Positions 1-64,000 of a stretch of DNA of 64,000 nt are shown here, one piece after another. Numbering within the stretch: the first letter of the stretch is position 1; each line of letters opens with the position of its first letter. A program made the position numbers and the translations under genes. The DNA lies in the NCBI GenBank assembly GCA_017412645.1, contig JAFPWX010000019.1:85015-149014 (forward strand). Reading direction: 5' to 3'. The notes beneath the pieces were generated by a model. That model was not told where the DNA came from. It worked only from the letters and a program-made list of their open reading frames with translations, and did no database searches. The stretch is from Bacteroidales bacterium. Its GTDB lineage: Bacteria; Bacteroidota; Bacteroidia; Bacteroidales; UBA932.

Positions 1-1
1 G

Positions 2-976
2 GTCGGCTTCAAGGACCTCCGCACCGGAGACACCGTTTGCGACGAAAGCCACCACTACGCTCTCGAGAGCATGGAGTTCCCCGATCCCGTTATCGGCATC
101 GCCATTGAACCCAAGACCCAGCAGGACCTCGACAAGCTCGGAGTCGCCCTGGGCAAACTCGCAGAGGAAGACCCGACCTTCACCGTCAAGAGTGATACGG
201 AAACGGGCCAGACCATCATCAGTGGCATGGGAGAACTCCACCTCGACATCATAGTGGACCGGCTCCGTCGCGAATTCGGTGTGGAAATCAACCAGGGCGC
301 CCCTCAGGTAAACTACAAGGAAGCCGTAACTACCAGCGTCCAGCACCGCGAGCTGTTCAAGAAGCAGACCGGCGGACGTGGAAAATTCGCAGATATCATC
401 GTCGAAATCGGACCGGCCGACGCCGGAGTCTCCGGACTTCAGTTCGAAAGCCAGGTCAAGGGTGGAAACGTTCCCAAGGAGTTCATTCCTGCCGTGCAGA
501 AGGGCTTCGAGAGCGCACTCGTCAACGGCGTACTCGCCGGCTACGAGATGCAGAGCCTCAAGGTCACTCTGCTCGACGGTTCCTACCACCCTGTCGATTC
601 CGACCAGCTCTCATTCGAACTTGCAGCCCGCATGGCGTTCCGTCACGCCTGCCCGAAGTGCCATCCGGTGCTTCTGGAGCCCATCATGAGTCTGGAGGTA
701 GTAACTCCCGACGAGTACATGGGCGACATCGTCGGCGACCTCAACCGCCGCCGCGGTCAGATAGTCGCGATGGATTCCACCGCCAACGGCGCAAGGATAA
801 TCAAGGCACATGTTCCGCTCGCGGAGCAGTTCGGTTACGTGACCGTGCTGCGTACGCTCTCCAGCGGCCGCGCCACCAGCACGATGAGCTTCGACCATTA
901 CGACGAAGTTCCTCCCGCACTGGCCCGCGACATCGTGGAGAAGAGCGGCTACAGGATGCCTTCAGATGAAGAATAA
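2..976 (+). CDS. fusA: elongation factor G, C-terminal part (5' partial)
   Basis: Elongation factor G is the GTPase that drives tRNA-mRNA translocation on the ribosome and helps ribosome recycling. The frame is open from base 2, so the start and the GTP-binding domain lie outside the window. About 324 residues remain, from the end of domain II through domain V. Recognisable pieces are GDTVCD, the domain III stretch [19 protein letters not shown], and the domain V stretch [17 protein letters not shown]. It is followed after 20 nt by rpsJ, the usual str/S10 order. The family assignment is certain; only the truncation by the window edge limits it. Confidence 0.97.
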
Positions 977-980
977 TTAT

Positions 981-988
981 TATATTTG
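981..988 (+). promoter_or_regulatory. candidate -7 box (TATATTTG) upstream of rpsJ
   Basis: TATATTTG fits the Bacteroidota TAnnTTTG box and ends 8 nt before the rpsJ ATG, inside the fusA-rpsJ spacer. No clear TTTG box is seen about 19 nt upstream, so it may be a weak internal promoter. Confidence 0.4.
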
Positions 989-996
989 CACGCAAT

Positions 997-1302
997 ATGA
1001 GCCAGAAAATCAGAATTAAACTCAAGTCGTTCGACCACATGCTGGTAGACAAGTCTGCCGCCAAGATCGTCGAGACCGTCAAGAGCACCGGTGCAAAGGT
1101 GAATGGTCCCATTCCCCTTCCCACCAACAAGAAGATCTTCACGGTGAACCGCTCAACCTTCGTCAACAAGAAGGCCCGCGAGCAGTTCGAGCTCGATTCT
1201 TACCGCAGGCTTCTCGACATCGAGGACAGCAACGCCAAGACCGTTGACGCCCTCATGAAGCTCGAGTTGCCCTCCGGCGTAGACGTCGAAATAAAGGTGT
1301 GA
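997..1302 (+). CDS. rpsJ: 30S ribosomal protein S10
   Basis: S10 is a small-subunit head protein and, in other bacteria, also the antitermination factor NusE. The 101-residue product starts [18 protein letters not shown] and contains [17 protein letters not shown], the family signature, at the usual length. It follows fusA closely. In most bacteria rplC comes next; here the next ribosomal gene is 12.7 kb away, and a tRNA plus a hairpin-rich spacer follow instead. S10 is therefore the last gene of the first block of a split S10 operon. Confidence 0.98.
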
Positions 1303-1366
1303 GTGTAGTGCGCCCTTCGCGGCGCGCTGTCAGCAAAGCCCGGCCGGGGGCTTTAAGCCGGCCAAG

Positions 1367-1440
1367 GGTCCCATAGCTCAGTTGGTTAGAGCATCTGACT
1401 CATAATCAGGGGGTCGTAGGATCATGCCCTACTGGGACCA
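1367..1440 (+). tRNA. tRNA-Met (anticodon CAT), probably elongator type
   Basis: A complete cloverleaf of 74 nt is visible: acceptor 1367-1373 pairs with 1433-1439, D stem GCTC/GAGC, anticodon stem 1394-1398/1406-1410 with loop CTCATAA, and T stem GTAGG/CCTAC. The discriminator is A1440; CCA is not encoded. The anticodon is CAT. The acceptor closes with a G-C pair, unlike initiator tRNA, so elongator Met is most likely; tRNA-Ile2 with modified C34 cannot be excluded. The T loop reads ATCATGC rather than TTCRANY, so positions 54 and 58 are A and T instead of T and A. Confidence 0.9.
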
Positions 1441-1475
1441 CGCGAGCGCCACCCATTCCGGGTGGCGCTTTCGCG
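1441..1475 (+). terminator. GC-rich hairpin directly after tRNA-Met
   Basis: GCGCCACCC (1446-1454) pairs with GGGTGGCGC (1460-1468), and an outer CGCGA/TCGCG pair encloses it. It begins at the base after the tRNA. Only three T follow the inner stem, so it may be a weak terminator or a processing signal. Confidence 0.5.
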
Positions 1476-1503
1476 TGGCCCCAGGGACTCTTTCCCCCCA
1501 AGT

Positions 1504-1589
1504 GCTCGTACCCTGCTTTTTTCTGGCAGGTTACGAGCATTTAAGGCCTTTTTTGCTCGTACCCTGCGCGATTTTTACAGGTTACGAGC
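1504..1589. repeat. composite palindromic element 1: two 35-bp hairpins around a T-rich core
   Basis: Two copies of a 35-bp palindrome (1504-1538 and 1555-1589) have arms GCTCGTACCCTG and CAGGTTACGAGC. They flank a core containing AAGGCCTTTTTTGC. The second copy recurs, inverted and with one mismatch, at 7000-7034. The layout hairpin-core-hairpin is shared with the elements at 1750 and 23596. No gene is visible in 1441-1864; besides this element it holds the hairpin at 1685 and the element at 1750. Confidence 0.75.
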
Positions 1590-1684
1590 AGTTGCGCCGG
1601 CGTGGTCTAGCCGTCGCTCCTCTCTTCGCCGCGGCGCTGCCGCGCCGTCGTTCCGCTCCGAGCCATTTCGTCTGGCCTTTTGCC

Positions 1685-1715
1685 AAAGAGCCCGACGCAT
1701 TGCGCCGGGCTCTTT
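1685..1715. terminator. symmetric hairpin, possible bidirectional terminator
   Basis: AAAGAGCCCG (1685-1694) pairs exactly with CGGGCTCTTT (1706-1715) around an 11-nt loop. A-runs and T-runs at the stem base suit termination from either side. It lies between tRNA-Met and the convergent GtrA gene. Confidence 0.5.
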
Positions 1716-1749
1716 GTGCTCCTACCCGCAGTCTTGGCCCCAAAGTGTA

Positions 1750-1831
1750 GCTAACGTGCAGAAAAGCTTGTACGTTAGCAGCAAAAAAGGGCAAAAACGC
1801 TCCCAACGTGCACTGGAAACTGCACGTTAGC
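1750..1831. repeat. composite palindromic element 2
   Basis: Hairpin GCTAACGT/ACGTTAGC (1750-1779) is followed by the core CAGCAAAAAAGGGCAAAAACG and a second hairpin AACGTGCA/TGCACGTT (1805-1828). The arms differ from element 1, while the A-rich core around GGC is shared with the elements at 13284, 13488, 17967 and 23596. It ends about 34 nt from the stop of the convergent GtrA-family gene. Confidence 0.65.
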
Positions 1832-1864
1832 CGCACTACCTATAGGAATATCGCTCGGGAATAA

Positions 1865-2335
1865 TTACGCCGCATTCTTCACACGTGGCTTACGCTGCAC
1901 GGTATCCACGCTCTTGCCGTAGACCACGTAGCGCTGGAAGGTGTATTCGGTGACGAGATTGAGAACGAGGTTGATCACTGTTACCAGGTACTCGTTCCAG
2001 CCCAGGCCAACGTATTGGACTCCTCTCCATTTGATACCGTCGGTTAGCCACTGGCCAAGCAGGGACGAGGCCGGGGTGAACACCAGATAATAGAGGAATA
2101 CCTGGGTCATGGCCCAGGCCACGTTGTTGGCGGAGTGGAAGGTGAAGTGGCGGTTGAGGGTGAAGTTCCACAGAACCGACAACACGAGGGCTATGAGGTA
2201 GCAGGGCCAGTAGGTCCAGCCGGTGGTTTCATTAAGAAGGGCGAAGACGCCGAATTCGATGAGTCCTGCGCTGGCGGAAAGCAGGGAGTATTTTACGAAG
2301 CGCCAGAACTCCGATGGTTTTTTGGTTTCAGTCAC
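1865..2335 (-). CDS. GtrA family membrane protein
   Basis: GtrA-like proteins are small four-helix membrane proteins often involved in moving lipid-linked sugars across the membrane or tied to cell-surface polysaccharide. The 156-residue product shows the family pattern: FVKYSLLSASAGLIEFGVFALL at the start, then LSVLWNFTLNRHFTF near residue 60 and a C-terminal helix before NLVTEYTFQRYVVYG. Four hydrophobic segments are visible. The start is GTG at 2335; an in-frame stop lies just upstream and no ATG fits. It follows the DUF456 gene by 14 nt, suggesting co-transcription. Confidence 0.85.
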   Translation of the reverse strand: MTETKKPSEFWRFVKYSLLSASAGLIEFGVFALLNETTGWTYWPCYLIALVLSVLWNFTLNRHFTFHSANNVAWAMTQVFLYYLVFTPASSLLGQWLTDGIKWRGVQYVGLGWNEYLVTVINLVLNLVTEYTFQRYVVYGKSVDTVQRKPRVKNAA

Positions 2336-2349
2336 TTTAGTTCAGGTTT

Positions 2350-2835
2350 CTAGATTGCGTATTTGATTATTTGCCAGAGCATTATGCCCGAGCAGATAAG
2401 TTTAATTCCGGTTCCGGAGATAAAGCCAAGGAAGGCTCCGATGCTGGCCTTGAAGGAATCCCACACCCCGCGGTCGGCGAAGAGCAGTTCTCCGAGGAAT
2501 GCGCCCACGAGCGCCCCGGCGATAATTCCCACAGGGGGCAGCAGCATACCCACGAACAGGCCGACGATGGCACCGGTACTGGCCTGTTTGTGACCTCCGG
2601 TGACCTTGGTGAACCATGCGGGCACCACGTAGTCGAGTATGGTGACTGCCGTGACCACGGCCAGCCATATGAGCAGGGCCTTGAGCGATAGGGGGTCTGC
2701 CCCGCCCTTGGTGCCGGAGATATAAATCAGAAGCATGCCGACCCAGCTGAGGGGCGGACCGGGAAGCCCCGGAACGATGCTGCCTATGATGCCTATAAGG
2801 CCCAGCAGTATTGCTAAAATGCACCAGAAGTCCAT
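2350..2835 (-). CDS. DUF456 domain membrane protein
   Basis: A 161-residue integral membrane protein of the DUF456 family; its function is not known. It opens with two close helices containing LLGLIGIIGSIVPGLPGPPLSWVGMLL and continues with a glycine-rich core (GAIVGLFVGMLLPPVGIIAGALVGAFLGELL), both typical of the family. It starts at an ATG 5 nt below the flavodiiron gene stop and is followed by the GtrA gene, so the three probably share one transcript. Nothing ties it mechanistically to the flavodiiron protein. Confidence 0.8.
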   Translation of the reverse strand: MDFWCILAILLGLIGIIGSIVPGLPGPPLSWVGMLLIYISGTKGGADPLSLKALLIWLAVVTAVTILDYVVPAWFTKVTGGHKQASTGAIVGLFVGMLLPPVGIIAGALVGAFLGELLFADRGVWDSFKASIGAFLGFISGTGIKLICSGIMLWQIIKYAI

Positions 2836-2840
2836 AGTAC

Positions 2841-4040
2841 TTAAATCTTTGCGGCAAAAGCCTTTCCGTATTCCTCGCAGGCCTTGAGTGCGGTGGCGTC
2901 GGGCACCCAGACCATACGAATACCTTCATCCACCACCTCGAATCCCGCCTCTGTGAGCAACGCTCCGAGTTGCTTCGACGCCTCTCCGCTCCAGCCGTAG
3001 GAACCGAACGCGGCGCCTTTCTTGCCCTTGAGCCTCAGGCCCTTGAGCATCTCCATGATACCGGCCATGGCGTAGGAATGACCGTAATTGATGGTGGGCG
3101 AGCCGACCAGTACGGCCTTGGAGGAGAAGATTTCCGTGAGGATGTCGTTCTTGTCTTCCTTTGAGGCGTTGAAGAGTTTGACCGTGGTTGCCGGAGCCGC
3201 CTCGCGTATGCCTCGGGCGATCGCCTCCGCCATGAGACGGGTGCTGTTCCACATGGTGTCGTACACTATGGTAACCTGGTTCTCCGCGTAGGCCTGATCG
3301 GACCACTCGAGGTATTTTTCGATGATCTTGCCGGGGTTCCTCCGCCAGACGATACCGTGGCTGGGGCAGATGATGGAAAGCGGCAGGTTCTTCGCCAGGA
3401 TTTCCTTCACCTTGCGGGCAACCATGGGGCTGTAGGTGGCCAGGATGTTGGCGTAGTATTTCTTTGCCTCCGCAAGCACCTCACACTCGGGAACCTCGTC
3501 GTCGAAGAGGGATTCGGAGGCATAGTGCTGGCCGAAGCCGTCGTTGCTGAAGAGCACTCCGCCGCAGCCGTCGTAGTAGCTGAACATCGTGTCGGGCCAG
3601 TGGCACATGGGGGCCTCAATGAAAGTGAGGGTCTCGCCTCCGCCAAGCTCCAGCTGGTCGCCGGATTTAACGTTGATGTAATTCCAGTTCTGATGATAAT
3701 GGCCACGCAGAATCGCTTCTCCTCTTGCGGTACAGTAGACAGGAGTGTCCGGAATCTCCCTGAGCAGCTCCGCCAGAGCGCCGGAGTGGTCTATCTCGTT
3801 GTGCTGCATCACTATCGCGTCTATCTGGTCGAGCGGAAGTTCTTCTTTGAGCCGGGCTACGAACTCGCTGTCGTAGGGACCCCACACCGTGTCGAGCAGA
3901 ACAGTCTTGCTATGTCCGCGGAGCAGATACGCATTGTAGCTGGAACCGCGGCCGGTGCTGAGCTCGTTTCCGTGGAAAGATGTAAGCTCCCAGTCGGTCT
4001 TGCCGACCCAGGAAATGTTGTCTGTAATCTTCTTTGCCAT
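2841..4040 (-). CDS. flavodiiron protein (O2/NO reductase, FprA type)
   Basis: Flavodiiron proteins are cytoplasmic enzymes of anaerobes that reduce O2 to water or NO to N2O. The 399-residue product has an N-terminal metallo-beta-lactamase domain with the full diiron ligand set: H80-x-E82-x-D84-H85, H147, D167 and H228 (CPSHGIVW). A C-terminal flavodoxin domain starts near residue 255 (TIVYDTMWNSTRLMAEAI). No rubredoxin domain is attached, so an external donor is needed. I chose the ATG at 4040 (MAKKITDN) because an upstream in-frame start would overlap the promoter; a -7 box ends 7 nt before this ATG. It fits the anaerobic life indicated by the hydrogenase locus. Confidence 0.93.
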   Translation of the reverse strand: MAKKITDNISWVGKTDWELTSFHGNELSTGRGSSYNAYLLRGHSKTVLLDTVWGPYDSEFVARLKEELPLDQIDAIVMQHNEIDHSGALAELLREIPDTPVYCTARGEAILRGHYHQNWNYINVKSGDQLELGGGETLTFIEAPMCHWPDTMFSYYDGCGGVLFSNDGFGQHYASESLFDDEVPECEVLAEAKKYYANILATYSPMVARKVKEILAKNLPLSIICPSHGIVWRRNPGKIIEKYLEWSDQAYAENQVTIVYDTMWNSTRLMAEAIARGIREAAPATTVKLFNASKEDKNDILTEIFSSKAVLVGSPTINYGHSYAMAGIMEMLKGLRLKGKKGAAFGSYGWSGEASKQLGALLTEAGFEVVDEGIRMVWVPDATALKACEEYGKAFAAKI

Positions 4041-4047
4041 ATCTCTA

Positions 4048-4055
4048 CAAAGATA
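4048..4055 (-). promoter_or_regulatory. candidate -7 box (TATCTTTG) of the flavodiiron operon
   Basis: Read on the minus strand, TATCTTTG lies 7 nt before the flavodiiron ATG at 4040. The transcript would have almost no 5' leader. Confidence 0.5.
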
Positions 4056-4106
4056 ATCATTTCCCCGGAATTGTGTCTTTAGGGAGAAAAGTAGGAAGAA
4101 AATCAC

Positions 4107-4114
4107 TATATTTG
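4107..4114 (+). promoter_or_regulatory. candidate -7 box (TATATTTG) of the Fic-like gene
   Basis: TATATTTG ends 7 nt before the ATG at 4122. With the minus-strand box at 4048 it forms a compact divergent promoter region. Confidence 0.5.
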
Positions 4115-4121
4115 CGCCGGT

Positions 4122-5024
4122 ATGGAGAAAATTTTCGAGATAGTGCAGGCCTCCGCGGCCCTGGAAGGGAGCTCCCTCACCATGGCCGAATGCGAGCGCC
4201 TTCTCGCCGAAGGAATCAGTTCGGAAGGCAAGACGATAGCGGAGCAGCTGCTCTGCCTCAACCTTCGCTCAGCCTACGAGAAGTGCTTCCGCATGGCGGT
4301 GGACCACGAGTTCTGGAGCGTCTATCGCCTGAAGAGCCTCGCCTCCGTAGCCCTGCGAGACTCCGGAGCCGCCGTGGAAATCGTGTCGAACGAAAGGGTG
4401 CTGCAGAAGATCTGCGACATTGCCAACGGCATGCGTCTCCATATCGGGGGCGACGACGCCATGGACCAGTACAAGGCCTCGTTCATGATTCACTACCTGG
4501 TCTCCGCTTACAAGCCATGGGAGACAGGTAACGACTACATCGGCCGCCTGCTCATGAATTACCTGCAGCACGAGTGCCGTCTGCAGCCCACCATCATCAG
4601 GCCTTCCAAGCGCGCCGAGTACCTTCGCATCCTGGAGACCGCCAAGCGCGAAGAAATAAGCGAAGTATTCGTGAGCTACATGCTGGAGCACTGCCACGAT
4701 AGGGCGGAAAAGGAAGATGTGGTCGAGCCGATAGGAGCGGGAATGGCTGTGCGCCAGCAACCTGCCGTAGAGGCTACTGCCTCCGAGAGGCGTGAAAAAA
4801 GTGCCCCATCCCGCCGCCCCTCTCCCGCTCCGGCAAAGCGTTCCAGCCGTGACGCCATCCTGGCGCTGCTCCGCAAAAATCCCTACATGAGCACCCGCGA
4901 CCTTGCCGACGAAATCGGCATCAGCGCCAAGGGTGTGGAAAAGCAGTTGGGTATCCTAAAAGCCACCGACCGCCTTCGCCGGATAGGACCCGACAAAGGC
5001 GGCAAGTGGGAAGTGGTAGGATAA
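4122..5024 (+). CDS. degenerate Fic-domain protein with C-terminal winged helix
   Basis: The 300-residue product matches the Fic/DOC layout. Near the N-terminus the inhibitory motif (S/T)xxxE(G/N) is intact as SAALEG (11-16), followed by SSLTMAECERLL. The Fic core lies at 131-145, where KPWETGNDYIGRLLM stands in for HPFxDGNGRxxRLLM. The catalytic His is Lys, and a Gly and an Arg of the anion-binding loop are Asp and Tyr. The downstream family segment PTIIRPSKRAEYLRIL is present. Residues 190-240 form a charged linker, and 243-299 a winged helix ending IGPDKGGKWEV, as in many Fic-HTH proteins. AMP transfer looks unlikely; a regulatory or binding role is my inference. It is monocistronic and convergent with the next gene. 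Confidence 0.75.
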   Translation: MEKIFEIVQASAALEGSSLTMAECERLLAEGISSEGKTIAEQLLCLNLRSAYEKCFRMAVDHEFWSVYRLKSLASVALRDSGAAVEIVSNERVLQKICDIANGMRLHIGGDDAMDQYKASFMIHYLVSAYKPWETGNDYIGRLLMNYLQHECRLQPTIIRPSKRAEYLRILETAKREEISEVFVSYMLEHCHDRAEKEDVVEPIGAGMAVRQQPAVEATASERREKSAPSRRPSPAPAKRSSRDAILALLRKNPYMSTRDLADEIGISAKGVEKQLGILKATDRLRRIGPDKGGKWEVVG

Positions 5025-5030
5025 TGCGGA

Positions 5031-5483
5031 TTATTGCTGCTCAATTGTGACGCCTGGAAAACGATCCGCTATGCGTAACGATACATGTAGCTGTCGAGAT
5101 TGACCAGTACTGTTTGGGCTTACTTCAATTATTAGCGTGTGAGAATTCGGCGGCTCCGGAATGGATATGTGGAACCATCTCCCATCAAGATTGTTCTCAT
5201 CGTATGACAGATTAACCATGCCATCATCAGCTTCGTATATATTCGGATAAATAATACGCCATTCATTATCTTCAAACACCCGCTCCGAGGCATTGATGAT
5301 ATGTAACCATCCCTTTTTAAGATTCGTTATCACATCTTTTCCTCCGTCAGATGTAAAAGAAACAAAATCTTTATCGAATTTTACCTCTGGTGGATAAGCA
5401 ATGTCATGGTCATGAGACCCATTTGAACAAGACGAAAGAATGCCAAGAAAGAATACTAGACAAAAGAAAGAGCTATTGTTCAT
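5031..5483 (-). CDS. small BACON-like lipoprotein next to a C10 protease
   Basis: A 150-residue predicted lipoprotein with a hydrophobic leader and lipobox-like ILSSC near residue 18. The rest looks like one beta-sandwich domain; FTSDGGKDVITNLKKGWLHI and TLIIEVSPNSTGQSRQLHVSLR resemble BACON-type modules. It lies 12 nt downstream of the C10 protease gene on the same strand and shares its unusually AT-rich composition, so the two likely form a transferred pair. In other Bacteroidales, C10 proteases can sit beside dedicated small inhibitors; an inhibitor or substrate-anchoring role here is inference. No catalytic motif is seen. Confidence 0.6.
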   Translation of the reverse strand: MNNSSFFCLVFFLGILSSCSNGSHDHDIAYPPEVKFDKDFVSFTSDGGKDVITNLKKGWLHIINASERVFEDNEWRIIYPNIYEADDGMVNLSYDENNLDGRWFHISIPEPPNSHTLIIEVSPNSTGQSRQLHVSLRIADRFPGVTIEQQ

Positions 5484-5495
5484 TGCTGCAGATTA

Positions 5496-6899
5496 TTAAA
5501 TAACAGAAAAATTGCAAATCATCTTCCTATCATATATATAATTGTCTCCGTCAACAATCCAATTCCCAGATACCGAATAGTATCCACTATCATATGATGC
5601 ACCCCATCCCCAATTCATCCTATAATCTGTAATATAAGGAGAACCATACGTTACCACGTTATGGGGAGGATAATTAAAGAAAGGAGGACCGGGTTGCGGT
5701 TCATCCCAAACCCATTCGTACTGATATGTATGCACAGCAATATACCGTCGATAGCCGTCAATCAGAAAACAGTGACCAATATCTGAGTTATTGGATTCAA
5801 AGCCTAACAGTACAACAGGAAAACCGTCGATAAGATTCTGTTTTGTTGTCGAAGAGGAATATGTGCCATAGTCGCAATCATAACCGAAAGGAATAAACGC
5901 GTAATTCTTCAGACTACTCAAAGAGGCTATCGATCCATCATTTCCATAACTCATTCCTATCTTCTTTCCTATGCATGCAATCAATACTGCTGCGGCTCTG
6001 AAGCCTTTTTCATTTATTGAATTGTAAAGCATATAACTCCAAGTTGAAGAACTTGAGCCTCCATAAGTCTGAACATAATTGCCCAAACCGACATACCCAA
6101 CACAAAAAGCGGTGTCTGGAGCGTTAACCGGTACAGATAGTTTATTGTGAAGAAAGTACAGCATTTGAGCTCCCGCAATGGCGATACAGCCAGCAGGAGC
6201 TCTTGGGTCGTCGTCTGATATGGTTTTAAGCGGACAGTACAGGTTGTAATAGCTGTTTTGATGCCAATGCGTTTGTGTGAGTTTAATATCATCGAGCAAT
6301 TCAGTACTGTGACTGACTCCCCTTAATTCATAGTGCCCTCCGATCGGGATTACGCCGATTGAATCGTCGTGCCCCCTGGTGGGAAGCGTAGTAATATACT
6401 CTATTTCACAGCAGACTAGCCCCCAAAATCTTCTGGATGACTGCATGTTTTCTAACTCTTCTTCACTACACGACGAAAAATCTTCCATGTGTTTTAGACT
6501 CTTGACTTCGGAAGCCAAACAATCAATCCAAAACAGCATTTCCACGTTTTCTGTCTCCATAGAAAAGGAACCCTCTTCCCCGCTGGCCAAAAGAACTGGA
6601 GCGCGCTTATCACCAGCGATAAGCTCCCATCCTTTGTCGTAATTAACAATATAAAATAGCGTGTCATCCCCTTCTGAAACTGGCTTAACAGACTCCGCTT
6701 TCTGCCCGTATCCAAGTTCTTTGAAATGCAGATATGCCTCCATATCTTTCATCGAAACGTTTGTGCCAAGATCTGGAAAAGAACCCTTTATTGAAGGTGT
6801 GGTCTCTTTGGGCAGGAACTCGCCGGTCGGTCGAAATAGAGATTCCTGACAACCGACAACAAATAAGAAGCATATGAGAGGAATTAAATGCTTTTTCAT
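5496..6899 (-). CDS. C10 family cysteine protease (streptopain-like), lipoprotein
   Basis: Streptopain-family proteases are secreted papain-like enzymes. The 467-residue product has a leader ending in the lipobox VVGC (Cys17), so it is probably anchored to the outer membrane. Residues 55-120 match the C10 propeptide domain (YIVNYDKGWELIAGDKRAPVL). The catalytic Cys is C238 in PAGCIAIAGAQ and the His is H376 in IGHCFLIDGY; the C-terminal MNWGWG supplies the conserved Trp region. All catalytic landmarks are intact. The gene and its downstream partner are much richer in A+T than their neighbours, pointing to recent acquisition. The substrate is unknown. Confidence 0.9.
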   Translation of the reverse strand: MKKHLIPLICFLFVVGCQESLFRPTGEFLPKETTPSIKGSFPDLGTNVSMKDMEAYLHFKELGYGQKAESVKPVSEGDDTLFYIVNYDKGWELIAGDKRAPVLLASGEEGSFSMETENVEMLFWIDCLASEVKSLKHMEDFSSCSEEELENMQSSRRFWGLVCCEIEYITTLPTRGHDDSIGVIPIGGHYELRGVSHSTELLDDIKLTQTHWHQNSYYNLYCPLKTISDDDPRAPAGCIAIAGAQMLYFLHNKLSVPVNAPDTAFCVGYVGLGNYVQTYGGSSSSTWSYMLYNSINEKGFRAAAVLIACIGKKIGMSYGNDGSIASLSSLKNYAFIPFGYDCDYGTYSSSTTKQNLIDGFPVVLLGFESNNSDIGHCFLIDGYRRYIAVHTYQYEWVWDEPQPGPPFFNYPPHNVVTYGSPYITDYRMNWGWGASYDSGYYSVSGNWIVDGDNYIYDRKMICNFSVI

Positions 6900-6999
6900 G
6901 TGAGTTATTGATTTGTAGGCCGTTGCAATATAATAACTATTTTTTATAATAACAACGGGAATGCGAGAATACGCCTCAGAGCGGAGTTAAAGCGCAACA

Positions 7000-7034
7000 G
7001 CTCGTAACCTGTAAAAATCGCTCAGGGTACGAGC
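7000..7034. repeat. single copy of the 35-bp palindrome of element 1
   Basis: The reverse complement matches 1555-1589 at 34 of 35 positions. It lies between the C10 protease and manC, 10 nt from the manC stop, where it could act as a terminator hairpin. The rest of 6900-7043 is AT-rich with no gene visible. Confidence 0.75.
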
Positions 7035-7043
7035 ACTCCCCCC

Positions 7044-8138
7044 TTACCTGTACTCCTCGAACTCAGGACGTTTCATCTCGCGGCTGGTGTCGCGAAGCGT
7101 CTCGTCGTCCTTGGGGCAGATCAGCAGCACGTCTCCGGTGTCAACCACCAGATAGTCCTTCAGCCCTCTGGCGATGAGCAGTTTGCGGGGATTGTCGCAG
7201 TAGATCATGCTGCCGGAGGTGTCTTTCACGAAAAGCTTGCCGCTCACGCCCTCGGTCACGTTGCCGTCGGCGTCCTTGTTGGGAGTGTAGTCGTAGAAGG
7301 CTGAGTACGAGCCTATATCCGCCCAGTCGAAGTCGCAGGGCAGTACGCTCAGATTATGGCTCTTCTCCAGCACGGCGTAGTCGATGGAATTGTGGGGACT
7401 GTCGGCATAGACCCTCTCGATGAAGCGCGCCTCATGGGCCGAGCCCAGGGCCTTCTGCCAACCCTTCCATAGATTGGTGATCTCGGGGCAGCAGCTGTGC
7501 ATCTCCTCGCGGATGGCCGAAGCCTTCCATACAAAGATACCGGAGTTCCAGAGGAATTCGCCGCTGTCCACGAAAATGCGGGCCAGTTCCTCGGTGGGCT
7601 TTTCGGTGAAAGTCTTGGCGTGGGCCGGCTGACCGATGGTCCAGGCCTGGCGACCGCCTTCCACCTGCACATAGCCGAAGTTGGGATTCGGCTCGGTGGG
7701 AACTATCCCCAGGGCGATGAGGGCGTCGGTGCCGGCTGCATAGTCCATGGCTTTCGTGATGGCAGAGGAGAAGCGGGAGTCGGCCACGATGAAATGGTCG
7801 CAGGGGGTAACGGTTATCACCGCCTCCGGGTCGCGCGCCAGAAGCGTATAGGTTGCGAAGGCGATGGATGTGGCGGTGCCGCGGCCGTAAGGCTCAAGAA
7901 GGAGATGATCCTCGGCGATGTCTGGGAACTGCTCGAAGAGGAGTCCGCGGTACTTCGCAAGGGAAACGATATATATCCTGTCTTCCGGGAAGAGTTCCAG
8001 GGCCCTGCGGTAAGTCATCTGCAGGAACGACACGCCGTCCGTTCCCGCAGGCGTGAAGGGTTTGGGGAATTCCTCCCTCGTGAGTGGCCAGAAATGCAGG
8101 CCGGTTCCTCCGGCCAGAATGACGCAATAATTATGCAT
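7044..8138 (-). CDS. manC: mannose-1-phosphate guanylyltransferase
   Basis: The enzyme makes GDP-mannose from mannose-1-phosphate and GTP for polysaccharide and glycan synthesis. The 364-residue product has the nucleotidyltransferase loop AGGTGLHFWPLTREEFPKPF; the usual Arg of GxGxRLWPLS is His here. It continues with LLLEPYGRGTATSIAFA, VTPCDHFI (the metal-binding Asp region) and the C-terminal FDWADIGSYSAFYD. No fused phosphomannose isomerase domain is present. Its ATG at 8138 overlaps the yraN stop by 8 nt, so it is the last gene of the dsbD-cdaA-mutS2-yraN-manC run. Confidence 0.9.
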   Translation of the reverse strand: MHNYCVILAGGTGLHFWPLTREEFPKPFTPAGTDGVSFLQMTYRRALELFPEDRIYIVSLAKYRGLLFEQFPDIAEDHLLLEPYGRGTATSIAFATYTLLARDPEAVITVTPCDHFIVADSRFSSAITKAMDYAAGTDALIALGIVPTEPNPNFGYVQVEGGRQAWTIGQPAHAKTFTEKPTEELARIFVDSGEFLWNSGIFVWKASAIREEMHSCCPEITNLWKGWQKALGSAHEARFIERVYADSPHNSIDYAVLEKSHNLSVLPCDFDWADIGSYSAFYDYTPNKDADGNVTEGVSGKLFVKDTSGSMIYCDNPRKLLIARGLKDYLVVDTGDVLLICPKDDETLRDTSREMKRPEFEEYR

Positions 8139-8496
8139 AGGTTGGTATGAATGCCTGTTGGTAATAGTTTATGTGTGTTTTCGTGTGGTCAAAAATCACT
8201 GTGACGATGTCAAAAAATACTTCGTACGCGCCGAACGCCGGATTGCCCTTCAGCCACCTTCGAGCCGCAGCGACCAGGTGCTGCTGTTTGGCGTGGTTCA
8301 CGTTCACGGCGGGGTCTGCCATCACGGGCGCCGTACGGCTCTTCACTTCTACAAAATGAATGCCCTCCGGATCGAGTGACACTATGTCAAGTTCCACCCT
8401 TCCTCCCCTCCAGTTCCGGGAGAGTATGCTGTGCCCGCGGCTCTCCAGCCAGAGGGCTGCGGCATCCTCGCCGCGGCGGCCCGTCGCATCCATCAT
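8131..8496 (-). CDS. yraN: YraN/UPF0102 family endonuclease-like protein
   Basis: A 121-residue member of UPF0102, a family with an endonuclease-like fold whose exact role is unsettled. The conserved GRRGEDAAALWLESRGHSIL, then ELDIVSLDPEGIHFVEVKSRT near residue 35, give the E-D-ExK pattern of restriction-like nucleases. Two adjacent ATGs (8496 and 8493) can serve as start; the first overlaps the mutS2 stop. Overlaps on both sides point to translational coupling. Confidence 0.88.
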   Translation of the reverse strand: MMDATGRRGEDAAALWLESRGHSILSRNWRGGRVELDIVSLDPEGIHFVEVKSRTAPVMADPAVNVNHAKQQHLVAAARRWLKGNPAFGAYEVFFDIVTVIFDHTKTHINYYQQAFIPTYA

Positions 8497-10985
8497 TCAA
8501 ACGTTACGACAGTTACTCCCGAACCTCCGTTCCGCACGTCAGCGTCGGCCACGGAGGCCACCCCGGGCACGGTGCGAAGGTATTTCTGTATTTCCTCGTG
8601 CAGGGCTCCGGTGCCCTTGCCGTGGATGATACGAACCGCGGGCACGTCCACCATGATGGCGTCGTCCACGTAGTGCATCACTATCTCGAGCGCATCGCCC
8701 AGCCTCTCTCCCCGGACGTCGAGTTCCGGTTTGAAGTTCAGTCTGCGGGCGGCGATGGCGGGGTCCCTCCGGCTCGCCGGCACTGCAAGCCGCGGCGCAG
8801 CAGCCTTGTACTCTCCGGACGAGATCCTTTCCAGCGCCGCGGCCGGTAGCGTGCTGTGCAGGCTGCCGATGACAACCGTCACGCTGCCGCGGGCGATCTT
8901 CGCCACCTCCCCCACGAGCCCGCTTTCCTTCACGCGCACCTTTTCGCCCACCTTCAGCGGTTCTTCCTTCCGGACGACAGGGACGGCTCCCCCGGCCGAA
9001 GCAGTACTGCCGATTCCGGCGGCCGAAGCCTTGCCGCGGGCGGCCTTCCGGCTGATCTTCTCTATCTTGCGCTCAATGTATTCGTCTTTGGTTTTCTTTT
9101 CCGCGATGGCTCCCAGGAAGCCCTGGAGTTCGGCGCGGGCGGCCTTGGTGCGTTCCTTGTCGGCCTGGCTCTCGCGTATCTCGCGTATGGTACGCTCCAC
9201 CTGGCTGCCGGCGCCCTTAACTATGGCTTCGGCCTCCTTGTGCGCGGCTTCGAGTATGCCCTTGCGCTCCTCCTGCAGGCGCAGCAGTTCCTTCTGGTAT
9301 TCTTCCGTAACGCTGGCCAGCTCGCCCTCGGTATGCTTCACCTTCTTGATCTTCTCGTCCAGGGTCCTGCGGCCGCGGGCGATGCGCCGCAGGTTCCGTT
9401 CGATACCCACGTACTCCTGTCCGGCGCGCTCCTCGGCGTCTTTCACTATGCTCTCGGGCAGACCGGTCTTGCGCGCCATCTCGAAGGCGAAGGAGTTGCC
9501 CGGCAGGCCCATCTCCAGCTTGAAGAGCGGCTCGATGCGGGCGGCGTCGAACTGCATGGCTCCGTTCACCACCCCCGTTCGCGTACCGGAAGCGTAGAGT
9601 TTGAGGTTGGTATAGTGCGTGGTGATCACCCCATACACGCCGCGCCGGTCCAGTTCCGCCAGGATGGCTTCCGCGATGGCTCCTCCCGCCGCAGGCTCTG
9701 TGCCGCTGCCGAACTCGTCGATCAGCACCAGCGTGCGCGCTCCGGCATCCCGCAGCATCCCCTTCATCTCCTGAAGGAAAGACGAATAGGTGGAGAGGTC
9801 GTTCTCCAGGCTCTGGTCGTCTCCTATCGAAAGCATGATACTCTCGAACACAGGGAGTTCTGAGGTTTCCGAGGTGGGAATTAGCATGCCCCACTGGAAC
9901 ATGTACTGGAGAAGCCCCGCAGTCTTGAGGCACACGCTCTTTCCCCCGGCGTTGGGTCCGGAGATGAGCAGGATATGTTTTTCGGGGTTCAGTTCAAGGG
10001 AGATCGGGACCATCTTCCGGCCTTCTCCGGCAAGCGCCTTTTCCAGCAGCGGATGGCGGGCCTTCCGGAGCACCAGGCGGCCGTCGTCCGAAATGATGGG
10101 CATGCCGGCCGTATATTCCATTGCCGTGCGGGCCTTGGCCATAATGAAGTCGAGTTCGCCCACCAGTTCCGCGGCCACCAGCAGATCGGGCACGTAGGGC
10201 CTCAGGAAATCGGAAAACTCTATCAGTATGCGTTCGATTTCGCGCTCTTCCTCGCCCCGTAGCTCCTGGATCTCGCTCTCCAATTCCATCACCTCCAGCG
10301 GTTCCACGAAGGCTGTCTTTCCGGTCGACGAGGTGTCGTACACGTAGCCGTGGACCTTGCGTTTGCTGCCGACCGCCACGGGAATGAGGTATTTTCCGCC
10401 GCGTATGTTCACGGTGGCGTCGGCATCGGCCCAACCGGCATCCTGGGCGGCCTTGAGCACCGTGAGGGCCCGTTTCGAAAGGGATCCTTCGGCCGCTTTG
10501 AGCCGGGAACGTATCTCCTTCAGCTGCAGCGATGCGCTGTCCTTAACTTCGCCGTAGCGGTCCAGTATTCCCTCGATCCGGCGGAGTATCTCGGGATAAT
10601 AGTTCACCGGCCGCACCATCTTCGCGAGTTCCGGGTAGATGCCGTCGCGCACGCTCCCGAAGAAGGCCATGATGCGCCGTACCGTGTTCGAGAGGGTCTG
10701 GAGCTTGCCCAGACTCAGCACGTCGATGTGGTAGGCGCTGTCTTCCAGAGGTTTAAGGAAGCCGGCCGCGTCGATGTAGCCGCTGGTGGGGAAGTTCTCC
10801 TCAAACATCAGCACCACCCGCATTTCGTCGGTACGATGCAGGCGGCGGGAGATTTCGGCGGCGTCGGTGCAGAACTCTTCGGTTCCGGTGCGACGGGCGG
10901 CGTAATCGGTGCTGCAACGTTCGCGCACCGTCTGCCGTACCCGGTCGAACCCGAGCTTAGCCTCTATCCTCGCTGCGTCGTTCAC
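8493..10985 (-). CDS. mutS2: endonuclease MutS2
   Basis: MutS2 is a MutS-like ATPase with a C-terminal Smr nuclease domain. Its known roles are suppression of recombination and, in some bacteria, rescue of collided ribosomes. The 830-residue product has the core and lever region from residue 1, Walker A GPNAGGKS at 343-350, and VLIDEFGSGTEP as Walker B and signature. A charged coiled coil spans roughly 540-640, and the Smr domain includes LDVRGERLGDALEIV and HGKGTGAL. The start is GTG at 10985, overlapping the cdaA TGA as GTGA, so it is coupled to cdaA. Confidence 0.95.
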   Translation of the reverse strand: MNDAARIEAKLGFDRVRQTVRERCSTDYAARRTGTEEFCTDAAEISRRLHRTDEMRVVLMFEENFPTSGYIDAAGFLKPLEDSAYHIDVLSLGKLQTLSNTVRRIMAFFGSVRDGIYPELAKMVRPVNYYPEILRRIEGILDRYGEVKDSASLQLKEIRSRLKAAEGSLSKRALTVLKAAQDAGWADADATVNIRGGKYLIPVAVGSKRKVHGYVYDTSSTGKTAFVEPLEVMELESEIQELRGEEEREIERILIEFSDFLRPYVPDLLVAAELVGELDFIMAKARTAMEYTAGMPIISDDGRLVLRKARHPLLEKALAGEGRKMVPISLELNPEKHILLISGPNAGGKSVCLKTAGLLQYMFQWGMLIPTSETSELPVFESIMLSIGDDQSLENDLSTYSSFLQEMKGMLRDAGARTLVLIDEFGSGTEPAAGGAIAEAILAELDRRGVYGVITTHYTNLKLYASGTRTGVVNGAMQFDAARIEPLFKLEMGLPGNSFAFEMARKTGLPESIVKDAEERAGQEYVGIERNLRRIARGRRTLDEKIKKVKHTEGELASVTEEYQKELLRLQEERKGILEAAHKEAEAIVKGAGSQVERTIREIRESQADKERTKAARAELQGFLGAIAEKKTKDEYIERKIEKISRKAARGKASAAGIGSTASAGGAVPVVRKEEPLKVGEKVRVKESGLVGEVAKIARGSVTVVIGSLHSTLPAAALERISSGEYKAAAPRLAVPASRRDPAIAARRLNFKPELDVRGERLGDALEIVMHYVDDAIMVDVPAVRIIHGKGTGALHEEIQKYLRTVPGVASVADADVRNGGSGVTVVTFE

Positions 10986-11770
10986 TGCTTCTCCTGTTCT
11001 TTGCGGGGTTCGAGCATGAGTTTGAGCTCGTTCATGCCGGCCACGGGGGAGATTTCCCCGTCGCGCACGAACGAGATGGTGCCCCTCTGCTCACTGATCA
11101 CTATCACGTCGGCGTCGCTGCGTTCGGTGAGGCCTACGGCCGACTTGTGCCGCATTCCGTATTTCGCGGGGATCTTGCTGTCGGTGATGGGGAGGGTGCA
11201 GCGGGCTGCGATGATGCGGCCTCCGCCGATTATTACGGCTCCGTCGTGGAGCGGGGAGTCCTTGAAGAAGATATTTTCGAGCAGACGGCTGCTTACCTGA
11301 GCGTCGATCCTGTCGCCCGATTCGATCACGTCCTGCAGGGAGTTTTTGTGAAGTATGACGATGAGGGCGCCGGTGCGGTTCTCGGCCATGTCACGGCAGG
11401 CCTGGGCGATTTCTTTTGCGGCCTGGGCGCCGAGGTCGTCCCCCTTGCGGCCCAGCAGGCGGTCCACCCATCCGCCGCGGCGTCTGCCGATGCGGCTCAG
11501 GAACTGGCGGATTTCCGGCTGGAAGATGACGATGAGCGCTATGGCTCCCACGTTTATCACGGCATCCAGCAGGGAGCTCAACAGCTTCATGTTCAGCGCC
11601 GCCGCCACGAAGCGGATGGCCAGCAGGGCCAGGATGGCAATGAGGATGTTCATGGCGCTCGAGCCCTTGAGCCAGCGGAAAACCACGTATATGACCGCGG
11701 CCACGACAACTATGTCGAGCACGTCCACTATTCCCAGGTGCAGAAAGCCCAGCAGATCCAAAGGTGTCAT
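10982..11770 (-). CDS. cdaA: diadenylate cyclase, CdaA type
   Basis: The enzyme makes the second messenger cyclic di-AMP from two ATP. The 262-residue product has three membrane helices (about 15-90) then a DisA_N domain with DGA at 176-178. The partner motif, usually RHR, reads RHK at 207-209 (GMRHKSAVGLTERSDA); Lys for Arg is conservative and activity is likely. I chose the ATG at 11770 (MTPLDLLGFLHLG) because a -7 box ends 6 nt before it and an upstream start would overlap dsbD. No CdaR partner gene is adjacent; mutS2 follows with a 4-nt overlap. Confidence 0.92.
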   Translation of the reverse strand: MTPLDLLGFLHLGIVDVLDIVVVAAVIYVVFRWLKGSSAMNILIAILALLAIRFVAAALNMKLLSSLLDAVINVGAIALIVIFQPEIRQFLSRIGRRRGGWVDRLLGRKGDDLGAQAAKEIAQACRDMAENRTGALIVILHKNSLQDVIESGDRIDAQVSSRLLENIFFKDSPLHDGAVIIGGGRIIAARCTLPITDSKIPAKYGMRHKSAVGLTERSDADVIVISEQRGTISFVRDGEISPVAGMNELKLMLEPRKEQEKQ

Positions 11771-11776
11771 AGTCTT

Positions 11777-11784
11777 CAAAGATA
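11777..11784 (-). promoter_or_regulatory. candidate -7 box (TATCTTTG) of cdaA
   Basis: On the minus strand TATCTTTG sits in the 19-nt dsbD-cdaA gap and ends 6 nt before the cdaA ATG, so cdaA could be transcribed apart from dsbD. Confidence 0.45.
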
Positions 11785-11789
11785 CTAAA

Positions 11790-13928
11790 TTATTCGAGAC
11801 CCACCGCCAGGAAAGCGAGGAAGCCTTCGATGTCAAGGTTGTAACCGCGCGGAGGGGCGAGCTGGGTGCCGTCGGGGGAGAGCAGGATGTAGTTGGGCTG
11901 GGCGTTCACCCCGAAGCGTTCCCGGGCGATGTAGGAGTTCACCCTGCCGAGGTCCTTGAGAACCTTGCCGCTGGGGGTGGTTACCCAGTCGGAGGGGTCC
12001 AGGGGAGTCTTGTCGTCGTTGTAGAGGGCGACGATTATGTAGTGGTTGCGCAGGATTTCCAGCACCCGCGGGTCGCTCCATACGCGCTGTTCCATTTCCC
12101 GGCAGTTCACGCAGCCATGCCCGGTCACGTCCACGAATACCGGCTTGTTTTCGGCTTTGGCTGCCTCCAGACCCTCCTCCAGGGTGAAATATCCCGGAAG
12201 TCCGAGAGGCATCTTGAGGCCGTATTTGTTGCCGGCGCCTTCAGCGAGCTCCGAAGATTTGACCTCCATCGGAGGCAGGTAGCCCGAAAGAGCCTTCAGC
12301 GGAGCGCCCCAGAGGCCGGTTGCAAGATATGCCACGAAGGCGAAGGATGCCAGGCTGAGGATGATGCGGAGGGCCGACAGGCGTTTGATCTTGGCGTCGC
12401 GCTTGAAGCGTATCACCCCGAGCAGATAGAGTCCCATCAGGGCGAAACAGATTATCCAGATTATCAGGTACAGCTTGCGGCCCAGGATTCCCCAGTGGTA
12501 GGTCTGGTCGGCCACGCTCAGGAACTTGAGACCCAGGGCTACCTCGATGAAGCCCAGGCACACCTTTACGCTGTTCAGCCAGCCGCCGCTCTTCGGGAGC
12601 TTTTTCAGCAGCCCCGGGAACATCGCCAGCAATGTGAAGGGGAGGGCAAAGGCCAGCGAGAAAGCCAGCATGGTTATCATCGGCGCCCAGAACTCCCCGG
12701 CCGTGCTCTTGATAAGGACCGTTCCCACTATGGGTCCTGTGCAGGAGAACGATACCAGAACCAGAGTGAGGGCCAGGAAGAAGATACCTCCGAGGCTCCC
12801 CTTACTGGCCTTGGCGTCGCTGCCGTTCACCCATTTGGATGGGAGCGTTATCTCAAACGCGCCGAAGAAGCTGGCAGCGAACACCATGAACACTATGAAG
12901 AAGATTATGTTGGGCAGCCAGTGGGTGGCGAGCCAGTTGAAGATATCGGCGGTAACGGCGTCGCCCCCTATCGCGCGCGTGAGTATTATTATAATGGAGA
13001 TGGGGACCGTGTAGAGCAGCACGATGAAGAGTCCGTACATCAAAGCCTTGAAGCGTCCCGCAGCGGGTGTGCTTTCGCCCTTGAGGAAGAACGACACCGT
13101 CATGGGCACCATCGGGAATACGCAGGGCGTAAGCAGCATGGCCAGGCCCCAGAGGATAGCCTCGAGGATCAGCGCCCAAAGGCCGCCCCCGGTGCCGGCC
13201 TGGGTGGAATTGCCGACTGTCTGCTGCCCCTCGGCCGCGGACTCGCCCGAGACCTCAACCGCGGACTCGTCGGAGAGCGAACCGTCATTTTCGGCCATTT
13301 TTGCTGGTATCCCCCCGTTTTCGGAGGGGGATACCGTCATTTTCGCCCCTTTTTGCTGGTTGGCCCCCTCGCCGTCGGTCGTTCCAAGTCCAGCCGCCTT
13401 TATCTCGAACTCCCAATCCAGCGGGGGAGTGCACATCTGGTCGTTGCATGCGGAATAGGTTACGGTTCCGCGGATGATGTTTGCGGCGTCATTTTCGGCC
13501 GATTTTGACGCACCCCCCAGGTTTTCGACGGGGGGGTGTTGCGTTTTCGGGCCTTTTTGCTCCCGCGCCCCTAACGCAACACGTTGTGCGAACACCGCCT
13601 TGCCGGAGAATACCTCCCGACCCTGCAGCGTCTCTCCCTTTGAAACCGCATACGGTTCTCCGACCGCCACTGCACCGGCCTCAAGCGTGATGACAGTGGC
13701 GTTGTCCGGGTCGTTCAGGCCGTAGATGTGCCAGCCCGGCAGTATCGTGGCGGAGAACTCCAGCACGGCCGTCGCGCCGCCTGCAGCCTCGCTCGCCGCA
13801 ACATCTTTCACCTCCACTTTCCATCGCACTATATTTTCCGGGGCCTGGGCCGAGGCGGGGAGAGCCGGGAAAACCGCGCCCGCCGCCAGCGACATGGCCG
13901 CAAAGAGGGATATCAGCAACTTTTTCAT
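11790..13928 (-). CDS. dsbD: thiol:disulfide interchange protein DsbD with two repeat-derived inserts
   Basis: DsbD carries reducing power from cytoplasmic thioredoxin to the periplasm. The 712-residue product has a signal peptide, an N-terminal domain with the Cys pair in YSACNDQMCTPP (near 158-168), a membrane domain with LLTPCVFPMVP and FSCTGPIVG, and a C-terminal thioredoxin domain with GCVNCREME. All three Cys pairs are present. Residues 123-147 and 191-215 are two related 25-residue inserts, QKGPKTQHPP...KSAEND and QKGAKMTVSP...KMAEND, encoded by palindromic repeat elements. The first lies between two strands of the N-terminal domain, the second in the linker to the membrane domain. It heads the minus-strand run ending at manC. 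Confidence 0.93.
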   Translation of the reverse strand: MKKLLISLFAAMSLAAGAVFPALPASAQAPENIVRWKVEVKDVAASEAAGGATAVLEFSATILPGWHIYGLNDPDNATVITLEAGAVAVGEPYAVSKGETLQGREVFSGKAVFAQRVALGAREQKGPKTQHPPVENLGGASKSAENDAANIIRGTVTYSACNDQMCTPPLDWEFEIKAAGLGTTDGEGANQQKGAKMTVSPSENGGIPAKMAENDGSLSDESAVEVSGESAAEGQQTVGNSTQAGTGGGLWALILEAILWGLAMLLTPCVFPMVPMTVSFFLKGESTPAAGRFKALMYGLFIVLLYTVPISIIIILTRAIGGDAVTADIFNWLATHWLPNIIFFIVFMVFAASFFGAFEITLPSKWVNGSDAKASKGSLGGIFFLALTLVLVSFSCTGPIVGTVLIKSTAGEFWAPMITMLAFSLAFALPFTLLAMFPGLLKKLPKSGGWLNSVKVCLGFIEVALGLKFLSVADQTYHWGILGRKLYLIIWIICFALMGLYLLGVIRFKRDAKIKRLSALRIILSLASFAFVAYLATGLWGAPLKALSGYLPPMEVKSSELAEGAGNKYGLKMPLGLPGYFTLEEGLEAAKAENKPVFVDVTGHGCVNCREMEQRVWSDPRVLEILRNHYIIVALYNDDKTPLDPSDWVTTPSGKVLKDLGRVNSYIARERFGVNAQPNYILLSPDGTQLAPPRGYNLDIEGFLAFLAVGLE
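13284..13358 (-). repeat. palindromic element 4, in frame inside dsbD
   Basis: 75 nt (25 codons) built as core-hairpin-core. The cores are CAAAAAGGGGCGAAAATGAC and GCAAAAATGGCCGAAAATGAC, around a hairpin whose arms GGTATCCCCC and GGGGGATACC are perfect complements. It encodes residues 191-215 of DsbD. The core matches those of the intergenic elements. Confidence 0.8.
13488..13562 (-). repeat. palindromic element 5, in frame inside dsbD
   Basis: 75 nt (25 codons) with the same layout, strand and reading frame as the copy at 13284. A core CAAAAAGGCCCGAAAACG, a hairpin with C/G-run arms and a GTCGAAAACC loop, and a second core ending GGCCGAAAATGAC. It encodes residues 123-147 of DsbD. Confidence 0.8.
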
Positions 13929-13967
13929 TGTCTGCGAAGTTACTCATAATTTTTTGATTGCCTTAGG

Positions 13968-13998
13968 TTTGCATATTGAAAAATAAATCGTATCTTTG
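13968..13998 (+). promoter_or_regulatory. promoter of the rplC-rpsC block
   Basis: TTTG (13968-13971), a 19-nt spacer and TATCTTTG (13991-13998) match the Bacteroidota consensus. The leader starts GCAGCCCCCAAAATTGGGG, which can fold as CCCC/GGGG, and is about 50 nt to the rplC ATG. The rplP promoter at 52450 has a similar box and leader start. Confidence 0.8.
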
Positions 13999-14050
13999 CA
14001 GCCCCCAAAATTGGGGTAAAGAATTAAACAAACAGTTAACAACCAAACCA

Positions 14051-14674
14051 ATGCCTGGATTAATTGGAAAAAAGATCGGAATGACTTCCGTCTTCGGTGC
14101 TGATGGAAAGAACCTTCCATGCACCGTCATCGAGGCTGGTCCGTGCGTTGTCACGCAAATCCGCACTCTCGATACCGACAAGTACGAGGCCGTGCAGCTT
14201 GCCTATGACGAAACAACAGAAAAGCACGCCAGCGCACCGCTCAAGGGGCACTTCGCAAAGGCAGGAGTAGCTCCCCACCGCAAGCTCGCCGAATTCCCGG
14301 CGGACTTCAAGAGCGATCTGAAACTGGGCGACACCGTCACCGTAGCAGACGTCTTCACAGATGTTCCGTTCGTCGATGTCGTCGGCACTTCCAAAGGTAA
14401 GGGGTTCCAGGGTGTTGTGCACCGCTATCACTTCCGTGGTGTCGGTGATGCCACCCACGGTCAGTCCGACCGTCAGCGTCACCCCGGTTCTATGGGCGCA
14501 TCGTCCTGGCCCTCCCGCGTTCTTCCCGGAATGCGCATGGCAGGCCACATGGGCAGCGAGCGCGTAAAGGTCTTCAATCTCCAGATTGTCAAGATCATCC
14601 CCGAGAACAACCTTCTCATCGTTAAGGGTTCCGTCCCCGGAGCCAAGGGTTCTTATCTTTTATTGGAGGCTTAA
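14051..14674 (+). CDS. rplC: 50S ribosomal protein L3
   Basis: L3 binds the 23S rRNA near the peptidyl transferase centre and starts large-subunit assembly. The 207-residue product begins [15 protein letters not shown] and carries [17 protein letters not shown] and the tip loop [19 protein letters not shown]-like region ([13 protein letters not shown]). I chose the ATG at 14051; an in-frame upstream start would lie in the promoter. It opens the second block of the split operon and is followed by rplD after 3 nt. Confidence 0.98.
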
Positions 14675-14677
14675 GCT

Positions 14678-15304
14678 ATGGATCTGAACGTACTTAAAAT
14701 AGACGGCACTCCTTCTGGAAAGAAGGTCACTCTCGACCCTGCAGTTTTCGGAATCGAGCCCAACGACCACGCCATTTATCTCGACGTAGTCCAGTATCTT
14801 GCACATCAGAGGCATGGCAACGCCAAGAGCAAAGACCGCAGTGAAGTTGCATACAGCACCAAGAAGATGGGTCGCCAGAAGGGCGGCGGTGGAGCACGTC
14901 ATGGTTCCATCAAGGCCGGTACCTATGTTGGTGGTGGTAGCATCTTCGGTCCCAAGCCCCGCTTCTACGGCGGCAAGCTCAACAAGAAGGTCAAGAGCCT
15001 CGCTCGTTGCTCCGCACTCAGCTATAAGGCACAGGAAAACGCAATCACCCTGGTAGAGCCCTTCGCAATGGAGGCTCCCAAGACCAAGGAGTTCGCAGGT
15101 ATCCTCGAGGCCCTCAAGGCAGGAGACCGCAAGGTTCTCTTCGTCCTTCCGTCCAACTCGGACAACATTTTCCTTTCTTCCCGCAACCTTCCTTACGTGA
15201 ATGTCATCACCGTGGACGAGATCAACACCTACGCTATCATGAACGCGAATTCCGTGGTTCTGATGGACGGCGTCCAGGACATTCTCTCCGAGAGGAAAAA
15301 ATAA
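14678..15304 (+). CDS. rplD: 50S ribosomal protein L4
   Basis: L4 is an early-assembly large-subunit protein whose long loop lines the exit tunnel. The 208-residue product shows the loop segment KMGRQKGGGGARHGSIKAG and the C-terminal EINTYAIMNANSVVLMDG. A strong Shine-Dalgarno TTGGAGG (about 14663) precedes the ATG by 9 nt, overlapping the end of rplC. In E. coli L4 represses its own operon; no such site is recognisable here. Confidence 0.98.
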   Translation: MDLNVLKIDGTPSGKKVTLDPAVFGIEPNDHAIYLDVVQYLAHQRHGNAKSKDRSEVAYSTKKMGRQKGGGGARHGSIKAGTYVGGGSIFGPKPRFYGGKLNKKVKSLARCSALSYKAQENAITLVEPFAMEAPKTKEFAGILEALKAGDRKVLFVLPSNSDNIFLSSRNLPYVNVITVDEINTYAIMNANSVVLMDGVQDILSERKK

Positions 15305-15313
15305 TCTTGAAAA

Positions 15314-15604
15314 ATGGGAATACTTATTAAGCCTATAGTAACAGAGAAGCTTACGGTTCAGGGCGAAAAGTTGAACCGCTACGGCTTCGTGGTAGACCGC
15401 GACGCCAACAAGCTTCAGATAAAGGAAGCGGTCGAGAAGGCATACGGCGTCAGCGTCGCATCCGTCAACACCGCCAACTACCACGGCAAGCGCAAGAGCC
15501 GCTACTCCAAGAGCGGTATGCTCCGCGGCCGCATGAACCATTTCAAGAAGGCCTATGTCACCCTCGCTGGTGAAGATAAGATAGACTTCTACGCTAACAT
15601 CTAG
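15314..15604 (+). CDS. rplW: 50S ribosomal protein L23
   Basis: L23 sits at the tunnel exit and forms the docking site for trigger factor and SRP. The 96-residue product starts MGILIKPIVTEKLT and has VEKAYGVSVASVNTANYHGK, the family core. It lies between rplD and rplB in canonical order. Confidence 0.97.
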   Translation: MGILIKPIVTEKLTVQGEKLNRYGFVVDRDANKLQIKEAVEKAYGVSVASVNTANYHGKRKSRYSKSGMLRGRMNHFKKAYVTLAGEDKIDFYANI

Positions 15605-15616
15605 GAGGACTCAGAA

Positions 15617-16441
15617 ATGGCAGTTAAGAAATACAAACCGACCACTCCCGGACAGAGGAACAAGGTCATCAGCGCTTTCACCGAGATCACGGCGAAAAAG
15701 CCTCACAAGTCATTGCTCGAGCCCCTGCATGGCACCGGCGGCCGCAACAACACCGGCCAGCTCACCATGCGCTATATCGGCGGCGGTCACAAGAAGATGT
15801 ACCGCGTTATCGACTTCCTTCGCGACAAGGACAACTGCACCGCTACGGTTCGCACCATTGAGTACGATCCCAACCGTACCGCCCGCATTGCTCTCGTTCA
15901 GTACGAAGATGGCGAATACCGCTACATCATCGCTCCCGAAGGACTGAAGGTTGGACAGGTTATCGCTTCCGGTAGCGGAGTCGCTCCCGAAGTCGGCAAC
16001 GCCCTTCCTCTTTCGGAAATTCCTGTCGGTACTCTCGTTCACAATATCGAACTCCGTCCCGGCCAGGGTGCCACCATGGCACGCAGCGCCGGTGCGTTCG
16101 CACAGCTTGCCGCCCGTGAGGGCAACCACGCGATCCTTCGTCTGCCTTCAGGCGAAACCCGCATGGTGCTGGTAAACTGCCGCGCAACCGTGGGCACCGT
16201 CTCCAACGGCGACCACAACCTTGAGAGCTACGGCAAGGCCGGACGTTCCCGTCACCTCGGACGCAGGCCGCACAACCGCGGCGTCGTCATGAACCCGCAC
16301 GACCACCCGATGGGCGGCGGTGAAGGACGTGCTTCCGGCGGACATCCGCGTTCGCGCAAGGGTCTCCCCGCAAAGGGCTACAAGACCCGCAACCCGAAGG
16401 CGAGCTCCAACAAGTTCATCATTGAAAGAAGAAAGAAATAA
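15617..16441 (+). CDS. rplB: 50S ribosomal protein L2
   Basis: L2 is needed for subunit joining and peptidyl transferase activity. The 274-residue product has the RNA-binding domain ([20 protein letters not shown]), the SH3-like part ([19 protein letters not shown]) and the C-terminal functional loop [23 protein letters not shown] at 15603, partly within the rplW stop, gives a strong ribosome binding site. Confidence 0.98.
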
Positions 16442-16450
16442 ACAGGAATT

Positions 16451-16720
16451 ATGAGTCGTTCACTTAAAAAAGGACCATACATCCAGGAAGCCCTGGAAAA
16501 AAGGATTCTTGCCATGAACGAAGGTGGCAAGAAGAAAGAGGTGGTCAAGACCTGGAGCCGTTCCAGCATGATCTCCCCTGATTTCATCGGCCATACTGTC
16601 GCGGTTCACAACGGGAACAAGTTCATTCCTGTTTACATCACCGAACAGATGGTAGGACACAAGCTCGGCGAGTTCGCCCCTACCCGTATCTTCCGGGGTC
16701 ACTCCGGCAATAACAAGTAA
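16451..16720 (+). CDS. rpsS: 30S ribosomal protein S19
   Basis: S19 forms part of the small-subunit head with S13 and contacts the A-site tRNA. The 89-residue product starts [19 protein letters not shown] and ends with the motif [18 protein letters not shown], all at standard length. Canonical neighbours rplB and rplV flank it. Confidence 0.98.
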
Positions 16721-16726
16721 TAAGCT

Positions 16727-17146
16727 ATGGGACAGAGGAAAAGACTTATGGCCGAACGCTTCAAGGAAGCGAAGAAGACCACGGCAATCGCCAAGCTTAA
16801 CGACAATCCCACTTCTCCCCGCAAGATGCGCCTCGTGGCTGACACCGTGCGTGGTGTCGAGGTCAACAAGGCCCTCGATCTCCTGCACTTCAGCAAGCGC
16901 GAGCCGTCCATCAAGCTGGAAAAGCTGATCCGCAGCGCCATCGCCAACTGGGAAGCCAAGAATCCCGAAGGAGCGAAGGATCTCGAAAGCGGAAGAGTTT
17001 ATGTAAAGACCATCATGGTTGGCGAAGGCCGCACCATCAAGCGTGTACGCCCCATGCCTCAGGGCAGGGCCGGTCGTATCCGCAAGCGCAGCAACCACGT
17101 CACCGTGATTCTCGATGTCAAACCCGCAGCAGAGGAGGCAAAGTAA
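16727..17146 (+). CDS. rplV: 50S ribosomal protein L22
   Basis: L22 binds all 23S rRNA domains and its beta hairpin lines the exit tunnel. The 139-residue product is longer than the about 110 residues of E. coli, with an N-terminal extension ([20 protein letters not shown]). The core [17 protein letters not shown] and the hairpin [16 protein letters not shown] are intact. The stop lies 1 nt before the rpsC ATG. Confidence 0.97.
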
Positions 17147-17147
17147 T

Positions 17148-17918
17148 ATGGGACAGAAAACTAATCCTATCAGCAACAGAATCGGCATCACCCGCGGTTG
17201 GGATTCCAACTGGGCCGGTGGAAACTATGCCGAGAAGATAGCGGAAGACTACAAGATCCGTCAGTATCTGGGAGGCCGTCTTGCAAAGGCAGGTCTCAGC
17301 CGCATCGTCATCGAGCGCACCCTCAAGCTCATCACCGTCACCATCTACGCAGCCCGTCCCGGTTTCATTATCGGTAAGGGAGGCACCGAGGTCGACAAGC
17401 TTAAGGAAGAGCTCAAGAAGGTCACCGGCAAGGAGGTGCAGGTCAATATCTACGAAGTTCGCCGTCCCGAAGTGGACGCACACATCGTGGCCGACAGCAT
17501 CGCCCGCCAGATCGAAGGCCGCGTCAGCTATCGCCGCGCCATCAAGATGGCCATCGCCAACACCATGCGTGTCGGTGCAGAGGGCATCAAGGTGCAGATC
17601 AGCGGTCGTGTAGGTGGCGCCGAAATCGCCCGTTCCGAGATGTTCAAGGAAGGCCGCACTCCGCTGCATACCTTCCGTGCAGACATCGACTACGCCCTGG
17701 CAGTCGCTCGCACCAGCATGGGTGCCCTCGGCATCAAGGTGTGGATCTGCAACGGCGAAAAGTACGGCAAGCAGGATCTTACTCCCGCTGCCTTCGCAGC
17801 AGCCAACGCACAGGCTGCCGGCGCAGGCCGCAGCGGTGGTCGTGGAGACCGCCGTCCGCGCCGCGACGGTGACCGTGGTGGCCGCGGTGGAGAGCGTCGC
17901 CCCCGTCGCGAGAACTAA
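17148..17918 (+). CDS. rpsC: 30S ribosomal protein S3
   Basis: S3 lies at the mRNA entry channel and takes part in unwinding mRNA. The 256-residue product starts [19 protein letters not shown] and has the KH domain motif [19 protein letters not shown]-terminal tail rich in Arg, Gly and Asp (about 215-256) extends beyond the E. coli protein. I chose ATG 17148, just after the rplV stop. It ends the second ribosomal block; a strong hairpin follows, and rplP, normally next, is 34.6 kb downstream. Confidence 0.97.
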
Positions 17919-17966
17919 TCGCGGAGCGCTCTGTAGAGAGCCCTGACGATTAGGGTCGTTTTTGAA

Positions 17967-18021
17967 GGACCCCCCGGGTGAAAAGCCCGGGGGGTCTGAC
18001 GTTTTTGGCCTTTTTTGACAG
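17967..18021. repeat. palindromic element 6 / terminator of the rplC-rpsC block
   Basis: GACCCCCCGGG and CCCGGGGGGTC (17968-17996) form a perfect 11-bp stem with loop TGAAAAG, followed by TGACGTTTTTGGCCTTTTTTG. The T-rich part is the reverse complement of the core in the other elements. It lies between the convergent rpsC and the WG-repeat gene and probably terminates transcription from at least the + side. Confidence 0.75.
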
Positions 18022-18032
18022 GACAGTCTTTC

Positions 18033-20129
18033 CTATCGCACCGCCTCCAGTGCGGAGAGAGTATGCGGGATATGCTCGCCGGGGAGTCTTACGATTCTCC
18101 TTTCGCGGTCGCGGACAGCCTGTTCCGCGGCCTTTTTCTCTTCAGCTGCCTTGCGCTCCTGCTCGGCCTTTTGCTCCTGAGCGAGTTTGGCCTGCTCTGC
18201 CCTGCTGGTAGGACCAGCGGGAGTGGTGGTGGCAGGCTGGCGTCCGTGCTGACTGGGCTGAGAGTGGCCCTGGGGAGCGGGTGTGGTGCGGCCGGAACCG
18301 GCGGCGGAACCCGAAGCGGCCTCGGAACCGGAACCAGAGCCTGAGCCTGAGCCTGCCTTATCAAGTCCCTCGAACCTCGGATCGAAAGGATCGCGGGTCA
18401 GAAGTGCGATTCCAGGTCCTTCAAATACTATCATACCGTTTCCGACATAATCGGCAAAGGGCATGATGGCCAGGGTGCGCATCCAGCGACCGTCTTCCTC
18501 ATAGAGCGAAAGAACCAGATCGTACGCCAAACCAGTGCCGTGAACATCGTCCTTGGTGCCGCCGCGGCTGGAGGCAATGAGGCTCAGTCCCACGGTGCGG
18601 GCGTTGTTCGGACCCCAGTAGATGATTTCTTCTCCCTCCATCTTATAGTAGGGATCGTCGAACTTGTCGATGAAGTGGCAGACGAGTTCGTCGTGCAGCT
18701 TCACTTCGGCTCCGGCGTCGCTCCTCTTCACGGAGCAATTTACAACCTCGCCCATATGGAACGGACGGTGGAAGACCTTGCTGCGAGAAGCGTCGCGCTC
18801 GGCGTGTGCGAGTGCTCCGTCCTGTACCAGGGGGATGTAAGAGGTGATACCGGTATTCTCGCCTTCGATGATATCCATGCAGCGATTCACGAAGTCGGTA
18901 TGGTTGCTGAGTTTCGACACAAAATTCGGGTCGATTCCAAGGCCGTGGAACACATCGGTGTGCACAAGCTCATGGTAGCCGACCAGCGGCAGGGTATAGG
19001 CCCTCATGCCAGGAGCGTTGATGTCGGCCATGGCCAGCCAGCGCTGTCCGTCTGCGGCCACATAGATGAGGCCCTGTGCGCACTCCGCCTCGAAATATCC
19101 ATAATTGCTGATCGTCTTCACCAGGCTGCCGTCGGCCTCATAGAGAAGGGCCTTCAAAACGTAGCTCTTCTGGTTCGAGAAAGACATCGAGCCCGTGGTT
19201 CCCGGCTGCACGGCGAAGGGTTCGAAACGCACGAAGCGTCCGTAGCCCCATTCGATGGGAAGGTCAGCGCAAAGCACAGTGGCGCCCAGAAGATCCCTGC
19301 GCAGCTCCATGAGCTTGAGGCTGTTCTCGTGGAACCTCACGCCAACCGGACCGCATCTGTATGCGGCTGCGCGGACCGGGTCTCCCTGGGGATCGTAGGG
19401 GATCACCGCGCCGGCCTGGCGGAATACCTGCTTGCTGCTGAGGTCTCCGCTGAAGAAGACGTGGGTGAAGTCGGTGGCGAGGCACTTGTACGATCCGGAC
19501 GAGCGGGTGATTGCCAGATACTCGAAGGGAACCGGGACGGAACCGTTTTCGCAGATAATGCCCTTCAGGCGCTTCATACCGTCGGTGGCGATGGCATAAC
19601 CGTCGTTGAAAGAAGGACGGATATAGAACTGCGGGGCGAATATTTCTTGCCCTGCGGCATTGTAAATACCCCAGAGCCTCTCATAGCCGAAGCCGGCCAC
19701 AGGAGCCTCCTTCTCGCCGAAGAACAGGCGTCCGTCACGAGATACTGCCACGTCGCGGAACTCCAGCGGCAGGACGATACGACCGGTGATGTCCGCGATG
19801 CCGCGGTACTTCACGCTTCCCTCCTTCTGCATGAGTTCGCAGTAGCCGTACTTGTCGAACTTGCTGATATTGTCGTATTCGGCAGGAATGATAAAAGTGC
19901 CCTGTCCGTCGATGATACCGGTGCGGCCGTTCAGTTTCACTTCGGCCATACCGTTCTTGTCGAACTTGCCGGCGGCATCGAACTGCGGTTCGATAATCCA
20001 GACTTTGCCTTTTGCCTGATATCCGTATTTCTTTGTAGCCTTGTCCTTTACAGGCTTCATGTCCTGTGCGGAAGCGGCGAGCGAAAGAAGCATCGCAAAT
20101 GCACAGAGGATAGTTTCGATATGTTTCAT
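18033..20129 (-). CDS. secreted WG-repeat protein with low-complexity tail
   Basis: A 698-residue protein with a signal peptide ending near LAASAQ. The N-terminal third has WG-repeat units such as KYGYQAKGKVWIIEPQFDAAGKF, GRTGIIDGQGTFIIPAEYD and RLWGIYNAAGQEIFAPQF. These are thought to form beta structures for protein binding; no enzymatic motif is seen. Near residue 590 a Gly-Ser repeat (GSGSGSGSE) leads into Pro/Thr-rich sequence and an Ala/Glu/Lys/Gln coiled-coil-like stretch before a basic end. It is a single gene, convergent with rpsC and divergent from the lipoprotein gene at 20235. Its function is unknown. Confidence 0.75.
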   Translation of the reverse strand: MKHIETILCAFAMLLSLAASAQDMKPVKDKATKKYGYQAKGKVWIIEPQFDAAGKFDKNGMAEVKLNGRTGIIDGQGTFIIPAEYDNISKFDKYGYCELMQKEGSVKYRGIADITGRIVLPLEFRDVAVSRDGRLFFGEKEAPVAGFGYERLWGIYNAAGQEIFAPQFYIRPSFNDGYAIATDGMKRLKGIICENGSVPVPFEYLAITRSSGSYKCLATDFTHVFFSGDLSSKQVFRQAGAVIPYDPQGDPVRAAAYRCGPVGVRFHENSLKLMELRRDLLGATVLCADLPIEWGYGRFVRFEPFAVQPGTTGSMSFSNQKSYVLKALLYEADGSLVKTISNYGYFEAECAQGLIYVAADGQRWLAMADINAPGMRAYTLPLVGYHELVHTDVFHGLGIDPNFVSKLSNHTDFVNRCMDIIEGENTGITSYIPLVQDGALAHAERDASRSKVFHRPFHMGEVVNCSVKRSDAGAEVKLHDELVCHFIDKFDDPYYKMEGEEIIYWGPNNARTVGLSLIASSRGGTKDDVHGTGLAYDLVLSLYEEDGRWMRTLAIMPFADYVGNGMIVFEGPGIALLTRDPFDPRFEGLDKAGSGSGSGSGSEAASGSAAGSGRTTPAPQGHSQPSQHGRQPATTTPAGPTSRAEQAKLAQEQKAEQERKAAEEKKAAEQAVRDRERRIVRLPGEHIPHTLSALEAVR

Positions 20130-20148
20130 ATTTCTTCGTACAATTATA

Positions 20149-20176
20149 CAAAGTTAACTTTTTTTTGTTACATTTG
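20149..20176. promoter_or_regulatory. divergent pair of -7 boxes
   Basis: On the minus strand TAACTTTG (20149-20156) faces the WG-repeat gene with a leader of about 19 nt. On + TACATTTG (20169-20176) precedes the lipoprotein ATG at 20235 by 58 nt. Only the -7 boxes are clear. Confidence 0.4.
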
Positions 20177-20234
20177 CGGGCTCAAAATTAGAAGAATCTA
20201 AGCCGATAATAATTATTAACCAATTTATTTTAAA

Positions 20235-20693
20235 ATGAAAAAGATTTTCACTTATGCACTTATTGCTCTTGCAGCAGTAGCAGTTCTGGCTTGCTCCAAG
20301 CCCGCAGACACTGAGAAGGAAGAAGAGAAGAAGGAAGAAGCTCCCGCTTATCCCACCGATTACGCTTCCTACACTGAGGTTAGCGCCTGGGGAATCACTG
20401 GTTCCATCGCTTCCACTGGCAACGACTGGGGTCAGACTGCCGAAGATAAGGACATTGTCATGAAGACCAATGGCACCTGGCATGTCGCTACCGGTGTCGT
20501 TCTCACCACCACCGACCAGTTCAAGTTCCGCAAGGACAATGCTTGGACAGAGAATAGGGGCGGCATCTGCGAAGAAGCAGGCAAGCTCTTTGACGTTGCT
20601 CAAAACGGAGACAACATCAAGGTTCCCGCAGACGGCACCTACACTATTCTCCTCAACGCTGAGGAAGGAAAGGCAGTTGTTATCGCCGAGTAA
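20235..20693 (+). CDS. small SusE/SusF-like lipoprotein
   Basis: A 152-residue lipoprotein: leader with lipobox VLAC (Cys20), an acidic/lysine linker (EKEEEKKEE), then one domain of about 105 residues. The domain has SAWGITGSIASTGNDWGQ and QFKFRKDNAWTENRG, the pattern of the starch-binding modules of outer-membrane SusE/SusF. A terminal strand GTYTILLNAEEGKAVVI follows. Unlike SusE/F it has one module and no Sus transporter pair nearby, so a glycan-binding role is only likely. The codon bias suggests strong expression. A terminator follows at 20715. Confidence 0.75.
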   Translation: MKKIFTYALIALAAVAVLACSKPADTEKEEEKKEEAPAYPTDYASYTEVSAWGITGSIASTGNDWGQTAEDKDIVMKTNGTWHVATGVVLTTTDQFKFRKDNAWTENRGGICEEAGKLFDVAQNGDNIKVPADGTYTILLNAEEGKAVVIAE

Positions 20694-20714
20694 TTTCCTT
20701 CAAGGAATAAACAA

Positions 20715-20747
20715 TTCGGGCCACCCGGCAAGGGCGGCCCGTTTTCG
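20715..20747. terminator. terminator between convergent genes
   Basis: CGGGCC and GGCCCG form a stem with inner pairing around GGCAAGG, followed by TTTTCGTTT. It lies between the SusE/F-like gene and the convergent UPF0597 gene. Confidence 0.6.
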
Positions 20748-20761
20748 TTTATAATAGCTCC

Positions 20762-22102
20762 TTATTTGCAGAGCATAATATCCATTATCATCCGATCGGC
20801 GGCCTTCATTCCGGAAGAGCCGATAGAACCCAGATTGCGTATGGTCTTCTCCACGTCGTCGTCGATGATGCCGTCGGTGGAGGGGATACAGGTTCCGCGA
20901 AGCGCGAGCACGGCCGACTGAACGGCGCAGGACACCCCGGAGGCCACCTTCATGGCGCAGCCTGTCTTGGCCCCGTCGCACACCATGCCGGTGATGTTTC
21001 CGGCCATATTCTTGATGGCGTAGCACACTTCGTCGTAGCCTCCGCCCTGCAGCCACACTATTCCGCAGGCAGAGCCGGTGCTGGCCACCACGCAGCCACA
21101 CAGGGCCGAAAGCCGGCCCAGATAAGCCTTTATATGGATGGCCACCAGGTTGCTCAGGATCAGGGCCCTGGCCAGCCGTTCGTCGTCTACCTTATACATA
21201 TTCGCGTATGCGATGACCGGCATGCTCACGGTGATGCCCTGGTTGCCACTGCCGCTGTTGGACATCGCTGGCAGGGTGCATCCTGCCATGCGGGCATCTG
21301 CAGCCGCGGCCGTCATACCCATGGCGTAGCTCATGAAATCGTCGCCGAACACCTCGCGCTGGTTCTCCCTTATCGCGCGCCCGACCTCCATACCGTAATG
21401 TCCGCTCAGGCCTTCGTGCGCGAGCGCAAGGTTCAGGCTGCGGTCTTCCAGAATGAAGGCGATGCGCTCGAAGGGGGCACTAAGCGCGAAGTCGAAGATC
21501 TCGCGGACCGTGAGGCCTCCGTCGCCGGCAGAATGATCTTCCGCGGCCGCTCCTGATTCCGAACTCACGAGGATGTGGTCGGCGAAGCCGGTCTCCACGA
21601 TGCGGTCGTGGTCGTCCTCGATCACGGCGTAGGCCTTGGGGTCCAGCTCGGCGCTTGCACTGCCGCACCCGTCCACCGAAACGGTAGCCTTTACATAGAG
21701 GAGCCTTTCAGTCGGGGCGACGCCGACGCGTACCCTTCCGGCAGCCACCAGCTCGCGGGCTCGGGCAACGGCGGCATCGTTCAGGCCTCCCAGCACCTCG
21801 AGCCCGCGGGAAGAATCTCCGCACACGGCTCCCAGGGCCGCCGCTATCGGCAGGCCTACCATTCCGGTGCCGGGGATACCCACGCCCATGCCGTTCTTGA
21901 GGATGTTGCCGCTCACCTGAACGTCCAGGCGCAAAGGTGCTTGCAGCCTCCACCCTTCCGCGCAGATGCCGGGGCAGTTGTCGCTGATGATTTCCGTGGC
22001 TTTGGCTACCGCAAGCGCTACGGCTATTGGTTCGGTGCATCCGAGTGCGGGTTTTACCTCGCGGTGCAGGATTTCGAGGATTTGTGTGGTTCTGTCGGTC
22101 AT
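20762..22102 (-). CDS. UPF0597 family protein (L-serine dehydratase alpha / cysteine desulfidase-like)
   Basis: The family is related to iron-sulfur L-serine dehydratase alpha chains and archaeal L-cysteine desulfidase, which splits cysteine into pyruvate, ammonia and sulfide. The 446-residue product has REVKPALGCTEPIAVALA near the N-terminus and SNSGSGNQGITVSMPVIAYA near 280, plus C-terminal cysteines in SALCGCVVASTGSACG that could ligate a cluster. The ATG at 22102 (MTDRTTQ) was chosen over an upstream start because a -7 box lies just before it. The exact substrate cannot be told. Confidence 0.82.
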   Translation of the reverse strand: MTDRTTQILEILHREVKPALGCTEPIAVALAVAKATEIISDNCPGICAEGWRLQAPLRLDVQVSGNILKNGMGVGIPGTGMVGLPIAAALGAVCGDSSRGLEVLGGLNDAAVARARELVAAGRVRVGVAPTERLLYVKATVSVDGCGSASAELDPKAYAVIEDDHDRIVETGFADHILVSSESGAAAEDHSAGDGGLTVREIFDFALSAPFERIAFILEDRSLNLALAHEGLSGHYGMEVGRAIRENQREVFGDDFMSYAMGMTAAAADARMAGCTLPAMSNSGSGNQGITVSMPVIAYANMYKVDDERLARALILSNLVAIHIKAYLGRLSALCGCVVASTGSACGIVWLQGGGYDEVCYAIKNMAGNITGMVCDGAKTGCAMKVASGVSCAVQSAVLALRGTCIPSTDGIIDDDVEKTIRNLGSIGSSGMKAADRMIMDIMLCK

Positions 22103-22110
22103 AGTTTCCG

Positions 22111-22148
22111 TAAAGATACGAATGTATTTGCAAAAATGACTATCTTTA
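22111..22148. promoter_or_regulatory. divergent -7 boxes between UPF0597 gene and hydG
   Basis: TATCTTTA occurs on the minus strand (22111-22118), ending 8 nt before the UPF0597 ATG, and on + (22141-22148), 31 nt before hydG. Confidence 0.45.
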
Positions 22149-22179
22149 CATTCCAATTGAAAGCTTCAAAAACACTAAA

Positions 22180-23595
22180 ATGTACAATCCTTCGTCAACG
22201 CACGCCGATGATTTCATAAATCATGACGAAATCCTGGAAAGTCTCGATGAGGCTTCCCGCGAGTCAAAGAACCACGCTCGCGTAGAGGCAATACTTGAAA
22301 AGGGAGCATTGTGCAAGGGCCTTACCCACAGGGAGGCCGCTACCCTCATGGCCTGCGACGATCCCGCCCTGGAGGAGCGCCTTTTCGCCCTCGCCAAGGA
22401 AATCAAACATAAGTTCTACGGCAACCGCATCGTGCTGTTCGCCCCGCTCTACCTTTCAAACTATTGCATTAACGGTTGTGTATACTGTCCTTACCACGCC
22501 AAGAACCGCACCATTCCCCGCCGTAAGCTCTCCCAGGAAGAGATAGCGGATGAGGTGCGCGCCCTCATACGCATGGGCCACAAGCGCCTTGCCGTGGAAG
22601 CCGGTGAAGACCCGAGGAACAACCCCCTCGAGTACATCCTCGAGTCCATCAAAACGATATACAGCGTGAATGAGGGCGGCAATTCCATCCGTCGCGTGAA
22701 TGTGAACATTGCCGCAACGGACGTGGAGAGCTTCCGCAAGCTCAAGGCCGCAGGCATCGGCACGTATATTCTCTTCCAGGAAACCTACAATAAGGAGAAT
22801 TACCAGAAGCTGCACCCCACCGGACCCAAGAGCAATTACGACTGGCACACCGAGGCCATGGACCGCGCCCAGGAAGGCGGTTGTGACGACGTGGGCATCG
22901 GCGTGCTCTTCGGCCTCAGCAACTATATGTATGAGCTCGTGGGTATACTCATGCACGCCGAGCATCTGGAAGCCCGCTTCGGAGTGGGCCCGCACACCAT
23001 CAGCGTGCCGCGTATCTGCCCGGCCGACGACATCTCCCTGGATAGCTTCCAGGACGCCCTTCCGGACAATATCTTCCACAAGCTCGTAGCCGTTCTCCGC
23101 ATCGCGGTGCCGTACACCGGAATGATTATCTCCACCCGCGAATCGGCAAAGATGAGGGGTCTGCTCCTGGACTGCGGCATCTCCCAGATCAGCGGCGGGT
23201 CGCGCACCAGCGTGGGCGGCTATACCACTGTGGAAAGGCACGACGAGACCGCCCAGTTCGACGTCTCGGATACCCGTTCCCTCGACGACGTGGTGCGCTG
23301 GCTGCTGGAGAAGGACCACATTCCTTCCTTCTGCACCGCCTGCTACCGCGAGGGGCGCACAGGCGACCGCTTCATGAGCCTCTGCAAGAGCGGCAAGATA
23401 AGCCTCTGCTGCACCCCCAACGCGCTCATGACCCTGAAGGAATATCTCATGGACTACGCCTCCCCGGAAACCCGTGCCGCCGGCGAAGCCCTCATCGCAA
23501 AGGGCCTTCTGGACATTCCGCTGGAGAAGACCCGTGAAATCACCTGTGACCGTCTCCAGCGCATAGAAAACGGCGAGCGCGATTTTAGATTCTAA
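22180..23595 (+). CDS. hydG: [FeFe]-hydrogenase maturase HydG
   Basis: HydG is a radical SAM tyrosine lyase that makes the CO and CN ligands of the hydrogenase H-cluster. The 471-residue product has the SAM cluster motif C96-x3-C100-x2-C103 (YCINGCVYC) and the typical VEAGEDPRNNPLEYILE and FQETYNKENYQKLHP. The C-terminal CTACYREGRTGDRFM and later cysteines bind the second, dangler-iron cluster. hydF follows after a palindromic element. hydE is not in this window. Confidence 0.95.
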   Translation: MYNPSSTHADDFINHDEILESLDEASRESKNHARVEAILEKGALCKGLTHREAATLMACDDPALEERLFALAKEIKHKFYGNRIVLFAPLYLSNYCINGCVYCPYHAKNRTIPRRKLSQEEIADEVRALIRMGHKRLAVEAGEDPRNNPLEYILESIKTIYSVNEGGNSIRRVNVNIAATDVESFRKLKAAGIGTYILFQETYNKENYQKLHPTGPKSNYDWHTEAMDRAQEGGCDDVGIGVLFGLSNYMYELVGILMHAEHLEARFGVGPHTISVPRICPADDISLDSFQDALPDNIFHKLVAVLRIAVPYTGMIISTRESAKMRGLLLDCGISQISGGSRTSVGGYTTVERHDETAQFDVSDTRSLDDVVRWLLEKDHIPSFCTACYREGRTGDRFMSLCKSGKISLCCTPNALMTLKEYLMDYASPETRAAGEALIAKGLLDIPLEKTREITCDRLQRIENGERDFRF

Positions 23596-23687
23596 GTGTC
23601 GGAGACGTCCCGATTTTTGGGACGTCTCGGTCAAAAAAGGCCCAAAAATGTCGGCAACGTCCCTAAAAATGGGACGTCTCGGACACC
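23596..23687. repeat. palindromic element 7 between hydG and hydF
   Basis: Hairpin GAGACGTCCC/GGGACGTCTC, then the core CAAAAAAGGCCCAAAAATG, then a second GACGTCCC-type hairpin, all closed by an outer GTGTC/GACAC pair. It begins at the base after the hydG stop and ends 10 nt before the hydF ATG. Its frame stays open into hydF, so an extended HydF starting at GTG 23596 is formally possible but unlikely. Confidence 0.75.
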
Positions 23688-23697
23688 TTGCAAAATT

Positions 23698-24768
23698 ATG
23701 GATAGAGTTCAGATATCAGTTTTCGGCCCGGCGAACAGCGGTAAATCAACGCTGGTAAATGCCATCTGCGGGCAGGAAGTGTCGCTGGTGAGTGCCGTGC
23801 CAGGCACCACCACGGATCCGGTACGCAAAGCCATCGAGTTGCCCTATGGCATTGGTCCGGCCATTCTGGTAGACACCGCCGGTCTGGACGACGCCTCCCT
23901 CCTGGGTCCGGAGCGTGTCAGGCGCACAAAACAGGTAATCGACACTACAGACATAGCGATAGTCCTTGATATCGAGAACCCCTCTTCCAAGGAACTCCTG
24001 GATCAGCTGGGGCAGGCCGACATCCCGGTAGTCCCATACGAAAAAGGGGAGACCGTAGAAGAGTTGCTAAAGACGGTCGCCGCAGTGCTCCCGAAGAATG
24101 GCCAAGCCTATATCACCGGCCGTCTCGTGGCCAAAGGAGACCTGGTGGTGCTCGTGATGCCTCAGGACAGCGAGGCACCCAAGGGCAGGCTCATCCTTCC
24201 CCAGGTGCAGGTGATAAGGGAACTTCTGGACCGTGGCTGCACTCCAGTGTGCTGCACTCCGGACAGCCTGCAAAGCACCATCTCCGGGCTCAAAGACGCC
24301 CCGGCGCTGGTGATCACAGACTCCCAGGCGTTCAAGTTCGTGAACGAAACCATCCCCGCTGACTGGCCCCTCACATCCTTCTCCATACTCCTGGCCGGAG
24401 CGAAGGGCGATATCGCCACCTTCGTGGAAGGCGCACTTGCCATCAGGAATCTGAAACCCGGAGCCAAGGTGCTCATCGCCGAGGCCTGCACTCATGTGCC
24501 GAATACTGAAGACATAGGAAGGGTGAAGATTCCGGCATGGCTCCGAAAGCGAGTTCCTAATCTCGAGGCGGTCGTCTCTGCCGGCAACGACTTCCCCGAA
24601 GACCTGTCGCCGTACAGCCTCATCATCCATTGCGGAGCGTGCGTCGCGAACGCCGCCCTGGTGCGTTCGCGCATAAGAAAAGCACTCCTCGCCGGAGTGC
24701 CCATAACCAATTACGGTATTGCGATTGCCGCCCTGCAGGGTATCCTGGACAGGGTATCGCTGCCTTAA
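23698..24768 (+). CDS. hydF: [FeFe]-hydrogenase maturation GTPase HydF
   Basis: HydF is the scaffold on which the diiron part of the H-cluster is assembled before transfer to HydA. The 356-residue product has the P-loop GPANSGKS (10-17), the switch PGTTTDPV and DTAGLDD, a dimerisation domain, and a C-terminal cluster-binding domain with C-T-H (EACTHVPN) and HCGAC. I chose ATG 23698, directly before VFGPANSGKS. Its end overlaps the convergent HATPase gene by 4 nt. Confidence 0.94.
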   Translation: MDRVQISVFGPANSGKSTLVNAICGQEVSLVSAVPGTTTDPVRKAIELPYGIGPAILVDTAGLDDASLLGPERVRRTKQVIDTTDIAIVLDIENPSSKELLDQLGQADIPVVPYEKGETVEELLKTVAAVLPKNGQAYITGRLVAKGDLVVLVMPQDSEAPKGRLILPQVQVIRELLDRGCTPVCCTPDSLQSTISGLKDAPALVITDSQAFKFVNETIPADWPLTSFSILLAGAKGDIATFVEGALAIRNLKPGAKVLIAEACTHVPNTEDIGRVKIPAWLRKRVPNLEAVVSAGNDFPEDLSPYSLIIHCGACVANAALVRSRIRKALLAGVPITNYGIAIAALQGILDRVSLP

Positions 24769-25298
24769 CTTCCTATATTCTCGCGGATCAGTTCCGTCAG
24801 GCTATTCATTATCTCCAGATTGTTGAGGTTCATACCCTCGAAGACTTCCTTCACCTCCGCGGTGGAGAGCTCGAAAGTGCCCTCGTCCGTGATGTAACGT
24901 ATGATGAAGTTGATGTCCTGGTACTGGCAGATGAAGCTGGCGAAACATCCGGGGAGGTCTCCCTTGGGCTGAAGGTCTATGTGCGAGCGCTGGTAGGATG
25001 CGTAGATCTCCGTTCCTTCGCCCACCTTTGACTTGAGGTAGAACTTGCCGTTACACAGCTCCGAATGGAACTTCAGAAGGGCTATCCCCATGCCTATCTT
25101 GCGCTCCTTGCGGCAGGAGTAGAAGCGGCTGTTTATAGCCTCTATCATGTCTTCCGGCATCCCGCAGCCGTTGTCGATGATCTTGATGGACAGAAGGTCG
25201 CGGGCGGCGCTGTCCTCCATCTCGATGGTGATCTCCGTAGCTCCGGCGCGGATGGAGTTGTGGGTTATGTCGATGATATGGAGGTCCAGACTTTTCAT
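24765..25298 (-). CDS. HATPase-domain protein, last gene of the hydrogenase operon
   Basis: A 177-residue protein with a GHKL ATPase fold: N-box DITHNSIRAGAT, G1 motif IIDNGCGMP, then KIGMGIALLKFHSE and GTEIYASYQRSHIDL. It has no histidine phosphoacceptor domain, so it is a stand-alone ATPase like anti-sigma or switch kinases. The ATG at 25298 overlaps the PHP gene stop by 4 nt; the longer frame upstream lies inside that gene. Homologous arrangements occur in hydrogenase loci of Thermotoga and clostridia, where the role is likewise unproven. Confidence 0.82.
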   Translation of the reverse strand: MKSLDLHIIDITHNSIRAGATEITIEMEDSAARDLLSIKIIDNGCGMPEDMIEAINSRFYSCRKERKIGMGIALLKFHSELCNGKFYLKSKVGEGTEIYASYQRSHIDLQPKGDLPGCFASFICQYQDINFIIRYITDEGTFELSTAEVKEVFEGMNLNNLEIMNSLTELIRENIGS

Positions 25299-26029
25299 AG
25301 TATCACCGGCTCTCCCTGACGGAGGGCGTCTTTGAAATTGTCGAAACTGAAAAAGGGCATTTCCAGAACGCTGTGGATCTTGGCGATGTCCGGAACGAAG
25401 TGGGCGTCGCTGCTCTGGATGAAGTTGAGGTCGCTGAACCATGGATGGTCCTCAAGGAACCTGTAGCCGTCGCGCTTGCAGTAGTAACTGAGCTCCATGG
25501 CGTGGAACTTGAGTCCGGAAGGCACGAAGCCCAGCTGGGAACTCAGGCTGAAAGTGGGCCTGTCTATATGGGCCGGGATGAAAATGCCTCCGAGACGGTA
25601 CACCTCCTGCTGGAGCTCCAGCATCGGCAGGTCCAGGGCGTTTATGAGAAGGTGCTGCACCTGGTCAAGGATGTTTTCCTCCTCATCCACCACCAGCTGG
25701 TAGCCGAAGCGGTCCACGTCGTTCTGAAAGTAGATTACTCTGGAGTCCAGGAAGGCCTGGAATTCCGCCAGCTTTTCCGTCGTGGGCATGAAGGCCAGGC
25801 AGTGGACTTCCTCTTTGGTGGTGACTTCCGCTCCCATGAGGACATGCAGCCCGACCTTTTCTCCCAGACGCCGGGTGACGTCGGCGTTGAGGGTGGAGTT
25901 GTGGTCCGTAATGCCGATTATGTCCATTCCGCGGGCCTTTGCCGTTTCAACTATGGCAGAAGGGCTCATCTCGATGTCTCCGCAGGGCGAAAGCACCGAG
26001 TGGATGTGCATATCGGCCTTGAACTGCAT
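25295..26029 (-). CDS. PHP-domain phosphoesterase-like protein
   Basis: A 244-residue PHP-fold protein. Metal-binding motifs are visible: DMHIHSVLSPCGD at the N-terminus, ITDHNS (about residue 40), IPAHIDRPTF in the middle and SSDAHF near the C-terminus. PHP proteins are metal-dependent phosphoesterases acting on nucleotides or phosphorylated small molecules; the substrate here is unknown. Start and stop overlap the neighbours (TAATG with the DRTGG gene), so it is translated within the hydrogenase operon and probably takes part in its signalling module. Confidence 0.85.
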   Translation of the reverse strand: MQFKADMHIHSVLSPCGDIEMSPSAIVETAKARGMDIIGITDHNSTLNADVTRRLGEKVGLHVLMGAEVTTKEEVHCLAFMPTTEKLAEFQAFLDSRVIYFQNDVDRFGYQLVVDEEENILDQVQHLLINALDLPMLELQQEVYRLGGIFIPAHIDRPTFSLSSQLGFVPSGLKFHAMELSYYCKRDGYRFLEDHPWFSDLNFIQSSDAHFVPDIAKIHSVLEMPFFSFDNFKDALRQGEPVIL

Positions 26030-26358
26030 TATTTAATGAGCTCGTAGAGCTTGCCGCATACCTCGAAGGTGGTGTCTTTGCTCACCAGGAGGCAGATGTC
26101 CTCGTCCTTGGCGTGCTGGAGCATGTCGTCGTCGGGGACGCCGTCGCGTACTATGATCACGGCGGGCATGTCCTTGAGGGAGGCTATGGCCGTTACGTTC
26201 TTGTGGGTCTGCATGGTAATCCACACCTGTCCGCTGCGGGCGTTGCCCATAACGTCGCTGAGGAGGTCGCATGCGTATGCGCTGGTCACTTCGGCGTCCA
26301 GATTCACGGGATTGAGGCACTTGAGATCCAGCTTTTCGATAAGGTCTTTTACGGTCAT
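26029..26358 (-). CDS. DRTGG-domain protein 1
   Basis: A 109-residue protein consisting of one DRTGG domain, found in phosphotransacetylases and regulatory proteins and thought to bind small ligands. Typical features are CDLLSDVMGNARSGQVWITMQTHKN and ICLLVSKDTTFEVCGKLY. It lies 1 nt after the HydS-like gene and overlaps the PHP gene. A second, related DRTGG gene is encoded at 28132 in the same operon, sharing LLSDVM/LMSDVL and the terminal Lys-Ser/Tyr region. Confidence 0.8.
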   Translation of the reverse strand: MTVKDLIEKLDLKCLNPVNLDAEVTSAYACDLLSDVMGNARSGQVWITMQTHKNVTAIASLKDMPAVIIVRDGVPDDDMLQHAKDEDICLLVSKDTTFEVCGKLYELIK

Positions 26359-26359
26359 T

Positions 26360-27709
26360 TTATTGTTCTTTTTTGTTGTTCTTGGCAGTTATGCGGTCTC
26401 CCCAGATGCGCTTTGTGGCGTCACGGGAAGAGTCCGAGTTCTGATTGATGAAGATGCAGGTGTCCATTTTAGCATCCCCACGGACGATGTCTTCCGCAAG
26501 GGCGGCGCATGAAGGGGCTCCGCAGGCACTGCAGTTCACGCCTGGAAGGGCCTTTTCAATTTTCTTCATCTGCTCCGCCATCTTGAATGCTTCCGCGTAG
26601 TTATCGTTGAGCTTGTAGATGGAGCGGGGCTTGATTTCCGCAATTTCCATATCCTTTATCCACTGAGGGGTAAGGGTGAGGTCTTCTGGCGGGGTTTCGC
26701 GCAGCTTGCTTCTTTCCAGACGCTCGAACAGCTGAGCCCTGTATTCCAGACGCTTGCGGGCGACGAAGCGGTCCTGGGTCGTGAGCACGCCGCCCACGCA
26801 GCCCTGGTCGCAGATGCGCATCTCCACAAGGCCCGGGGCATCCACGGTTTCGTCTTCCAGTTTTTCCAGGAAGTTCAGAACGTTCTGCAGACCGTCCACA
26901 GCGTAGTGCGCGCCCTTGAAATGGGGAGCCTCGCCGCCTGAAAGGGACCATTGAACGTCGCGGGAATTAAGCGTATGGTTGATGGGCTGGGCGTTACGAT
27001 CCGAGTCGTGAAGCATCAGCATCACCTTGTTATAGAGGAAATCCATATTGATAACCCCCGTAACGCAGGTGGGCTTTCCACTCACAGGATACTTCACCGC
27101 GGCAATCTTGGCGGCGCAGGGCGTAACGTAGAAAACGCCGATTGACTCGCGCCGGGCGCCCTCGTCTATCAGTTTCTGCGTGATAACGCGGGAGGCGAGT
27201 TCAAGCGGCGCCCTCACATGGATGATATTGTCTACCAGAGAGGGGAAGCGCACCTGGATCAGACGGGTCACCGCCGGGCAATAAGGAGAGATGAAGGTTC
27301 GTATTTCCGGGTGGTCCTCCATGTACATATTGTAGAGCTCCATCATGCGCGCAACCTCGTGCTCCACCTCATAGATATGGGTGAATCCCAGCTTCAGGAG
27401 GCATGAATAGATGGCCTTGGTCTTGTACTTGGTGTCGAACTGGCCGATGAAGGCGGTGGGCACCAGACATACCCGGTAGCGGTAATTCTCGATGAGGCCG
27501 AAGTCGTCCTGCTTGATGTATATGGCCTTGTGGGGGCAGGCCTTCATGCATTCGCCGCAGTCCACGCATTTGTTGTCCGCTATCACCGCTTTGCCTCCGC
27601 GTATGCGTATGGCGGCGGTGGGGCAGGTGCGCATGCAGGTGGTGCAGCCCTGACACAGGTAGTCGTTGACCCTGAGGGAATGCTTGAAGTATATCTCTCC
27701 TGTAGGCAT
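26360..27709 (-). CDS. HydS-like [FeFe]-hydrogenase homologue, putative redox/H2 sensor
   Basis: A 449-residue protein with two N-terminal [4Fe-4S] motifs (CQGCTTCMRTCP and CVDCGECMKACP), an H-cluster-type domain, and a C-terminal cluster motif CSACGAPSC plus C16 residues later. H-cluster motif L1 reads SPYCPAV where the catalytic enzyme has TSCCPAW, so the proton-relay Cys is Tyr. The ligand Cys of L1, L2 (TPCAAK) and L3 (ICDQGC) are all kept. This pattern fits sensory group [FeFe] proteins such as HydS rather than a catalyst. I chose ATG 27709; the frame opens earlier only with TTG. RsbW-like and DRTGG genes flank it. Confidence 0.85.
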   Translation of the reverse strand: MPTGEIYFKHSLRVNDYLCQGCTTCMRTCPTAAIRIRGGKAVIADNKCVDCGECMKACPHKAIYIKQDDFGLIENYRYRVCLVPTAFIGQFDTKYKTKAIYSCLLKLGFTHIYEVEHEVARMMELYNMYMEDHPEIRTFISPYCPAVTRLIQVRFPSLVDNIIHVRAPLELASRVITQKLIDEGARRESIGVFYVTPCAAKIAAVKYPVSGKPTCVTGVINMDFLYNKVMLMLHDSDRNAQPINHTLNSRDVQWSLSGGEAPHFKGAHYAVDGLQNVLNFLEKLEDETVDAPGLVEMRICDQGCVGGVLTTQDRFVARKRLEYRAQLFERLERSKLRETPPEDLTLTPQWIKDMEIAEIKPRSIYKLNDNYAEAFKMAEQMKKIEKALPGVNCSACGAPSCAALAEDIVRGDAKMDTCIFINQNSDSSRDATKRIWGDRITAKNNKKEQ

Positions 27710-27713
27710 AATG

Positions 27714-28127
27714 TCAGACAAGCTTGACTATCATGGTGACAGTGGTGCCCACTCCCACCTTGGTGTCTATCTTGAGTTCGTCCGTATTCTTTTTGATATT
27801 GGGAAGACCCATTCCGGCGCCGTAGCCCATCTCGCGGACCTGCGGCGATGCGGTGGACCAGCCTTCCTGCATCGCAAGCTCCAGATTGGGGATGCCCGGA
27901 CCCTCATCGGCCACCACCATCATTACCTTCTCGGCGTCGATGTCCACGTCGATAGTGCCGCCGTAGGCATGTGCGACAGCGTTTATCTCCGCTTCGAAAA
28001 GGGCCACTACAGCGCGTTTGATGCTGGCGGGATCCACCCCAAGCTGCTTGAGCGTGCGCTTGACGTTGCTGGAGGCCTGACCCGCGTCGGCAAAGTTGCC
28101 GCGTTCTATGGTGAAGGTGTAATGCAT
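27714..28127 (-). CDS. RsbW-like anti-sigma-type ATPase
   Basis: A 137-residue GHKL ATPase resembling SpoIIAB/RsbW serine kinases. The N-box is FEAEINAVAHAYGG, G1 is VADEGPGIPN and G2 is YGAGMGLPNIKKNTDEL. Such proteins phosphorylate an antagonist or bind a sigma factor; no antagonist or sigma gene is adjacent. It sits between DRTGG protein 2 and the HydS-like gene with gaps of 4 nt each. Confidence 0.85.
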   Translation of the reverse strand: MHYTFTIERGNFADAGQASSNVKRTLKQLGVDPASIKRAVVALFEAEINAVAHAYGGTIDVDIDAEKVMMVVADEGPGIPNLELAMQEGWSTASPQVREMGYGAGMGLPNIKKNTDELKIDTKVGVGTTVTMIVKLV

Positions 28128-28131
28128 AAGG

Positions 28132-28476
28132 CTAATAGAGGGGCTGGATGCCGGCCTTGTAAAGTATGCCGCTGAGCTTGAAAATGCTGTAGCGGGACTT
28201 GATGATGGTGATGTCGTTGTCTACCGCGAGCTCAATCATGTCCTCGTCCGGCTGTTTGTCGCGGCCCATGAGGATTACCCGGATATCCGCCATCTCACAG
28301 GTGCGCATCGTCTGGTTGTTGCACAGGCCGGTGATGAGCACCGTGTTGTCCATGTTGAAGCGGAGCACATCGCTCATGAGATCCGAGGCGAAGGCTTTCT
28401 CCACCTCATAAAACTGGTCGACGGGGGCTCCAACAAGCACCCCGTCGACTAGTTGTGCGATTTCACTGATCTTCAT
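28132..28476 (-). CDS. DRTGG-domain protein 2
   Basis: A 114-residue DRTGG-domain protein starting MKISEIAQLVDGVLVGAPVD; the middle has SDLMSDVLRFNMDNTVLITGLCNNQ and the end ITIIKSRYSIFKLSGILY. The ATG at 28476 lies 1 nt after the hydC stop. It is a diverged paralogue of the gene at 26029 in the same operon. Ligand binding is plausible but undetermined. Confidence 0.8.
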   Translation of the reverse strand: MKISEIAQLVDGVLVGAPVDQFYEVEKAFASDLMSDVLRFNMDNTVLITGLCNNQTMRTCEMADIRVILMGRDKQPDEDMIELAVDNDITIIKSRYSIFKLSGILYKAGIQPLY

Positions 28477-28477
28477 G

Positions 28478-28963
28478 TCAGTCCGCGTATTCGGCAAGGA
28501 TTTCCTTGACGTGTTCCGGAACCAGGCGGCCGTAGGTCTTGCCGTTGATGGTCATGACCGGGGCCAGACCGCAGGCACCTACGCAGCGGAGGACGTCAAG
28601 CGAGAACTTGCCGTCTTCCGTGACTCCGCCTTCGGAGATCTTGAGTTCGCTCTTGAGAGCGTCCAGGACCTTCTCTGCGCCTTTGACGTAGCAAGCCGTG
28701 CCAAGGCACACGGAGATGGCGTACTTGCCCTTGGGCTTCATGGTGAAGAAGCTGTAGAAGGAAACTACACCGTAGACCCTTCCAACAGGAATTCCAAGGC
28801 AGTCTGCAACCACCTGCTGGACTTCCGCCGGAAGATAACCGAAGTGTTCCTGCGTCTTGTGCAGGATATTGATCAGTTCGCCCGGATTGTTGTTGAAGGA
28901 AGCGCAGGTATCCTGGATAAAGCGATAGCTGGCTTCATTAATTTTTATCTGAGGTCCACACAT
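28478..28963 (-). CDS. hydC: hydrogenase subunit HydC (NuoE-like, [2Fe-2S])
   Basis: HydC is the NuoE-like [2Fe-2S] subunit of trimeric electron-bifurcating [FeFe] hydrogenases. The 161-residue product has the thioredoxin-like ferredoxin fold with four expected Cys: CLGTACYVKG and LRCVGACGLAP. The motif HKTQEHFGYLPAEVQQVVAD is typical of NuoE. I chose ATG 28963 (MCGPQIKIN); the frame upstream opens only with TTG and would run into hydA. It follows hydA after 7 nt. Confidence 0.92.
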   Translation of the reverse strand: MCGPQIKINEASYRFIQDTCASFNNNPGELINILHKTQEHFGYLPAEVQQVVADCLGIPVGRVYGVVSFYSFFTMKPKGKYAISVCLGTACYVKGAEKVLDALKSELKISEGGVTEDGKFSLDVLRCVGACGLAPVMTINGKTYGRLVPEHVKEILAEYAD

Positions 28964-28970
28964 GGCTGTA

Positions 28971-30746
28971 TTATTTTTCGAGGTCAAACTTGATTTTCTT
29001 GTCGAAGTAGTGAGTGTGCAGTAGGTGATGCGACTTCTCGCTGCAAGGCTCTCCGTAGAACTCCTTGTAGATTGCCTGAACCTCGGGGTTCTCGTGGGAC
29101 TTGCGGAGAGGCATCTGCCTGTCGGCTTCGTAGATAGCCTTATAACGCGCCTTCACGATGGAAGCGTCTCCGTGGTGGTAGGGCTGGCCGGCGCCGTCGA
29201 TACAGCCACCGGGGCATGCCATGACTTCCACGAAGTGATACGGGCAGTTGCCTGCCTTGATCTGCTCCATGATGGTACGGGCGTTCTTGAGACCGTATAC
29301 CACGGCGACCTTGAGGTCGATTACGCCGGGGATAGGAATGGTGGCCTCGCGGATGCCGTCCAGACCGCGGACTTCCTCGAAGTCGATCTTCGGGAGGGTC
29401 TTGCCGGTGAGGACTTCATAGGCGGTACGGAGAGCGGCCTCCATCACACCGCCGGTTACGCCGAAGATGACGGCTGCACCGGTGGATGCGCCAAGCGGGG
29501 AATCGAACTCGGCCTCGGGAAGATTTGCAAAGTCGATGTTGCAGATCTTGATGAGGCGGGCGAGCTCGCGGGTGGTGATGGAGTAGTTCACATCGGGATC
29601 GCCGTTCGCGCCGAGCTCTTCACGCTCGCACTCGTACTTCTTGGCCACGCAAGGCATCACGGACACGGAGATGAGTTTCTCGCGCGGGATACCGATCTTG
29701 TCGGCGAAGTAGGTCTTCACGGTTGCGCCGAACATACCCTGAGGCGACTTGGCCGTTGAAGGATACTCGCGGAGCTCAGGATAGAACTTCTCGTAGAAAT
29801 TCACCCATGCCGGGCAGCAGGAGGTCATGATAGGAATCTTGACGTTCTTGTCGCCGGAAAGGAATGCCTTGAAGCGGCCGACAGCCTCGGTCCCTTCTTC
29901 CATGATGGTGAGGTCGGCCGACCAGTCGGTGTCGAACACATAGTCGAAGCCGATGGCCTTGAGGGCGGCTGCGATCTTGCCGGTGACGATGCTGCCGGCG
30001 GGCATGCCGAACTCTTCACCAAGGGCTACGCGCACAGCGGGAGCCACCTGCACGCAGGTCTTGACATCCGGGTTGGCGATGTCGCGCAGGATCTTGCCGG
30101 TATTGTCTACCTCGGAGAGGGCGCCCACGGGGCAAACCGCCACGCACTGACCGCAGAATACGCAGTTGGTGTTGATGAGCGGTTCGTTGAAGGCGGTGTT
30201 AACCACTGCCGGGAAGCCTCTGTCGACCGCGCCGATGGCGCCGACGCTCTGGTATTCATGGCAGACGCTTTCGCAGCGGCGGCACATGATGCACTTGTTG
30301 GCGTCACGCACGATGGACGGGGAAAGTTCGATGGGATAATTGGACTGTGCGCCCTTGTAGGGGATCTCACGGATGCCCATATCGGCGGCGAGTGCCTGAA
30401 GTTCGCACTTGCCGTTCTTGGGGCACTGGAGACAGTCGTTCGGGTGGTCGCTGAGCATGAGCTCGAGGACGGTCTTGCGTGCGTTGATGGCGCGCGGAGA
30501 GTTGGTCCTTACCACCATGTCCGGCATACATTCAGTAATACAGGCCGGGGCAAGATTCCTGCGGCCGACTACCTCAACTACGCAGATGCGGCATCCGCCG
30601 GGGTGGTTCTTGAGGGCCAGGCCTTCAAGTTCGAAATTACAGAGGGTAGGAATCCTGATACCCATCTGTTCGGCAGCTTTGAGGATGGTAGTACCCTTGG
30701 GCACTTCCACTACTCTGTTGTCTATAGTTAATTTGATAGTATCCAT
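28971..30746 (-). CDS. hydA: [FeFe]-hydrogenase catalytic subunit HydA
   Basis: The catalytic subunit interconverts H2 and protons with electrons. The 591-residue product contains an N-terminal [2Fe-2S] domain (GIRIPTLC...CRICVVEV), a His-Cys [4Fe-4S] site (HPNDCLQCPKNGKC), two ferredoxin clusters (CIMCRRCESVCHE; CVFCGQCVAVCP) and the H-cluster domain. H-cluster motifs are intact: L1 TSCCPAWVNF, L2 MPCVAKKYECE, L3 MACPGGCIDGAGQP. The small-subunit domain is at the C-terminus (NPEVQAIYKEF). ATG 30746 has a GGGAGG site 8 nt upstream, deciding the start. With hydB and hydC it should form the NAD/ferredoxin bifurcating enzyme. Confidence 0.96.
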   Translation of the reverse strand: MDTIKLTIDNRVVEVPKGTTILKAAEQMGIRIPTLCNFELEGLALKNHPGGCRICVVEVVGRRNLAPACITECMPDMVVRTNSPRAINARKTVLELMLSDHPNDCLQCPKNGKCELQALAADMGIREIPYKGAQSNYPIELSPSIVRDANKCIMCRRCESVCHEYQSVGAIGAVDRGFPAVVNTAFNEPLINTNCVFCGQCVAVCPVGALSEVDNTGKILRDIANPDVKTCVQVAPAVRVALGEEFGMPAGSIVTGKIAAALKAIGFDYVFDTDWSADLTIMEEGTEAVGRFKAFLSGDKNVKIPIMTSCCPAWVNFYEKFYPELREYPSTAKSPQGMFGATVKTYFADKIGIPREKLISVSVMPCVAKKYECEREELGANGDPDVNYSITTRELARLIKICNIDFANLPEAEFDSPLGASTGAAVIFGVTGGVMEAALRTAYEVLTGKTLPKIDFEEVRGLDGIREATIPIPGVIDLKVAVVYGLKNARTIMEQIKAGNCPYHFVEVMACPGGCIDGAGQPYHHGDASIVKARYKAIYEADRQMPLRKSHENPEVQAIYKEFYGEPCSEKSHHLLHTHYFDKKIKFDLEK

Positions 30747-30760
30747 ATTCAATTCCTCCC

Positions 30761-32554
30761 TTATTTAATGCTGATTGCACCGAACTTACACTTCTCGATA
30801 CAGGTGCCGCACTTGATGTACTTGTCCTGATCGATGGTGTGCGGGTTCTTGACAGTACCGCTGATGGCACCAACGGGGCAAGCCCTGGCGCAGGCGGTAC
30901 AGCCCTTACAGGCATTGGGATCGATGACATACTTCTTGAGGGCCTTGCACTGGCCGGCGCGGCACTTCTTGTCCACGACGTGCTCCACATACTCGTCCCA
31001 GAAGTTGTTGATGGTGGAGAGAACCGGGTTGGGCGAGGTCTGACCGAGGCCGCAGAGCGCGGTGTCCTTGATCACTGCCGAGAGGTTCTTGAGTTCCTCA
31101 AGATCCTCCATGGTGCCCTTGCCGTCGGTAATCTTGGTGAGGATTTCCAGAAGGCGCCTGTTGCCTATGCGGCACGGGGTGCACTTTCCGCAGGACTCGT
31201 CCACGGTGAAGCCAAGGTAGAACTTGGCGATGGCCACCATGCAGTCGTCTTCGTCCATGACGATCATACCGCCGGAGCCCATCATGGAACCCGCAGCTAC
31301 GAGGCTATCGTAGTCGATGGGGGTGTCCAGGTGCTTTTCGGTGAGGCAGCCACCCGAAGGACCGCCGGTCTGCACGGCCTTGAATTTCTTGCCACCCTTG
31401 ATGCCGCCGCCGATTTCGTAGATGATCTCACGCAGGGTGATACCCATCGGAACTTCGATGAGGCCCACGTTGTTGATCTTACCGGCCAGGGCGAACACCT
31501 TGGTACCCTTGGACTTTTCAGTTCCTATGCTGGCGAACCAATCCGCGCCCTTGTTGATGATGACGGGGATATTGGCGAAAGTCTCGACGTTGTTTACGTT
31601 TGTGGGTTTCTCCAGGTAACCGGACTGAGCGGGGAACGGGGGTTTGAAGGTGGGTTCGCCACGCTTGCCTTCCATGGAGTGGATGAGGGCGGTCTCCTCG
31701 CCGCAAACGAATGCGCCTGCGCCGTAGCGGAGCTCGATCTCGAAATTGAAGCCGGTGCCGAGGATGTCCTTGCCGAGGAGGCCGTATTCCTCTGCCTGCT
31801 TGATTGCTACCTGCAGACGATGGATTGCCAGCGGGTATTCAGCACGGATGTAGATGAGACCCTTGCTTGCGCCGATGCAGTAGCCGCAGATGGCCATTGC
31901 TTCGAGGATGGAGTGCGGGTCGCCTTCCAGAAGAGAACGGTCCATGAAGGCACCGGGGTCTCCTTCGTCAGCGTTGCAGACGACATACTTCTGTTCGCCT
32001 ACGCGGCTCTTGGAAGCGATTTCCCATTTGAGGCCGGTGGGGAAGCCTGCGCCGCCGCGTCCGCGGAGGCCGGACTTCTTGATTTCCTCGATGACCTGAA
32101 CGGGAGTCATTTCGGTGAGGCACTTACCCAGAGCGGCATAGCCGTCGCGGGCAATGGATTCCTCAATATTCTCGGGATCGATGAAACCGCAGTTGCGGAG
32201 GGCGATCCTGAGCTGCTTCTTGTAGAACTCCATGTGCTTGGAGTCCGAGACGCTCTTGTTGGTATCGGGGGCGACATAGAGGAGACGCTGAACTTTGCGT
32301 CCCTTTATGATGTGCTCCTCGATAATCTCTTTTGCATCAGATGGCTTTACCCTGGTGTAGAAGGTATTGTCAGGGATGATCTTCACGATGGGACCTCTTT
32401 CGCAGAAACCGAAGCAGCCGGTGACGACTACCTTTGCGAAGTCGGTGAGATCGTGGGCCACGAGCTCTTTATTGAGTTCTTCTATGATCTCACGGCTTGC
32501 GGATGCGGAGCAACCTGTTCCACCGCATACCAGAATATGCATTTTTACCGCCAT
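30761..32554 (-). CDS. hydB: hydrogenase subunit HydB (NuoF-like, FMN)
   Basis: HydB is the NuoF-like flavoprotein that couples NAD(H) and ferredoxin to the hydrogenase. The 597-residue product has an N-terminal thioredoxin-like [2Fe-2S] domain (CGGTGCSASASRE; GCFGFCERGP), the FMN/NAD region SGLRGRGGAGFPTGLKWE and CNADEGDPGAFMDRS, the cluster loop SCGKCTPCRIGNRR, and a C-terminal two-cluster ferredoxin (CKGCTACARACP; CGTCIEKCK). The layout is that of bifurcating HydB or NADP-reducing HndC. It starts 2 nt after the upstream ferredoxin-like gene. Confidence 0.95.
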   Translation of the reverse strand: MAVKMHILVCGGTGCSASASREIIEELNKELVAHDLTDFAKVVVTGCFGFCERGPIVKIIPDNTFYTRVKPSDAKEIIEEHIIKGRKVQRLLYVAPDTNKSVSDSKHMEFYKKQLRIALRNCGFIDPENIEESIARDGYAALGKCLTEMTPVQVIEEIKKSGLRGRGGAGFPTGLKWEIASKSRVGEQKYVVCNADEGDPGAFMDRSLLEGDPHSILEAMAICGYCIGASKGLIYIRAEYPLAIHRLQVAIKQAEEYGLLGKDILGTGFNFEIELRYGAGAFVCGEETALIHSMEGKRGEPTFKPPFPAQSGYLEKPTNVNNVETFANIPVIINKGADWFASIGTEKSKGTKVFALAGKINNVGLIEVPMGITLREIIYEIGGGIKGGKKFKAVQTGGPSGGCLTEKHLDTPIDYDSLVAAGSMMGSGGMIVMDEDDCMVAIAKFYLGFTVDESCGKCTPCRIGNRRLLEILTKITDGKGTMEDLEELKNLSAVIKDTALCGLGQTSPNPVLSTINNFWDEYVEHVVDKKCRAGQCKALKKYVIDPNACKGCTACARACPVGAISGTVKNPHTIDQDKYIKCGTCIEKCKFGAISIK

Positions 32555-32556
32555 AA

Positions 32557-32946
32557 CTAGATAGATCTGTAATTTGCCGGCAGGATGCCCTCAATGAGTT
32601 CACCACCAATAATGTACTTTTCGATGATTTCCTGTGCGCGCGGAATCTTGACGTCTCCGAACACGACGGGATCCTTACCGGGAATGGTTACCTCTACGGT
32701 GGGCTCTGCATAGCTGTAACCCATGTCTCCAACCTGCATGACCAGAGCCTTGATCTGACGTTTGTCAAGTTCGGTGATGAGGTAGTTCATGGTTTCCTTA
32801 GCACCCGAGGCGATACCGCTGGTGGCCATTCCAACCTTGATTTGAATGATAGCTTCGTCGGAATTGCTGTTTTCACGCAGCGACATCCGGGACTGCATAC
32901 CTTCCTTCATCTTGCGGAGATCCGCGAGATTCCTGATTTTGTCCAT
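32557..32946 (-). CDS. ferredoxin-fold hydrogenase-operon protein lacking all cysteines
   Basis: A 129-residue protein heading the hydrogenase operon. Its layout resembles the thioredoxin-like [2Fe-2S] proteins found in this position in other anaerobes: IIQIKVGMATSGIASGAKETMNY, then LVMQVGDMGYSYAEPTVEV and PGKDPVVFGDVKIPRAQEIIEKY. The usual cluster Cys pairs would lie in GMATSGIASG and VGDMGYSYAEP, but the protein has no Cys at all. It therefore cannot hold the cluster and may be structural. AGAGGAAA stands about 10 nt before ATG 32946. The operon promoter should lie in 32947-33064, an AT-rich spacer without an obvious box. Confidence 0.8.
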   Translation of the reverse strand: MDKIRNLADLRKMKEGMQSRMSLRENSNSDEAIIQIKVGMATSGIASGAKETMNYLITELDKRQIKALVMQVGDMGYSYAEPTVEVTIPGKDPVVFGDVKIPRAQEIIEKYIIGGELIEGILPANYRSI

Positions 32947-33064
32947 AGGTTTCCTCTTAAGATTTGAAAAAAAAGTGATATAGTTATTGTTAGTTAGTTT
33001 CAGTCTACTAATATACGCATTTGTTTTCGATTTGTAATGGTTTTTAGTGAAATACCGTACATTT

Positions 33065-33898
33065 TTAAACTAAATAACGCTGCTTGAGAATGTTTATATC
33101 GGAATCGCTGAGGCCGACCGGACCCTTGAGGAACGCTTCCATGGAGCCGTACTCACAGTCGATACGGTCGAGGGCTTTTACGAAATTGTCTGTATTTGCA
33201 CCCAGGAAGGATTTCACAACTCCGACTTCAGGCTCGCCGCCTCCCCAGAAACGCACCCTTCGGGAGTACTTCCGTACATCTGCTTCGTAGATGCGGTTGG
33301 TGGCATCGAAATCGGCCACGATCGTTTCCCTGTAGGCCCCGAGTGCGGCGAGAATAAGGGCGGAGGCGATACCGGTGCGGTCCTTGCCCTGGGTGCAGTG
33401 GTAGAGCACCGCCCCGTCTTCCGTATCCAGCAGCATTCGGAAGAATGCGGCGTAGGCTTTCTGGCACTCCGGGCTGAACAGCAGGGTCGGGTACATCTCC
33501 CCCGCAACCTTCCTGGCTTTTTCGTTGAAGGAGAGAGGCACAATTATTTTCCTGACATCGAATTTTTTCCGCGTGGTGAACTTTTTCTTCTCCTCTTCGC
33601 TGGCCTGCTCCATGGCATTGCCGCTTGCGTCGAGCGGAAGGAAAATATGCTCCGCTCCCGGAATCTCGCGGTCCACCTTGCCCCTGAGCTCTTCTTCCTT
33701 GCGGAAATCGATGATCTTTCTGATGTGGAGCGAGGCGAGGAGGTTCAGGTCGGAGTCGGTCGCATCTGCCAGATGGGCTGCGCGCAGAAGCCGTCCCTCA
33801 CGCACATTCCGGCCATCTTTCATGGTGTAACCGCCAAGATCCCTGGCATTCTGTATGCCTTTGAAGGGAAGTAAGGTGGTGGCGGAAATCGTGATCAT
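33065..33898 (-). CDS. tyrosine-protein phosphatase family protein
   Basis: A 277-residue cytoplasmic phosphatase of the IphP/MptpB-like tyrosine phosphatase type. It has NARDLGGYTMKDGRNVREGRLLRAAHL near the N-terminus and the active-site P-loop HCTQGKDRTG (CX5R) near residue 170. Substrates may be phosphotyrosine proteins or phosphoinositides. I chose ATG 33898 because a full promoter ends 3 nt before it; the in-frame start further upstream would lie above the promoter. The gene is divergent from the lipoprotein gene at 33969. Confidence 0.85.
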   Translation of the reverse strand: MITISATTLLPFKGIQNARDLGGYTMKDGRNVREGRLLRAAHLADATDSDLNLLASLHIRKIIDFRKEEELRGKVDREIPGAEHIFLPLDASGNAMEQASEEEKKKFTTRKKFDVRKIIVPLSFNEKARKVAGEMYPTLLFSPECQKAYAAFFRMLLDTEDGAVLYHCTQGKDRTGIASALILAALGAYRETIVADFDATNRIYEADVRKYSRRVRFWGGGEPEVGVVKSFLGANTDNFVKALDRIDCEYGSMEAFLKGPVGLSDSDINILKQRYLV

Positions 33899-33901
33899 GC
33901 T

Positions 33902-33934
33902 CAAAGATATTGACAATCGGCGATAATAGCAAAT
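33902..33934 (-). promoter_or_regulatory. promoter cassette copy A (phosphatase)
   Basis: On the minus strand TTTG, a 20-nt spacer and TATCTTTG. The 33-bp stretch matches that at 37326-37358 at 30 positions and that at 40834-40866 at 27, spacer included. Within the spacer ATCGCCGAT is an exact inverted repeat with a single-base centre. Confidence 0.8.
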
Positions 33935-33955
33935 CAAGGGGAGCGTATAATTAGC

Positions 33956-33963
33956 TATCTTTG
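33956..33963 (+). promoter_or_regulatory. candidate -7 box (TATCTTTG) of the lipoprotein gene
   Basis: It ends 5 nt before the ATG at 33969, giving an almost leaderless transcript. It lies back-to-back with promoter cassette A. Confidence 0.5.
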
Positions 33964-33968
33964 CACTC

Positions 33969-35132
33969 ATGAAAGTATTTGGACATCCTGTTCTGCTTTG
34001 TCTGCTCGCCCTTTCGCCGCTCTGGTCCTGCGGTAATCCGGACTACGACGTGAGCAAGGGCGTGGACCGAGAAGTGACCCTTTTCTCCGATGAGGTGGGA
34101 GTACCCCTCGGCGACATCGCTCCCATCACCCTGAAATCCTTATTCGAAGGAGCCGGCATAGGTTCCGCCATCACTATGGTCGCAAGTGAAGACGAGGACG
34201 GTTATCTGGTAATCGAAGAAGACAAATCCTTTTACAACAATTATACGATGCTGCTGTACTCCTCCATGCCGGACCCGACGGCGCCCGGGACCTTTGCCGT
34301 GGACGACTACGAGGGTACTCTCGGCTCCAATGCGGCCCTGTTAGCAGCCTTCGGTTTTGCGATGTCGCCCCAGTCTTTCTGTCTCTATGCCACAAATCCG
34401 CTCACGGAGGAGATAGCGGTTTCCGGCAAGGTGACGCTTTCCTCCATGGAACTAGAAGAAGCCCCTGCCGAAACCCTCGTGAGCGAGGAATACTCCGCCC
34501 TCAAAGTGCCTGCCGCTGCGCAGAAGGAGGTCTTCTTCAGCGTCGAACGCTCCGGCGGCAAAACCTTTTACGCATGCAAGCTGGATAATATGAAGCTGCA
34601 TCTTCCTGCAGACATGCTCACAAAGGACACGGACGGAGGTATGGGTATGTTTGAGCTCGGTTACCGTTACAAAGGCTTCGCCCAGCTCGCTTCGGATTTT
34701 CCGGCTCCCATCCCGATTGATGTCAACGACCTGTCCCTTCCGCTCGCGGCTTATCGCGTGAAAGAGGCCCGTATCCGCGCCGAAATCTCCAGTGAAATCC
34801 CCATGACTTTGGAGATAAGCAGCCTGAAAGCCCTGGTCAAGCAGACAGATGAAGATGGGAATACCACCCTTGTCCCCGCCGAAGGCGTGAGAGTCTCCGC
34901 CGACATCAGCGTGGCGTCCGGCACTTACGGCAATCCGGTAGTGTCGCCGGTGGAGTTGCTCATCGAGGCGGTGGAAGGCACCATTCCCGACATCGACGGC
35001 CTTCAGCTGGAGGTAGCCATCAAGGCTCCTACCGGAGAGGGGGACAGGCGCATGAACATGAATGAGACCATCTCGTTTAACAATATCCGCACTACCATTT
35101 CCGGCGGAATAACTCTCCAGGGCAATGAATAA
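33969..35132 (+). CDS. uncharacterised lipoprotein, partner of the following outer-membrane protein
   Basis: A 387-residue protein with a lipoprotein leader (LALSPLWSC, Cys near 21). I do not recognise a family. After the leader, an acidic region (DVSKGVDREVTLFSDEVGVPLGDI) is followed by what look like repeated beta strands, with no Cys-based or catalytic motif. It overlaps the next gene by 8 nt, so the two are translated together and probably act together at the outer membrane. Confidence 0.65.
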   Translation: MKVFGHPVLLCLLALSPLWSCGNPDYDVSKGVDREVTLFSDEVGVPLGDIAPITLKSLFEGAGIGSAITMVASEDEDGYLVIEEDKSFYNNYTMLLYSSMPDPTAPGTFAVDDYEGTLGSNAALLAAFGFAMSPQSFCLYATNPLTEEIAVSGKVTLSSMELEEAPAETLVSEEYSALKVPAAAQKEVFFSVERSGGKTFYACKLDNMKLHLPADMLTKDTDGGMGMFELGYRYKGFAQLASDFPAPIPIDVNDLSLPLAAYRVKEARIRAEISSEIPMTLEISSLKALVKQTDEDGNTTLVPAEGVRVSADISVASGTYGNPVVSPVELLIEAVEGTIPDIDGLQLEVAIKAPTGEGDRRMNMNETISFNNIRTTISGGITLQGNE

Positions 35133-36447
35133 GATACTGATCCTCATTCTTGCAGCCCTGGTTCCCGCAGCGGGAATTCAAGCTCAGAGCACAGGCAATC
35201 CGGCGGAAAACGCCGCTCTGGAAAGCGGCTTCCTCAGGGTGGGTGATTTCAGCAACACGCTTCGCAATAACGTGGGTGCCGCTTCCTTCCTTTTCCACTC
35301 CGGCGGAAAGCTGGTGACCGGCCTCCATTCTTCCATTTCCGACGAGGAGTTCCTGGGTGGGCTCAAGCCGGTGAACAGCCTCTACAGCCAGATCGACTAC
35401 AACCTGTTCAGCTACGGCTGGAAAGGGACGGCCCGCGGTTATCACACGGTAGAAGTGGGCCTCCGCACCAATTACGGCGTCTCAGTCCCCAAAGAGGTCT
35501 TTCAGATACTCAAGTCGGGCACTTCGCAGTCGCCCTACGACCTCTCTTCCTTCAGGGCCTTCGGCAACCTCTTCGCCGAGCTGGCCTACGGCTATGCGCT
35601 CCCGCTCACCGACGCCCTTTCCCTGGGCGGCCGGGTGAAGCTGCTGGCGGGCCTCAACTCCGTGGATATCACCGCCCGTCAGTTCGCCCTTGCCGCAAGT
35701 GAAGACAAGTACACCCTGGATATAGACGCCGACATCGACCTCACCAACCGCAACAAGAAGATTGGCGTGGACGATGAAGGTTTCCTCGACTATACGAGTT
35801 TCAGCGGAAAGGGAAAGCTGGGCATTCCTTCGGGAGCCGGTCTGGCTCTGGATTTCGGACTGGTATGGAAAGCCTTCAACGGCTTCAGTCTTTCAGCTTC
35901 GGTGTTGGATATGGGAGGCATACTCTGGTACTACGGTAATGCAGGACTCTCCAGCGGAACCTACACCTTCGAAGGTCTTGAAGACCTCTCCACAGACGAG
36001 ATGGAACAGGACAAGCTGGCCACCAAAATAAAGGAAGCTGGAGAAGAACTGCTGCGTGTCATCAGACCCAAATCTCTGGACGGCCGCTTCCGGCTCAAGG
36101 GACTGCCGCTGAGTGCCAAGCTCAATGCGGCTTACGCCCTGCCTTTCTGGGAGAGGCTCTCTGTGGATGCGTCCTGTCTATATACCGGATACCGCTTCTG
36201 TGCTCCCTATTGGGAGGCTCGAGGCGGGCTGTCTCTGGATTATCCCGGGCTGTGCAGTCTGGCTGTCAACGCCGGCGGCGGTGCCGAAGGCTTCGTTTAC
36301 GGAGTGGCCGGCAGCGTGGATTTCCTGGCGTTCCGGCTCTATGCCCGCTATGAAAACGGAGTCGGAGGAGTGATCCCCTACGAAGACATCCCCCTGAAGG
36401 CCAATCATAAGCTCTTCAGGATAGGCCTGGTGTATCTTATCAAATGA
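35125..36447 (+). CDS. outer-membrane beta-barrel protein, DUF5723-like
   Basis: A 440-residue protein with a signal peptide ending near GIQAQ. The pattern of alternating hydrophobic strands ending in an aromatic residue, with LAYGYALPLTDALSLGGRVKLLAG and the C-terminal NHKLFRIGLVYLIK, suggests a beta-barrel of the DUF5723-like group. Its exact role is unknown. It overlaps the lipoprotein gene at the 5' end and the convergent phosphotransferase gene by 8 nt at the 3' end. Confidence 0.65.
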   Translation: MNKILILILAALVPAAGIQAQSTGNPAENAALESGFLRVGDFSNTLRNNVGAASFLFHSGGKLVTGLHSSISDEEFLGGLKPVNSLYSQIDYNLFSYGWKGTARGYHTVEVGLRTNYGVSVPKEVFQILKSGTSQSPYDLSSFRAFGNLFAELAYGYALPLTDALSLGGRVKLLAGLNSVDITARQFALAASEDKYTLDIDADIDLTNRNKKIGVDDEGFLDYTSFSGKGKLGIPSGAGLALDFGLVWKAFNGFSLSASVLDMGGILWYYGNAGLSSGTYTFEGLEDLSTDEMEQDKLATKIKEAGEELLRVIRPKSLDGRFRLKGLPLSAKLNAAYALPFWERLSVDASCLYTGYRFCAPYWEARGGLSLDYPGLCSLAVNAGGGAEGFVYGVAGSVDFLAFRLYARYENGVGGVIPYEDIPLKANHKLFRIGLVYLIK

Positions 36448-37300
36448 AATAGGCCTTGACGAGGCGTCCTGCCTGGATGGCGAAGAAGATTTTTTCCGCC
36501 AATCCGGGCGTCTGGAATTCGTAGCGGAGGACAATGTCCAAGGCAGCGAATCTTCCGGCCAGACGGTCGAAGTCCGAGTGGTCTTCGTTACCGGTATAGG
36601 CCGCGGCGAAGGCGTCCCAGAAGCAGTGCAGCTGCTCTTCGCTCATATGGAATATGTCCTGAACCTGCTTCATCGGAGCGTAAGTGTTGCAAATCAGGAA
36701 CAGATGGCCGATGTCGAACATGGGGTCACCGTAACCGAATCGGTCAAGGTCGATCCAGAAGGGCTGTCCGTCCGCGATAATCAGGTTGCCCATATTGAAG
36801 TCGCCATGACTGCAAGTCCTGACGTCCTGCACCGAGTCGGCGAAGGCCTCGAGCATACGCCTGTTCTTCTTTCCTATGAACCTCACCTTGGCAAGCGCTC
36901 TTGCCAGCTGCTCTTTGCGGCTTGGGAAGAATCCGGTGTCGCATGGAGTGGAAAAGAGTTTCTTCCCGTTTTCGCAGAGCAGCCGGGCAATTTCCACTAT
37001 GCGGTCGGGAGAGTCGCAGCAGATGCGTGAAAGGGATTTTTTCTCTTTTATCCGTACGGAAAGGGTAGCATAGACCTTTCCCACCTGGACAATCTCGAGC
37101 ATGTGCGGGGTGGGCAGTCCGAGTTTTTCCACTGCCTTCGACGTCTCGAACTCGTGCTTCACAGCCTCGAACGTGGAGAGCTGGGGCTTGTTTATCTTCA
37201 GAACCACATCCGGCTCCGACGGATTCTCATAGGTCCTGCCGTTTCCGCCCTGCCCGGTCTGGTGCCAGAGCGACAAATCTATAGTGCGGTATTCTTCCAT
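36440..37300 (-). CDS. aminoglycoside/choline phosphotransferase family protein
   Basis: A 286-residue APH-fold kinase similar to a family seen in Bacteroides and Fibrobacter. The nucleotide site includes VVLKINKPQ, the catalytic loop is HGDFNMGNLII and the metal motif is WIDLDRFGYGDP, followed by MFDIGHLF. The Asp residues needed for catalysis are present. Substrate is unknown; drug resistance should not be assumed. It is a single gene with its own promoter cassette 25 nt upstream. Confidence 0.85.
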   Translation of the reverse strand: MEEYRTIDLSLWHQTGQGGNGRTYENPSEPDVVLKINKPQLSTFEAVKHEFETSKAVEKLGLPTPHMLEIVQVGKVYATLSVRIKEKKSLSRICCDSPDRIVEIARLLCENGKKLFSTPCDTGFFPSRKEQLARALAKVRFIGKKNRRMLEAFADSVQDVRTCSHGDFNMGNLIIADGQPFWIDLDRFGYGDPMFDIGHLFLICNTYAPMKQVQDIFHMSEEQLHCFWDAFAAAYTGNEDHSDFDRLAGRFAALDIVLRYEFQTPGLAEKIFFAIQAGRLVKAYFI

Positions 37301-37325
37301 TCCGAATGAAAAATGCGTTGGGCTT

Positions 37326-37358
37326 CAAAGATATTGAGAATAGACGATAATAGCAAAT
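37326..37358 (-). promoter_or_regulatory. promoter cassette copy B (phosphotransferase)
   Basis: On the minus strand TTTG, a 20-nt spacer and TATCTTTG, with 30 of 33 positions equal to copy A. Homology stops at both ends of the 33 bp. Confidence 0.8.
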
Positions 37359-37470
37359 ACACTCTCTTCGTATCCGTCTTGCCTTCGGAGGCCGATGCCA
37401 GCAGAATCCACGTCGTGGTGAAATTCACCACAATCTGTCTGCTACTGATGGAATTAACTGTCAAATGCCG

Positions 37471-37478
37471 TATATTTG
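37471..37478 (+). promoter_or_regulatory. candidate -7 box (TATATTTG) of the sensor kinase
   Basis: It ends 6 nt before ATG 37485. No clear TTTG box is seen 19 to 21 nt upstream. Confidence 0.45.
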
Positions 37479-37484
37479 TTGGAG

Positions 37485-40175
37485 ATGAGAAGACTCCTCG
37501 CAATCATGCTCCTGCTGCTGTCGTGGCCGCTATTCGCCACGGAGTTCCGCTTTTTGGATTACGGCAGCTCCGAAGGGCTCCCTTCCGGCAGCGTCTATGC
37601 CGTCACGCAGGATGCGGAAGGCTATCTCTGGGTGGGGACCCGTAACGGACTGTGCCGCTTCGACGGCTCCCGCTTCCAGGTATGGAAAGAGCCAGGACGG
37701 GTGAACGCCCTTGCCGTCGACAGGGAAAACCATCTGTGGGTTGGAACGGAGAGGGGTCTCTACGTGAAAGACGGCGACTCGTTCTCTCAAGGCCACGCCG
37801 GACGCATCCGGGCCCTCCTTGCCGACTCCGAAGGCTTCGTATGGGCGACGGTCGGGGACACGCTCCTTCTGAAATTCTCCTGGGCCGACGGCATTCGGGA
37901 GCAGGCCCGCTGCTGGTACGACAAACGCGACCACGAAGGGGATTACCCATATTTCCAACTATATGAGGCGATCGACGGAAAACTGTGGCTGGGAGGACGT
38001 CTGGTCCGGATGCAGTATGTCAGTGACAGGCAAACTCCTGCAGTAGTGCATCCTTTCGGCGAAGGAGGCTTCTGTCCTGGCAGTTTTGCGGAAGCAGACG
38101 GTCGGTTCTGGCTCTTTGAAGACCATACGTCTCTCCTTCACAGCTATAGCGACGGAGCGCTCACGCCGCAGGGTCGTCTGCCGGTCTCCCATGCCCGCCT
38201 TCTTACCGATCATAAGGGGCGCCTGTGGGCAGCCGGTTCCTACGGCCTTGGCCTCGTGAATACGGAAAAGCCGGAAGACACTAAGGTCTGGAAAACCGCC
38301 TCCAATGAGCTCTATTGCATATTTGAGGACCGGCAGGGCAATATATGGGTCGGGGGCGACAACGGCCTTTCTGTGCTGTGCCCTGCCCTGCAGCAGGTAC
38401 AGAAAGTATCTTCGGACAATGTTACGGCGCTTCTGGAGGACCATAGCGGAAAGCTCTGGTTCGGCACTGCCGACAAACGGGTGTCAAGCCTTTATGAGGA
38501 CAGTGCCGGTACGGTTTACGTCGGTCTTTGGAACAATACCGGATGGGAAGTATGGAAGAACGGCCGCATGCGTAAGCAGCGCCTCTCAGGCCCCACACCG
38601 AAGGCGCAATGGCCGTCGGCATCCTACAGCTTCGACGGAGCCAACTGGATTTCCGATTTTCTGGAGGACAGCCGCGGGCGTTTCTGGATCGTCAGTTGGG
38701 AAGGCGTAGGTCTCAACCAGTGGGACCGCAAGGCCGGGAAGGCTCTTCCGCCCCGCTGGCTCAGCCCCTTCCGCTACCCTTCGCCGCAGGTGGACTCGAA
38801 CATCTACCTGAGTTCCCGCCTCGGTAGCCGGGTTATCGAAGATAAGGAAGGCAATCTTGTCTATGGCACGACGGAGGCCGGGCTCAATGTCATCGACGGC
38901 CGCACAGGCCTTGTAACCAAGTATTTCAGAGGTAATTCGGATATTCCGGACGATTATGTCACCGACCTCTGCCTGGCCCCGGACGGCACTGTGTGGGCTG
39001 CTACCCGCAGCGGCCTGTGGAGCCCGTCGGGAGCTCATTTCCTGGACGGAATGCTGATCCAGAGTCTGGAGGCCGATGCTTCCGGGCGCCTCTGGGCAGG
39101 TACTGAAGACGGTCTGTATTTCATCGATACAGACGGATCCGTTGGCCGTGCGGGCAAGGCTTTGGGCTTCCCCTCGGACATTTACGGGGAGCATGTCTCC
39201 TGCGTCTGCGCCAACGGTCGTCTCGCCTTCGGCGGCGCGGACGGAGCGGCTGTCTTTCATCCGGACAGCCTGCTTGCGATAGACGCTGCGGACAACCTCC
39301 CGCTCGCCCCTCTCGTACATCATCGCTACAGGATTAATTCGGGAGAGTGGATTTACGAACGCTTCACTGGTCTGCAGGATAACCTGATGCCGGGGAGATA
39401 TACTCTTGAGAAGCAGTGCTCCGATGTGTTCGGCCGATGGGACCGCAGTCCCGTGGAAAAGAGCGTCCTGCGCGTCCGGCCTCCGCTGATGCTGCGCTGG
39501 CCCTTCCTGCTGTTGTACCTGCTGCTCTCCGCAGGTGCGGTGTGGCTCTTCGTCCGTTATCGCGAAAACCGTCAGCGCGCCTTGGTGCTCCAGGAGGAAC
39601 TGGACACCCGAAACCGCTTCTTCGGTATCATCTCGCACGATCTCCGGAACCCCGTTTCCGGTATGAAGACGCTGGCGTCTGCCCTTGAGAACGCTCCTGA
39701 CGGGAAGCTTCGGGAGGGAGTGAAAACCATAGGTGCCGCCGCCTCTCAAACCTCGGCCCTGCTGGAGAATCTTCTCATGTGGTCCGTGGGCCAGAGAGAT
39801 GTTTTGAGGCCCGCGATGAGGTATGTGCTCCTGTCGGATATCGTGGTTGAGGCTGCCGGAGGAAGGGCCGTTCTGACCGACATCCCGAAGGGACTTCTGG
39901 TGAATGCGGATCCGAATATGCTTACCGTGTGTGTGCGGAATATACTCGACAATGCCTTCCGTTTCTCGCCCGACTACGTGAAGCTGGAGGCATCGGCCGG
40001 ACGCATTGTCATCAGCGACCGCGGACCCGGTATGGAAGAAGAGATGCTGCGCACCCTGTCCCGCCCCGGTCATCTGGGCCTGGCCATTACCAGAGAACTG
40101 CTGGAAAAGATGGGCGCGTCCCTGAGCGCCCGTAACCTCCCGGAAGGGGGATGTGAAATAACGATTACGCTATGA
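37485..40175 (+). CDS. sensor histidine kinase with periplasmic beta-propeller
   Basis: An 896-residue kinase. A signal peptide (MRRLLAIMLLLLSWPLFA) leads to a periplasmic sensor of repeated two-component propeller units, seen as EGYLWVGTRNGLCRFDG, NHLWVGTERGLY, GNIWVGGDNGLSVL and GRLWAGTEDGLYFID. A membrane helix near residue 680 precedes HisKA with FFGIISHDLRNPVSG, whose His is the phosphorylation site. HATPase motifs NILDNAFRFS and ISDRGPGMEEE follow. It lacks the receiver and AraC domains of Bacteroides hybrid sensors; the response regulator is a separate gene, overlapping at ATGA. The start is ATG 37485, after the -7 box. Confidence 0.9.
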   Translation: MRRLLAIMLLLLSWPLFATEFRFLDYGSSEGLPSGSVYAVTQDAEGYLWVGTRNGLCRFDGSRFQVWKEPGRVNALAVDRENHLWVGTERGLYVKDGDSFSQGHAGRIRALLADSEGFVWATVGDTLLLKFSWADGIREQARCWYDKRDHEGDYPYFQLYEAIDGKLWLGGRLVRMQYVSDRQTPAVVHPFGEGGFCPGSFAEADGRFWLFEDHTSLLHSYSDGALTPQGRLPVSHARLLTDHKGRLWAAGSYGLGLVNTEKPEDTKVWKTASNELYCIFEDRQGNIWVGGDNGLSVLCPALQQVQKVSSDNVTALLEDHSGKLWFGTADKRVSSLYEDSAGTVYVGLWNNTGWEVWKNGRMRKQRLSGPTPKAQWPSASYSFDGANWISDFLEDSRGRFWIVSWEGVGLNQWDRKAGKALPPRWLSPFRYPSPQVDSNIYLSSRLGSRVIEDKEGNLVYGTTEAGLNVIDGRTGLVTKYFRGNSDIPDDYVTDLCLAPDGTVWAATRSGLWSPSGAHFLDGMLIQSLEADASGRLWAGTEDGLYFIDTDGSVGRAGKALGFPSDIYGEHVSCVCANGRLAFGGADGAAVFHPDSLLAIDAADNLPLAPLVHHRYRINSGEWIYERFTGLQDNLMPGRYTLEKQCSDVFGRWDRSPVEKSVLRVRPPLMLRWPFLLLYLLLSAGAVWLFVRYRENRQRALVLQEELDTRNRFFGIISHDLRNPVSGMKTLASALENAPDGKLREGVKTIGAAASQTSALLENLLMWSVGQRDVLRPAMRYVLLSDIVVEAAGGRAVLTDIPKGLLVNADPNMLTVCVRNILDNAFRFSPDYVKLEASAGRIVISDRGPGMEEEMLRTLSRPGHLGLAITRELLEKMGASLSARNLPEGGCEITITL

Positions 40176-40828
40176 CGAATGTATTGCTTGTAGAAGATTC
40201 CTCCGTATTTGCCATGGGTCTCAAGATGGCTCTGGATGGCCATGCGGACATTAACATCGCCGCCCACACTACCACCTCCGGCGCGGCTGTGGCATATCTT
40301 AACGCCCACCAGGATGTGGACGTTGCAATAGTGGACATCACCCTGGAACAGCAGACCGACGGTCTCACCCTGCTCGGCATTCTCCGGGAAGCATTCCCGC
40401 ATGTGGCCACCCTGGTGTTGTCCCATTATAAGACTCCGTCCTACATCATCCAGTCCATCACCTACGGCGCGCGTGGCTATCTGGCCAAGGATTCCGAGCC
40501 TTCGGAAATCGCCGATGCCATACTCAAGGCGGCCGCGGGAGACTGTGTCTATTTCGGAGAGACTCTCCCGGAAAGGGATCTTACCCGCATCTTCGGCGGA
40601 GAAGACCGCGTCCGTGCGCGTCGTCCGCAGTCCCTTTCTCCCAAAGAATTGGAAGTGCTGCAGCTGGTAACGTCCGGTTACAGCAACTCCCAGATCGCCT
40701 CGGCAATGGGAGTCGCCACCACCACTATCGACAGTTACAAAGAAAGAATCAAGGTGAAATTTGGTCTTGACACCCTCGTGGAATGCGTCGCCCACGCCGC
40801 CCGCCTGGAACTCGTCAGCGTCCGATAG
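40172..40828 (+). CDS. NarL/LuxR-type response regulator
   Basis: A 218-residue regulator paired with the upstream kinase. The receiver domain has the acidic pocket VEDS, phosphoacceptor D55 (VAIVDITLEQ) and K in YLAKDSEP. The C-terminal LuxR helix-turn-helix is LSPKELEVLQLVTSGYSNSQIASAMGV...TTIDSYKERI. Its ATG overlaps the kinase TGA, indicating coupled translation. Targets are unknown. Confidence 0.92.
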   Translation: MTNVLLVEDSSVFAMGLKMALDGHADINIAAHTTTSGAAVAYLNAHQDVDVAIVDITLEQQTDGLTLLGILREAFPHVATLVLSHYKTPSYIIQSITYGARGYLAKDSEPSEIADAILKAAAGDCVYFGETLPERDLTRIFGGEDRVRARRPQSLSPKELEVLQLVTSGYSNSQIASAMGVATTTIDSYKERIKVKFGLDTLVECVAHAARLELVSVR

Positions 40829-40833
40829 GTAAT

Positions 40834-40866
40834 ATTTGGATTTATCGCTGATAATCAATATCTTTG
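40834..40866 (+). promoter_or_regulatory. promoter cassette copy C (gene at 40942)
   Basis: TTTG (40835-40838), a 20-nt spacer and TATCTTTG (40859-40866), with 27 of 33 positions equal to copy A. The spacer contains the inverted repeat TTATCGCTGATAA. It begins just after the response regulator stop, and the leader to the next ATG is 75 nt. Confidence 0.75.
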
Positions 40867-40941
40867 CCGCTGTCTACGCCAATTGGGCCTATGAAGGTTT
40901 TCCATCCGTCCCATCTGGGTACCGTAAAAAACGATTAAGCT

Positions 40942-41301
40942 ATGGAAGACTATATTCTCAGGGAAATCGACCGCATCGGTGAGATGCTTATGCATGTCGC
41001 CCGCAGGCTCGGCCTGCTGGACGGTGCTGCTCAGGATTATTCCCTGGCAGACGTGAAAGACGAGTTCGACAAGTCCAGCTGTCCTATCGACCTGGATGCC
41101 CTTCTTAAACAGGAGAATCCGGTCCTGTATCTGGTAAAGAATGAGTTGTTGTCGGACCAGGGCCTGGAGACGTTGATAGAGATAATCTTCCATTCAGATC
41201 TGGACGAAGCGCGCAAGAATGCTCTGCTTCAGGATGCTCTCGCATATCTGGACTGCAAGGGCTATTACTCCTTCCGGTTGCATTCTCTGAGCAGCGGTTA
41301 A
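40942..41301 (+). CDS. small uncharacterised cytoplasmic protein
   Basis: A 119-residue acidic protein, largely helical in appearance: MEDYILREIDRIGEMLMHVARRLGLLDG, then PIDLDALLKQENPVLYLVKNELL and repeated Leu/Ala helices up to residue 110. It resembles DUF6483-type small proteins, but I am not sure of the family. It has no signal peptide or catalytic motif. It has its own promoter (cassette C) and is followed by a beta-lactamase-family gene after 30 nt. Confidence 0.65.
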   Translation: MEDYILREIDRIGEMLMHVARRLGLLDGAAQDYSLADVKDEFDKSSCPIDLDALLKQENPVLYLVKNELLSDQGLETLIEIIFHSDLDEARKNALLQDALAYLDCKGYYSFRLHSLSSG

Positions 41302-41331
41302 TATGGAGACAGCCAATAAACAGAATCACTT

Positions 41332-42507
41332 ATGTCTTTTAATCGCAAATACAGCACTATATTCCTTGTTGTATATGGGATTGTAATGTCGTCGTGTTCA
41401 ATAATCAGAGGATACCTCGCCGACGGACTGGATGGTCCTAATATCTTCAGCTTCGAACATCATGTTCACGATACGATTCCCAATGGTGAACACGTGTTCC
41501 GGTTCGAGGTGGCAGAATCAAGGGCCGATTGGATCGATACTCTTCATTTCTTCAATTTCCCGCCCCGTTGCAGCAACTTGACCTTCGAAGAAGCGATAGG
41601 AGAGGTAAGCCCGACGCAAGGGGTGATGATTATCCACGACGACAGCATCGTGTACGAGAAGTACTGGGGCGATTTCTCGGGCGATCGTCTGGCCACCATA
41701 TTCTCTGTGTCCAAGTCCATCACCTCGCTCTTGTGCGGCATCGCCATCGATGAAGGCTATATCGAGGATATCGACGACCCCGTCACAAAGTACCTGCCGG
41801 AACTGAAGGGAAAAGACCCGCGTTGGGAACAGCTCACTGTCCGTTACCTGCTATGCATGTTCAGCGGACTGGACTTTGATGATGAATACGAGTTTAATAT
41901 CAAGTTGTTAAAGACTGTCAACGACTGCGCAAAGCTGAATTACGGTCACAACCTGATGAAGCAAATCCGCGGTCTGAAATTCCGCTGCGATCCAGGCACC
42001 GAGTTCCGTTACGAGAGCATGACCACGGCAATTCTGGGTGTGGTCATCGAGAGGGCAACAGGAAGGCGCTATGCTGACTATTTGTGCGAAAAAGTGTGGA
42101 ATCCTTTGCAGATGGAATCGGTGGCGCTGATCAATATCGATAGCCGCAAGCACGGTGTGGCCCACGCCTTCGGAGGCATCACCTGTACCCTGAAAGACCT
42201 GGCCAAGATTGGCCGCTTGTATCTTAACAACGGCCTGTGGGACGGCAAGCGCATCGTGAGCGAAGAGTGGGTGCACCGGACCACCGATTATTATCCTAAA
42301 TCGTGCTACCATTACAGTTGGTATGACGTGCGGTATGAAGGCTTTAAAACAGGAGAACACCCCGGTTTCTACGCCTATGGAATCGCAGCGCAAACGCTAT
42401 ATGTCAACCCGGACAAAAACCTGGTCATAGTCAGAATAGGGCGGCACAACAACGGCCGGTGCTTTGTTCCGGACGTGTTCGAGCAGTTGAGCGATATTTG
42501 GCCTTAA
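41332..42507 (+). CDS. serine hydrolase of the beta-lactamase/class C-like family
   Basis: A 391-residue predicted lipoprotein (GIVMSSC, Cys22). The serine beta-lactamase-like domain has the nucleophile motif S125-V-S-K128 (FSVSKSITSLL), the second motif Y-E-S in RYESMTTAILG, and a HPG near HPGFYAYGIAAQ as the third. Such proteins include peptidases, esterases and D-aminopeptidases; the substrate is unknown and resistance is not implied. The neighbours are unrelated small genes. Confidence 0.85.
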   Translation: MSFNRKYSTIFLVVYGIVMSSCSIIRGYLADGLDGPNIFSFEHHVHDTIPNGEHVFRFEVAESRADWIDTLHFFNFPPRCSNLTFEEAIGEVSPTQGVMIIHDDSIVYEKYWGDFSGDRLATIFSVSKSITSLLCGIAIDEGYIEDIDDPVTKYLPELKGKDPRWEQLTVRYLLCMFSGLDFDDEYEFNIKLLKTVNDCAKLNYGHNLMKQIRGLKFRCDPGTEFRYESMTTAILGVVIERATGRRYADYLCEKVWNPLQMESVALINIDSRKHGVAHAFGGITCTLKDLAKIGRLYLNNGLWDGKRIVSEEWVHRTTDYYPKSCYHYSWYDVRYEGFKTGEHPGFYAYGIAAQTLYVNPDKNLVIVRIGRHNNGRCFVPDVFEQLSDIWP

Positions 42508-42554
42508 CTCGACTATGCCCGGCAGTTGGACAGCCTTAAAACCTATGTAGTAAG

Positions 42555-42755
42555 ATGAAACTGAAGAAACGAAAAATCAAATTTGCAGCTATATTCGGCG
42601 TCTGCTGGTTTGCCCTTCTGGTCCTGCTGGTCGATGGAATCCTTAAATTCCAGACGCTTGTCGACTATTTCGGGTCCTATGCCTTGGTGGAGATTTCGCT
42701 GATCCTATTGGTTGTTCTGCCTACCGTTGCAGTATACATCTTCACGAAGGCTTGA
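42555..42755 (+). CDS. small two-helix membrane protein
   Basis: A 66-residue protein with a basic start (MKLKKRKIKFAAIF) and two hydrophobic segments, about 11-30 and 42-62. It matches no family I know. It is open and plausible as a gene, but its end runs 14 nt into the preA remnant on the other strand, so its status is uncertain. Confidence 0.45.
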   Translation: MKLKKRKIKFAAIFGVCWFALLVLLVDGILKFQTLVDYFGSYALVEISLILLVVLPTVAVYIFTKA

Positions 42756-42915
42756 CTACCCTTTTGGACACGCCGATTGCTCCTGTCGGGCAGATCAGGC
42801 GGCAGAGGTGACAGCCTACGCACTTGGCTCCGAGGATGCGGGGTTTTCGGTCCTCGCCGAAAGCGATGGCCTGGTGTCCTCCATCCCTGCACGAAACATA
42901 ACAGCGTCCCGAACA
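42742..42915 (-). pseudogene. remnant of preA (dihydropyrimidine dehydrogenase C-terminal ferredoxin domain)
   Basis: The minus strand encodes CSGRCYVSCRDGGHQAIAF, then AKCVGCHLCRLICPTGAIG and a stop. This matches the C-terminal two-cluster end of PreA-type dihydropyrimidine dehydrogenase (C..CYxSCxDGGHQAI, CVGC..C...CP). An in-frame TAG lies just upstream at 42922-42924 and the barrel domain is absent, so only about 58 codons survive. It is a decayed gene or a fragment left by rearrangement. Confidence 0.75.
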
Positions 42916-42984
42916 ATTTATCTATCTAGTTAAAGGGGGTCTGAAGAAAATGATTACCTTTGAGAGTGAGATAAATCGTAATTT

Positions 42985-43308
42985 ATGGCTTGTAATCCAG
43001 ACTTCGTTCAATACATCATCGACCAGTGCTCGGATGCTGGAGAAATCGACGTGAAAAAGATGATGGGAGACTATTGCATCTACTGCGACGGTGTACTCTT
43101 TGGCCTGATTTGCGACAATAACTTCTATGTCAAAGTGACGGAGCCAGGGCGTGCTCTCTTGAAAGAAGTCATCCTTCGGCCGCCGTATGAAGGTGCCAAA
43201 GACTACTACTATATCAGCGATGTGGATGACAGGGATTACCTGACAGCACTTATCAAAGCTACGATTCCTGTTCTTCCGCTAAATGGAAGAGCTCATAAGT
43301 TCATATGA
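42985..43308 (+). CDS. TfoX N-terminal domain protein
   Basis: A 107-residue single-domain protein with the TfoX_N pattern: VKKMMGDYCIYCDGVLFGLICDNNFYVKV and the tail DYYYISDVDDRDYLTALIKATIP. In Gammaproteobacteria TfoX promotes competence; stand-alone domains in this phylum have no proven role. A -7 box TACCTTTG (42955-42962) precedes it by 22 nt. It overlaps the next gene at ATGA and heads a four-gene overlapping string. Confidence 0.85.
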   Translation: MACNPDFVQYIIDQCSDAGEIDVKKMMGDYCIYCDGVLFGLICDNNFYVKVTEPGRALLKEVILRPPYEGAKDYYYISDVDDRDYLTALIKATIPVLPLNGRAHKFI

Positions 43309-44480
43309 GTCAGAATAATATGAAAATACGACTTGAAAGGCAGGAAGACTACCGTGCAGTTGAGATTCTCACTCGCGATGCTTTTTGGAACGTATATCGC
43401 CCCGGATGCGCGGAGCACTTTGTGCTGCATTGCTATAGGAGCAATCCGGACTTCATTCCGGAACTGGACTTCGTGATGGAGGAGAATGACCGGCTGATAG
43501 GTCACGTGATGTTCTCCAAGGCGGAACTGGTGCTGCCTGACGGTATGCGCAAGCCGTCCTGGACCTTCGGCCCCATCTGCATCCATCCAGACTATAAGAG
43601 GAAGGGATATGGGCTGAAACTGTTGAAGTTCGCTCTTGAGAGGGCGCGTGAAATGGGGGTCGGATTCCTTTGCATGGAAGGAAATATCGGCTTTTACAAG
43701 AACGCCGGCTTCTCGCTTGCCAGCGGATTTGGTATCCACTATCACGACTTTCCAAAGGATGATTCGGTTCCCTTCTTCTTGGCGCAGGAGCTGATTCCCG
43801 GTTGGCTTAAGGCAAATGGCATAGAAGAAGCGACATATTGTCCTCCCGCGGGTTATTTCGTTGCCGAGGAAGACCCCGAGGCTTTTGAACTGTACGAGGC
43901 CACCTTCCCGGCAAAGGAGAAGAAGCGACTGCCCGGCCAGCTGTTTTACGATGGCGTGATGGAAACAGACCGGATCGTTCTCCGCCCCTGGCGGGACAGC
44001 GACGCTCCTGTATTGTATAAATGGGCGTCGGATCCTGATGTCGGCCCCCGGGCAGGCTGGGCTCCGCACCAGAGCGTGGAGGAAAGTCTGGAGGTTATCC
44101 GGACGGTCTTCTGTGACGCCACCAATACCTGGGCAATTGAACTGAAGGAGACCGGAGAAGTTATAGGGGCAATGGGCTACGGCCCGTCTTGCGAGTGCAA
44201 CCTGCCGGCCAGGGACGGCGAACCTCTTATTGGCTATTGGATCGCTAAACCCTATTGGAACAGAGGTATTTGCACAGAAGCGCTGGGGCTGATGATTGAG
44301 CATATCCGGTGTATGACCGATATCAAATCCCTGATATCCGGACACTTTACCGACAACCCGGCCAGCGGGCGGGTTATGGAAAAATGCGGTTTCGTCCCCA
44401 CTGGAGAAACCGTCATCGACGAAACTCAGTATCAGGGTGCCGGCCGGCCCATAAGAGTAATGCGATTGATAGTCAGATAA
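43305..44480 (+). CDS. fused double GNAT acetyltransferase
   Basis: A 391-residue protein made of two acetyltransferase domains. The first (about 1-170) has the acetyl-CoA loop IHPDYKRKGYGLKLLKFAL, followed by GFYKNAGFSLASG. The second (about 220-391) is RimJ/RimL-like: DRIVLRPWRDSDAPVLYKW, YWIAKPYWNRGICTEALGL and NPASGRVMEKCGF. Each domain carries its own CoA loop, so both may be active; targets are unknown. ATG 43305 overlaps the previous stop; an internal Met (residue 6) is an alternative start. Confidence 0.88.
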   Translation: MSQNNMKIRLERQEDYRAVEILTRDAFWNVYRPGCAEHFVLHCYRSNPDFIPELDFVMEENDRLIGHVMFSKAELVLPDGMRKPSWTFGPICIHPDYKRKGYGLKLLKFALERAREMGVGFLCMEGNIGFYKNAGFSLASGFGIHYHDFPKDDSVPFFLAQELIPGWLKANGIEEATYCPPAGYFVAEEDPEAFELYEATFPAKEKKRLPGQLFYDGVMETDRIVLRPWRDSDAPVLYKWASDPDVGPRAGWAPHQSVEESLEVIRTVFCDATNTWAIELKETGEVIGAMGYGPSCECNLPARDGEPLIGYWIAKPYWNRGICTEALGLMIEHIRCMTDIKSLISGHFTDNPASGRVMEKCGFVPTGETVIDETQYQGAGRPIRVMRLIVR

Positions 44481-44481
44481 T

Positions 44482-45207
44482 ATGGAAATGAAGTTCTGCC
44501 AGAGCTGCGGAATGCCGCTCACGAAAGAAATCCTTGGCACCAATGCCGATGGAAGTAAGAATGAAGATTACTGCATTTACTGCTATAAGGACGGCAAGTT
44601 CCTGCAGGAGTGCACGATGGACGAAATGATTGAACACTGCGCCCAGTTTGTGGACGAGGTGAACAAGGGACTGCCGCAGCCCATCACAAAGGAAGAATAC
44701 ATCGGTCAGATGAAGATGTATTTCCCCCATCTGAAACGTTGGCGCAAGGAGCTTACACTTACGGACTCCATGCCGGAGAATCCCGCTCTCTCCGGCGTGA
44801 AGGAACTCATCGGCCGAATGGCCGATACGCTCCCGATTGCCTTCATTTCTTCTGTGGATGATGAAGGATACCCCTGCACAAAGGCCATGCTCTCGCCGCG
44901 AGTGCGTGAGGGCATTAAGCTGTTCTATTTCACCACCAATACCTTCTCCCTGCGAGTAGCGCAATACAAGGCGAATCCCAAGGCCAGCATCTACTTCTGC
45001 GACGCCGAGGGCTTCAAGGGCATGATGTTGCGCGGCACGATGGAGGTGCTGACGGATGCCGCATCGAAGGAGATGATCTGGCGCGACGGCGACGAACAGT
45101 ATTACCCCGGCGGCGTCACCGACCCCAACTACTGTGTCCTTAAATTCACCGCCACCGACGGCCGCTTTTACAGTGATTTCTATCCGCGCAGCTTTGTGAT
45201 AGAATGA
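44482..45207 (+). CDS. zinc-ribbon plus pyridoxamine-phosphate-oxidase-like flavoprotein
   Basis: A 241-residue two-domain protein. The N-terminal 90 residues are a putative zinc ribbon, with CQSCGMPLTKE and DYCIYCYKDGKF, as found in DUF2284-like or zf-ribbon proteins. The C-terminal part is a PPOX-type split barrel: ADTLPIAFISSVDDEGYPCTKAML, FYFTTNTFSLRVAQYKANPKASIYF and DGRFYSDFYPRSF, likely binding flavin. The substrate is unknown. It begins 1 nt after the acetyltransferase and overlaps the next gene. Confidence 0.82.
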   Translation: MEMKFCQSCGMPLTKEILGTNADGSKNEDYCIYCYKDGKFLQECTMDEMIEHCAQFVDEVNKGLPQPITKEEYIGQMKMYFPHLKRWRKELTLTDSMPENPALSGVKELIGRMADTLPIAFISSVDDEGYPCTKAMLSPRVREGIKLFYFTTNTFSLRVAQYKANPKASIYFCDAEGFKGMMLRGTMEVLTDAASKEMIWRDGDEQYYPGGVTDPNYCVLKFTATDGRFYSDFYPRSFVIE

Positions 45208-45707
45208 GTGACGAAACGCATTTGCCGAATGTCATATCTGTACTAAGGATAGCAGGCTCCATCGGCCTGCTGTTTTGCGATGTGGCCGGATGGCTGTTTT
45301 GGGCGCTCTATGTGTTGTGTGGCATCAGTGATATGGTTGACGGTTGGTTGGCAAGAAGGCTCCACGCAGAAAGCAAAACTGGAGCCGTCTTGGATAGTGT
45401 ATCCGACATCGTATTCGTGGCATGTTGCGCCATTCGCTTGTTGCCGGTACTGGAGATTCCCGTTTGGCTTTGTATCTGGGCCGTGGTGATTGTCTTCATC
45501 AAGATGGTGAACCAAGTATCAGCCCTGGCCGTCTTCAAACGATTCTGTTTTCCTCATACATGGGCCAACAAGCTGACCGGTTTCCTGCTATTCCTGTCGG
45601 TGCCGACAATGTTCAGGTCAATGATTCCGATTTCCATAGTTGCTGCTTTGGCTACTTTTGCCGCCGTCCATGAGGGGCATTTTATCAGGACGAAGCAAGT
45701 TTTTTAA
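45204..45707 (+). CDS. CDP-alcohol phosphatidyltransferase family protein
   Basis: A 167-residue integral membrane enzyme of phospholipid synthesis. The signature DGx2ARx8Gx3Dx3D is complete in DGWLARRLHAESKTGAVLDSVSD, whose Asp residues bind the metal and CDP-lipid. Several membrane helices follow. Whether it makes phosphatidylglycerol phosphate, phosphatidylserine or another head group cannot be told. It overlaps the previous gene at ATGA. Confidence 0.85.
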   Translation: MSDETHLPNVISVLRIAGSIGLLFCDVAGWLFWALYVLCGISDMVDGWLARRLHAESKTGAVLDSVSDIVFVACCAIRLLPVLEIPVWLCIWAVVIVFIKMVNQVSALAVFKRFCFPHTWANKLTGFLLFLSVPTMFRSMIPISIVAALATFAAVHEGHFIRTKQVF

Positions 45708-45740
45708 CTTTTCTCTTGACTCGTACCCTACGGCATGTAT

Positions 45741-45748
45741 TATCTTTG
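45741..45748 (+). promoter_or_regulatory. orphan -7 box (TATCTTTG) facing the tRNA-Leu terminator
   Basis: TATCTTTG on + lies about 75 nt before the hairpin at 45779-45826 and no ORF follows. TTG occurs 22 nt upstream (45716-45718), a slightly long spacing. It could drive a short RNA. Confidence 0.35.
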
Positions 45749-45778
45749 CTGGCGAATAACAAAAGTGATACAAAAAAC

Positions 45779-45826
45779 AAGACTTTATAAAGTGTCTGAA
45801 AATCAGCAACTTACAAGGTCTTTTTT
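45779..45826. terminator. bidirectional terminator at the 3' end of tRNA-Leu
   Basis: AAGACTTTATAA pairs with TTACAAGGTCTT around a 19-nt loop, with T-runs on both sides (TTTTTT on + at 45821-45826, and TTGTTTTTT on the minus strand). It directly follows the tRNA-Leu on the minus strand. Confidence 0.65.
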
Positions 45827-45827
45827 G

Positions 45828-46143
45828 TGCCTCGGGCGGGAATCGAACCCGCACGGCCGTTTCGGGCCAAGGGATTTTCTTACCACTATGGCTTTCGCCA
45901 CCTACTAACGCCATGACAGCGTTGCATTTGTGGTCTGGACTATTCCTTCACCATAGAGCCGGGCTCTTTAGGTGTGCCGTGTCTAGTCTCTGCACCTTCC
46001 TCTCATTAGAGGCTTGGCTCAAGATTGCCTTCTGCATTACCTGTTAAGGTTTCCTTGAATTTACGGCATTCTACATCTCTCCTTTCGGAAAGTGCACTCA
46101 ATTTTGTCTAAGTCCCTCGTGTCTACCATTCCACCACCAAGGC
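45828..46143 (-). tRNA. tRNA-Leu(UAA), interrupted by a group I intron
   Basis: The 5' exon (46143-46110, 34 nt) ends GGGACTT and the 3' exon (45878-45828, 51 nt) begins AAAATCCC. Joined they give an 85-nt class II tRNA: acceptor GCCTTGG/CCGAGGC, anticodon loop CTTAAAA with anticodon TAA, variable arm GGCCCGAAACGGCCG and T arm GCGGG/CCCGC with TTCGATT. The discriminator is A45828, with no encoded CCA. The exon break lies after U34. Confidence 0.95.
45879..46109 (-). ncRNA. group I intron in the tRNA-Leu(UAA) anticodon loop
   Basis: A 231-nt intron without an ORF. P1 pairs exon ACTT with intron GAGT, giving the U-G wobble at the 5' splice site. P3 is TGCCGT/ACGGCA, P4 TCAAG/CTTGA, P5 AAGG/CCTT, P6a CCTC/GAGG, P7 GACTA/TAGTC, and P8 CACC/GGTG with an AGAGC/GCTCT top. 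The core text GGCAATCTTGAGCCAAGCC resembles that of cyanobacterial tRNA-Leu introns. P9 elements include AACGC/GCGTT and GGC-GAAA-GCC, and the last base is G. It should self-splice. Confidence 0.93.
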
Positions 46144-46202
46144 TTGCGTGTTGATGAAACGGGGCCGGAAAGATGCCGGCACCGGAACAGCAACCGCGGC
46201 TG

Positions 46203-46210
46203 CAAAGATA
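46203..46210 (-). promoter_or_regulatory. candidate -7 box (TATCTTTG) of tRNA-Leu
   Basis: TATCTTTG on the minus strand lies about 60 nt upstream of the tRNA-Leu 5' end. The -33 region is unclear. Confidence 0.5.
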
Positions 46211-46235
46211 ACAATTATTTATTAATGGCTTGGTA

Positions 46236-46310
46236 GCATTTGGGGCCCAAAATGCGACTATCCCCGGGGAGCCCCACGGGGAACCCACGGATCCCCAGGG
46301 AAAACCAACC
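46236..46310. repeat. GC-rich hairpin region downstream of the DUF4270 gene
   Basis: The stretch contains the palindrome GCATTTGGGGCCCAAAATGC and several CCCCGGGG-type inverted repeats (for example CCCCGGGG and CCCCACGGGG). It may terminate the DUF4270 transcript. It could be another, diverged palindromic element, but the A-rich core is not clear. Confidence 0.45.
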
Positions 46311-46313
46311 CCC

Positions 46314-47981
46314 TTATAACTTGTTGGGCACTGAATAGGTGAAAGTGAGTGTGGGTCGCAGCGAAACGGTGGACTCGGCAGGTCCATACAGGCGGCAGCA
46401 GTAGTATCGGTCGCGATCCAGGTTGGTTTGCGAACTTGTGCTCGTGGTGGACTGTCCGTACATCTGTGCGAGCATGGCGTAATTGTAGTAATTACTGTAT
46501 CCGTAGCTGCCGTAACCACCGTAACCGTATCCCCCGTATCCGCCATATCCGCCGTAACCTCCGTACATATTGGACATATAGCTCTGGTATGCCAGATACT
46601 GGTAGTAGTCGCTCAGGTCCGAATTGCCGCTTGAGGTTGTGGTGATGATATCCTTGTGCATGATGAGCAACCAGATATCATAACTGCCGTTCAGCAGTCC
46701 TGCCGCATCGTCATCCATATTCAGCAGCTCCTGGGCATGATAAGTGATGTCGGGGTTGAAGCTCAGCAGCGACAAATCGCGGTCGCCCTGGTTCTCCTCG
46801 CTGGAAGACGAGTCCGTGAGCCCCATGAACATGACTGATGACTCGGCTGAACGAAGACGACACGTGGGACTGAGAACCTGCGGCAGTTTGTACAGAAGCT
46901 CGTAATCTCCGCCGCCGGCAAAGTCGTCCACATAATGGAAATTGAGCGTGGCCCGGTTAATCACGGCCCTGTTATGAGCCCCGGCTCCTTCACGGGAGTC
47001 AATCTCATTAATCATGGCCTGGCGAATCTCCACGGCGTTGACTACCGGTTTGAGCCCACCGCCGCCTTCCACAAGTACCTGGGCGCCAGCGTCTCCGGCA
47101 AGGCCGGCGGTCTGATGCCCGGTGAGATTCAAGGCGTACTGCGGGAAGCTTCCCGTACCGGAATTCGTGGAGAGCGAATCCAGATCGTAGAGACCGGTGG
47201 CTCCGAAATAGAAGCACACGGAAGTGTCTCTTCTTTCTCCCTTATATACTGCAGAATAGTTGAGGACGGCATAGTTGCCGGTAAGATACCCGCTGTTGCT
47301 GTTGTATCCGAGCTGAAGCTCAAAGATGTTGATGCGTCCGCCCTGTCCGGCCGGCACGGGGGTTTCCAGATAGATGCCTGGAAGATTATCCGAATACACA
47401 TCGAAACCGCCAGCCATGTATTCGTCGGCCTTGAGGTACTTGCTGCCGAACTCTTCGGTGAACCAGAACGACAGCGAATCTTTTCCGTTGATCACCGGCA
47501 CGCCGTCAGAGACCCTCACAGTTCCGTGCGGGAATAGGGCATTGCAGTCGCCGTCTTTCTTGAAATCCACCTTGCGGCCAGCCTCGTAAACGTTAACATT
47601 CTGCAATATCCCGGCTTCTGAAGTATTCTCCACCGACACCGAGTCGAGCGCGGCCATGAAGTGCATGCTGATGAACTTACGGTCCGTGCCCATGTCATGC
47701 TTGGTGTTGAACAGTGGAATCAGAGAAATGACGCTCGAACGCGTTGTGAGCCCAAAGTCGGCGTCCTGCCGTATGGCTCCTATGGTGATGCGGTTGTTCG
47801 AGAAGCCGGAGAGGCTGTCCGCCATGAGCTGCTTCACTCCTATGGGGATGGGGGCCGGAGTCACGGTTTTAAAGGTGCTGCTTACGGGCACCATCGAAGA
47901 ACCGAGTTCGGGATCTATATTGACGCAGGCGGAAAGGAAAAGCGCCGCCGCGAAGACTGACAAAAACTTACAACTGCTCAT
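46314..47981 (-). CDS. DUF4270 lipoprotein with Gly-Tyr repeat insertion
   Basis: A 555-residue DUF4270 family lipoprotein with leader and lipobox LSAC (Cys19). The start VNIDPELGSSMVPVSS is typical. DUF4270 proteins are surface lipoproteins of unknown function often encoded after glycogen synthase, as here. Near residues 465-500 a GGY/YGGYG repeat run (MYGGYGGYGGYGGYGYGG) is inserted before the last strands, ending TFTYSVPNKL. I chose ATG 47981 because it begins the signal peptide. It overlaps the end of the upstream glycogen synthase gene by 14 nt. Confidence 0.82.
   Translation of the reverse strand: MSSCKFLSVFAAALFLSACVNIDPELGSSMVPVSSTFKTVTPAPIPIGVKQLMADSLSGFSNNRITIGAIRQDADFGLTTRSSVISLIPLFNTKHDMGTDRKFISMHFMAALDSVSVENTSEAGILQNVNVYEAGRKVDFKKDGDCNALFPHGTVRVSDGVPVINGKDSLSFWFTEEFGSKYLKADEYMAGGFDVYSDNLPGIYLETPVPAGQGGRINIFELQLGYNSNSGYLTGNYAVLNYSAVYKGERRDTSVCFYFGATGLYDLDSLSTNSGTGSFPQYALNLTGHQTAGLAGDAGAQVLVEGGGGLKPVVNAVEIRQAMINEIDSREGAGAHNRAVINRATLNFHYVDDFAGGGDYELLYKLPQVLSPTCRLRSAESSVMFMGLTDSSSSEENQGDRDLSLLSFNPDITYHAQELLNMDDDAAGLLNGSYDIWLLIMHKDIITTTSSGNSDLSDYYQYLAYQSYMSNMYGGYGGYGGYGGYGYGGYGSYGYSNYYNYAMLAQMYGQSTTSTSSQTNLDRDRYYCCRLYGPAESTVSLRPTLTFTYSVPNKL
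46497..46568. repeat. short tandem repeat coding Gly-Gly-Tyr
   Basis: Imperfect repeats of about 9 bp of the type CCGTATCCG/CCGTAACCA encode GGY units on the minus strand within the DUF4270 gene. The regularity suggests replication slippage, so length may vary between strains. Confidence 0.6.
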
Positions 47982-48786
47982 AAAACGCGTTGTACTCGTC
48001 GATGTATGCATTGTCTTCGTAGCTCTTCGCATTGTACGGGAGGATGGGGAGACCCAGTTCGCGGGCGAAGGCTACCAGCTCTTCCGGAACGTCCGGAGCG
48101 CCGAGAATAATGCCATCAGAGTACCGGATGGCCGTTTTAGCAAGTTCTATGCCAGTGGGGGAGTCGCTTAGAAGCAGGTCTTCGCGGCTCAGACCGCCGA
48201 CGGGGACCTTGTCTGCGAAGGCGGGGGAGAAGCCTGCGGACGGGGTGTCGCCGTACAGGGACAGCACCACTTTGGCTCCGGAGAAGATGGGATCTCCCTG
48301 ATAGGCCTTCTTGAGATATGCCGGCACCAGTTGCGTGAACCAGCCGCCGCAGTGGATGACATCGGGCGCCCAGCGGAGCTTCTTGGCCGTTTCCAGCACG
48401 CCTCGTGCGAAGAAGATGGCGCGCTCGTCGTTGTCGGGGAAGAACTCGCCGGCCTCGGTGGCGTACACGGCCTTGCGGCGGAAATAGTCGTCGTTGTCGA
48501 TAAAGTATACCTGGATGCGGGCTGCGGCGATGGAAGCAACCTTGATTACGAGGGGCCTGTCCACGTCGGAGATGATGATGTTCATTCCGGAAAGACGTAT
48601 GACTTCGTGCAACTGGTTGCGGCGTTCGTTGATGCAGCCGAAGCGCGGCATGAAGATACGGATCTCCTTCTTCCTTTCCTGAATACCCTGCGGGAGATAG
48701 CGGCCGATGGTTGCGGGCTGACTCTCCGGGAGGTACGGGAAAATCTCGGAATTAACGAACAGAATCTTCTGCGGCATGTTACTCAT
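47968..48786 (-). CDS. short glycogen/starch synthase (GT5 N-terminal domain)
   Basis: A 272-residue protein matching the catalytic N-terminal half of GT5 glycogen synthases: KILFVNSEIFPYLPESQPATIGRYLPQGI, VIHCGGWFTQLVPAYLKKAY and VLSLYGDTPSAG. The C-terminal nucleotide-sugar half is missing, as is common for the Bacteroidales protein of this size. This is a family trait and no frameshift was seen. Glycogen synthesis is therefore unsure. The ATG 48786 lies 5 nt after a -7 box; ATG 48777 is the alternative. Confidence 0.85.
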   Translation of the reverse strand: MSNMPQKILFVNSEIFPYLPESQPATIGRYLPQGIQERKKEIRIFMPRFGCINERRNQLHEVIRLSGMNIIISDVDRPLVIKVASIAAARIQVYFIDNDDYFRRKAVYATEAGEFFPDNDERAIFFARGVLETAKKLRWAPDVIHCGGWFTQLVPAYLKKAYQGDPIFSGAKVVLSLYGDTPSAGFSPAFADKVPVGGLSREDLLLSDSPTGIELAKTAIRYSDGIILGAPDVPEELVAFARELGLPILPYNAKSYEDNAYIDEYNAFYEQL

Positions 48787-48791
48787 CAATA

Positions 48792-48838
48792 CAAAGATAA
48801 GAAAATTTTTTTGAATTTTGGTTAATTTGTTAACTTTG
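48792..48838. promoter_or_regulatory. divergent -7 boxes for glycogen synthase and ftsX
   Basis: TATCTTTG on the minus strand (48792-48799) ends 5 nt before ATG 48786. TAACTTTG on + (48831-48838) ends 9 nt before the ftsX ATG at 48848. TTTG at 48810-48813 may serve the + box, with a 17-nt spacer. Confidence 0.45.
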
Positions 48839-48847
48839 ACGGTTAAA

Positions 48848-49723
48848 ATGGCAGTAAAGGAAAAAACAGTCAAACGCCGTCTGGCGGGGGCCTACGTGTC
48901 CTCCGCCCTCAGCATCGCCCTGGTGCTGCTGCTGGTCGGCCTGGCGGCCCTGCTTTCCGTAAACGCCCGCGGCATCACCCGCTGGTTCAAGGAAAACATG
49001 CAGATGGAGGTGCTTCTTCACGAGGAGGTCTCCGAACCGGCCGCCGAAGGCTACAAGGCAGGACTGGAAGCCCTTCCTTATGTCAAGTCCGTACGCATGG
49101 TCACGCGCGAAGAAGGATTGAAAGAGCTTCGCGAGATGCTGGGAGAGGATTTTCTGGATGTATTCGAAAGCACCTCGGTTCCCCTGTCTCTGGAACTTAC
49201 CCTCAAGGCGGACTATGTGAACGCCGACAGTCTGGCCATGGTCTCGGAAAGCATCAAAGCCTCTTCCCTCGTGGACGAAGTGGAGACCCAGGTTCCCCTT
49301 GTGGATTCGCTCAACGCCAACCTGTCCAGGATTTCGCTTATCCTTGGTGTATTCATTCTATTGCTGCTGTTCATCAGTTTCGTACTCATAGGCAATACCG
49401 TGCGTCTGGGCATCTACGCCCGCCGCTTTACCGTGCACACCATGCAGCTCGTGGGCGCCTCCCGCGCCTTCATCCGCAGGCCCTTTATGCGCGACTCGTT
49501 CGTGCTCGGCCTCGTGAGCTCCCTGCTCACGATTGCAGTGCTGGGCGGTGGAATCTGGTTCGCACAGAAGAGCGTCCCGCAGCTTGCAGGACTCTTCGCT
49601 CCGGAAGGACTGGCGATAGTTGCCGGTATCATCCTTCTGGTAGGCATCGGCATCTGCCTCCTTACCACCTGGTCCGTGGTCGGCCATCTGGTCGTGATGG
49701 ACAAGGATAAACTTTACTACTAA
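48848..49723 (+). CDS. ftsX: cell-division protein FtsX
   Basis: FtsX is the membrane subunit of the FtsEX complex that controls peptidoglycan hydrolases at division. The 291-residue product has a membrane helix near 25-45, a periplasmic loop with YVKSVRMVTREEGLKELREMLGEDF, and three C-terminal helices with the conserved VRLGIYARRFTVHTMQLVGAS. No ftsE is adjacent. I chose ATG 48848 (MAVKEKTVKRR); the frame upstream is in the promoter. It shares its stop with the DUF3098 start (TAATG). Confidence 0.9.
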   Translation: MAVKEKTVKRRLAGAYVSSALSIALVLLLVGLAALLSVNARGITRWFKENMQMEVLLHEEVSEPAAEGYKAGLEALPYVKSVRMVTREEGLKELREMLGEDFLDVFESTSVPLSLELTLKADYVNADSLAMVSESIKASSLVDEVETQVPLVDSLNANLSRISLILGVFILLLLFISFVLIGNTVRLGIYARRFTVHTMQLVGASRAFIRRPFMRDSFVLGLVSSLLTIAVLGGGIWFAQKSVPQLAGLFAPEGLAIVAGIILLVGIGICLLTTWSVVGHLVVMDKDKLYY

Positions 49724-49956
49724 TGGAAGACAAAAGCGACAAGATGGCCGTCGGCCGCCGGGGCATAATGCTTATGATCGCCGGCGTGCTGGTCATGATA
49801 GCGGGCTTTATCCTGCTCTCGGGCGGGGGAGTCAAAGACCCGCAGGTATTCAACTGGAGCATGTTCGATTTCCGCCGCCTTGTGGCGGCTCCGATTACCA
49901 TCGTTGCCGGAGTGGTAGTGGTGGCTGTCGGAATAATGCATAAGGAGAAGAAATAA
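49723..49956 (+). CDS. DUF3098 membrane protein
   Basis: A 77-residue two-helix membrane protein of DUF3098, a family limited mainly to Bacteroidota and regularly placed between ftsX and uppP. GRRGIMLMIAGVLVMIAGFIL and VKDPQVFNWSMFDFRR are characteristic. Function unknown; the gene order hints at cell-envelope work. Start and stop overlap both neighbours. Confidence 0.88.
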   Translation: MEDKSDKMAVGRRGIMLMIAGVLVMIAGFILLSGGGVKDPQVFNWSMFDFRRLVAAPITIVAGVVVVAVGIMHKEKK

Positions 49957-50759
49957 TGGAGTGGTGGGAAGCCATATTGCTGGGCCTGGTGCAGGGCCTT
50001 ACGGAATTCCTTCCGGTAAGCAGCAGCGGCCATCTTCTCATAACCCGCGCCCTTCTTGGGGTGGACGCATCCGGGTTCCTGGATTTCACCGTCACGGTGC
50101 ATTTCGCCACCGTGCTCAGCACCATCATCGTGTTCTGGAGCGCCATCGTGCAGATATTCAAAGGAGTATTCCAGTTCCGCTACAACAACGAAACCGACTA
50201 CTTCCTAAAGCTCTGCGTGTCGATGATTCCGGTGGCGGTAGTGGGCTTCTTCTTCAAGGACCAGGTGGAGGCCCTCTTCGGGGAGACCCTTTCCACCGCA
50301 GGCGTCTGCCTGCTGATAACGGCGGCCCTCCTGCTCCTGGCGACGTTCTACGCCCCCAAACGCGAGAATACTTACCGTAACGGCATCTCCTGGTGGCAGG
50401 CGTTGACGGTGGGCGTGGCCCAGGCGGTCGCGGTGGCTCCGGGCATCTCCCGCAGCGGCGCCACCATCGCCACGGGTCTCGTCTCCGGAGTCAAGAAGGA
50501 AAACATGGCGCAGTTCTCCTTCCTCATGGTGCTGGTGCCGATACTCGGAGAACAGGCGCTTTCGCTGCTTAAGGCAGTCGGGGGAGAAGGTTTCGGAGCC
50601 GGAGTGGGCGTCCTGCCCCTCGTGCTGGGCTTCCTCGCCGCTTTCGCAAGCGGCCTTTTCGCCTGCAAAGTGATGATAGCCCTCGTGCGCAAGGCCAATC
50701 TGGGCTGGTTCGCGCTCTACTGCGCGCTGGTAGGTGTTCTGGTACTCATTTTCGGATGA
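49956..50759 (+). CDS. uppP: undecaprenyl-diphosphatase UppP (BacA)
   Basis: UppP dephosphorylates undecaprenyl diphosphate to renew the lipid carrier of wall and polysaccharide synthesis. The 267-residue, eight-helix product has both active-site motifs: GLTEFLPVSSSGHLLI near residue 20 and VAPGISRSGATIATGL near 165. It overlaps the lpxH-like gene by 4 nt. Confidence 0.95.
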   Translation: MEWWEAILLGLVQGLTEFLPVSSSGHLLITRALLGVDASGFLDFTVTVHFATVLSTIIVFWSAIVQIFKGVFQFRYNNETDYFLKLCVSMIPVAVVGFFFKDQVEALFGETLSTAGVCLLITAALLLLATFYAPKRENTYRNGISWWQALTVGVAQAVAVAPGISRSGATIATGLVSGVKKENMAQFSFLMVLVPILGEQALSLLKAVGGEGFGAGVGVLPLVLGFLAAFASGLFACKVMIALVRKANLGWFALYCALVGVLVLIFG

Positions 50760-51493
50760 TATACTTCGTAGCGGATATTCACCTTGGCCTGAAGGCCGGA
50801 CCGGAAGGCCCCGCCGAACGCGAAGCGCGCTTCGTGGACTGGCTGCATTCAATCAACCGTCCCGACACCGAAGCCCTCTGGCTCCTGGGCGACATCTGGG
50901 ACTTCTGGTATGAATATCGCGACGTCATCCCTCGCGAAGCCGTGCGCGTAGTCGCCGCCATTTCGAATCTGCTCGACTCAGGCATAAAGGTATACTACAT
51001 CCCCGGCAACCACGACATCTGGCTCTACTCCTTCTGGCAGAAGCTGGGCGTACAGGTGCTGCGGCAGCCGCAGACGGTCGAACTCTACGGCAAACGGATC
51101 CTGCTTGGTCATGGCGATGCCCTTGGTGGCGCTACATGGAACTATCGCCTCATGCTCCGCATCTTCCACAGCCGCGTGTGCCAGGTGCTATTCAGCGGCC
51201 TGCATCCCTGGCTGGCCTATCGCTTCGGTACCGACTGGAGCAACAGCAACCGCCGCAAGCACGGCGGGTACAAGTTCCGCGGCCAGGACGAACCGCTCTG
51301 GAAGTACTGCAAGGCCGAATGCGAAAGGGCGGCAGCCGCCGGCGCTCCCGTCGACCTCTGCCTCTTCGGTCATTTTCATGATGCTGTGGATATGCCGGTA
51401 GACGGCTCCCGTCTGGTCGTCCTGAAAGACTGGATCGACGGCGGCGTGCACTTCGCGGCCGTCGGCCCGGATGGGACCTTCTCTGTTCAGTAA
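50756..51493 (+). CDS. lpxH: UDP-2,3-diacylglucosamine diphosphatase-like phosphoesterase
   Basis: A 245-residue calcineurin-like phosphoesterase. Metal-site motifs are complete: FVADIHLGL, LLGDIWDFW, IPGNHDIW, LGHGDALGG and FGHFHDAVD. The overall pattern is that of the LpxH/LpxG-like hydrolase giving lipid X in lipid A synthesis. Location after uppP supports an envelope role. Other metal phosphatases of the fold are possible. Confidence 0.85.
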   Translation: MIYFVADIHLGLKAGPEGPAEREARFVDWLHSINRPDTEALWLLGDIWDFWYEYRDVIPREAVRVVAAISNLLDSGIKVYYIPGNHDIWLYSFWQKLGVQVLRQPQTVELYGKRILLGHGDALGGATWNYRLMLRIFHSRVCQVLFSGLHPWLAYRFGTDWSNSNRRKHGGYKFRGQDEPLWKYCKAECERAAAAGAPVDLCLFGHFHDAVDMPVDGSRLVVLKDWIDGGVHFAAVGPDGTFSVQ

Positions 51494-51500
51494 TTCCCGG

Positions 51501-52337
51501 TTAGTCCTCTAATGCCGACTCGAGGGCGCGCCGCATTATCGACGCCTCCTTCTCTTCGGCCTCTTCCTTCTCGCGTCGGCTCTGCCGGCTCTTTACGGAC
51601 GAAGTGAGGTATTCCCTCGGAATCACTGTCTTGCGCGGGTACTCGTAGTAGATGGAATAGTAGAAGCCGTCCCAGGCGCCGCTGTCCCAAATGCGAACCA
51701 GCTGCTCCGTCTTCCTGTCCATGCCAGTGGGTTCGTAGCGCTTCTTGAGGTCGGCACCGAAAAGTTTGGCCACCAGCTGCCAGAATTCGGCGGTGAAGCC
51801 ACTGCGGTAGTTGCGGATGATTTCGAAAGGCGGCATTCCGCACTCTCGGTCCACCAGACGCATTAGCAGCATCCCCTGCGAAACCGTCATATTGCGTATG
51901 TCCTTTTCGAACAGACGGAAGAGCTCCATCATCACGTCGTGGGTGTACGCGTTCTTCTGGGAGGCCTTGGACACGTCGGCCGCGATGGTGCTGTCCACCT
52001 GGGCCATCATCTTCCGGCCGGCCAGGGCATAGGGGTAGACCTTATTGAAATTGTATACCAACTTATAGTTCTTGCGCCAGTCGTCCTTTCCCGCCTTGCG
52101 GCCTTTCGGGAACACCCACACCGGATCGATAACGTCCATGTACACCGTGTCCCCGTCGAAGACTTCGTAGAACATAGGGGTGCCCTTCGGCGTGCGCGGT
52201 TTGGTGGGTCTGTCCCTGCCGGACGCAAGCTCCTCAGCGGCCGTCCCGGAAGAGGCGGTCTTGCGCTTTTTGAAGAGCTGTGCCTCGGAGGGGAGACACA
52301 TCAAAAGCAGAAGGATTATGAGAACTGTCTTTTTCGT
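51501..52337 (-). CDS. DUF4294 secreted protein, start codon apparently ACG
   Basis: A roughly 279-residue protein of the DUF4294 type, with GTPMFYEVFDGDTVYMDVIDPVWVFP and DRECGMPPFEIIRNYRSGF. Its role is unknown. Downstream ATG/TTG codons (52301, 52304) give a protein without a full leader. The frame upstream reads, from ACG at 52337, KKTVLIILLLLMCLPSEAQ, an ideal signal peptide. A promoter (TTTG-N18-TACCTTTG) ends 5 nt before the ACG, the usual distance to ATG elsewhere in this window. So either ACG initiates or an ATG mutated. No alternative ATG exists upstream within the promoter-bounded region. Confidence 0.75.
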   Translation of the reverse strand, partial: TKKTVLIILLLLMCLPSEAQLFKKRKTASSGTAAEELASGRDRPTKPRTPKGTPMFYEVFDGDTVYMDVIDPVWVFPKGRKAGKDDWRKNYKLVYNFNKVYPYALAGRKMMAQVDSTIAADVSKASQKNAYTHDVMMELFRLFEKDIRNMTVSQGMLLMRLVDRECGMPPFEIIRNYRSGFTAEFWQLVAKLFGADLKKRYEPTGMDRKTEQLVRIWDSGAWDGFYYSIYYEYPRKTVIPREYLTSSVKSRQSRREKEEAEEKEASIMRRALESALED

Positions 52338-52342
52338 GGTCG

Positions 52343-52372
52343 CAAAGGTAACAATATTTTTTTTACATCAAA
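52343..52372 (-). promoter_or_regulatory. promoter of the DUF4294 gene
   Basis: On the minus strand TTTG (52372-52369), an 18-nt spacer and TACCTTTG (52350-52343), ending 5 nt before the ACG codon at 52337. Confidence 0.6.
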
Positions 52373-52449
52373 ACGTAAGTGCTTGTAAAATCGAAAGTTG
52401 ACTATTAAGCTTCCGTGTCGAAAAGTTGCAAAAATTTTACCAAAACCCC

Positions 52450-52479
52450 TTGTGGGGAAAGGAATTTTTACTATCTTTG
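52450..52479 (+). promoter_or_regulatory. promoter of the rplP-rplQ block
   Basis: TTG (52450-52452), a 19-nt spacer and TATCTTTG (52472-52479). The transcript would start with GCAGTCCCAAAATCGG, close to the rplC leader. The leader to rplP is about 87 nt and AT-rich near the ATG. Confidence 0.75.
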
Positions 52480-52566
52480 CAGTCCCAAAATCGGCAGGTG
52501 GAGTATCCAAACCGCTGTGTTTCAGGGAGTTAAATGAAAATTTAATATTTTTAAAGTAATACAACA

Positions 52567-52986
52567 ATGTTACAGCCGAAACGTACAAAGTACAGAAGGG
52601 AACAAAAGAACGTGATGAAGGGCATGGCCCAGAGGGGCAATCAGCTCGCATTCGGTTCGTTCGGAATCAAGACCCTGGAGAATTGCTGGCTCACGGCGCA
52701 GCAGATCGAGGCCGCCCGTCAGGCCATCTCCCGTTACATGAACCGTGAGGGTCAGATCTGGATTCGAGTATTCCCGGTCAAGCCTATCACCAAGAAGCCT
52801 CTCGACACCCGTATGGGTAAGGGAAAGGGCGACGTGTATGCATGGGTAGCCCCCATCACTCCCGGTCGCATCCTCTTTGAAGCTGAGGGCGTTCCACTCG
52901 CAGTCGCCAAGGAAGCCATGAGGCTCGGCGCCAACAAGCTCCCCATCGCCACCAAGTTCGTGGTTCGCAGGGATTACACAGAATAA
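52567..52986 (+). CDS. rplP: 50S ribosomal protein L16
   Basis: L16 contacts the A-site tRNA and helps shape the peptidyl transferase centre. The 139-residue product starts [15 protein letters not shown] and contains [20 protein letters not shown] and the loop [16 protein letters not shown]. It opens the third block of the split operon; in most bacteria it follows rpsC. Confidence 0.98.
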
Positions 52987-52990
52987 TTTA

Positions 52991-53200
52991 ATGGAGAAAG
53001 AAATGAAAGCAGCAGAAGCACGCGAAATGTCTGTAGCAGACCTGCGCGACCGCATCCAGGTCGAGAAGAACAATCTCGACACCATGAAAATCAATCACGC
53101 GATTTCTCCGTTGGAAGACACTTCCAAGTTCAAGAAGACCCGCCACGACATTGCTCTCATGATCACCGTCCTGGCCGAGAAAGAAAACAAATTGAATTAA
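52991..53200 (+). CDS. rpmC: 50S ribosomal protein L29
   Basis: L29 lies by the tunnel exit next to L23. The 69-residue product is a helical hairpin with EMSVADLRDRIQVEKNNL and the C-terminal KKTRHDIALMITVLAEKE. The first residues (MEKEMKAAEA) extend the usual start. rpsQ follows after 6 nt. Confidence 0.95.
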   Translation: MEKEMKAAEAREMSVADLRDRIQVEKNNLDTMKINHAISPLEDTSKFKKTRHDIALMITVLAEKENKLN

Positions 53201-53206
53201 CATACC

Positions 53207-53461
53207 ATGGAAAGAAATCTTCGTAAGGAAAGACAAGGCGTGGTCATCAGCACCAAGATGGACAAAACCGTCATCGTGGCCGTCGAACGCAAGGAGATGC
53301 ATCCCCTTTATGGAAAGTTCGTAAAGACCACCGCGAAGTTCGTTGCCCACGACGAGAAGAACGAGTGTGGCGAGGGCGATACCGTCCTCATCATGGAGAC
53401 CCGTCCTCTCAGCAAGACAAAGAACTGGAGAGTCGTTAAAATCGTAGAAAAAGCCAAGTAA
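53207..53461 (+). CDS. rpsQ: 30S ribosomal protein S17
   Basis: S17 is a primary 16S rRNA binder of OB fold. The 84-residue product has [35 protein letters not shown] and the family tail [18 protein letters not shown]. It lies between rpmC and rplN, in canonical order. Confidence 0.97.
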
Positions 53462-53463
53462 TT

Positions 53464-53829
53464 ATGATACAGCAGGAAACACGTTTACAGGTGGCCGACA
53501 ACAGCGGAGCTAAGGAAGTCCTCTGCATCCGCGTACTTGGCGGTACCCACCATCGTTACGCGACCATCGGCGACACCATCGTCGTGGCCATCAAGAGCGC
53601 TATCCCCGGCGGTGACGCCAAGAAGGGAACCGTCTCCAGGGCCGTCGTCGTACGTACCAAGAAGGAAATCCGTCGTCCGGATGGTTCTTACATCCGCTTC
53701 GATGACAATGCCTGCGTTCTCCTGAACCAGGCCGGCGAACTCCGCGGCACCCGTATTTTCGGTCCCGTCGCCCGTGAGCTTCGCGAGAATTACATGAAGA
53801 TCGTTTCACTGGCTCCGGAAGTCCTCTAA
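53464..53829 (+). CDS. rplN: 50S ribosomal protein L14
   Basis: L14 sits at the intersubunit face and bridges to 16S rRNA. The 121-residue product begins [20 protein letters not shown] and ends [27 protein letters not shown], as expected. It begins 2 nt after rpsQ. Confidence 0.98.
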
Positions 53830-53841
53830 AATTCTGAAGAA

Positions 53842-54171
53842 ATGAAAAAACTCAAGATAAAGAAAGGCGACACCGTTTACGTAAACGCCGGAAACGACAA
53901 GGGCAAGACCGGTAAGGTTCTCTCGGTCCTCAAAGACGAAGACCGCGTGATCGTCGAGGGTATCAACCTCGTGTCCAAGCACACCAAGCCCAACTCCAAG
54001 CAGCCGCAGGGCGGCATCATCAAGCAGGAGGCCGGTATCCACATTTCCAACGTCAATCTTCTGGATCCCTCCAGCACCGCTGCAAAGCCGGTTCCCACCC
54101 GCGTGGGCTACAAGTTCGAGGATGGTAAGAAGATCCGCGTTGCCAAAAAATCAGGACAGGAGATCAAGTAA
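53842..54171 (+). CDS. rplX: 50S ribosomal protein L24
   Basis: L24 starts 50S assembly near the exit tunnel. The 109-residue product has the KOW motif [21 protein letters not shown] and then [20 protein letters not shown]. The end [20 protein letters not shown] matches the family. rplE follows after 2 nt. Confidence 0.97.
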
Positions 54172-54173
54172 TT

Positions 54174-54773
54174 ATGGCAAAGCAGAATAATAAAGAAGCG
54201 GCCGAGCAGCAGAAAGCCCCCAAGGGCTATGTTCCCGCCCTCAAGAAGCTTTACAAGGAAGAGATCGTTGCTTCTCTCGTAAAGAAGTTCTCATACGCTA
54301 CCCCCATGGCGGCTCCCCGCCTGGTGAAGATCACCATCAACGAAGGCGTCGGTGAAGGCACCCAGGACCGCAAGGTCGTCGAGGATGCAGCCGCCGAGCT
54401 CGCACTCATCACCGGTCAGAAGGCCGTCATCACCAACTCCCGCAAGGACATCTCCAACTTCAAGCTCCGTAAGGGCATGCCGGTTGGCTGCAAGGTCACT
54501 CTGAGGGACGCCAAGATGTACGAATTCCTCGAGAAGCTCATCCGTGTGGTACTTCCCCGTATCCGCGACTTCAACGGTATCGCCGACTCCATGGACGGCC
54601 GTGGCAACTATACCCTCGGCATCAAGGAGCAGATCATCTTCCCCGAGATCGACATCGACAAGAACCCCCGCATCCATGGCATGGAGGTTACCTTCGTAAC
54701 CACCGCCAAGTCCGATGAGGAATGCCGCGAACTCCTCGCCGCATTCGGTCTTCCTTTCAAGAAACGTAATTAA
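54174..54773 (+). CDS. rplE: 50S ribosomal protein L5
   Basis: L5 binds 5S rRNA and contacts the P-site tRNA. The 199-residue product has the core [42 protein letters not shown] and the C-terminal [24 protein letters not shown]. An N-terminal Lys/Gln/Glu-rich extension of about 15 residues makes it longer than the usual 179. Confidence 0.97.
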
Positions 54774-54783
54774 TTATAGGAAT

Positions 54784-55053
54784 ATGGCAAAAGAATCAAT
54801 GAAAGCCCGCGAAGTAAAGCGCGCTAAGCTGGTAGCCAAATACGCCGAAAAGAGGAAGGCCCTCAAAGAGGCTGGCGACTACGCCGCCCTGGACAAGCTC
54901 CCCAAGAACGCCAGTCCGGTGCGTCTGCACAACCGTTGCTCCCTCACCGGTCGTCCGAAGGGATACATGAGGGCATTCGGCCTCAGCCGTATCCAGTTCC
55001 GTGAGATGGCCAGTGCCGGTCTCATTCCCGGAGTGAAGAAGGCAAGCTGGTAG
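54784..55053 (+). CDS. rpsN: 30S ribosomal protein S14 (zinc-free form)
   Basis: S14 is a head protein near the S3-S10 cluster. The 89-residue product starts [20 protein letters not shown] and has [19 protein letters not shown]. The CxxC pairs of the short zinc type are absent; one Cys remains, as in the longer zinc-independent form. I chose ATG 54784; the frame upstream overlaps rplE. Confidence 0.95.
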
Positions 55054-55074
55054 AATATTAAAAGAAGAATAGAT

Positions 55075-55470
55075 ATGACTGATCCAATCGCAGATTTTCT
55101 CACCAGGATCCGCAACGCCTATCTGGCAGGAAAGAAGGTTGTTGAGATTCCTTCCTCCAAGGTTAAGGAAACTCTCACCGGGATTCTGTGCGAACAGGGT
55201 TACATCCTCAGCTACAAGGTAGTCGAAGGACAGCCCTTCAACACCATCAAGATAGCCCTCAAGTACCACCCCGAGACCAAGATGCCCGCCATCAAGAAGA
55301 TTGAGCGCGTGAGCACCCCGGGTCTCCGTCAGTACAAGGGTGCAGACGAGCTTCCCCGCGTCCTCAACGGCCTCGGAATCGCTGTCGTCTCCACTTCCAA
55401 GGGCATCCTCACCGACAAGCAGGCCCGCGAACAGGGCGTCGGCGGCGAGGTAATGTTCTACGTATATTAA
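55075..55470 (+). CDS. rpsH: 30S ribosomal protein S8
   Basis: S8 is a primary binder of the 16S central domain and, in E. coli, represses the spc operon. The 131-residue product has TDPIADFLTRIRNAYLAGKK and the terminal GVGGEVMFYVY. It sits between rpsN and rplF. Confidence 0.98.
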   Translation: MTDPIADFLTRIRNAYLAGKKVVEIPSSKVKETLTGILCEQGYILSYKVVEGQPFNTIKIALKYHPETKMPAIKKIERVSTPGLRQYKGADELPRVLNGLGIAVVSTSKGILTDKQAREQGVGGEVMFYVY

Positions 55471-55489
55471 TCATTAACAGAACAATACA

Positions 55490-56050
55490 ATGTCACGAAT
55501 TGGTAAATTACCTGTAAACCTTCCGGCCGGCGTGAGCGCAGAGCTCCTCGCGGGCAACGTTGTGAAGGTTAAAGGCCCCCATGGCGAGATGACCCAGGCA
55601 GTAGACCCGGATATCACCGTCACCATCGAGGGGAACACCATCACTTTCACCCGTCCCAGCGACGACCCGCGTCACCGCAGCATGCACGGTCTCTACCGCG
55701 CTCTGGTGCACAACATGGTCGTCGGCGTCAGCGAGCAGTTTGTCATCAGGCAGGAGCTCGTCGGCGTCGGATACCGCGTATCCGTGGAGGGTCAGCTTCT
55801 TACCTTCACCCTTGGATACTCGCACGACATCCAGCTCATGCTTCCCCCGGAAGTCAAGGCCGAAGTTCCCGAGATCAAGAAGGGCGAAACCCCGAAGCTC
55901 ATTCTCAAGAGCTGCGACAAGCAGCTTGTAGGGCAGGTCGCCGCTAAGATCCGCTCATTCCGCAAGCCCGAACCTTACAAGGGCAAGGGTATCAAGTTCG
56001 TTGGTGAACAGCTCCGCCGCAAGGCTGGCAAGACCGCCGCGGCCAAATAA
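55490..56050 (+). CDS. rplF: 50S ribosomal protein L6
   Basis: L6 lies near the factor-binding centre. The 186-residue product shows MSRIGKLPVNLPAGV, the internal duplication typical of the family, and the C-terminal signature RKPEPYKGKGIKFVGEQLRRKAGK. Confidence 0.98.
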   Translation: MSRIGKLPVNLPAGVSAELLAGNVVKVKGPHGEMTQAVDPDITVTIEGNTITFTRPSDDPRHRSMHGLYRALVHNMVVGVSEQFVIRQELVGVGYRVSVEGQLLTFTLGYSHDIQLMLPPEVKAEVPEIKKGETPKLILKSCDKQLVGQVAAKIRSFRKPEPYKGKGIKFVGEQLRRKAGKTAAAK

Positions 56051-56069
56051 TGTATAGGAGGAAAGAATT

Positions 56070-56432
56070 ATGGCATTAAGCAGAATAGCAAGAAGGCAGA
56101 GGATACATTATCGTATCCGTAAGCACGTGAGCGGTACTCCCGAGCGTCCCCGCATGGTCGTATTCCGCAGCAACAAGCAGATTTACGTCCAGGTGATCGA
56201 CGACGAGGCGGGCAAGACCCTCGCAGCCGCTTCTTCCAACGACAAGGAGCTCGCAGCGCAGTGCAAGGGCAAGACCGGTATCGAAGCCGCCGCTATCGTC
56301 GGTAAGGCTATCGCCGAGCGCGCCCTGGCGGCCGGCATCACCACCATATCCTTCGACCGCGGAGGTTATCTCTTCCACGGCAGGGTCAAGAGTCTGGCAG
56401 ACGCCGCCCGCGAAGGCGGTCTCATCTTCTAA
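56070..56432 (+). CDS. rplR: 50S ribosomal protein L18
   Basis: L18 brings 5S rRNA into the large subunit with L5. The 120-residue product has [24 protein letters not shown] and the terminal [25 protein letters not shown] strong AGGAGG (about 56056) precedes the ATG. Confidence 0.97.
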
Positions 56433-56444
56433 AAGGAAAAGACT

Positions 56445-56963
56445 ATGGCAAATACAAATGTTAAAAGAGTCAAAACGTCCGATCTCGAACTCAAGGACAG
56501 GCTGGTAGCCATCCAGAGGGTAACCAAGGTTACCAAGGGCGGACGCCACTTCCGTTTCGCAGCCATCGTGGTCGTCGGCGACCAGAACGGTGTTGTGGGT
56601 TACGGCCTGGGTAAGGCAAACGAAGTAACCGCCGCCATCGCCAAGGGCACTGAAGATGCGAAGAAGAATCTCGTAAAGGTTCCCGTCATCAATTCCACCA
56701 TCCCGCACGAGCAGGAGACCTCCTACGGCGGAGCAAAGGTGTTCATGAAGCCCGCAGCTCCCGGTACCGGTGTAAAGGCCGGTGGTGCAATGCGCGCCGT
56801 ATTCGAGAGCGCCGGTATCCAGAACGTGCTTGCGAAGAGCAAGGGTTCCAGTAACCCCCACAACCTCGTCAAGGCCACCGTTCAGGCTCTCACCGAAATG
56901 AGGGACGCCTACACCGTCGCAGGTCTGCGCGGAATTCCGATGTCTAAGGTTTTCAACGGATAG
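56445..56963 (+). CDS. rpsE: 30S ribosomal protein S5
   Basis: S5 affects decoding accuracy and lines the mRNA entry. The 172-residue product has [21 protein letters not shown] and [21 protein letters not shown], both diagnostic. rpmD follows after an AGGAGG in the 11-nt gap. Confidence 0.98.
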
Positions 56964-56974
56964 GAGGAATTATC

Positions 56975-57157
56975 ATGGCAAAACTCAGAATCACCCAGAT
57001 AGTGAGCAAGAATGGCGAGACCCAGCGTCAGAAGGCCAATCTTCTCAATCTCGGCATCCGCCGCATGCATCAGACCGTGGAGGTTGAGGATACTCCCATC
57101 ACCCGCGGCCAGCTTGCAAAGGTTGCCCATCTCGTAAAATACGAAGTAATCGACTAA
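56975..57157 (+). CDS. rpmD: 50S ribosomal protein L30
   Basis: L30 is a small large-subunit protein. The 60-residue product MAKLRITQIVSKNGETQRQK...LGIRRMHQTVEVEDTP matches the family and its standard length of about 60. Confidence 0.95.
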   Translation: MAKLRITQIVSKNGETQRQKANLLNLGIRRMHQTVEVEDTPITRGQLAKVAHLVKYEVID

Positions 57158-57170
57158 AGGAGGGAAAGAA

Positions 57171-57620
57171 ATGAAACTTGAGAATCTCAAACCCGCAGCA
57201 GGTGCAACCAAGAACACCAAGCGCGTAGGTCGCGGCCAGGGCTCCGGTAAGGGCGGCACCGCCACCCGTGGAACCAAGGGCGCAAAGGCCCGTTCCGGTT
57301 ACGAACACAAGATCGGCTTCGAAGGCGGCCAGATGCCCCTTCAGCGCCGTCTGCCCAAGTTCGGCTTCAAGAACCCCACCCGCGTCGAATACCAGGCTGT
57401 CAGCCTCGCTTCCATCCAGGCCATCGCAGATGCCGCCGGTGTGAAGGAGATTGACGTCAATCTCATCAAGGACTACGGCTTCGCAGCCAAGACCGACCTC
57501 GTGAAGGTCCTCGCGAACGGCGAAGTCACCGCAGCCCTTACCATAACTGCAGACGCCTTCTCCAAGACCGCAGTCGCCAAGATCGAGGCTGCCGGCGGAA
57601 AGGCTGTAACAAGCAAGTAA
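57171..57620 (+). CDS. rplO: 50S ribosomal protein L15
   Basis: L15 is a late-assembly large-subunit protein. The 149-residue product has the flexible N-terminal part KRVGRGQGSGKGGTATRGTK and FEGGQMPLQRRLPKFGFKN. AGGAGGG stands 7 nt before the ATG. secY follows after 5 nt. Confidence 0.97.
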   Translation: MKLENLKPAAGATKNTKRVGRGQGSGKGGTATRGTKGAKARSGYEHKIGFEGGQMPLQRRLPKFGFKNPTRVEYQAVSLASIQAIADAAGVKEIDVNLIKDYGFAAKTDLVKVLANGEVTAALTITADAFSKTAVAKIEAAGGKAVTSK

Positions 57621-57625
57621 AAGCC

Positions 57626-58963
57626 ATGAAGAGGTTTTTCGAGACAATCCAAAACATCTTCAAGATAGAAGAGCTGCGCAAGCGCCTGGGTTATACCCTG
57701 CTGCTCATCATCATCTATCGCCTGGGGTGCTTCGTAGTGCTCCCGGGCATTGATGCAACGATGCTGGCAAAGCTCCAGAGCTCCGCTTCCGAGGGTCTTG
57801 TAGGCCTTCTGAACATGTTCTCCGGAGGTGCTATGGGCAACGCTTCCATCTTCGCGCTCGGTGTGATGCCGTACATCTCGGCATCCATCGTGGTACAGCT
57901 CCTCGGAGTGTTCGTACCTTACTTCCGTAAGCTCCAGACCGAGGGCGAGAGCGGACGCCAGAAGATGAATCAGATTACGAGGTATCTCACCATCCTCATA
58001 ATCTGCATCCAGGGCCCCGCATACATCGCCTCTCTCCACGCTCAGATTCCCGCAGCGGCATTCACCGCCGTCAACAACCTGGGTTGGAGCAACTTCATGT
58101 ACAACATAGTAGCCACCGCCATCCTCATGGCTGGCTCCATGTTCATCATGTGGCTCGGCGAGCGTATCACCGACCGTGGCATCGGCAACGGCATCTCCCT
58201 TATCATTATGATAGGTATCGTGGCCCGTCTGCCTTATGCAATCACGGCTGAGTTCGGCGAGAAGTTCAGCACCACCTCCGGCGGCGCCCTGTTCTTCGTC
58301 GTGGAACTGCTCGTCTGGTTCTTCGTCATCGTGGCCGCTGTCGCACTCGTTCAGGCTGTGCGCAGGGTTCCGGTTCAGTATGCAAAGAGGGTTATCGGCA
58401 ACCGCCAGTACGGTGGAGTGCGTCAGTATATCCCCCTCAAGATCAATGCTGCCGGCGTTATGCCTATCATCTTCGCCCAGGCGCTGATGCTGTTCCCGAT
58501 CCTGTTCTCCCGCTGGGATGCGACCCGCGGTCTCGCTGCAACGCTCGGAAATTATACCGGTTTCTGGTATAACTTCATATTCTTCATCCTCATCATTATC
58601 TTCACGTACTTCTACACTGCGGTTACGGTCAATCCCACCCAGATGGCGGAGGACATGAAGCGTAACGGTGGGTTCATTCCCGGTGTGAAGCCAGGAAAGA
58701 AGACTGTGGAATACCTCGACTCCATCATGAGTAAGGTTACCCTTCCCGGTTCCATCTTCCTCGGCTTCATATCCATCATGCCTGCTTTCGCGATACTCCT
58801 GGGAGTCAACAACCAGTTCGCAAGCTTCTTCGGCGGCACCTCGCTGCTGATCCTTGTGGGTGTTGTCCTGGATACGCTGCAGCAGATAGAAAGCTACCTC
58901 CTCATGCGCCACTACGACGGTCTCATGAAGACCGGTCGTCTCAGCGGACGCTCTGGCATGTAG
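57626..58963 (+). CDS. secY: preprotein translocase channel SecY
   Basis: SecY forms the protein-conducting channel of the inner membrane. The 445-residue product has ten hydrophobic segments; typical stretches are LLGVFVPYFRKLQTEGESGR, ERITDRGIGNGISLIIMIGI and FTYFYTAVTVNPTQMAEDMKRNGGFIPGVKPG. The cytoplasmic loop needed for SecA contact, RRVPVQYAKRVIG, is intact. A long antisense frame over this gene is a GC artefact. Confidence 0.97.
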   Translation: MKRFFETIQNIFKIEELRKRLGYTLLLIIIYRLGCFVVLPGIDATMLAKLQSSASEGLVGLLNMFSGGAMGNASIFALGVMPYISASIVVQLLGVFVPYFRKLQTEGESGRQKMNQITRYLTILIICIQGPAYIASLHAQIPAAAFTAVNNLGWSNFMYNIVATAILMAGSMFIMWLGERITDRGIGNGISLIIMIGIVARLPYAITAEFGEKFSTTSGGALFFVVELLVWFFVIVAAVALVQAVRRVPVQYAKRVIGNRQYGGVRQYIPLKINAAGVMPIIFAQALMLFPILFSRWDATRGLAATLGNYTGFWYNFIFFILIIIFTYFYTAVTVNPTQMAEDMKRNGGFIPGVKPGKKTVEYLDSIMSKVTLPGSIFLGFISIMPAFAILLGVNNQFASFFGGTSLLILVGVVLDTLQQIESYLLMRHYDGLMKTGRLSGRSGM

Positions 58964-58990
58964 CATTTAATTTTCGATGAATCCGAAGCG

Positions 58991-59770
58991 ATGATCAAGC
59001 CTAAGACAGAAAAGGAAATCGAGATAATGCGCGAGAACGGACTTCTCGTGTCGCGCACCCTTGCCGAGGTTGGCAGGGCCGTGGCTCCCGGCGTCACAAC
59101 CAAAGAGTTGAGCGCCATAGCCGAGGCCTACATCCGCAGCCAGGGAGCTATCCCGAGTTCCCTCGGTTTCGAAGGCTTCCCCGCGGCAGCGTGCATGTCG
59201 GTGAACGATGTGGTCGTACACGGTATTCCGGACGACACTCCTCTCAAGGAGGGCGACATCGTCACCGCCGACATCACCACTCTGTACAAGGGCTACAGCG
59301 GAGACTCCGCATACACCTTCCCGGTAGGGAAGATCAGTGAGGAGGCCCGCCGTCTGCTCGACGTCACGAAGGCTTCGCTCTACAAGGGCATAGCCGCTGC
59401 CGTGGCGGGCAATCGCACGGGCGATATCGGACACGCGGTGCAATCGTATGTCGAATCGGCCGGATATTCCGTGGTCCGCGAACTCGAGGGCCATGGCATC
59501 GGCAAGGGGATGCACGAAGACCCGGGAGTGCCCAATTACGGGCGCCCGGGCCACGGCCCCAAGCTGGTGGAAGGCATGACGATATGCATTGAGCCCATGG
59601 TCCTGGCCGGCGGCAGGAGTGTGTACCTGGACCGCAACGGCTGGAGCGTTCACAGCGCAGACCGGAGCCTCACTGCACATTACGAACTTACGGTTGTTGT
59701 CCGTCGCGGCCATGCGGAGCAGCTCTCCACTTTCGAATTCATCGAGAACGATCCCAAAATCAGATTTTAA
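58991..59770 (+). CDS. map: type I methionine aminopeptidase
   Basis: The enzyme removes the initiator Met from nascent proteins. The 259-residue product has the five metal ligands in the usual order: the Asp residues of [19 protein letters not shown], His in [12 protein letters not shown], Glu in CIEPMVL and Glu in HYELTVVV. Placement between secY and infA is classical. Confidence 0.97.
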
Positions 59771-59781
59771 GTTCAATTTCA

Positions 59782-60000
59782 ATGTCAAAACAAGTAGCAA
59801 TAGAACAGGACGGAAAGGTCATCGAGACCCTTCCAAACGCGATGTTCAAGGTCGAGCTTGAGAATGGTCACGTGCTTCTCTGCAACATTTCAGGGAAGAT
59901 GCGTATGCACTTTATCCACATCCTTCTGGGCGACAGGGTTAAGGTTGAAATCTCTCCTTACGATCTGACCAAGGGAAGGATATCTTTCAGATACAAATAA
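59782..60000 (+). CDS. infA: translation initiation factor IF-1
   Basis: IF-1 occupies the A site during initiation. The 72-residue OB-fold product has [22 protein letters not shown] and the end [20 protein letters not shown], standard for the family. The following spacer of 12 nt leads to rpmJ. Confidence 0.97.
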
Positions 60001-60012
60001 AAAATTAGCGAT

Positions 60013-60129
60013 ATGAAAGTAAAGACATCCATCAAGAAGCGCAGCGAAGATTGCAAGATCGTAAGGCGTAAAGGTCGCCTCTACGTCATCTGCAAGAAGA
60101 ACCCCAAGTTCAAGATGCGCCAAGGTTAA
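60013..60129 (+). CDS. rpmJ: 50S ribosomal protein L36 (zinc-free variant)
   Basis: A 38-residue product [14 protein letters not shown]...[23 protein letters not shown]36 is a small late-assembly protein of the large subunit. In the zinc form four ligands (three Cys and one His) occur; here one Cys is Ser (KKRSEDC) and the His is Lys, so it should not bind zinc. It lies between infA and rpsM as usual. Confidence 0.95.
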
Positions 60130-60161
60130 TAAGTTGTATAACAAATAATTACAGATAAGTT

Positions 60162-60536
60162 ATGGCAAGAATAGCCGGTGTTGATTTACCCAACAACAAA
60201 AGAGGAGACGTGGGTCTGACCTACATCTTCGGTATCGGCCGCAGCACCGCGAGGAAGATCCTCGAGAAATGCGGCATCGACAGCGCCATCAAGTGCGGCG
60301 ACTGGGACGACGCCCAGACCGCGGCCATCCGTGCCGAGGTTTCTGAACTCCGCATCGAAGGCGAACTCCGCACCACCGTCCAGATGAACATCAAGCGACT
60401 GATGGACATCGGATGCTATCGCGGAATCCGTCACCGCGCAGGGCTTCCCGTCCGCGGACAGAGCACCAAGAACAACGCCCGTACCCGCAAGGGCAAGAAG
60501 AAGACCGTTGCCAACAAGAAGAAAGCAACCAAGTAA
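60162..60536 (+). CDS. rpsM: 30S ribosomal protein S13
   Basis: S13 forms a bridge to the large subunit and contacts the P-site tRNA. The 124-residue product starts [20 protein letters not shown] and has [17 protein letters not shown] and the basic Lys-rich tail. Confidence 0.98.
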
Positions 60537-60548
60537 TCCCTGAAAATT

Positions 60549-60935
60549 ATGGCAAAGAAAACTACAACATCCAAGAGGGTTGTTAAGGTAGAGGCCTACG
60601 GTGAAGCCCATATCACCTCCACCTTCAACAACGTGATCGTGACCCTCACCAATGGTCAGGGCCAGGTCATCAGCTGGAGCTCCGCCGGTAAGTGCGGTTT
60701 CAGGGGTTCCAAGAAGAACACTCCGTACGCCGCCCAGATGGCAGCCGAGGACGCAAGCAAGACTGCTTACGATGCCGGCCTCCGCAGGGTAAAGGTGTAT
60801 GTGAAGGGTCCCGGTGCAGGTCGTGAAAGCGCCATCCGCACCATCAACAACGCGGGTATCACCGTGTCCGAAATCGTGGACATCACCCCGATGCCCCACA
60901 ACGGTTGCAGACCCAAAGGCCGTCGTAAAGTTTAA
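60549..60935 (+). CDS. rpsK: 30S ribosomal protein S11
   Basis: S11 lies on the platform of the small subunit. The 128-residue product has [19 protein letters not shown], the signature [18 protein letters not shown], and ends [17 protein letters not shown]. Confidence 0.98.
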
Positions 60936-60954
60936 CCTTTAAAGCACAGTTACC

Positions 60955-61557
60955 ATGGCAAGATATACAGGTCCGACCACCAAGATCGCCCGTAAGTTTG
61001 GCAGCCCCATCTACGGAGCAGACAAGAATTTCGAAAAGCGTAACTATCCTCCGGGACAGCACGGTCTCGCAGCAAAGCGCAAGAAGGCCAAGGAATACGG
61101 CACCCAGCTCGCTGAAAAGCAGAAGGTGAAGTACATGTACGGAGTTCTGGAGCGTCAGTTCCACAACACCTACGACAAGGCTTCCCGCATGGCAGGTCAG
61201 AAGGGTGAGAACCTCATCCTCCTCCTTGAGAGCCGTCTCGACAATGTGGTTTACCGCCTCGGCATCGCCCCCACCAGGGCCGCTGCACGTCAGCTCGTGA
61301 ACCATCATCACATCACCCTCAACGGCAAGGTGTGCAGCATCCCCTCCACCAGGGTCATGCCCGGCGACGCAGTAGCAGTCCGCGAGCGCTCCCGCAGCCT
61401 TGAGGTCATCCAGGCCAGTGTCGCCTCCGCCACCAAGTTCTCGTGGCTCGAGTTCGACGCCGCCACCCTTACCGGCAAGTTCCTCAACATCCCCGCCAGG
61501 GCAGACGTCCCCGAGGATATCAACGAACAGCTCATCGTCGACCTCTACTCCAAATAA
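60955..61557 (+). CDS. rpsD: 30S ribosomal protein S4
   Basis: S4 starts small-subunit assembly and in E. coli represses the alpha operon. The 200-residue product begins MARYTGPTTKIARKFG and has the S4 domain (NVVYRLGIAPTRAAARQLVNHHHITLNGK). Position before rpoA is canonical. Confidence 0.98.
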   Translation: MARYTGPTTKIARKFGSPIYGADKNFEKRNYPPGQHGLAAKRKKAKEYGTQLAEKQKVKYMYGVLERQFHNTYDKASRMAGQKGENLILLLESRLDNVVYRLGIAPTRAAARQLVNHHHITLNGKVCSIPSTRVMPGDAVAVRERSRSLEVIQASVASATKFSWLEFDAATLTGKFLNIPARADVPEDINEQLIVDLYSK

Positions 61558-61575
61558 TCTTTAATACCGGATATC

Positions 61576-62586
61576 ATGGCAATTTTAGCATTTCAGAAGC
61601 CCGATAAGGTGATAATGCTCGAAGGCACCAACACCCTCGGCAGGTTTGAGTTCCGCCCGCTTGAGCCCGGCTACGGCCAGACCATCGGCAACGCACTCCG
61701 CCGCATTCTCCTCGCTTCTCTCGAAGGCTTCGCCATCTCCCAGATCAGGGTCAGCGGCGTAGACAACGAGTTCGCCACCATCCCCGGTGTTATCGAAGGC
61801 ATGCAGGAAATCATCCTCAACCTCAAGCAGGTTCGTTTCAAGAGGATGGTAGAAAGCGTGGATTCGGAGGAGGTCAACCTCACCATCAGCGGAAAGCAGG
61901 AGTTTACCGCCGAAGACATCTCCAAGGGACTGTCTTCCTTCAAGGTGCTCAACCCCGAGCAGCACATCTGCTCCATGGAGCCTTCCGTGAAGATCGACAT
62001 CAATATTCTCATCACCAAGGGACGCGGCTTCGTTCCCGCCGAGGAATCCCGCGACGCGAACACTCCCATCGGTACCATTGCGGTAGACGCTATCTACACT
62101 CCTATCCGCAACGTCAACTGGACCGTTGAGAACTGGCGCGTGGAGCAGAAGACCGACTATGAAAAGCTCACGCTCGAAATAGTCACCGACGGCTCCATCA
62201 CCCCCGCCGCCGCCCTTCAGGATGCAGCTAACATCCTCATCTACCATTTGAAGCTCTTCACCGACGGAGACAAAATCTCCATCGAGAGCGAGGCCGAACC
62301 CGATGCAAAGGAACTCGACGAAGAGAGCCTGCGCACCAGGCACGTCCTGCTCACCAAGCTCAGCGACATGGGTCTCAGCGTGCGTGCCTACAACTGCCTC
62401 AAGGCAGCCGACATCGACACCTTCGCCGACCTCGTCAGCTACAGCCGCGCCGAGCTCATGAAGTTCCGCAACTTCGGCCGCAAGAGCCTCAACGAAATCG
62501 ACGTCCTCGTCGAGAAGATGAAGCTTTCCTTCGGAATGGATGTAAGCAAGTACAATATCGAACCCAAGAACAAGAACATTATCTAA
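61576..62586 (+). CDS. rpoA: RNA polymerase alpha subunit
   Basis: Alpha dimerises to nucleate RNA polymerase and its C-terminal domain contacts DNA and activators. The 336-residue product has the N-terminal [23 protein letters not shown] and the CTD segment [21 protein letters not shown]...[12 protein letters not shown] with the helix-hairpin-helix. rplQ starts 1 nt after the stop. Confidence 0.98.
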
Positions 62587-62587
62587 G

Positions 62588-63109
62588 ATGAGACACAATA
62601 AAGCAGTAAATCATCTCGGCCGTCAGAGCGGACACCGCAAGGCTCTGCTCGCGAACATGGCATCTTCGCTCATCCTGAAGAAGCGCATCACCACGACCGT
62701 CGCCAAGGCAAAGGCCCTCAAGCCCTACCTCGAACCCCTCGTGACCAAGAGCAAGGAAGACACCACGCACAACCGTCGCGTAGTCTTCAGCTATCTCAAG
62801 GATAAGAACGCCGTTTCCGAGCTCTTCCGCGTCATCGCCCCGAAGATCGCCGACCGTCCGGGCGGATACCTCCGTATCCTCCACACCGGCTTCCGTCAGG
62901 GAGACGCCGCTGAAATGGCCCTCATAGAGTTCGTCGACTTCAACGAGGCAGCCCTCGCTTCCGGAAAGAAGGAAGAGAAGAAGGCCACCCGCCGCAGCCG
63001 CTCCAAGAAGGCAGCAGAGCCCGCCGCAGAGGCCGCTCCCGCCGCCGAGCCGGTAGCTGAAGAAGCTCCCGCAGCAGAGCCTGCAGCCGAAGAGCCCAAG
63101 GCCGAGTAA
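62588..63109 (+). CDS. rplQ: 50S ribosomal protein L17 with Ala/Glu/Pro-rich tail
   Basis: L17 lies near the tunnel exit. The 173-residue product begins [21 protein letters not shown] and has [22 protein letters not shown] and [23 protein letters not shown]-terminal tail (about 125-173) of Lys-rich then Ala/Glu/Pro-rich sequence makes it longer than the 127 residues of E. coli. It ends the block and is followed by a terminator. Confidence 0.97.
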
Positions 63110-63130
63110 GCCATTCCGGCTCAAGCGAAG

Positions 63131-63164
63131 ACCCCGCAAGGTGAAACAACTTTGCGGGGTTTTT
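63131..63164 (+). terminator. rho-independent terminator after rplQ
   Basis: ACCCCGCAA pairs with TTGCGGGGT around a short loop, followed by TTTT. It lies 21 nt after the rplQ stop, ending the spc/alpha block. Confidence 0.85.
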
Positions 63165-63166
63165 CA

Positions 63167-63174
63167 TATATTTG
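63167..63174 (+). promoter_or_regulatory. candidate -7 box (TATATTTG) of hppA
   Basis: TATATTTG follows the rplQ terminator directly and lies about 70 nt before the hppA ATG. A -33 box at the right distance is not seen. Confidence 0.4.
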
Positions 63175-63244
63175 TAAAATCTGATACAGTTTTTTGGATG
63201 AAAAATAGAAGATTTTACAGACACTACTAATAACCAAACAGAAT

Positions 63245-64000
63245 ATGAATCCTTTGTTCTTTGCAGTTCCCATCGCCTCGGTCGTAGCACTGGCCTTCGC
63301 GTTCATCTTCTATCGTCAGATGAAGAAGGAAGATGAGGGAACCCCGACCATGAAACAGATTGCCCAATACGTCCGTGAGGGCGCAATGGCCTATCTGAAA
63401 CAGCAGTACAAGGTAGTCATCATCGTGTTTGCGGTACTCGCCGTGTTCTTTGCCGTGCTGGCATATGTCTTTCACGTGCAGAACCCCTGGGTGCCGGGCG
63501 CATTCCTCACCGGAGGTTTCTTCTCCGGCCTCGCCGGTTATATCGGCATGCGCACGGCCACATACGCATCGGGCCGCACCGCAAACGCCGCAAGGCGCTC
63601 CCTGAACGCCGGTCTCAAGGTTGCTTTCCGCAGCGGCGCCGTCATGGGTCTCACCGTAGTGGGCCTTGGCCTTCTGGATATCGCCCTCTGGTATATAGTT
63701 CTTAACGCCTTCGTGGTTGAGGCCACAGACGCCCAGAAGCTCGTGGTCATCACCACCACCATGCTCACCTTCGGAATGGGTGCCTCCACGCAGGCCCTCT
63801 TCGCCCGTGTGGGCGGCGGCATCTACACCCAGGCGGCCGACGTGGGCGCGGACATCGTGGGTAAGGTCGAGTCCGATCTTCCGGAAGACGATCCCCGCAA
63901 CCCCGCTACCATAGCCGATAACGTGGGCGACATCGTGGGCGTCGTGGCCGGCATGGGAGCAGACCTCTATGAGAGCTATTGCGGCAGTATCTTGAGTTCC
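63245..64000 (+). CDS. hppA: membrane-bound pyrophosphatase (3' partial)
   Basis: HppA couples PPi hydrolysis to pumping of H+ or Na+ across the membrane. The first 252 residues are in the window: an N-terminal helix (PLFFAVPIASVVALAFAFIF), REGAMAYLKQQYKV, SGRTANAARRSLNAGLKVAFRSGAVMG and the substrate-site motif ADVGADIVGKVE followed by DNVGDIVG. The ion specificity depends on residues further on and cannot be told. The gene continues beyond base 64000. Confidence 0.95.
   Translation, partial: MNPLFFAVPIASVVALAFAFIFYRQMKKEDEGTPTMKQIAQYVREGAMAYLKQQYKVVIIVFAVLAVFFAVLAYVFHVQNPWVPGAFLTGGFFSGLAGYIGMRTATYASGRTANAARRSLNAGLKVAFRSGAVMGLTVVGLGLLDIALWYIVLNAFVVEATDAQKLVVITTTMLTFGMGASTQALFARVGGGIYTQAADVGADIVGKVESDLPEDDPRNPATIADNVGDIVGVVAGMGADLYESYCGSILSS

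Follow-up and report, generated by a model that had tools for sequence, protein, structure and literature searches.

The window, which is the whole 64,000-nucleotide stretch of Bacteroidales contig JAFPWX010000019.1 analyzed here, carries a dsbD gene whose open reading frame (ORF) runs through two palindromic inserts, named elements A and B. The 712-amino-acid product matches the Pfam families DsbD_TM and thioredoxin-like and, weakly, DsbD_N (amino acids 50 to 175; 20.5 bits, under its 25-bit cutoff). Its named relatives come from Bacteroidales metagenome-assembled genomes (MAGs), Candidatus Cryptobacteroides among them, and the genus may be Cryptobacteroides-like. The gene, its inserts, and the related elements of the window are as follows.

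11790-13928, minus strand: dsbD ORF, 712 amino acids, both inserts in frame
13280-13361, minus strand: element A, consisting of outer arm, linker, hairpin GGTATCCCCC / GGGGGATACC, linker, outer arm
13339-13354, minus strand: left linker of A, AAAAAGGGGCGAAAAT
13287-13302, minus strand: right linker of A, AAAAATGGCCGAAAAT
13484-13565, minus strand: element B, with the layout of element A and stem ACACCCCCC / GGGGGGTGC
13543-13558, minus strand: left linker of B, AAAAAGGCCCGAAAAC
13491-13506, minus strand: right linker of B, AAAATCGGCCGAAAAT
17936-18028, minus strand: intergenic L-H-L element, covariance-model E value 9e-15 (part of the training set), fold z score -3.9
1501-1597, minus strand: H-L-H element, stem CTCGTAACCTG, fold z score -6.4
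1743-1838, plus strand: H-L-H element, stem AACGTGCA, ends judged by eye
6992-7037, plus strand: single hairpin of the CTCGTAACCTG class, an inverted match to 1554-1597
23590-23688, plus strand: H-L-H element, stem GACGTCCC, fold z score -7.5

The original prediction described two 75-nt palindromic units with a common strand and frame, and the repeats are indeed of that size and at the coordinates given (A, 13284-13358; B, 13488-13562). The palindromic unit itself is longer, since each 75-nt repeat stands between complementary outer arms of about 7 nt. Element A encodes QKGAKMTVSPSENGGIPAKMAEND in the linker ahead of the membrane domain, and element B encodes QKGPKTQHPPVENLGGASKSAEND inside the N-terminal domain delimited by the weak DsbD_N match, so that the predicted positions and the relatedness of the two peptides hold. 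Covariance-model E values are 6.8e-19 for A and 9.0e-17 for B, both of which belong to the training set. DsbD homologs also bore out the expectation that the inserts would be absent: none of 109 aligned homologs, a count that includes near-duplicates from two collections and 7 proteins whose alignment leaves out the left flank of B as well, contains insert B or the peptide of A. This rules out a conserved DsbD domain as the source of the inserts. A known RNA within dsbD was likewise rejected, with no Rfam family reaching its gathering score and a snoRNA match staying below threshold (20.2 of 49 bits). Elsewhere in the window, at 45828-46143 on the minus strand, lies a tRNA-Leu-like gene with a group I intron; its halves were read as tRNA-Leu by eye, ARAGORN called no tRNA there, and the intron matches Rfam RF00028 at 45923-46119 with 50.5 bits against a cutoff of 50.

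The L-H-L elements consist of an outer arm, a 16-nt linker (AAAAANGGCCNAAAAT), a hairpin, a second linker, and an outer arm, the inner stem being drawn as 9 bp with a loop of about 12 to 13 nt. The repeating module is about 52 nt long and combines a variable, covarying hairpin with a conserved A-rich linker containing GGCC. In an alignment of 33 of 43 pairs, the three-helix structure pairs 85.2% of cells compared with 71.1% in shuffles, a percentage that leans toward the drawn structure because this was drawn by the analyst from the same sequences. The covariation score is 0.395 compared with 0.153 in shuffles, none of 500 shuffles scoring as high, and it drops to 0.104 or less when the partners are slid. 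Two of the five covariation measures tried do not surpass shuffles, namely, pairs changed on both sides (11 versus 11.5) and further pair types (27 versus 27.1); in the GGCC helix, no pair is changed on both sides. The 10 pairs omitted at the analyst's choice, 3 of them from arrays and 7 of greater divergence, make the alignment favor uniformity. At least four stem classes share one linker consensus, with inner stems GGTATCC, GACCCC, ACACCCC, and GCGACCCC. The arms of some elements mix stem classes. The foot before the right linker is CGTC in 22 and TGTC in 7 of 47 copies, and that before the left linker is CGTC in 15 and TGTC in 7. A GTAG foot is thus not the dsbD-type pattern, although GTAG...CTAC does occur in some other stem classes. 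Linkers of neighboring modules are mostly 52 to 53 nt apart, and tandem arrays with this period occur, for example at the end of contig C9 of this genome (L150, positions 1-230) and on contig C12 of the relative G233 (L292). In G233, a module array occupies a place that holds a single element in this genome.

The linker core is common to the dsbD inserts and the intergenic elements, as had been proposed, and its three matches in the window with up to three mismatches compare with 0.02 expected from shuffles. The intergenic element at 17936-18028 lies between convergent ORFs, an rpsC-like ORF at 17115-17918 on the plus strand and a 698-amino-acid ORF at 18033-20129 on the minus strand; the alignment with G233 ends at 17928, just short of it. 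A second layout, H-L-H, in which two like hairpins stand about one linker, is found at three sites in the window.

Throughout the genome, 123 sequences match the 16-nt linker core when two mismatches are allowed, versus 16 for a reversed-pattern control. A covariance model places elements at 47 positions of the 1.8-Mb genome (48 of 101 matches, those with E values of 1e-9 or better, one place being matched on both strands), and these are the copies classified here; the E values of the aligned elements are not independent, because the model was trained on them. In total, 23 of the 47 lie in sense orientation and in frame within 16 Pfam-matched ORFs, a count that is partly by construction because ORFs spanning the elements were looked for. 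The hosts include an AroD-AroA fusion with five copies; DsbD, RsmE, and a HemW-like radical-SAM protein with two each; and AtpG, ApbE, an IspE-like GHMP kinase, aspartokinase/homoserine dehydrogenase, an OstA-like protein, an outer-membrane barrel, an HU/CCDC81 protein, a 4Fe-4S protein, a GFO/IDH protein, DUF3109, an FHA protein, and an MFS protein. Names beyond Pfam families and PDB hits are the analyst's reading, and the N-terminal copy in the 4Fe-4S ORF could precede the true start. A further two copies keep the frame in antisense orientation. One lies between the UPF0004 and Radical_SAM domains of an MtaB-like ORF, and the other is in a 306-amino-acid ORF whose status as a gene is weaker because it has no Pfam match. 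These two rule out insertion in the sense orientation only. The remaining 22 places are outside genes as judged by ORF and codon-usage heuristics: 12 adjoin a scored ORF at its 3' end, 3 adjoin an ORF start only, and the other 7 are more than 150 nt from any scored ORF. In the genus, 98 of 300 genomes, this one included, match the model at an E value of 0.01. In the order, 1 of 295 genomes (this one) does so at 1e-4, in a search with stricter filters and a model trained on this genome.

These coding contexts bear on whether the inserts reach the protein. Splicing of the RNA or bypassing by the ribosome would leave the peptide out of the product, and several elements do fold strongly as RNA (z score of -4.2 for element A compared with shuffles), dsbD element B being an exception (z score of -1.35 as a single sequence). 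Skipped inserts would not need open frames; nevertheless, the 25 intragenic copies lie in open frames without stops, which disfavors this explanation. Moreover, 1.83 of 3 sense frames are open compared with 0.97 of 3 in mononucleotide shuffles, and none of the other 22 places was seen to split a gene. Removal at the RNA or ribosome level is therefore very unlikely.

The closest relative sampled, G233, shares segments of 70 to 93% DNA identity with this genome, and its AroD-AroA is 80% identical over the alignment. It has no element at seven compared sites, which are the five of AroD-AroA, the first HemW-like site, and site B of DsbD. The 945-amino-acid AroD-AroA ORF accordingly has an ordinary 737-amino-acid ortholog, since all five inserts are missing in G233. 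At each AroD-AroA site, this genome is longer by 45 to 73 codons, which comprise the element and low-complexity flanks; one of the sites was split by the aligner. Compared with homologs of solved structure, there are 28 additional residues at the element in AtpG, 66 and 69 in RsmE, 53 and 54 in AroA, and 49 in ApbE; in the search with the HemW-like protein, the insert sites were poorly covered. AroB of another species is 26 residues longer at an element of different class and frame. The drafts and MAGs compared yielded no target duplication and no empty site exact at the nucleotide level.

G233 also holds related elements in frame, and four orthologous sites are filled in both relatives with differing stem classes. 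The stem classes of this genome (G000) and G233 differ in the DsbD linker, where the two inserts start at codons 13 residues apart, and at the second HemW-like site; in an MFS loop, the stem class of this genome differs from that on contig C79 of MAG G161. The MtaB linker has an antisense element in both relatives, each running to the same conserved DIFGAYSSGER stretch. Independent insertion into tolerant loops explains the presence of differing elements at one site. Tentatively, and with less confidence than that, RAYT enzymes (REP-associated transposases) of different stem specificity might instead act on resident intragenic elements as live substrates and swap their hairpins in place via the conserved linkers, rewriting the inserts in frame, a possibility to which the four sites with differing stem classes and the arms of mixed class lend support. 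The DsbD linker is occupied by other palindromes as well. In six loci (L036, L117, L112, L114, L043, and L123), it contains in-frame AACAAAAATGTT-type hairpins that encode "NKNV..." and may form another family of coding palindromes, and in another species (L282, in G161) it contains an in-frame palindrome with arms of about 16 to 17 nt, ATGCCTCCGAGGAGGC / GCCTCCTCGGAGGCAT.

Two contigs of G161 are for the most part 88% (C79, L290) and 99.1% (C51, L291) identical to the window's genome, whereas the AroD-AroA protein of G161's own is only 66% identical to that of this genome; both contigs are probably cross-species contamination. Drafts and MAGs were used throughout, and the mixture in G161 of contigs from this species and from a near relative shows how an error of assembly or binning might enter. 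That such an artefact produced the inserts is hardly credible, given that contig C51, from another MAG, has an intragenic element in common with this genome at the matching position and that G233 has related elements in frame.

It had been proposed that repeat DNA is domesticated here as protein, in the sense that a peptide rich in lysine, glutamate, proline, and glycine is kept for a function in the host proteins. A shared reading would suit this proposal, as 17 of the 23 sense copies use one frame and 6 another. The HU/CCDC81 element (L160:3667-3758) would also suit it, being identical to its counterpart on the 88%-identical contig (L290) while both flanks show substitutions and gaps. Against it, related peptides occur in unrelated enzymes, antisense copies yield a different peptide from sense copies, extragenic copies are equally common, and G233 is without the element at the seven compared sites or encodes another peptide. 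Related peptides in unrelated enzymes, together with the empty or differently filled sites of the relative, are more in keeping with selfish DNA that is tolerated than with the gain of a function by the protein. The proposal is accordingly not upheld, and domestication is considered improbable.

A candidate for the mobilizing enzyme is found among the Y1-type genes, of which this genome has four. Y1_Tnp is above its cutoff in three of the four proteins, and NCBIfam REP_Tyr_transpos scores 27 to 45 bits in all four against a cutoff of 80. The RAYTs encoded on contigs C8 (385 amino acids) and C17 (330 amino acids) are 48% identical and have an HVH motif, and directly 3' of each gene is an H-L-H element with a stem of its own. 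The window elements at 23590-23688 and 1501-1597 have the stem types of the elements adjoining the C8 and C17 genes, respectively. The two genes of a third type have no element alongside. RAYT-like genes are present in 88 of 101 genus genomes. Of 37 RAYT loci, 15 have a same-stem H-L-H element in the 250-nt downstream window and 8 have one in the upstream window, compared with 3 of 740 shuffled downstream windows, according to a detector that compares loop-proximal arms; the other 22 downstream windows gave no H-L-H with it. Without the two loci of this genome, 13 of 35 downstream windows are positive, and an earlier detector that missed clear cases gave 11 of 37 downstream, 4 of 37 upstream, and 0 of 740 shuffles. 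Twelve of the 15 downstream linkers are within 4 mismatches (over 14 positions) of the dsbD linker core, compared with 2.1% of shuffled linkers.

The covariance model was also run over 49 RAYT loci, grouped by the analyst from pairwise identities into 34 of subfamily 1, 5 of subfamily 2, and 10 others. An L-H-L element is found at the subfamily 2 gene in L310 (G280; E value, 4e-8), L311 (7e-8), and L307 (8e-6), the latter two in G233. The remaining subfamily 2 loci gave 2.9e-4 (L308) and 0.016 (L303), the best of the 34 subfamily 1 loci gave 0.001, and the 10 other loci had no L-H-L match at an E value of 0.1. The tyrosine motif is YVQMN(S/C)V in subfamily 1 and YVHRNP or YVLRNP in four of the five subfamily 2 members (none matched in L311), with a HuH-Y spacing of about 60 in both. 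No subfamily 2 RAYT was found in the assembly of this genome, so the presumed mobilizer of the dsbD-type elements is seen only in relatives. That absence would suit a spread independent of RAYTs, by an unknown factor, template switching, or gene conversion, in which case the RAYT neighborhood would be incidental for L-H-L elements. So would the accessible part of one report (PMC3733652), in which CGTC-tagged REPs, RPE-4 and RPE-6 included, are described as having no dedicated transposase. L-H-L elements nonetheless adjoin subfamily 2 RAYT genes in both G233 and G280 and share their linker with the H-L-H elements that flank RAYT genes, and a spread of this kind is thus unlikely.

Taken together, the inserts are probably copies of a family of small nonautonomous, selfish, REP/REPIN-like elements of this Bacteroidales genus that are mobilized by RAYTs and whose intragenic copies survive only in frame. 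RAYT enzymes would recognize a folded single strand and then move the element, and copies within genes would persist only where the frame is kept and the loop is tolerant. The in-frame copies would be translated as hydrophilic extra loops of about 25 to 28 residues that may be mostly neutral. The genus provides in-frame copies by the dozen in core enzymes, relatives whose sites are empty or filled otherwise, and a candidate transposase next to the elements, which makes the mover of the palindromes and the tolerance of proteins for them testable in laboratory hosts. The elements also caution that a loop annotated in a genome of this kind can consist of repeat DNA.

In-frame REPs and Rickettsia palindromic elements (RPEs) are already known from the accessible text of earlier studies (PMC3733652, PMC6006769, PMC10969869, and PMC8266576). 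Among the matches listed in a literature search that mostly excluded subscription journals, none described in-frame palindromic elements from Bacteroidales. As summarized in the portions available of PMC3733652 and PMC10969869, the RPEs of Ogata et al. are short repeated palindromes, nearly half of them in frame in ORFs with a recurrent peptide, and what spreads these coding palindromes is left open in the cited papers as far as their accessible text goes. The likeness to RPEs noted in the original prediction is apt, as copies here lie both in frame within genes (25 of 47) and between genes (22 of 47). The present elements, set beside RPEs by description only, differ in belonging to another phylum, in combining variable stems with a conserved linker, and in having a RAYT-like transposase alongside, whereas the CGTC group with RPE-4 and RPE-6 is, in the same portion of PMC3733652, reported to lack one. 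Intragenic GTAG/CGTC REPs (Di Nocera 2013, PMC3733652, accessible part) form dimers that encode 20 to 30 amino acids inside enzymes, and recB of two Xanthomonas species has different REPs at about the same site. The dsbD-type elements may resemble CGTC REPs in their frequent CGTC or TGTC foot but have a loop of about 12 to 13 nt, compared with a stem of 8 to 9 bp and a loop of 4 to 5 nt in the text available for CGTC REPs; they also differ from GTAG/CGTC REPs in that their modules stand on 16-nt A-rich GGCC linkers and that one gene holds five copies. For Bacteroidetes TnpAY1 subclass 2.6 (RAYT group 5), the accessible part of PMC6006769 mentions "atypical secondary structures," a YIH[QN]NP motif, and a median HuH-Y spacing of 82. 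On that description, subfamily 1 RAYTs fall outside the subclass, with YVQMN instead of YIH[QN]NP and a spacing of about 60 instead of about 82, whereas the YVHRNP/YVLRNP motif of subfamily 2 resembles that of the subclass at a spacing that again is about 60 versus about 82. With HUH/Y1 genes by hairpin doublets, dispersed copies, and tandem arrays, the system as a whole resembles REPIN/BIME elements and their RAYT (TnpAREP) transposases.
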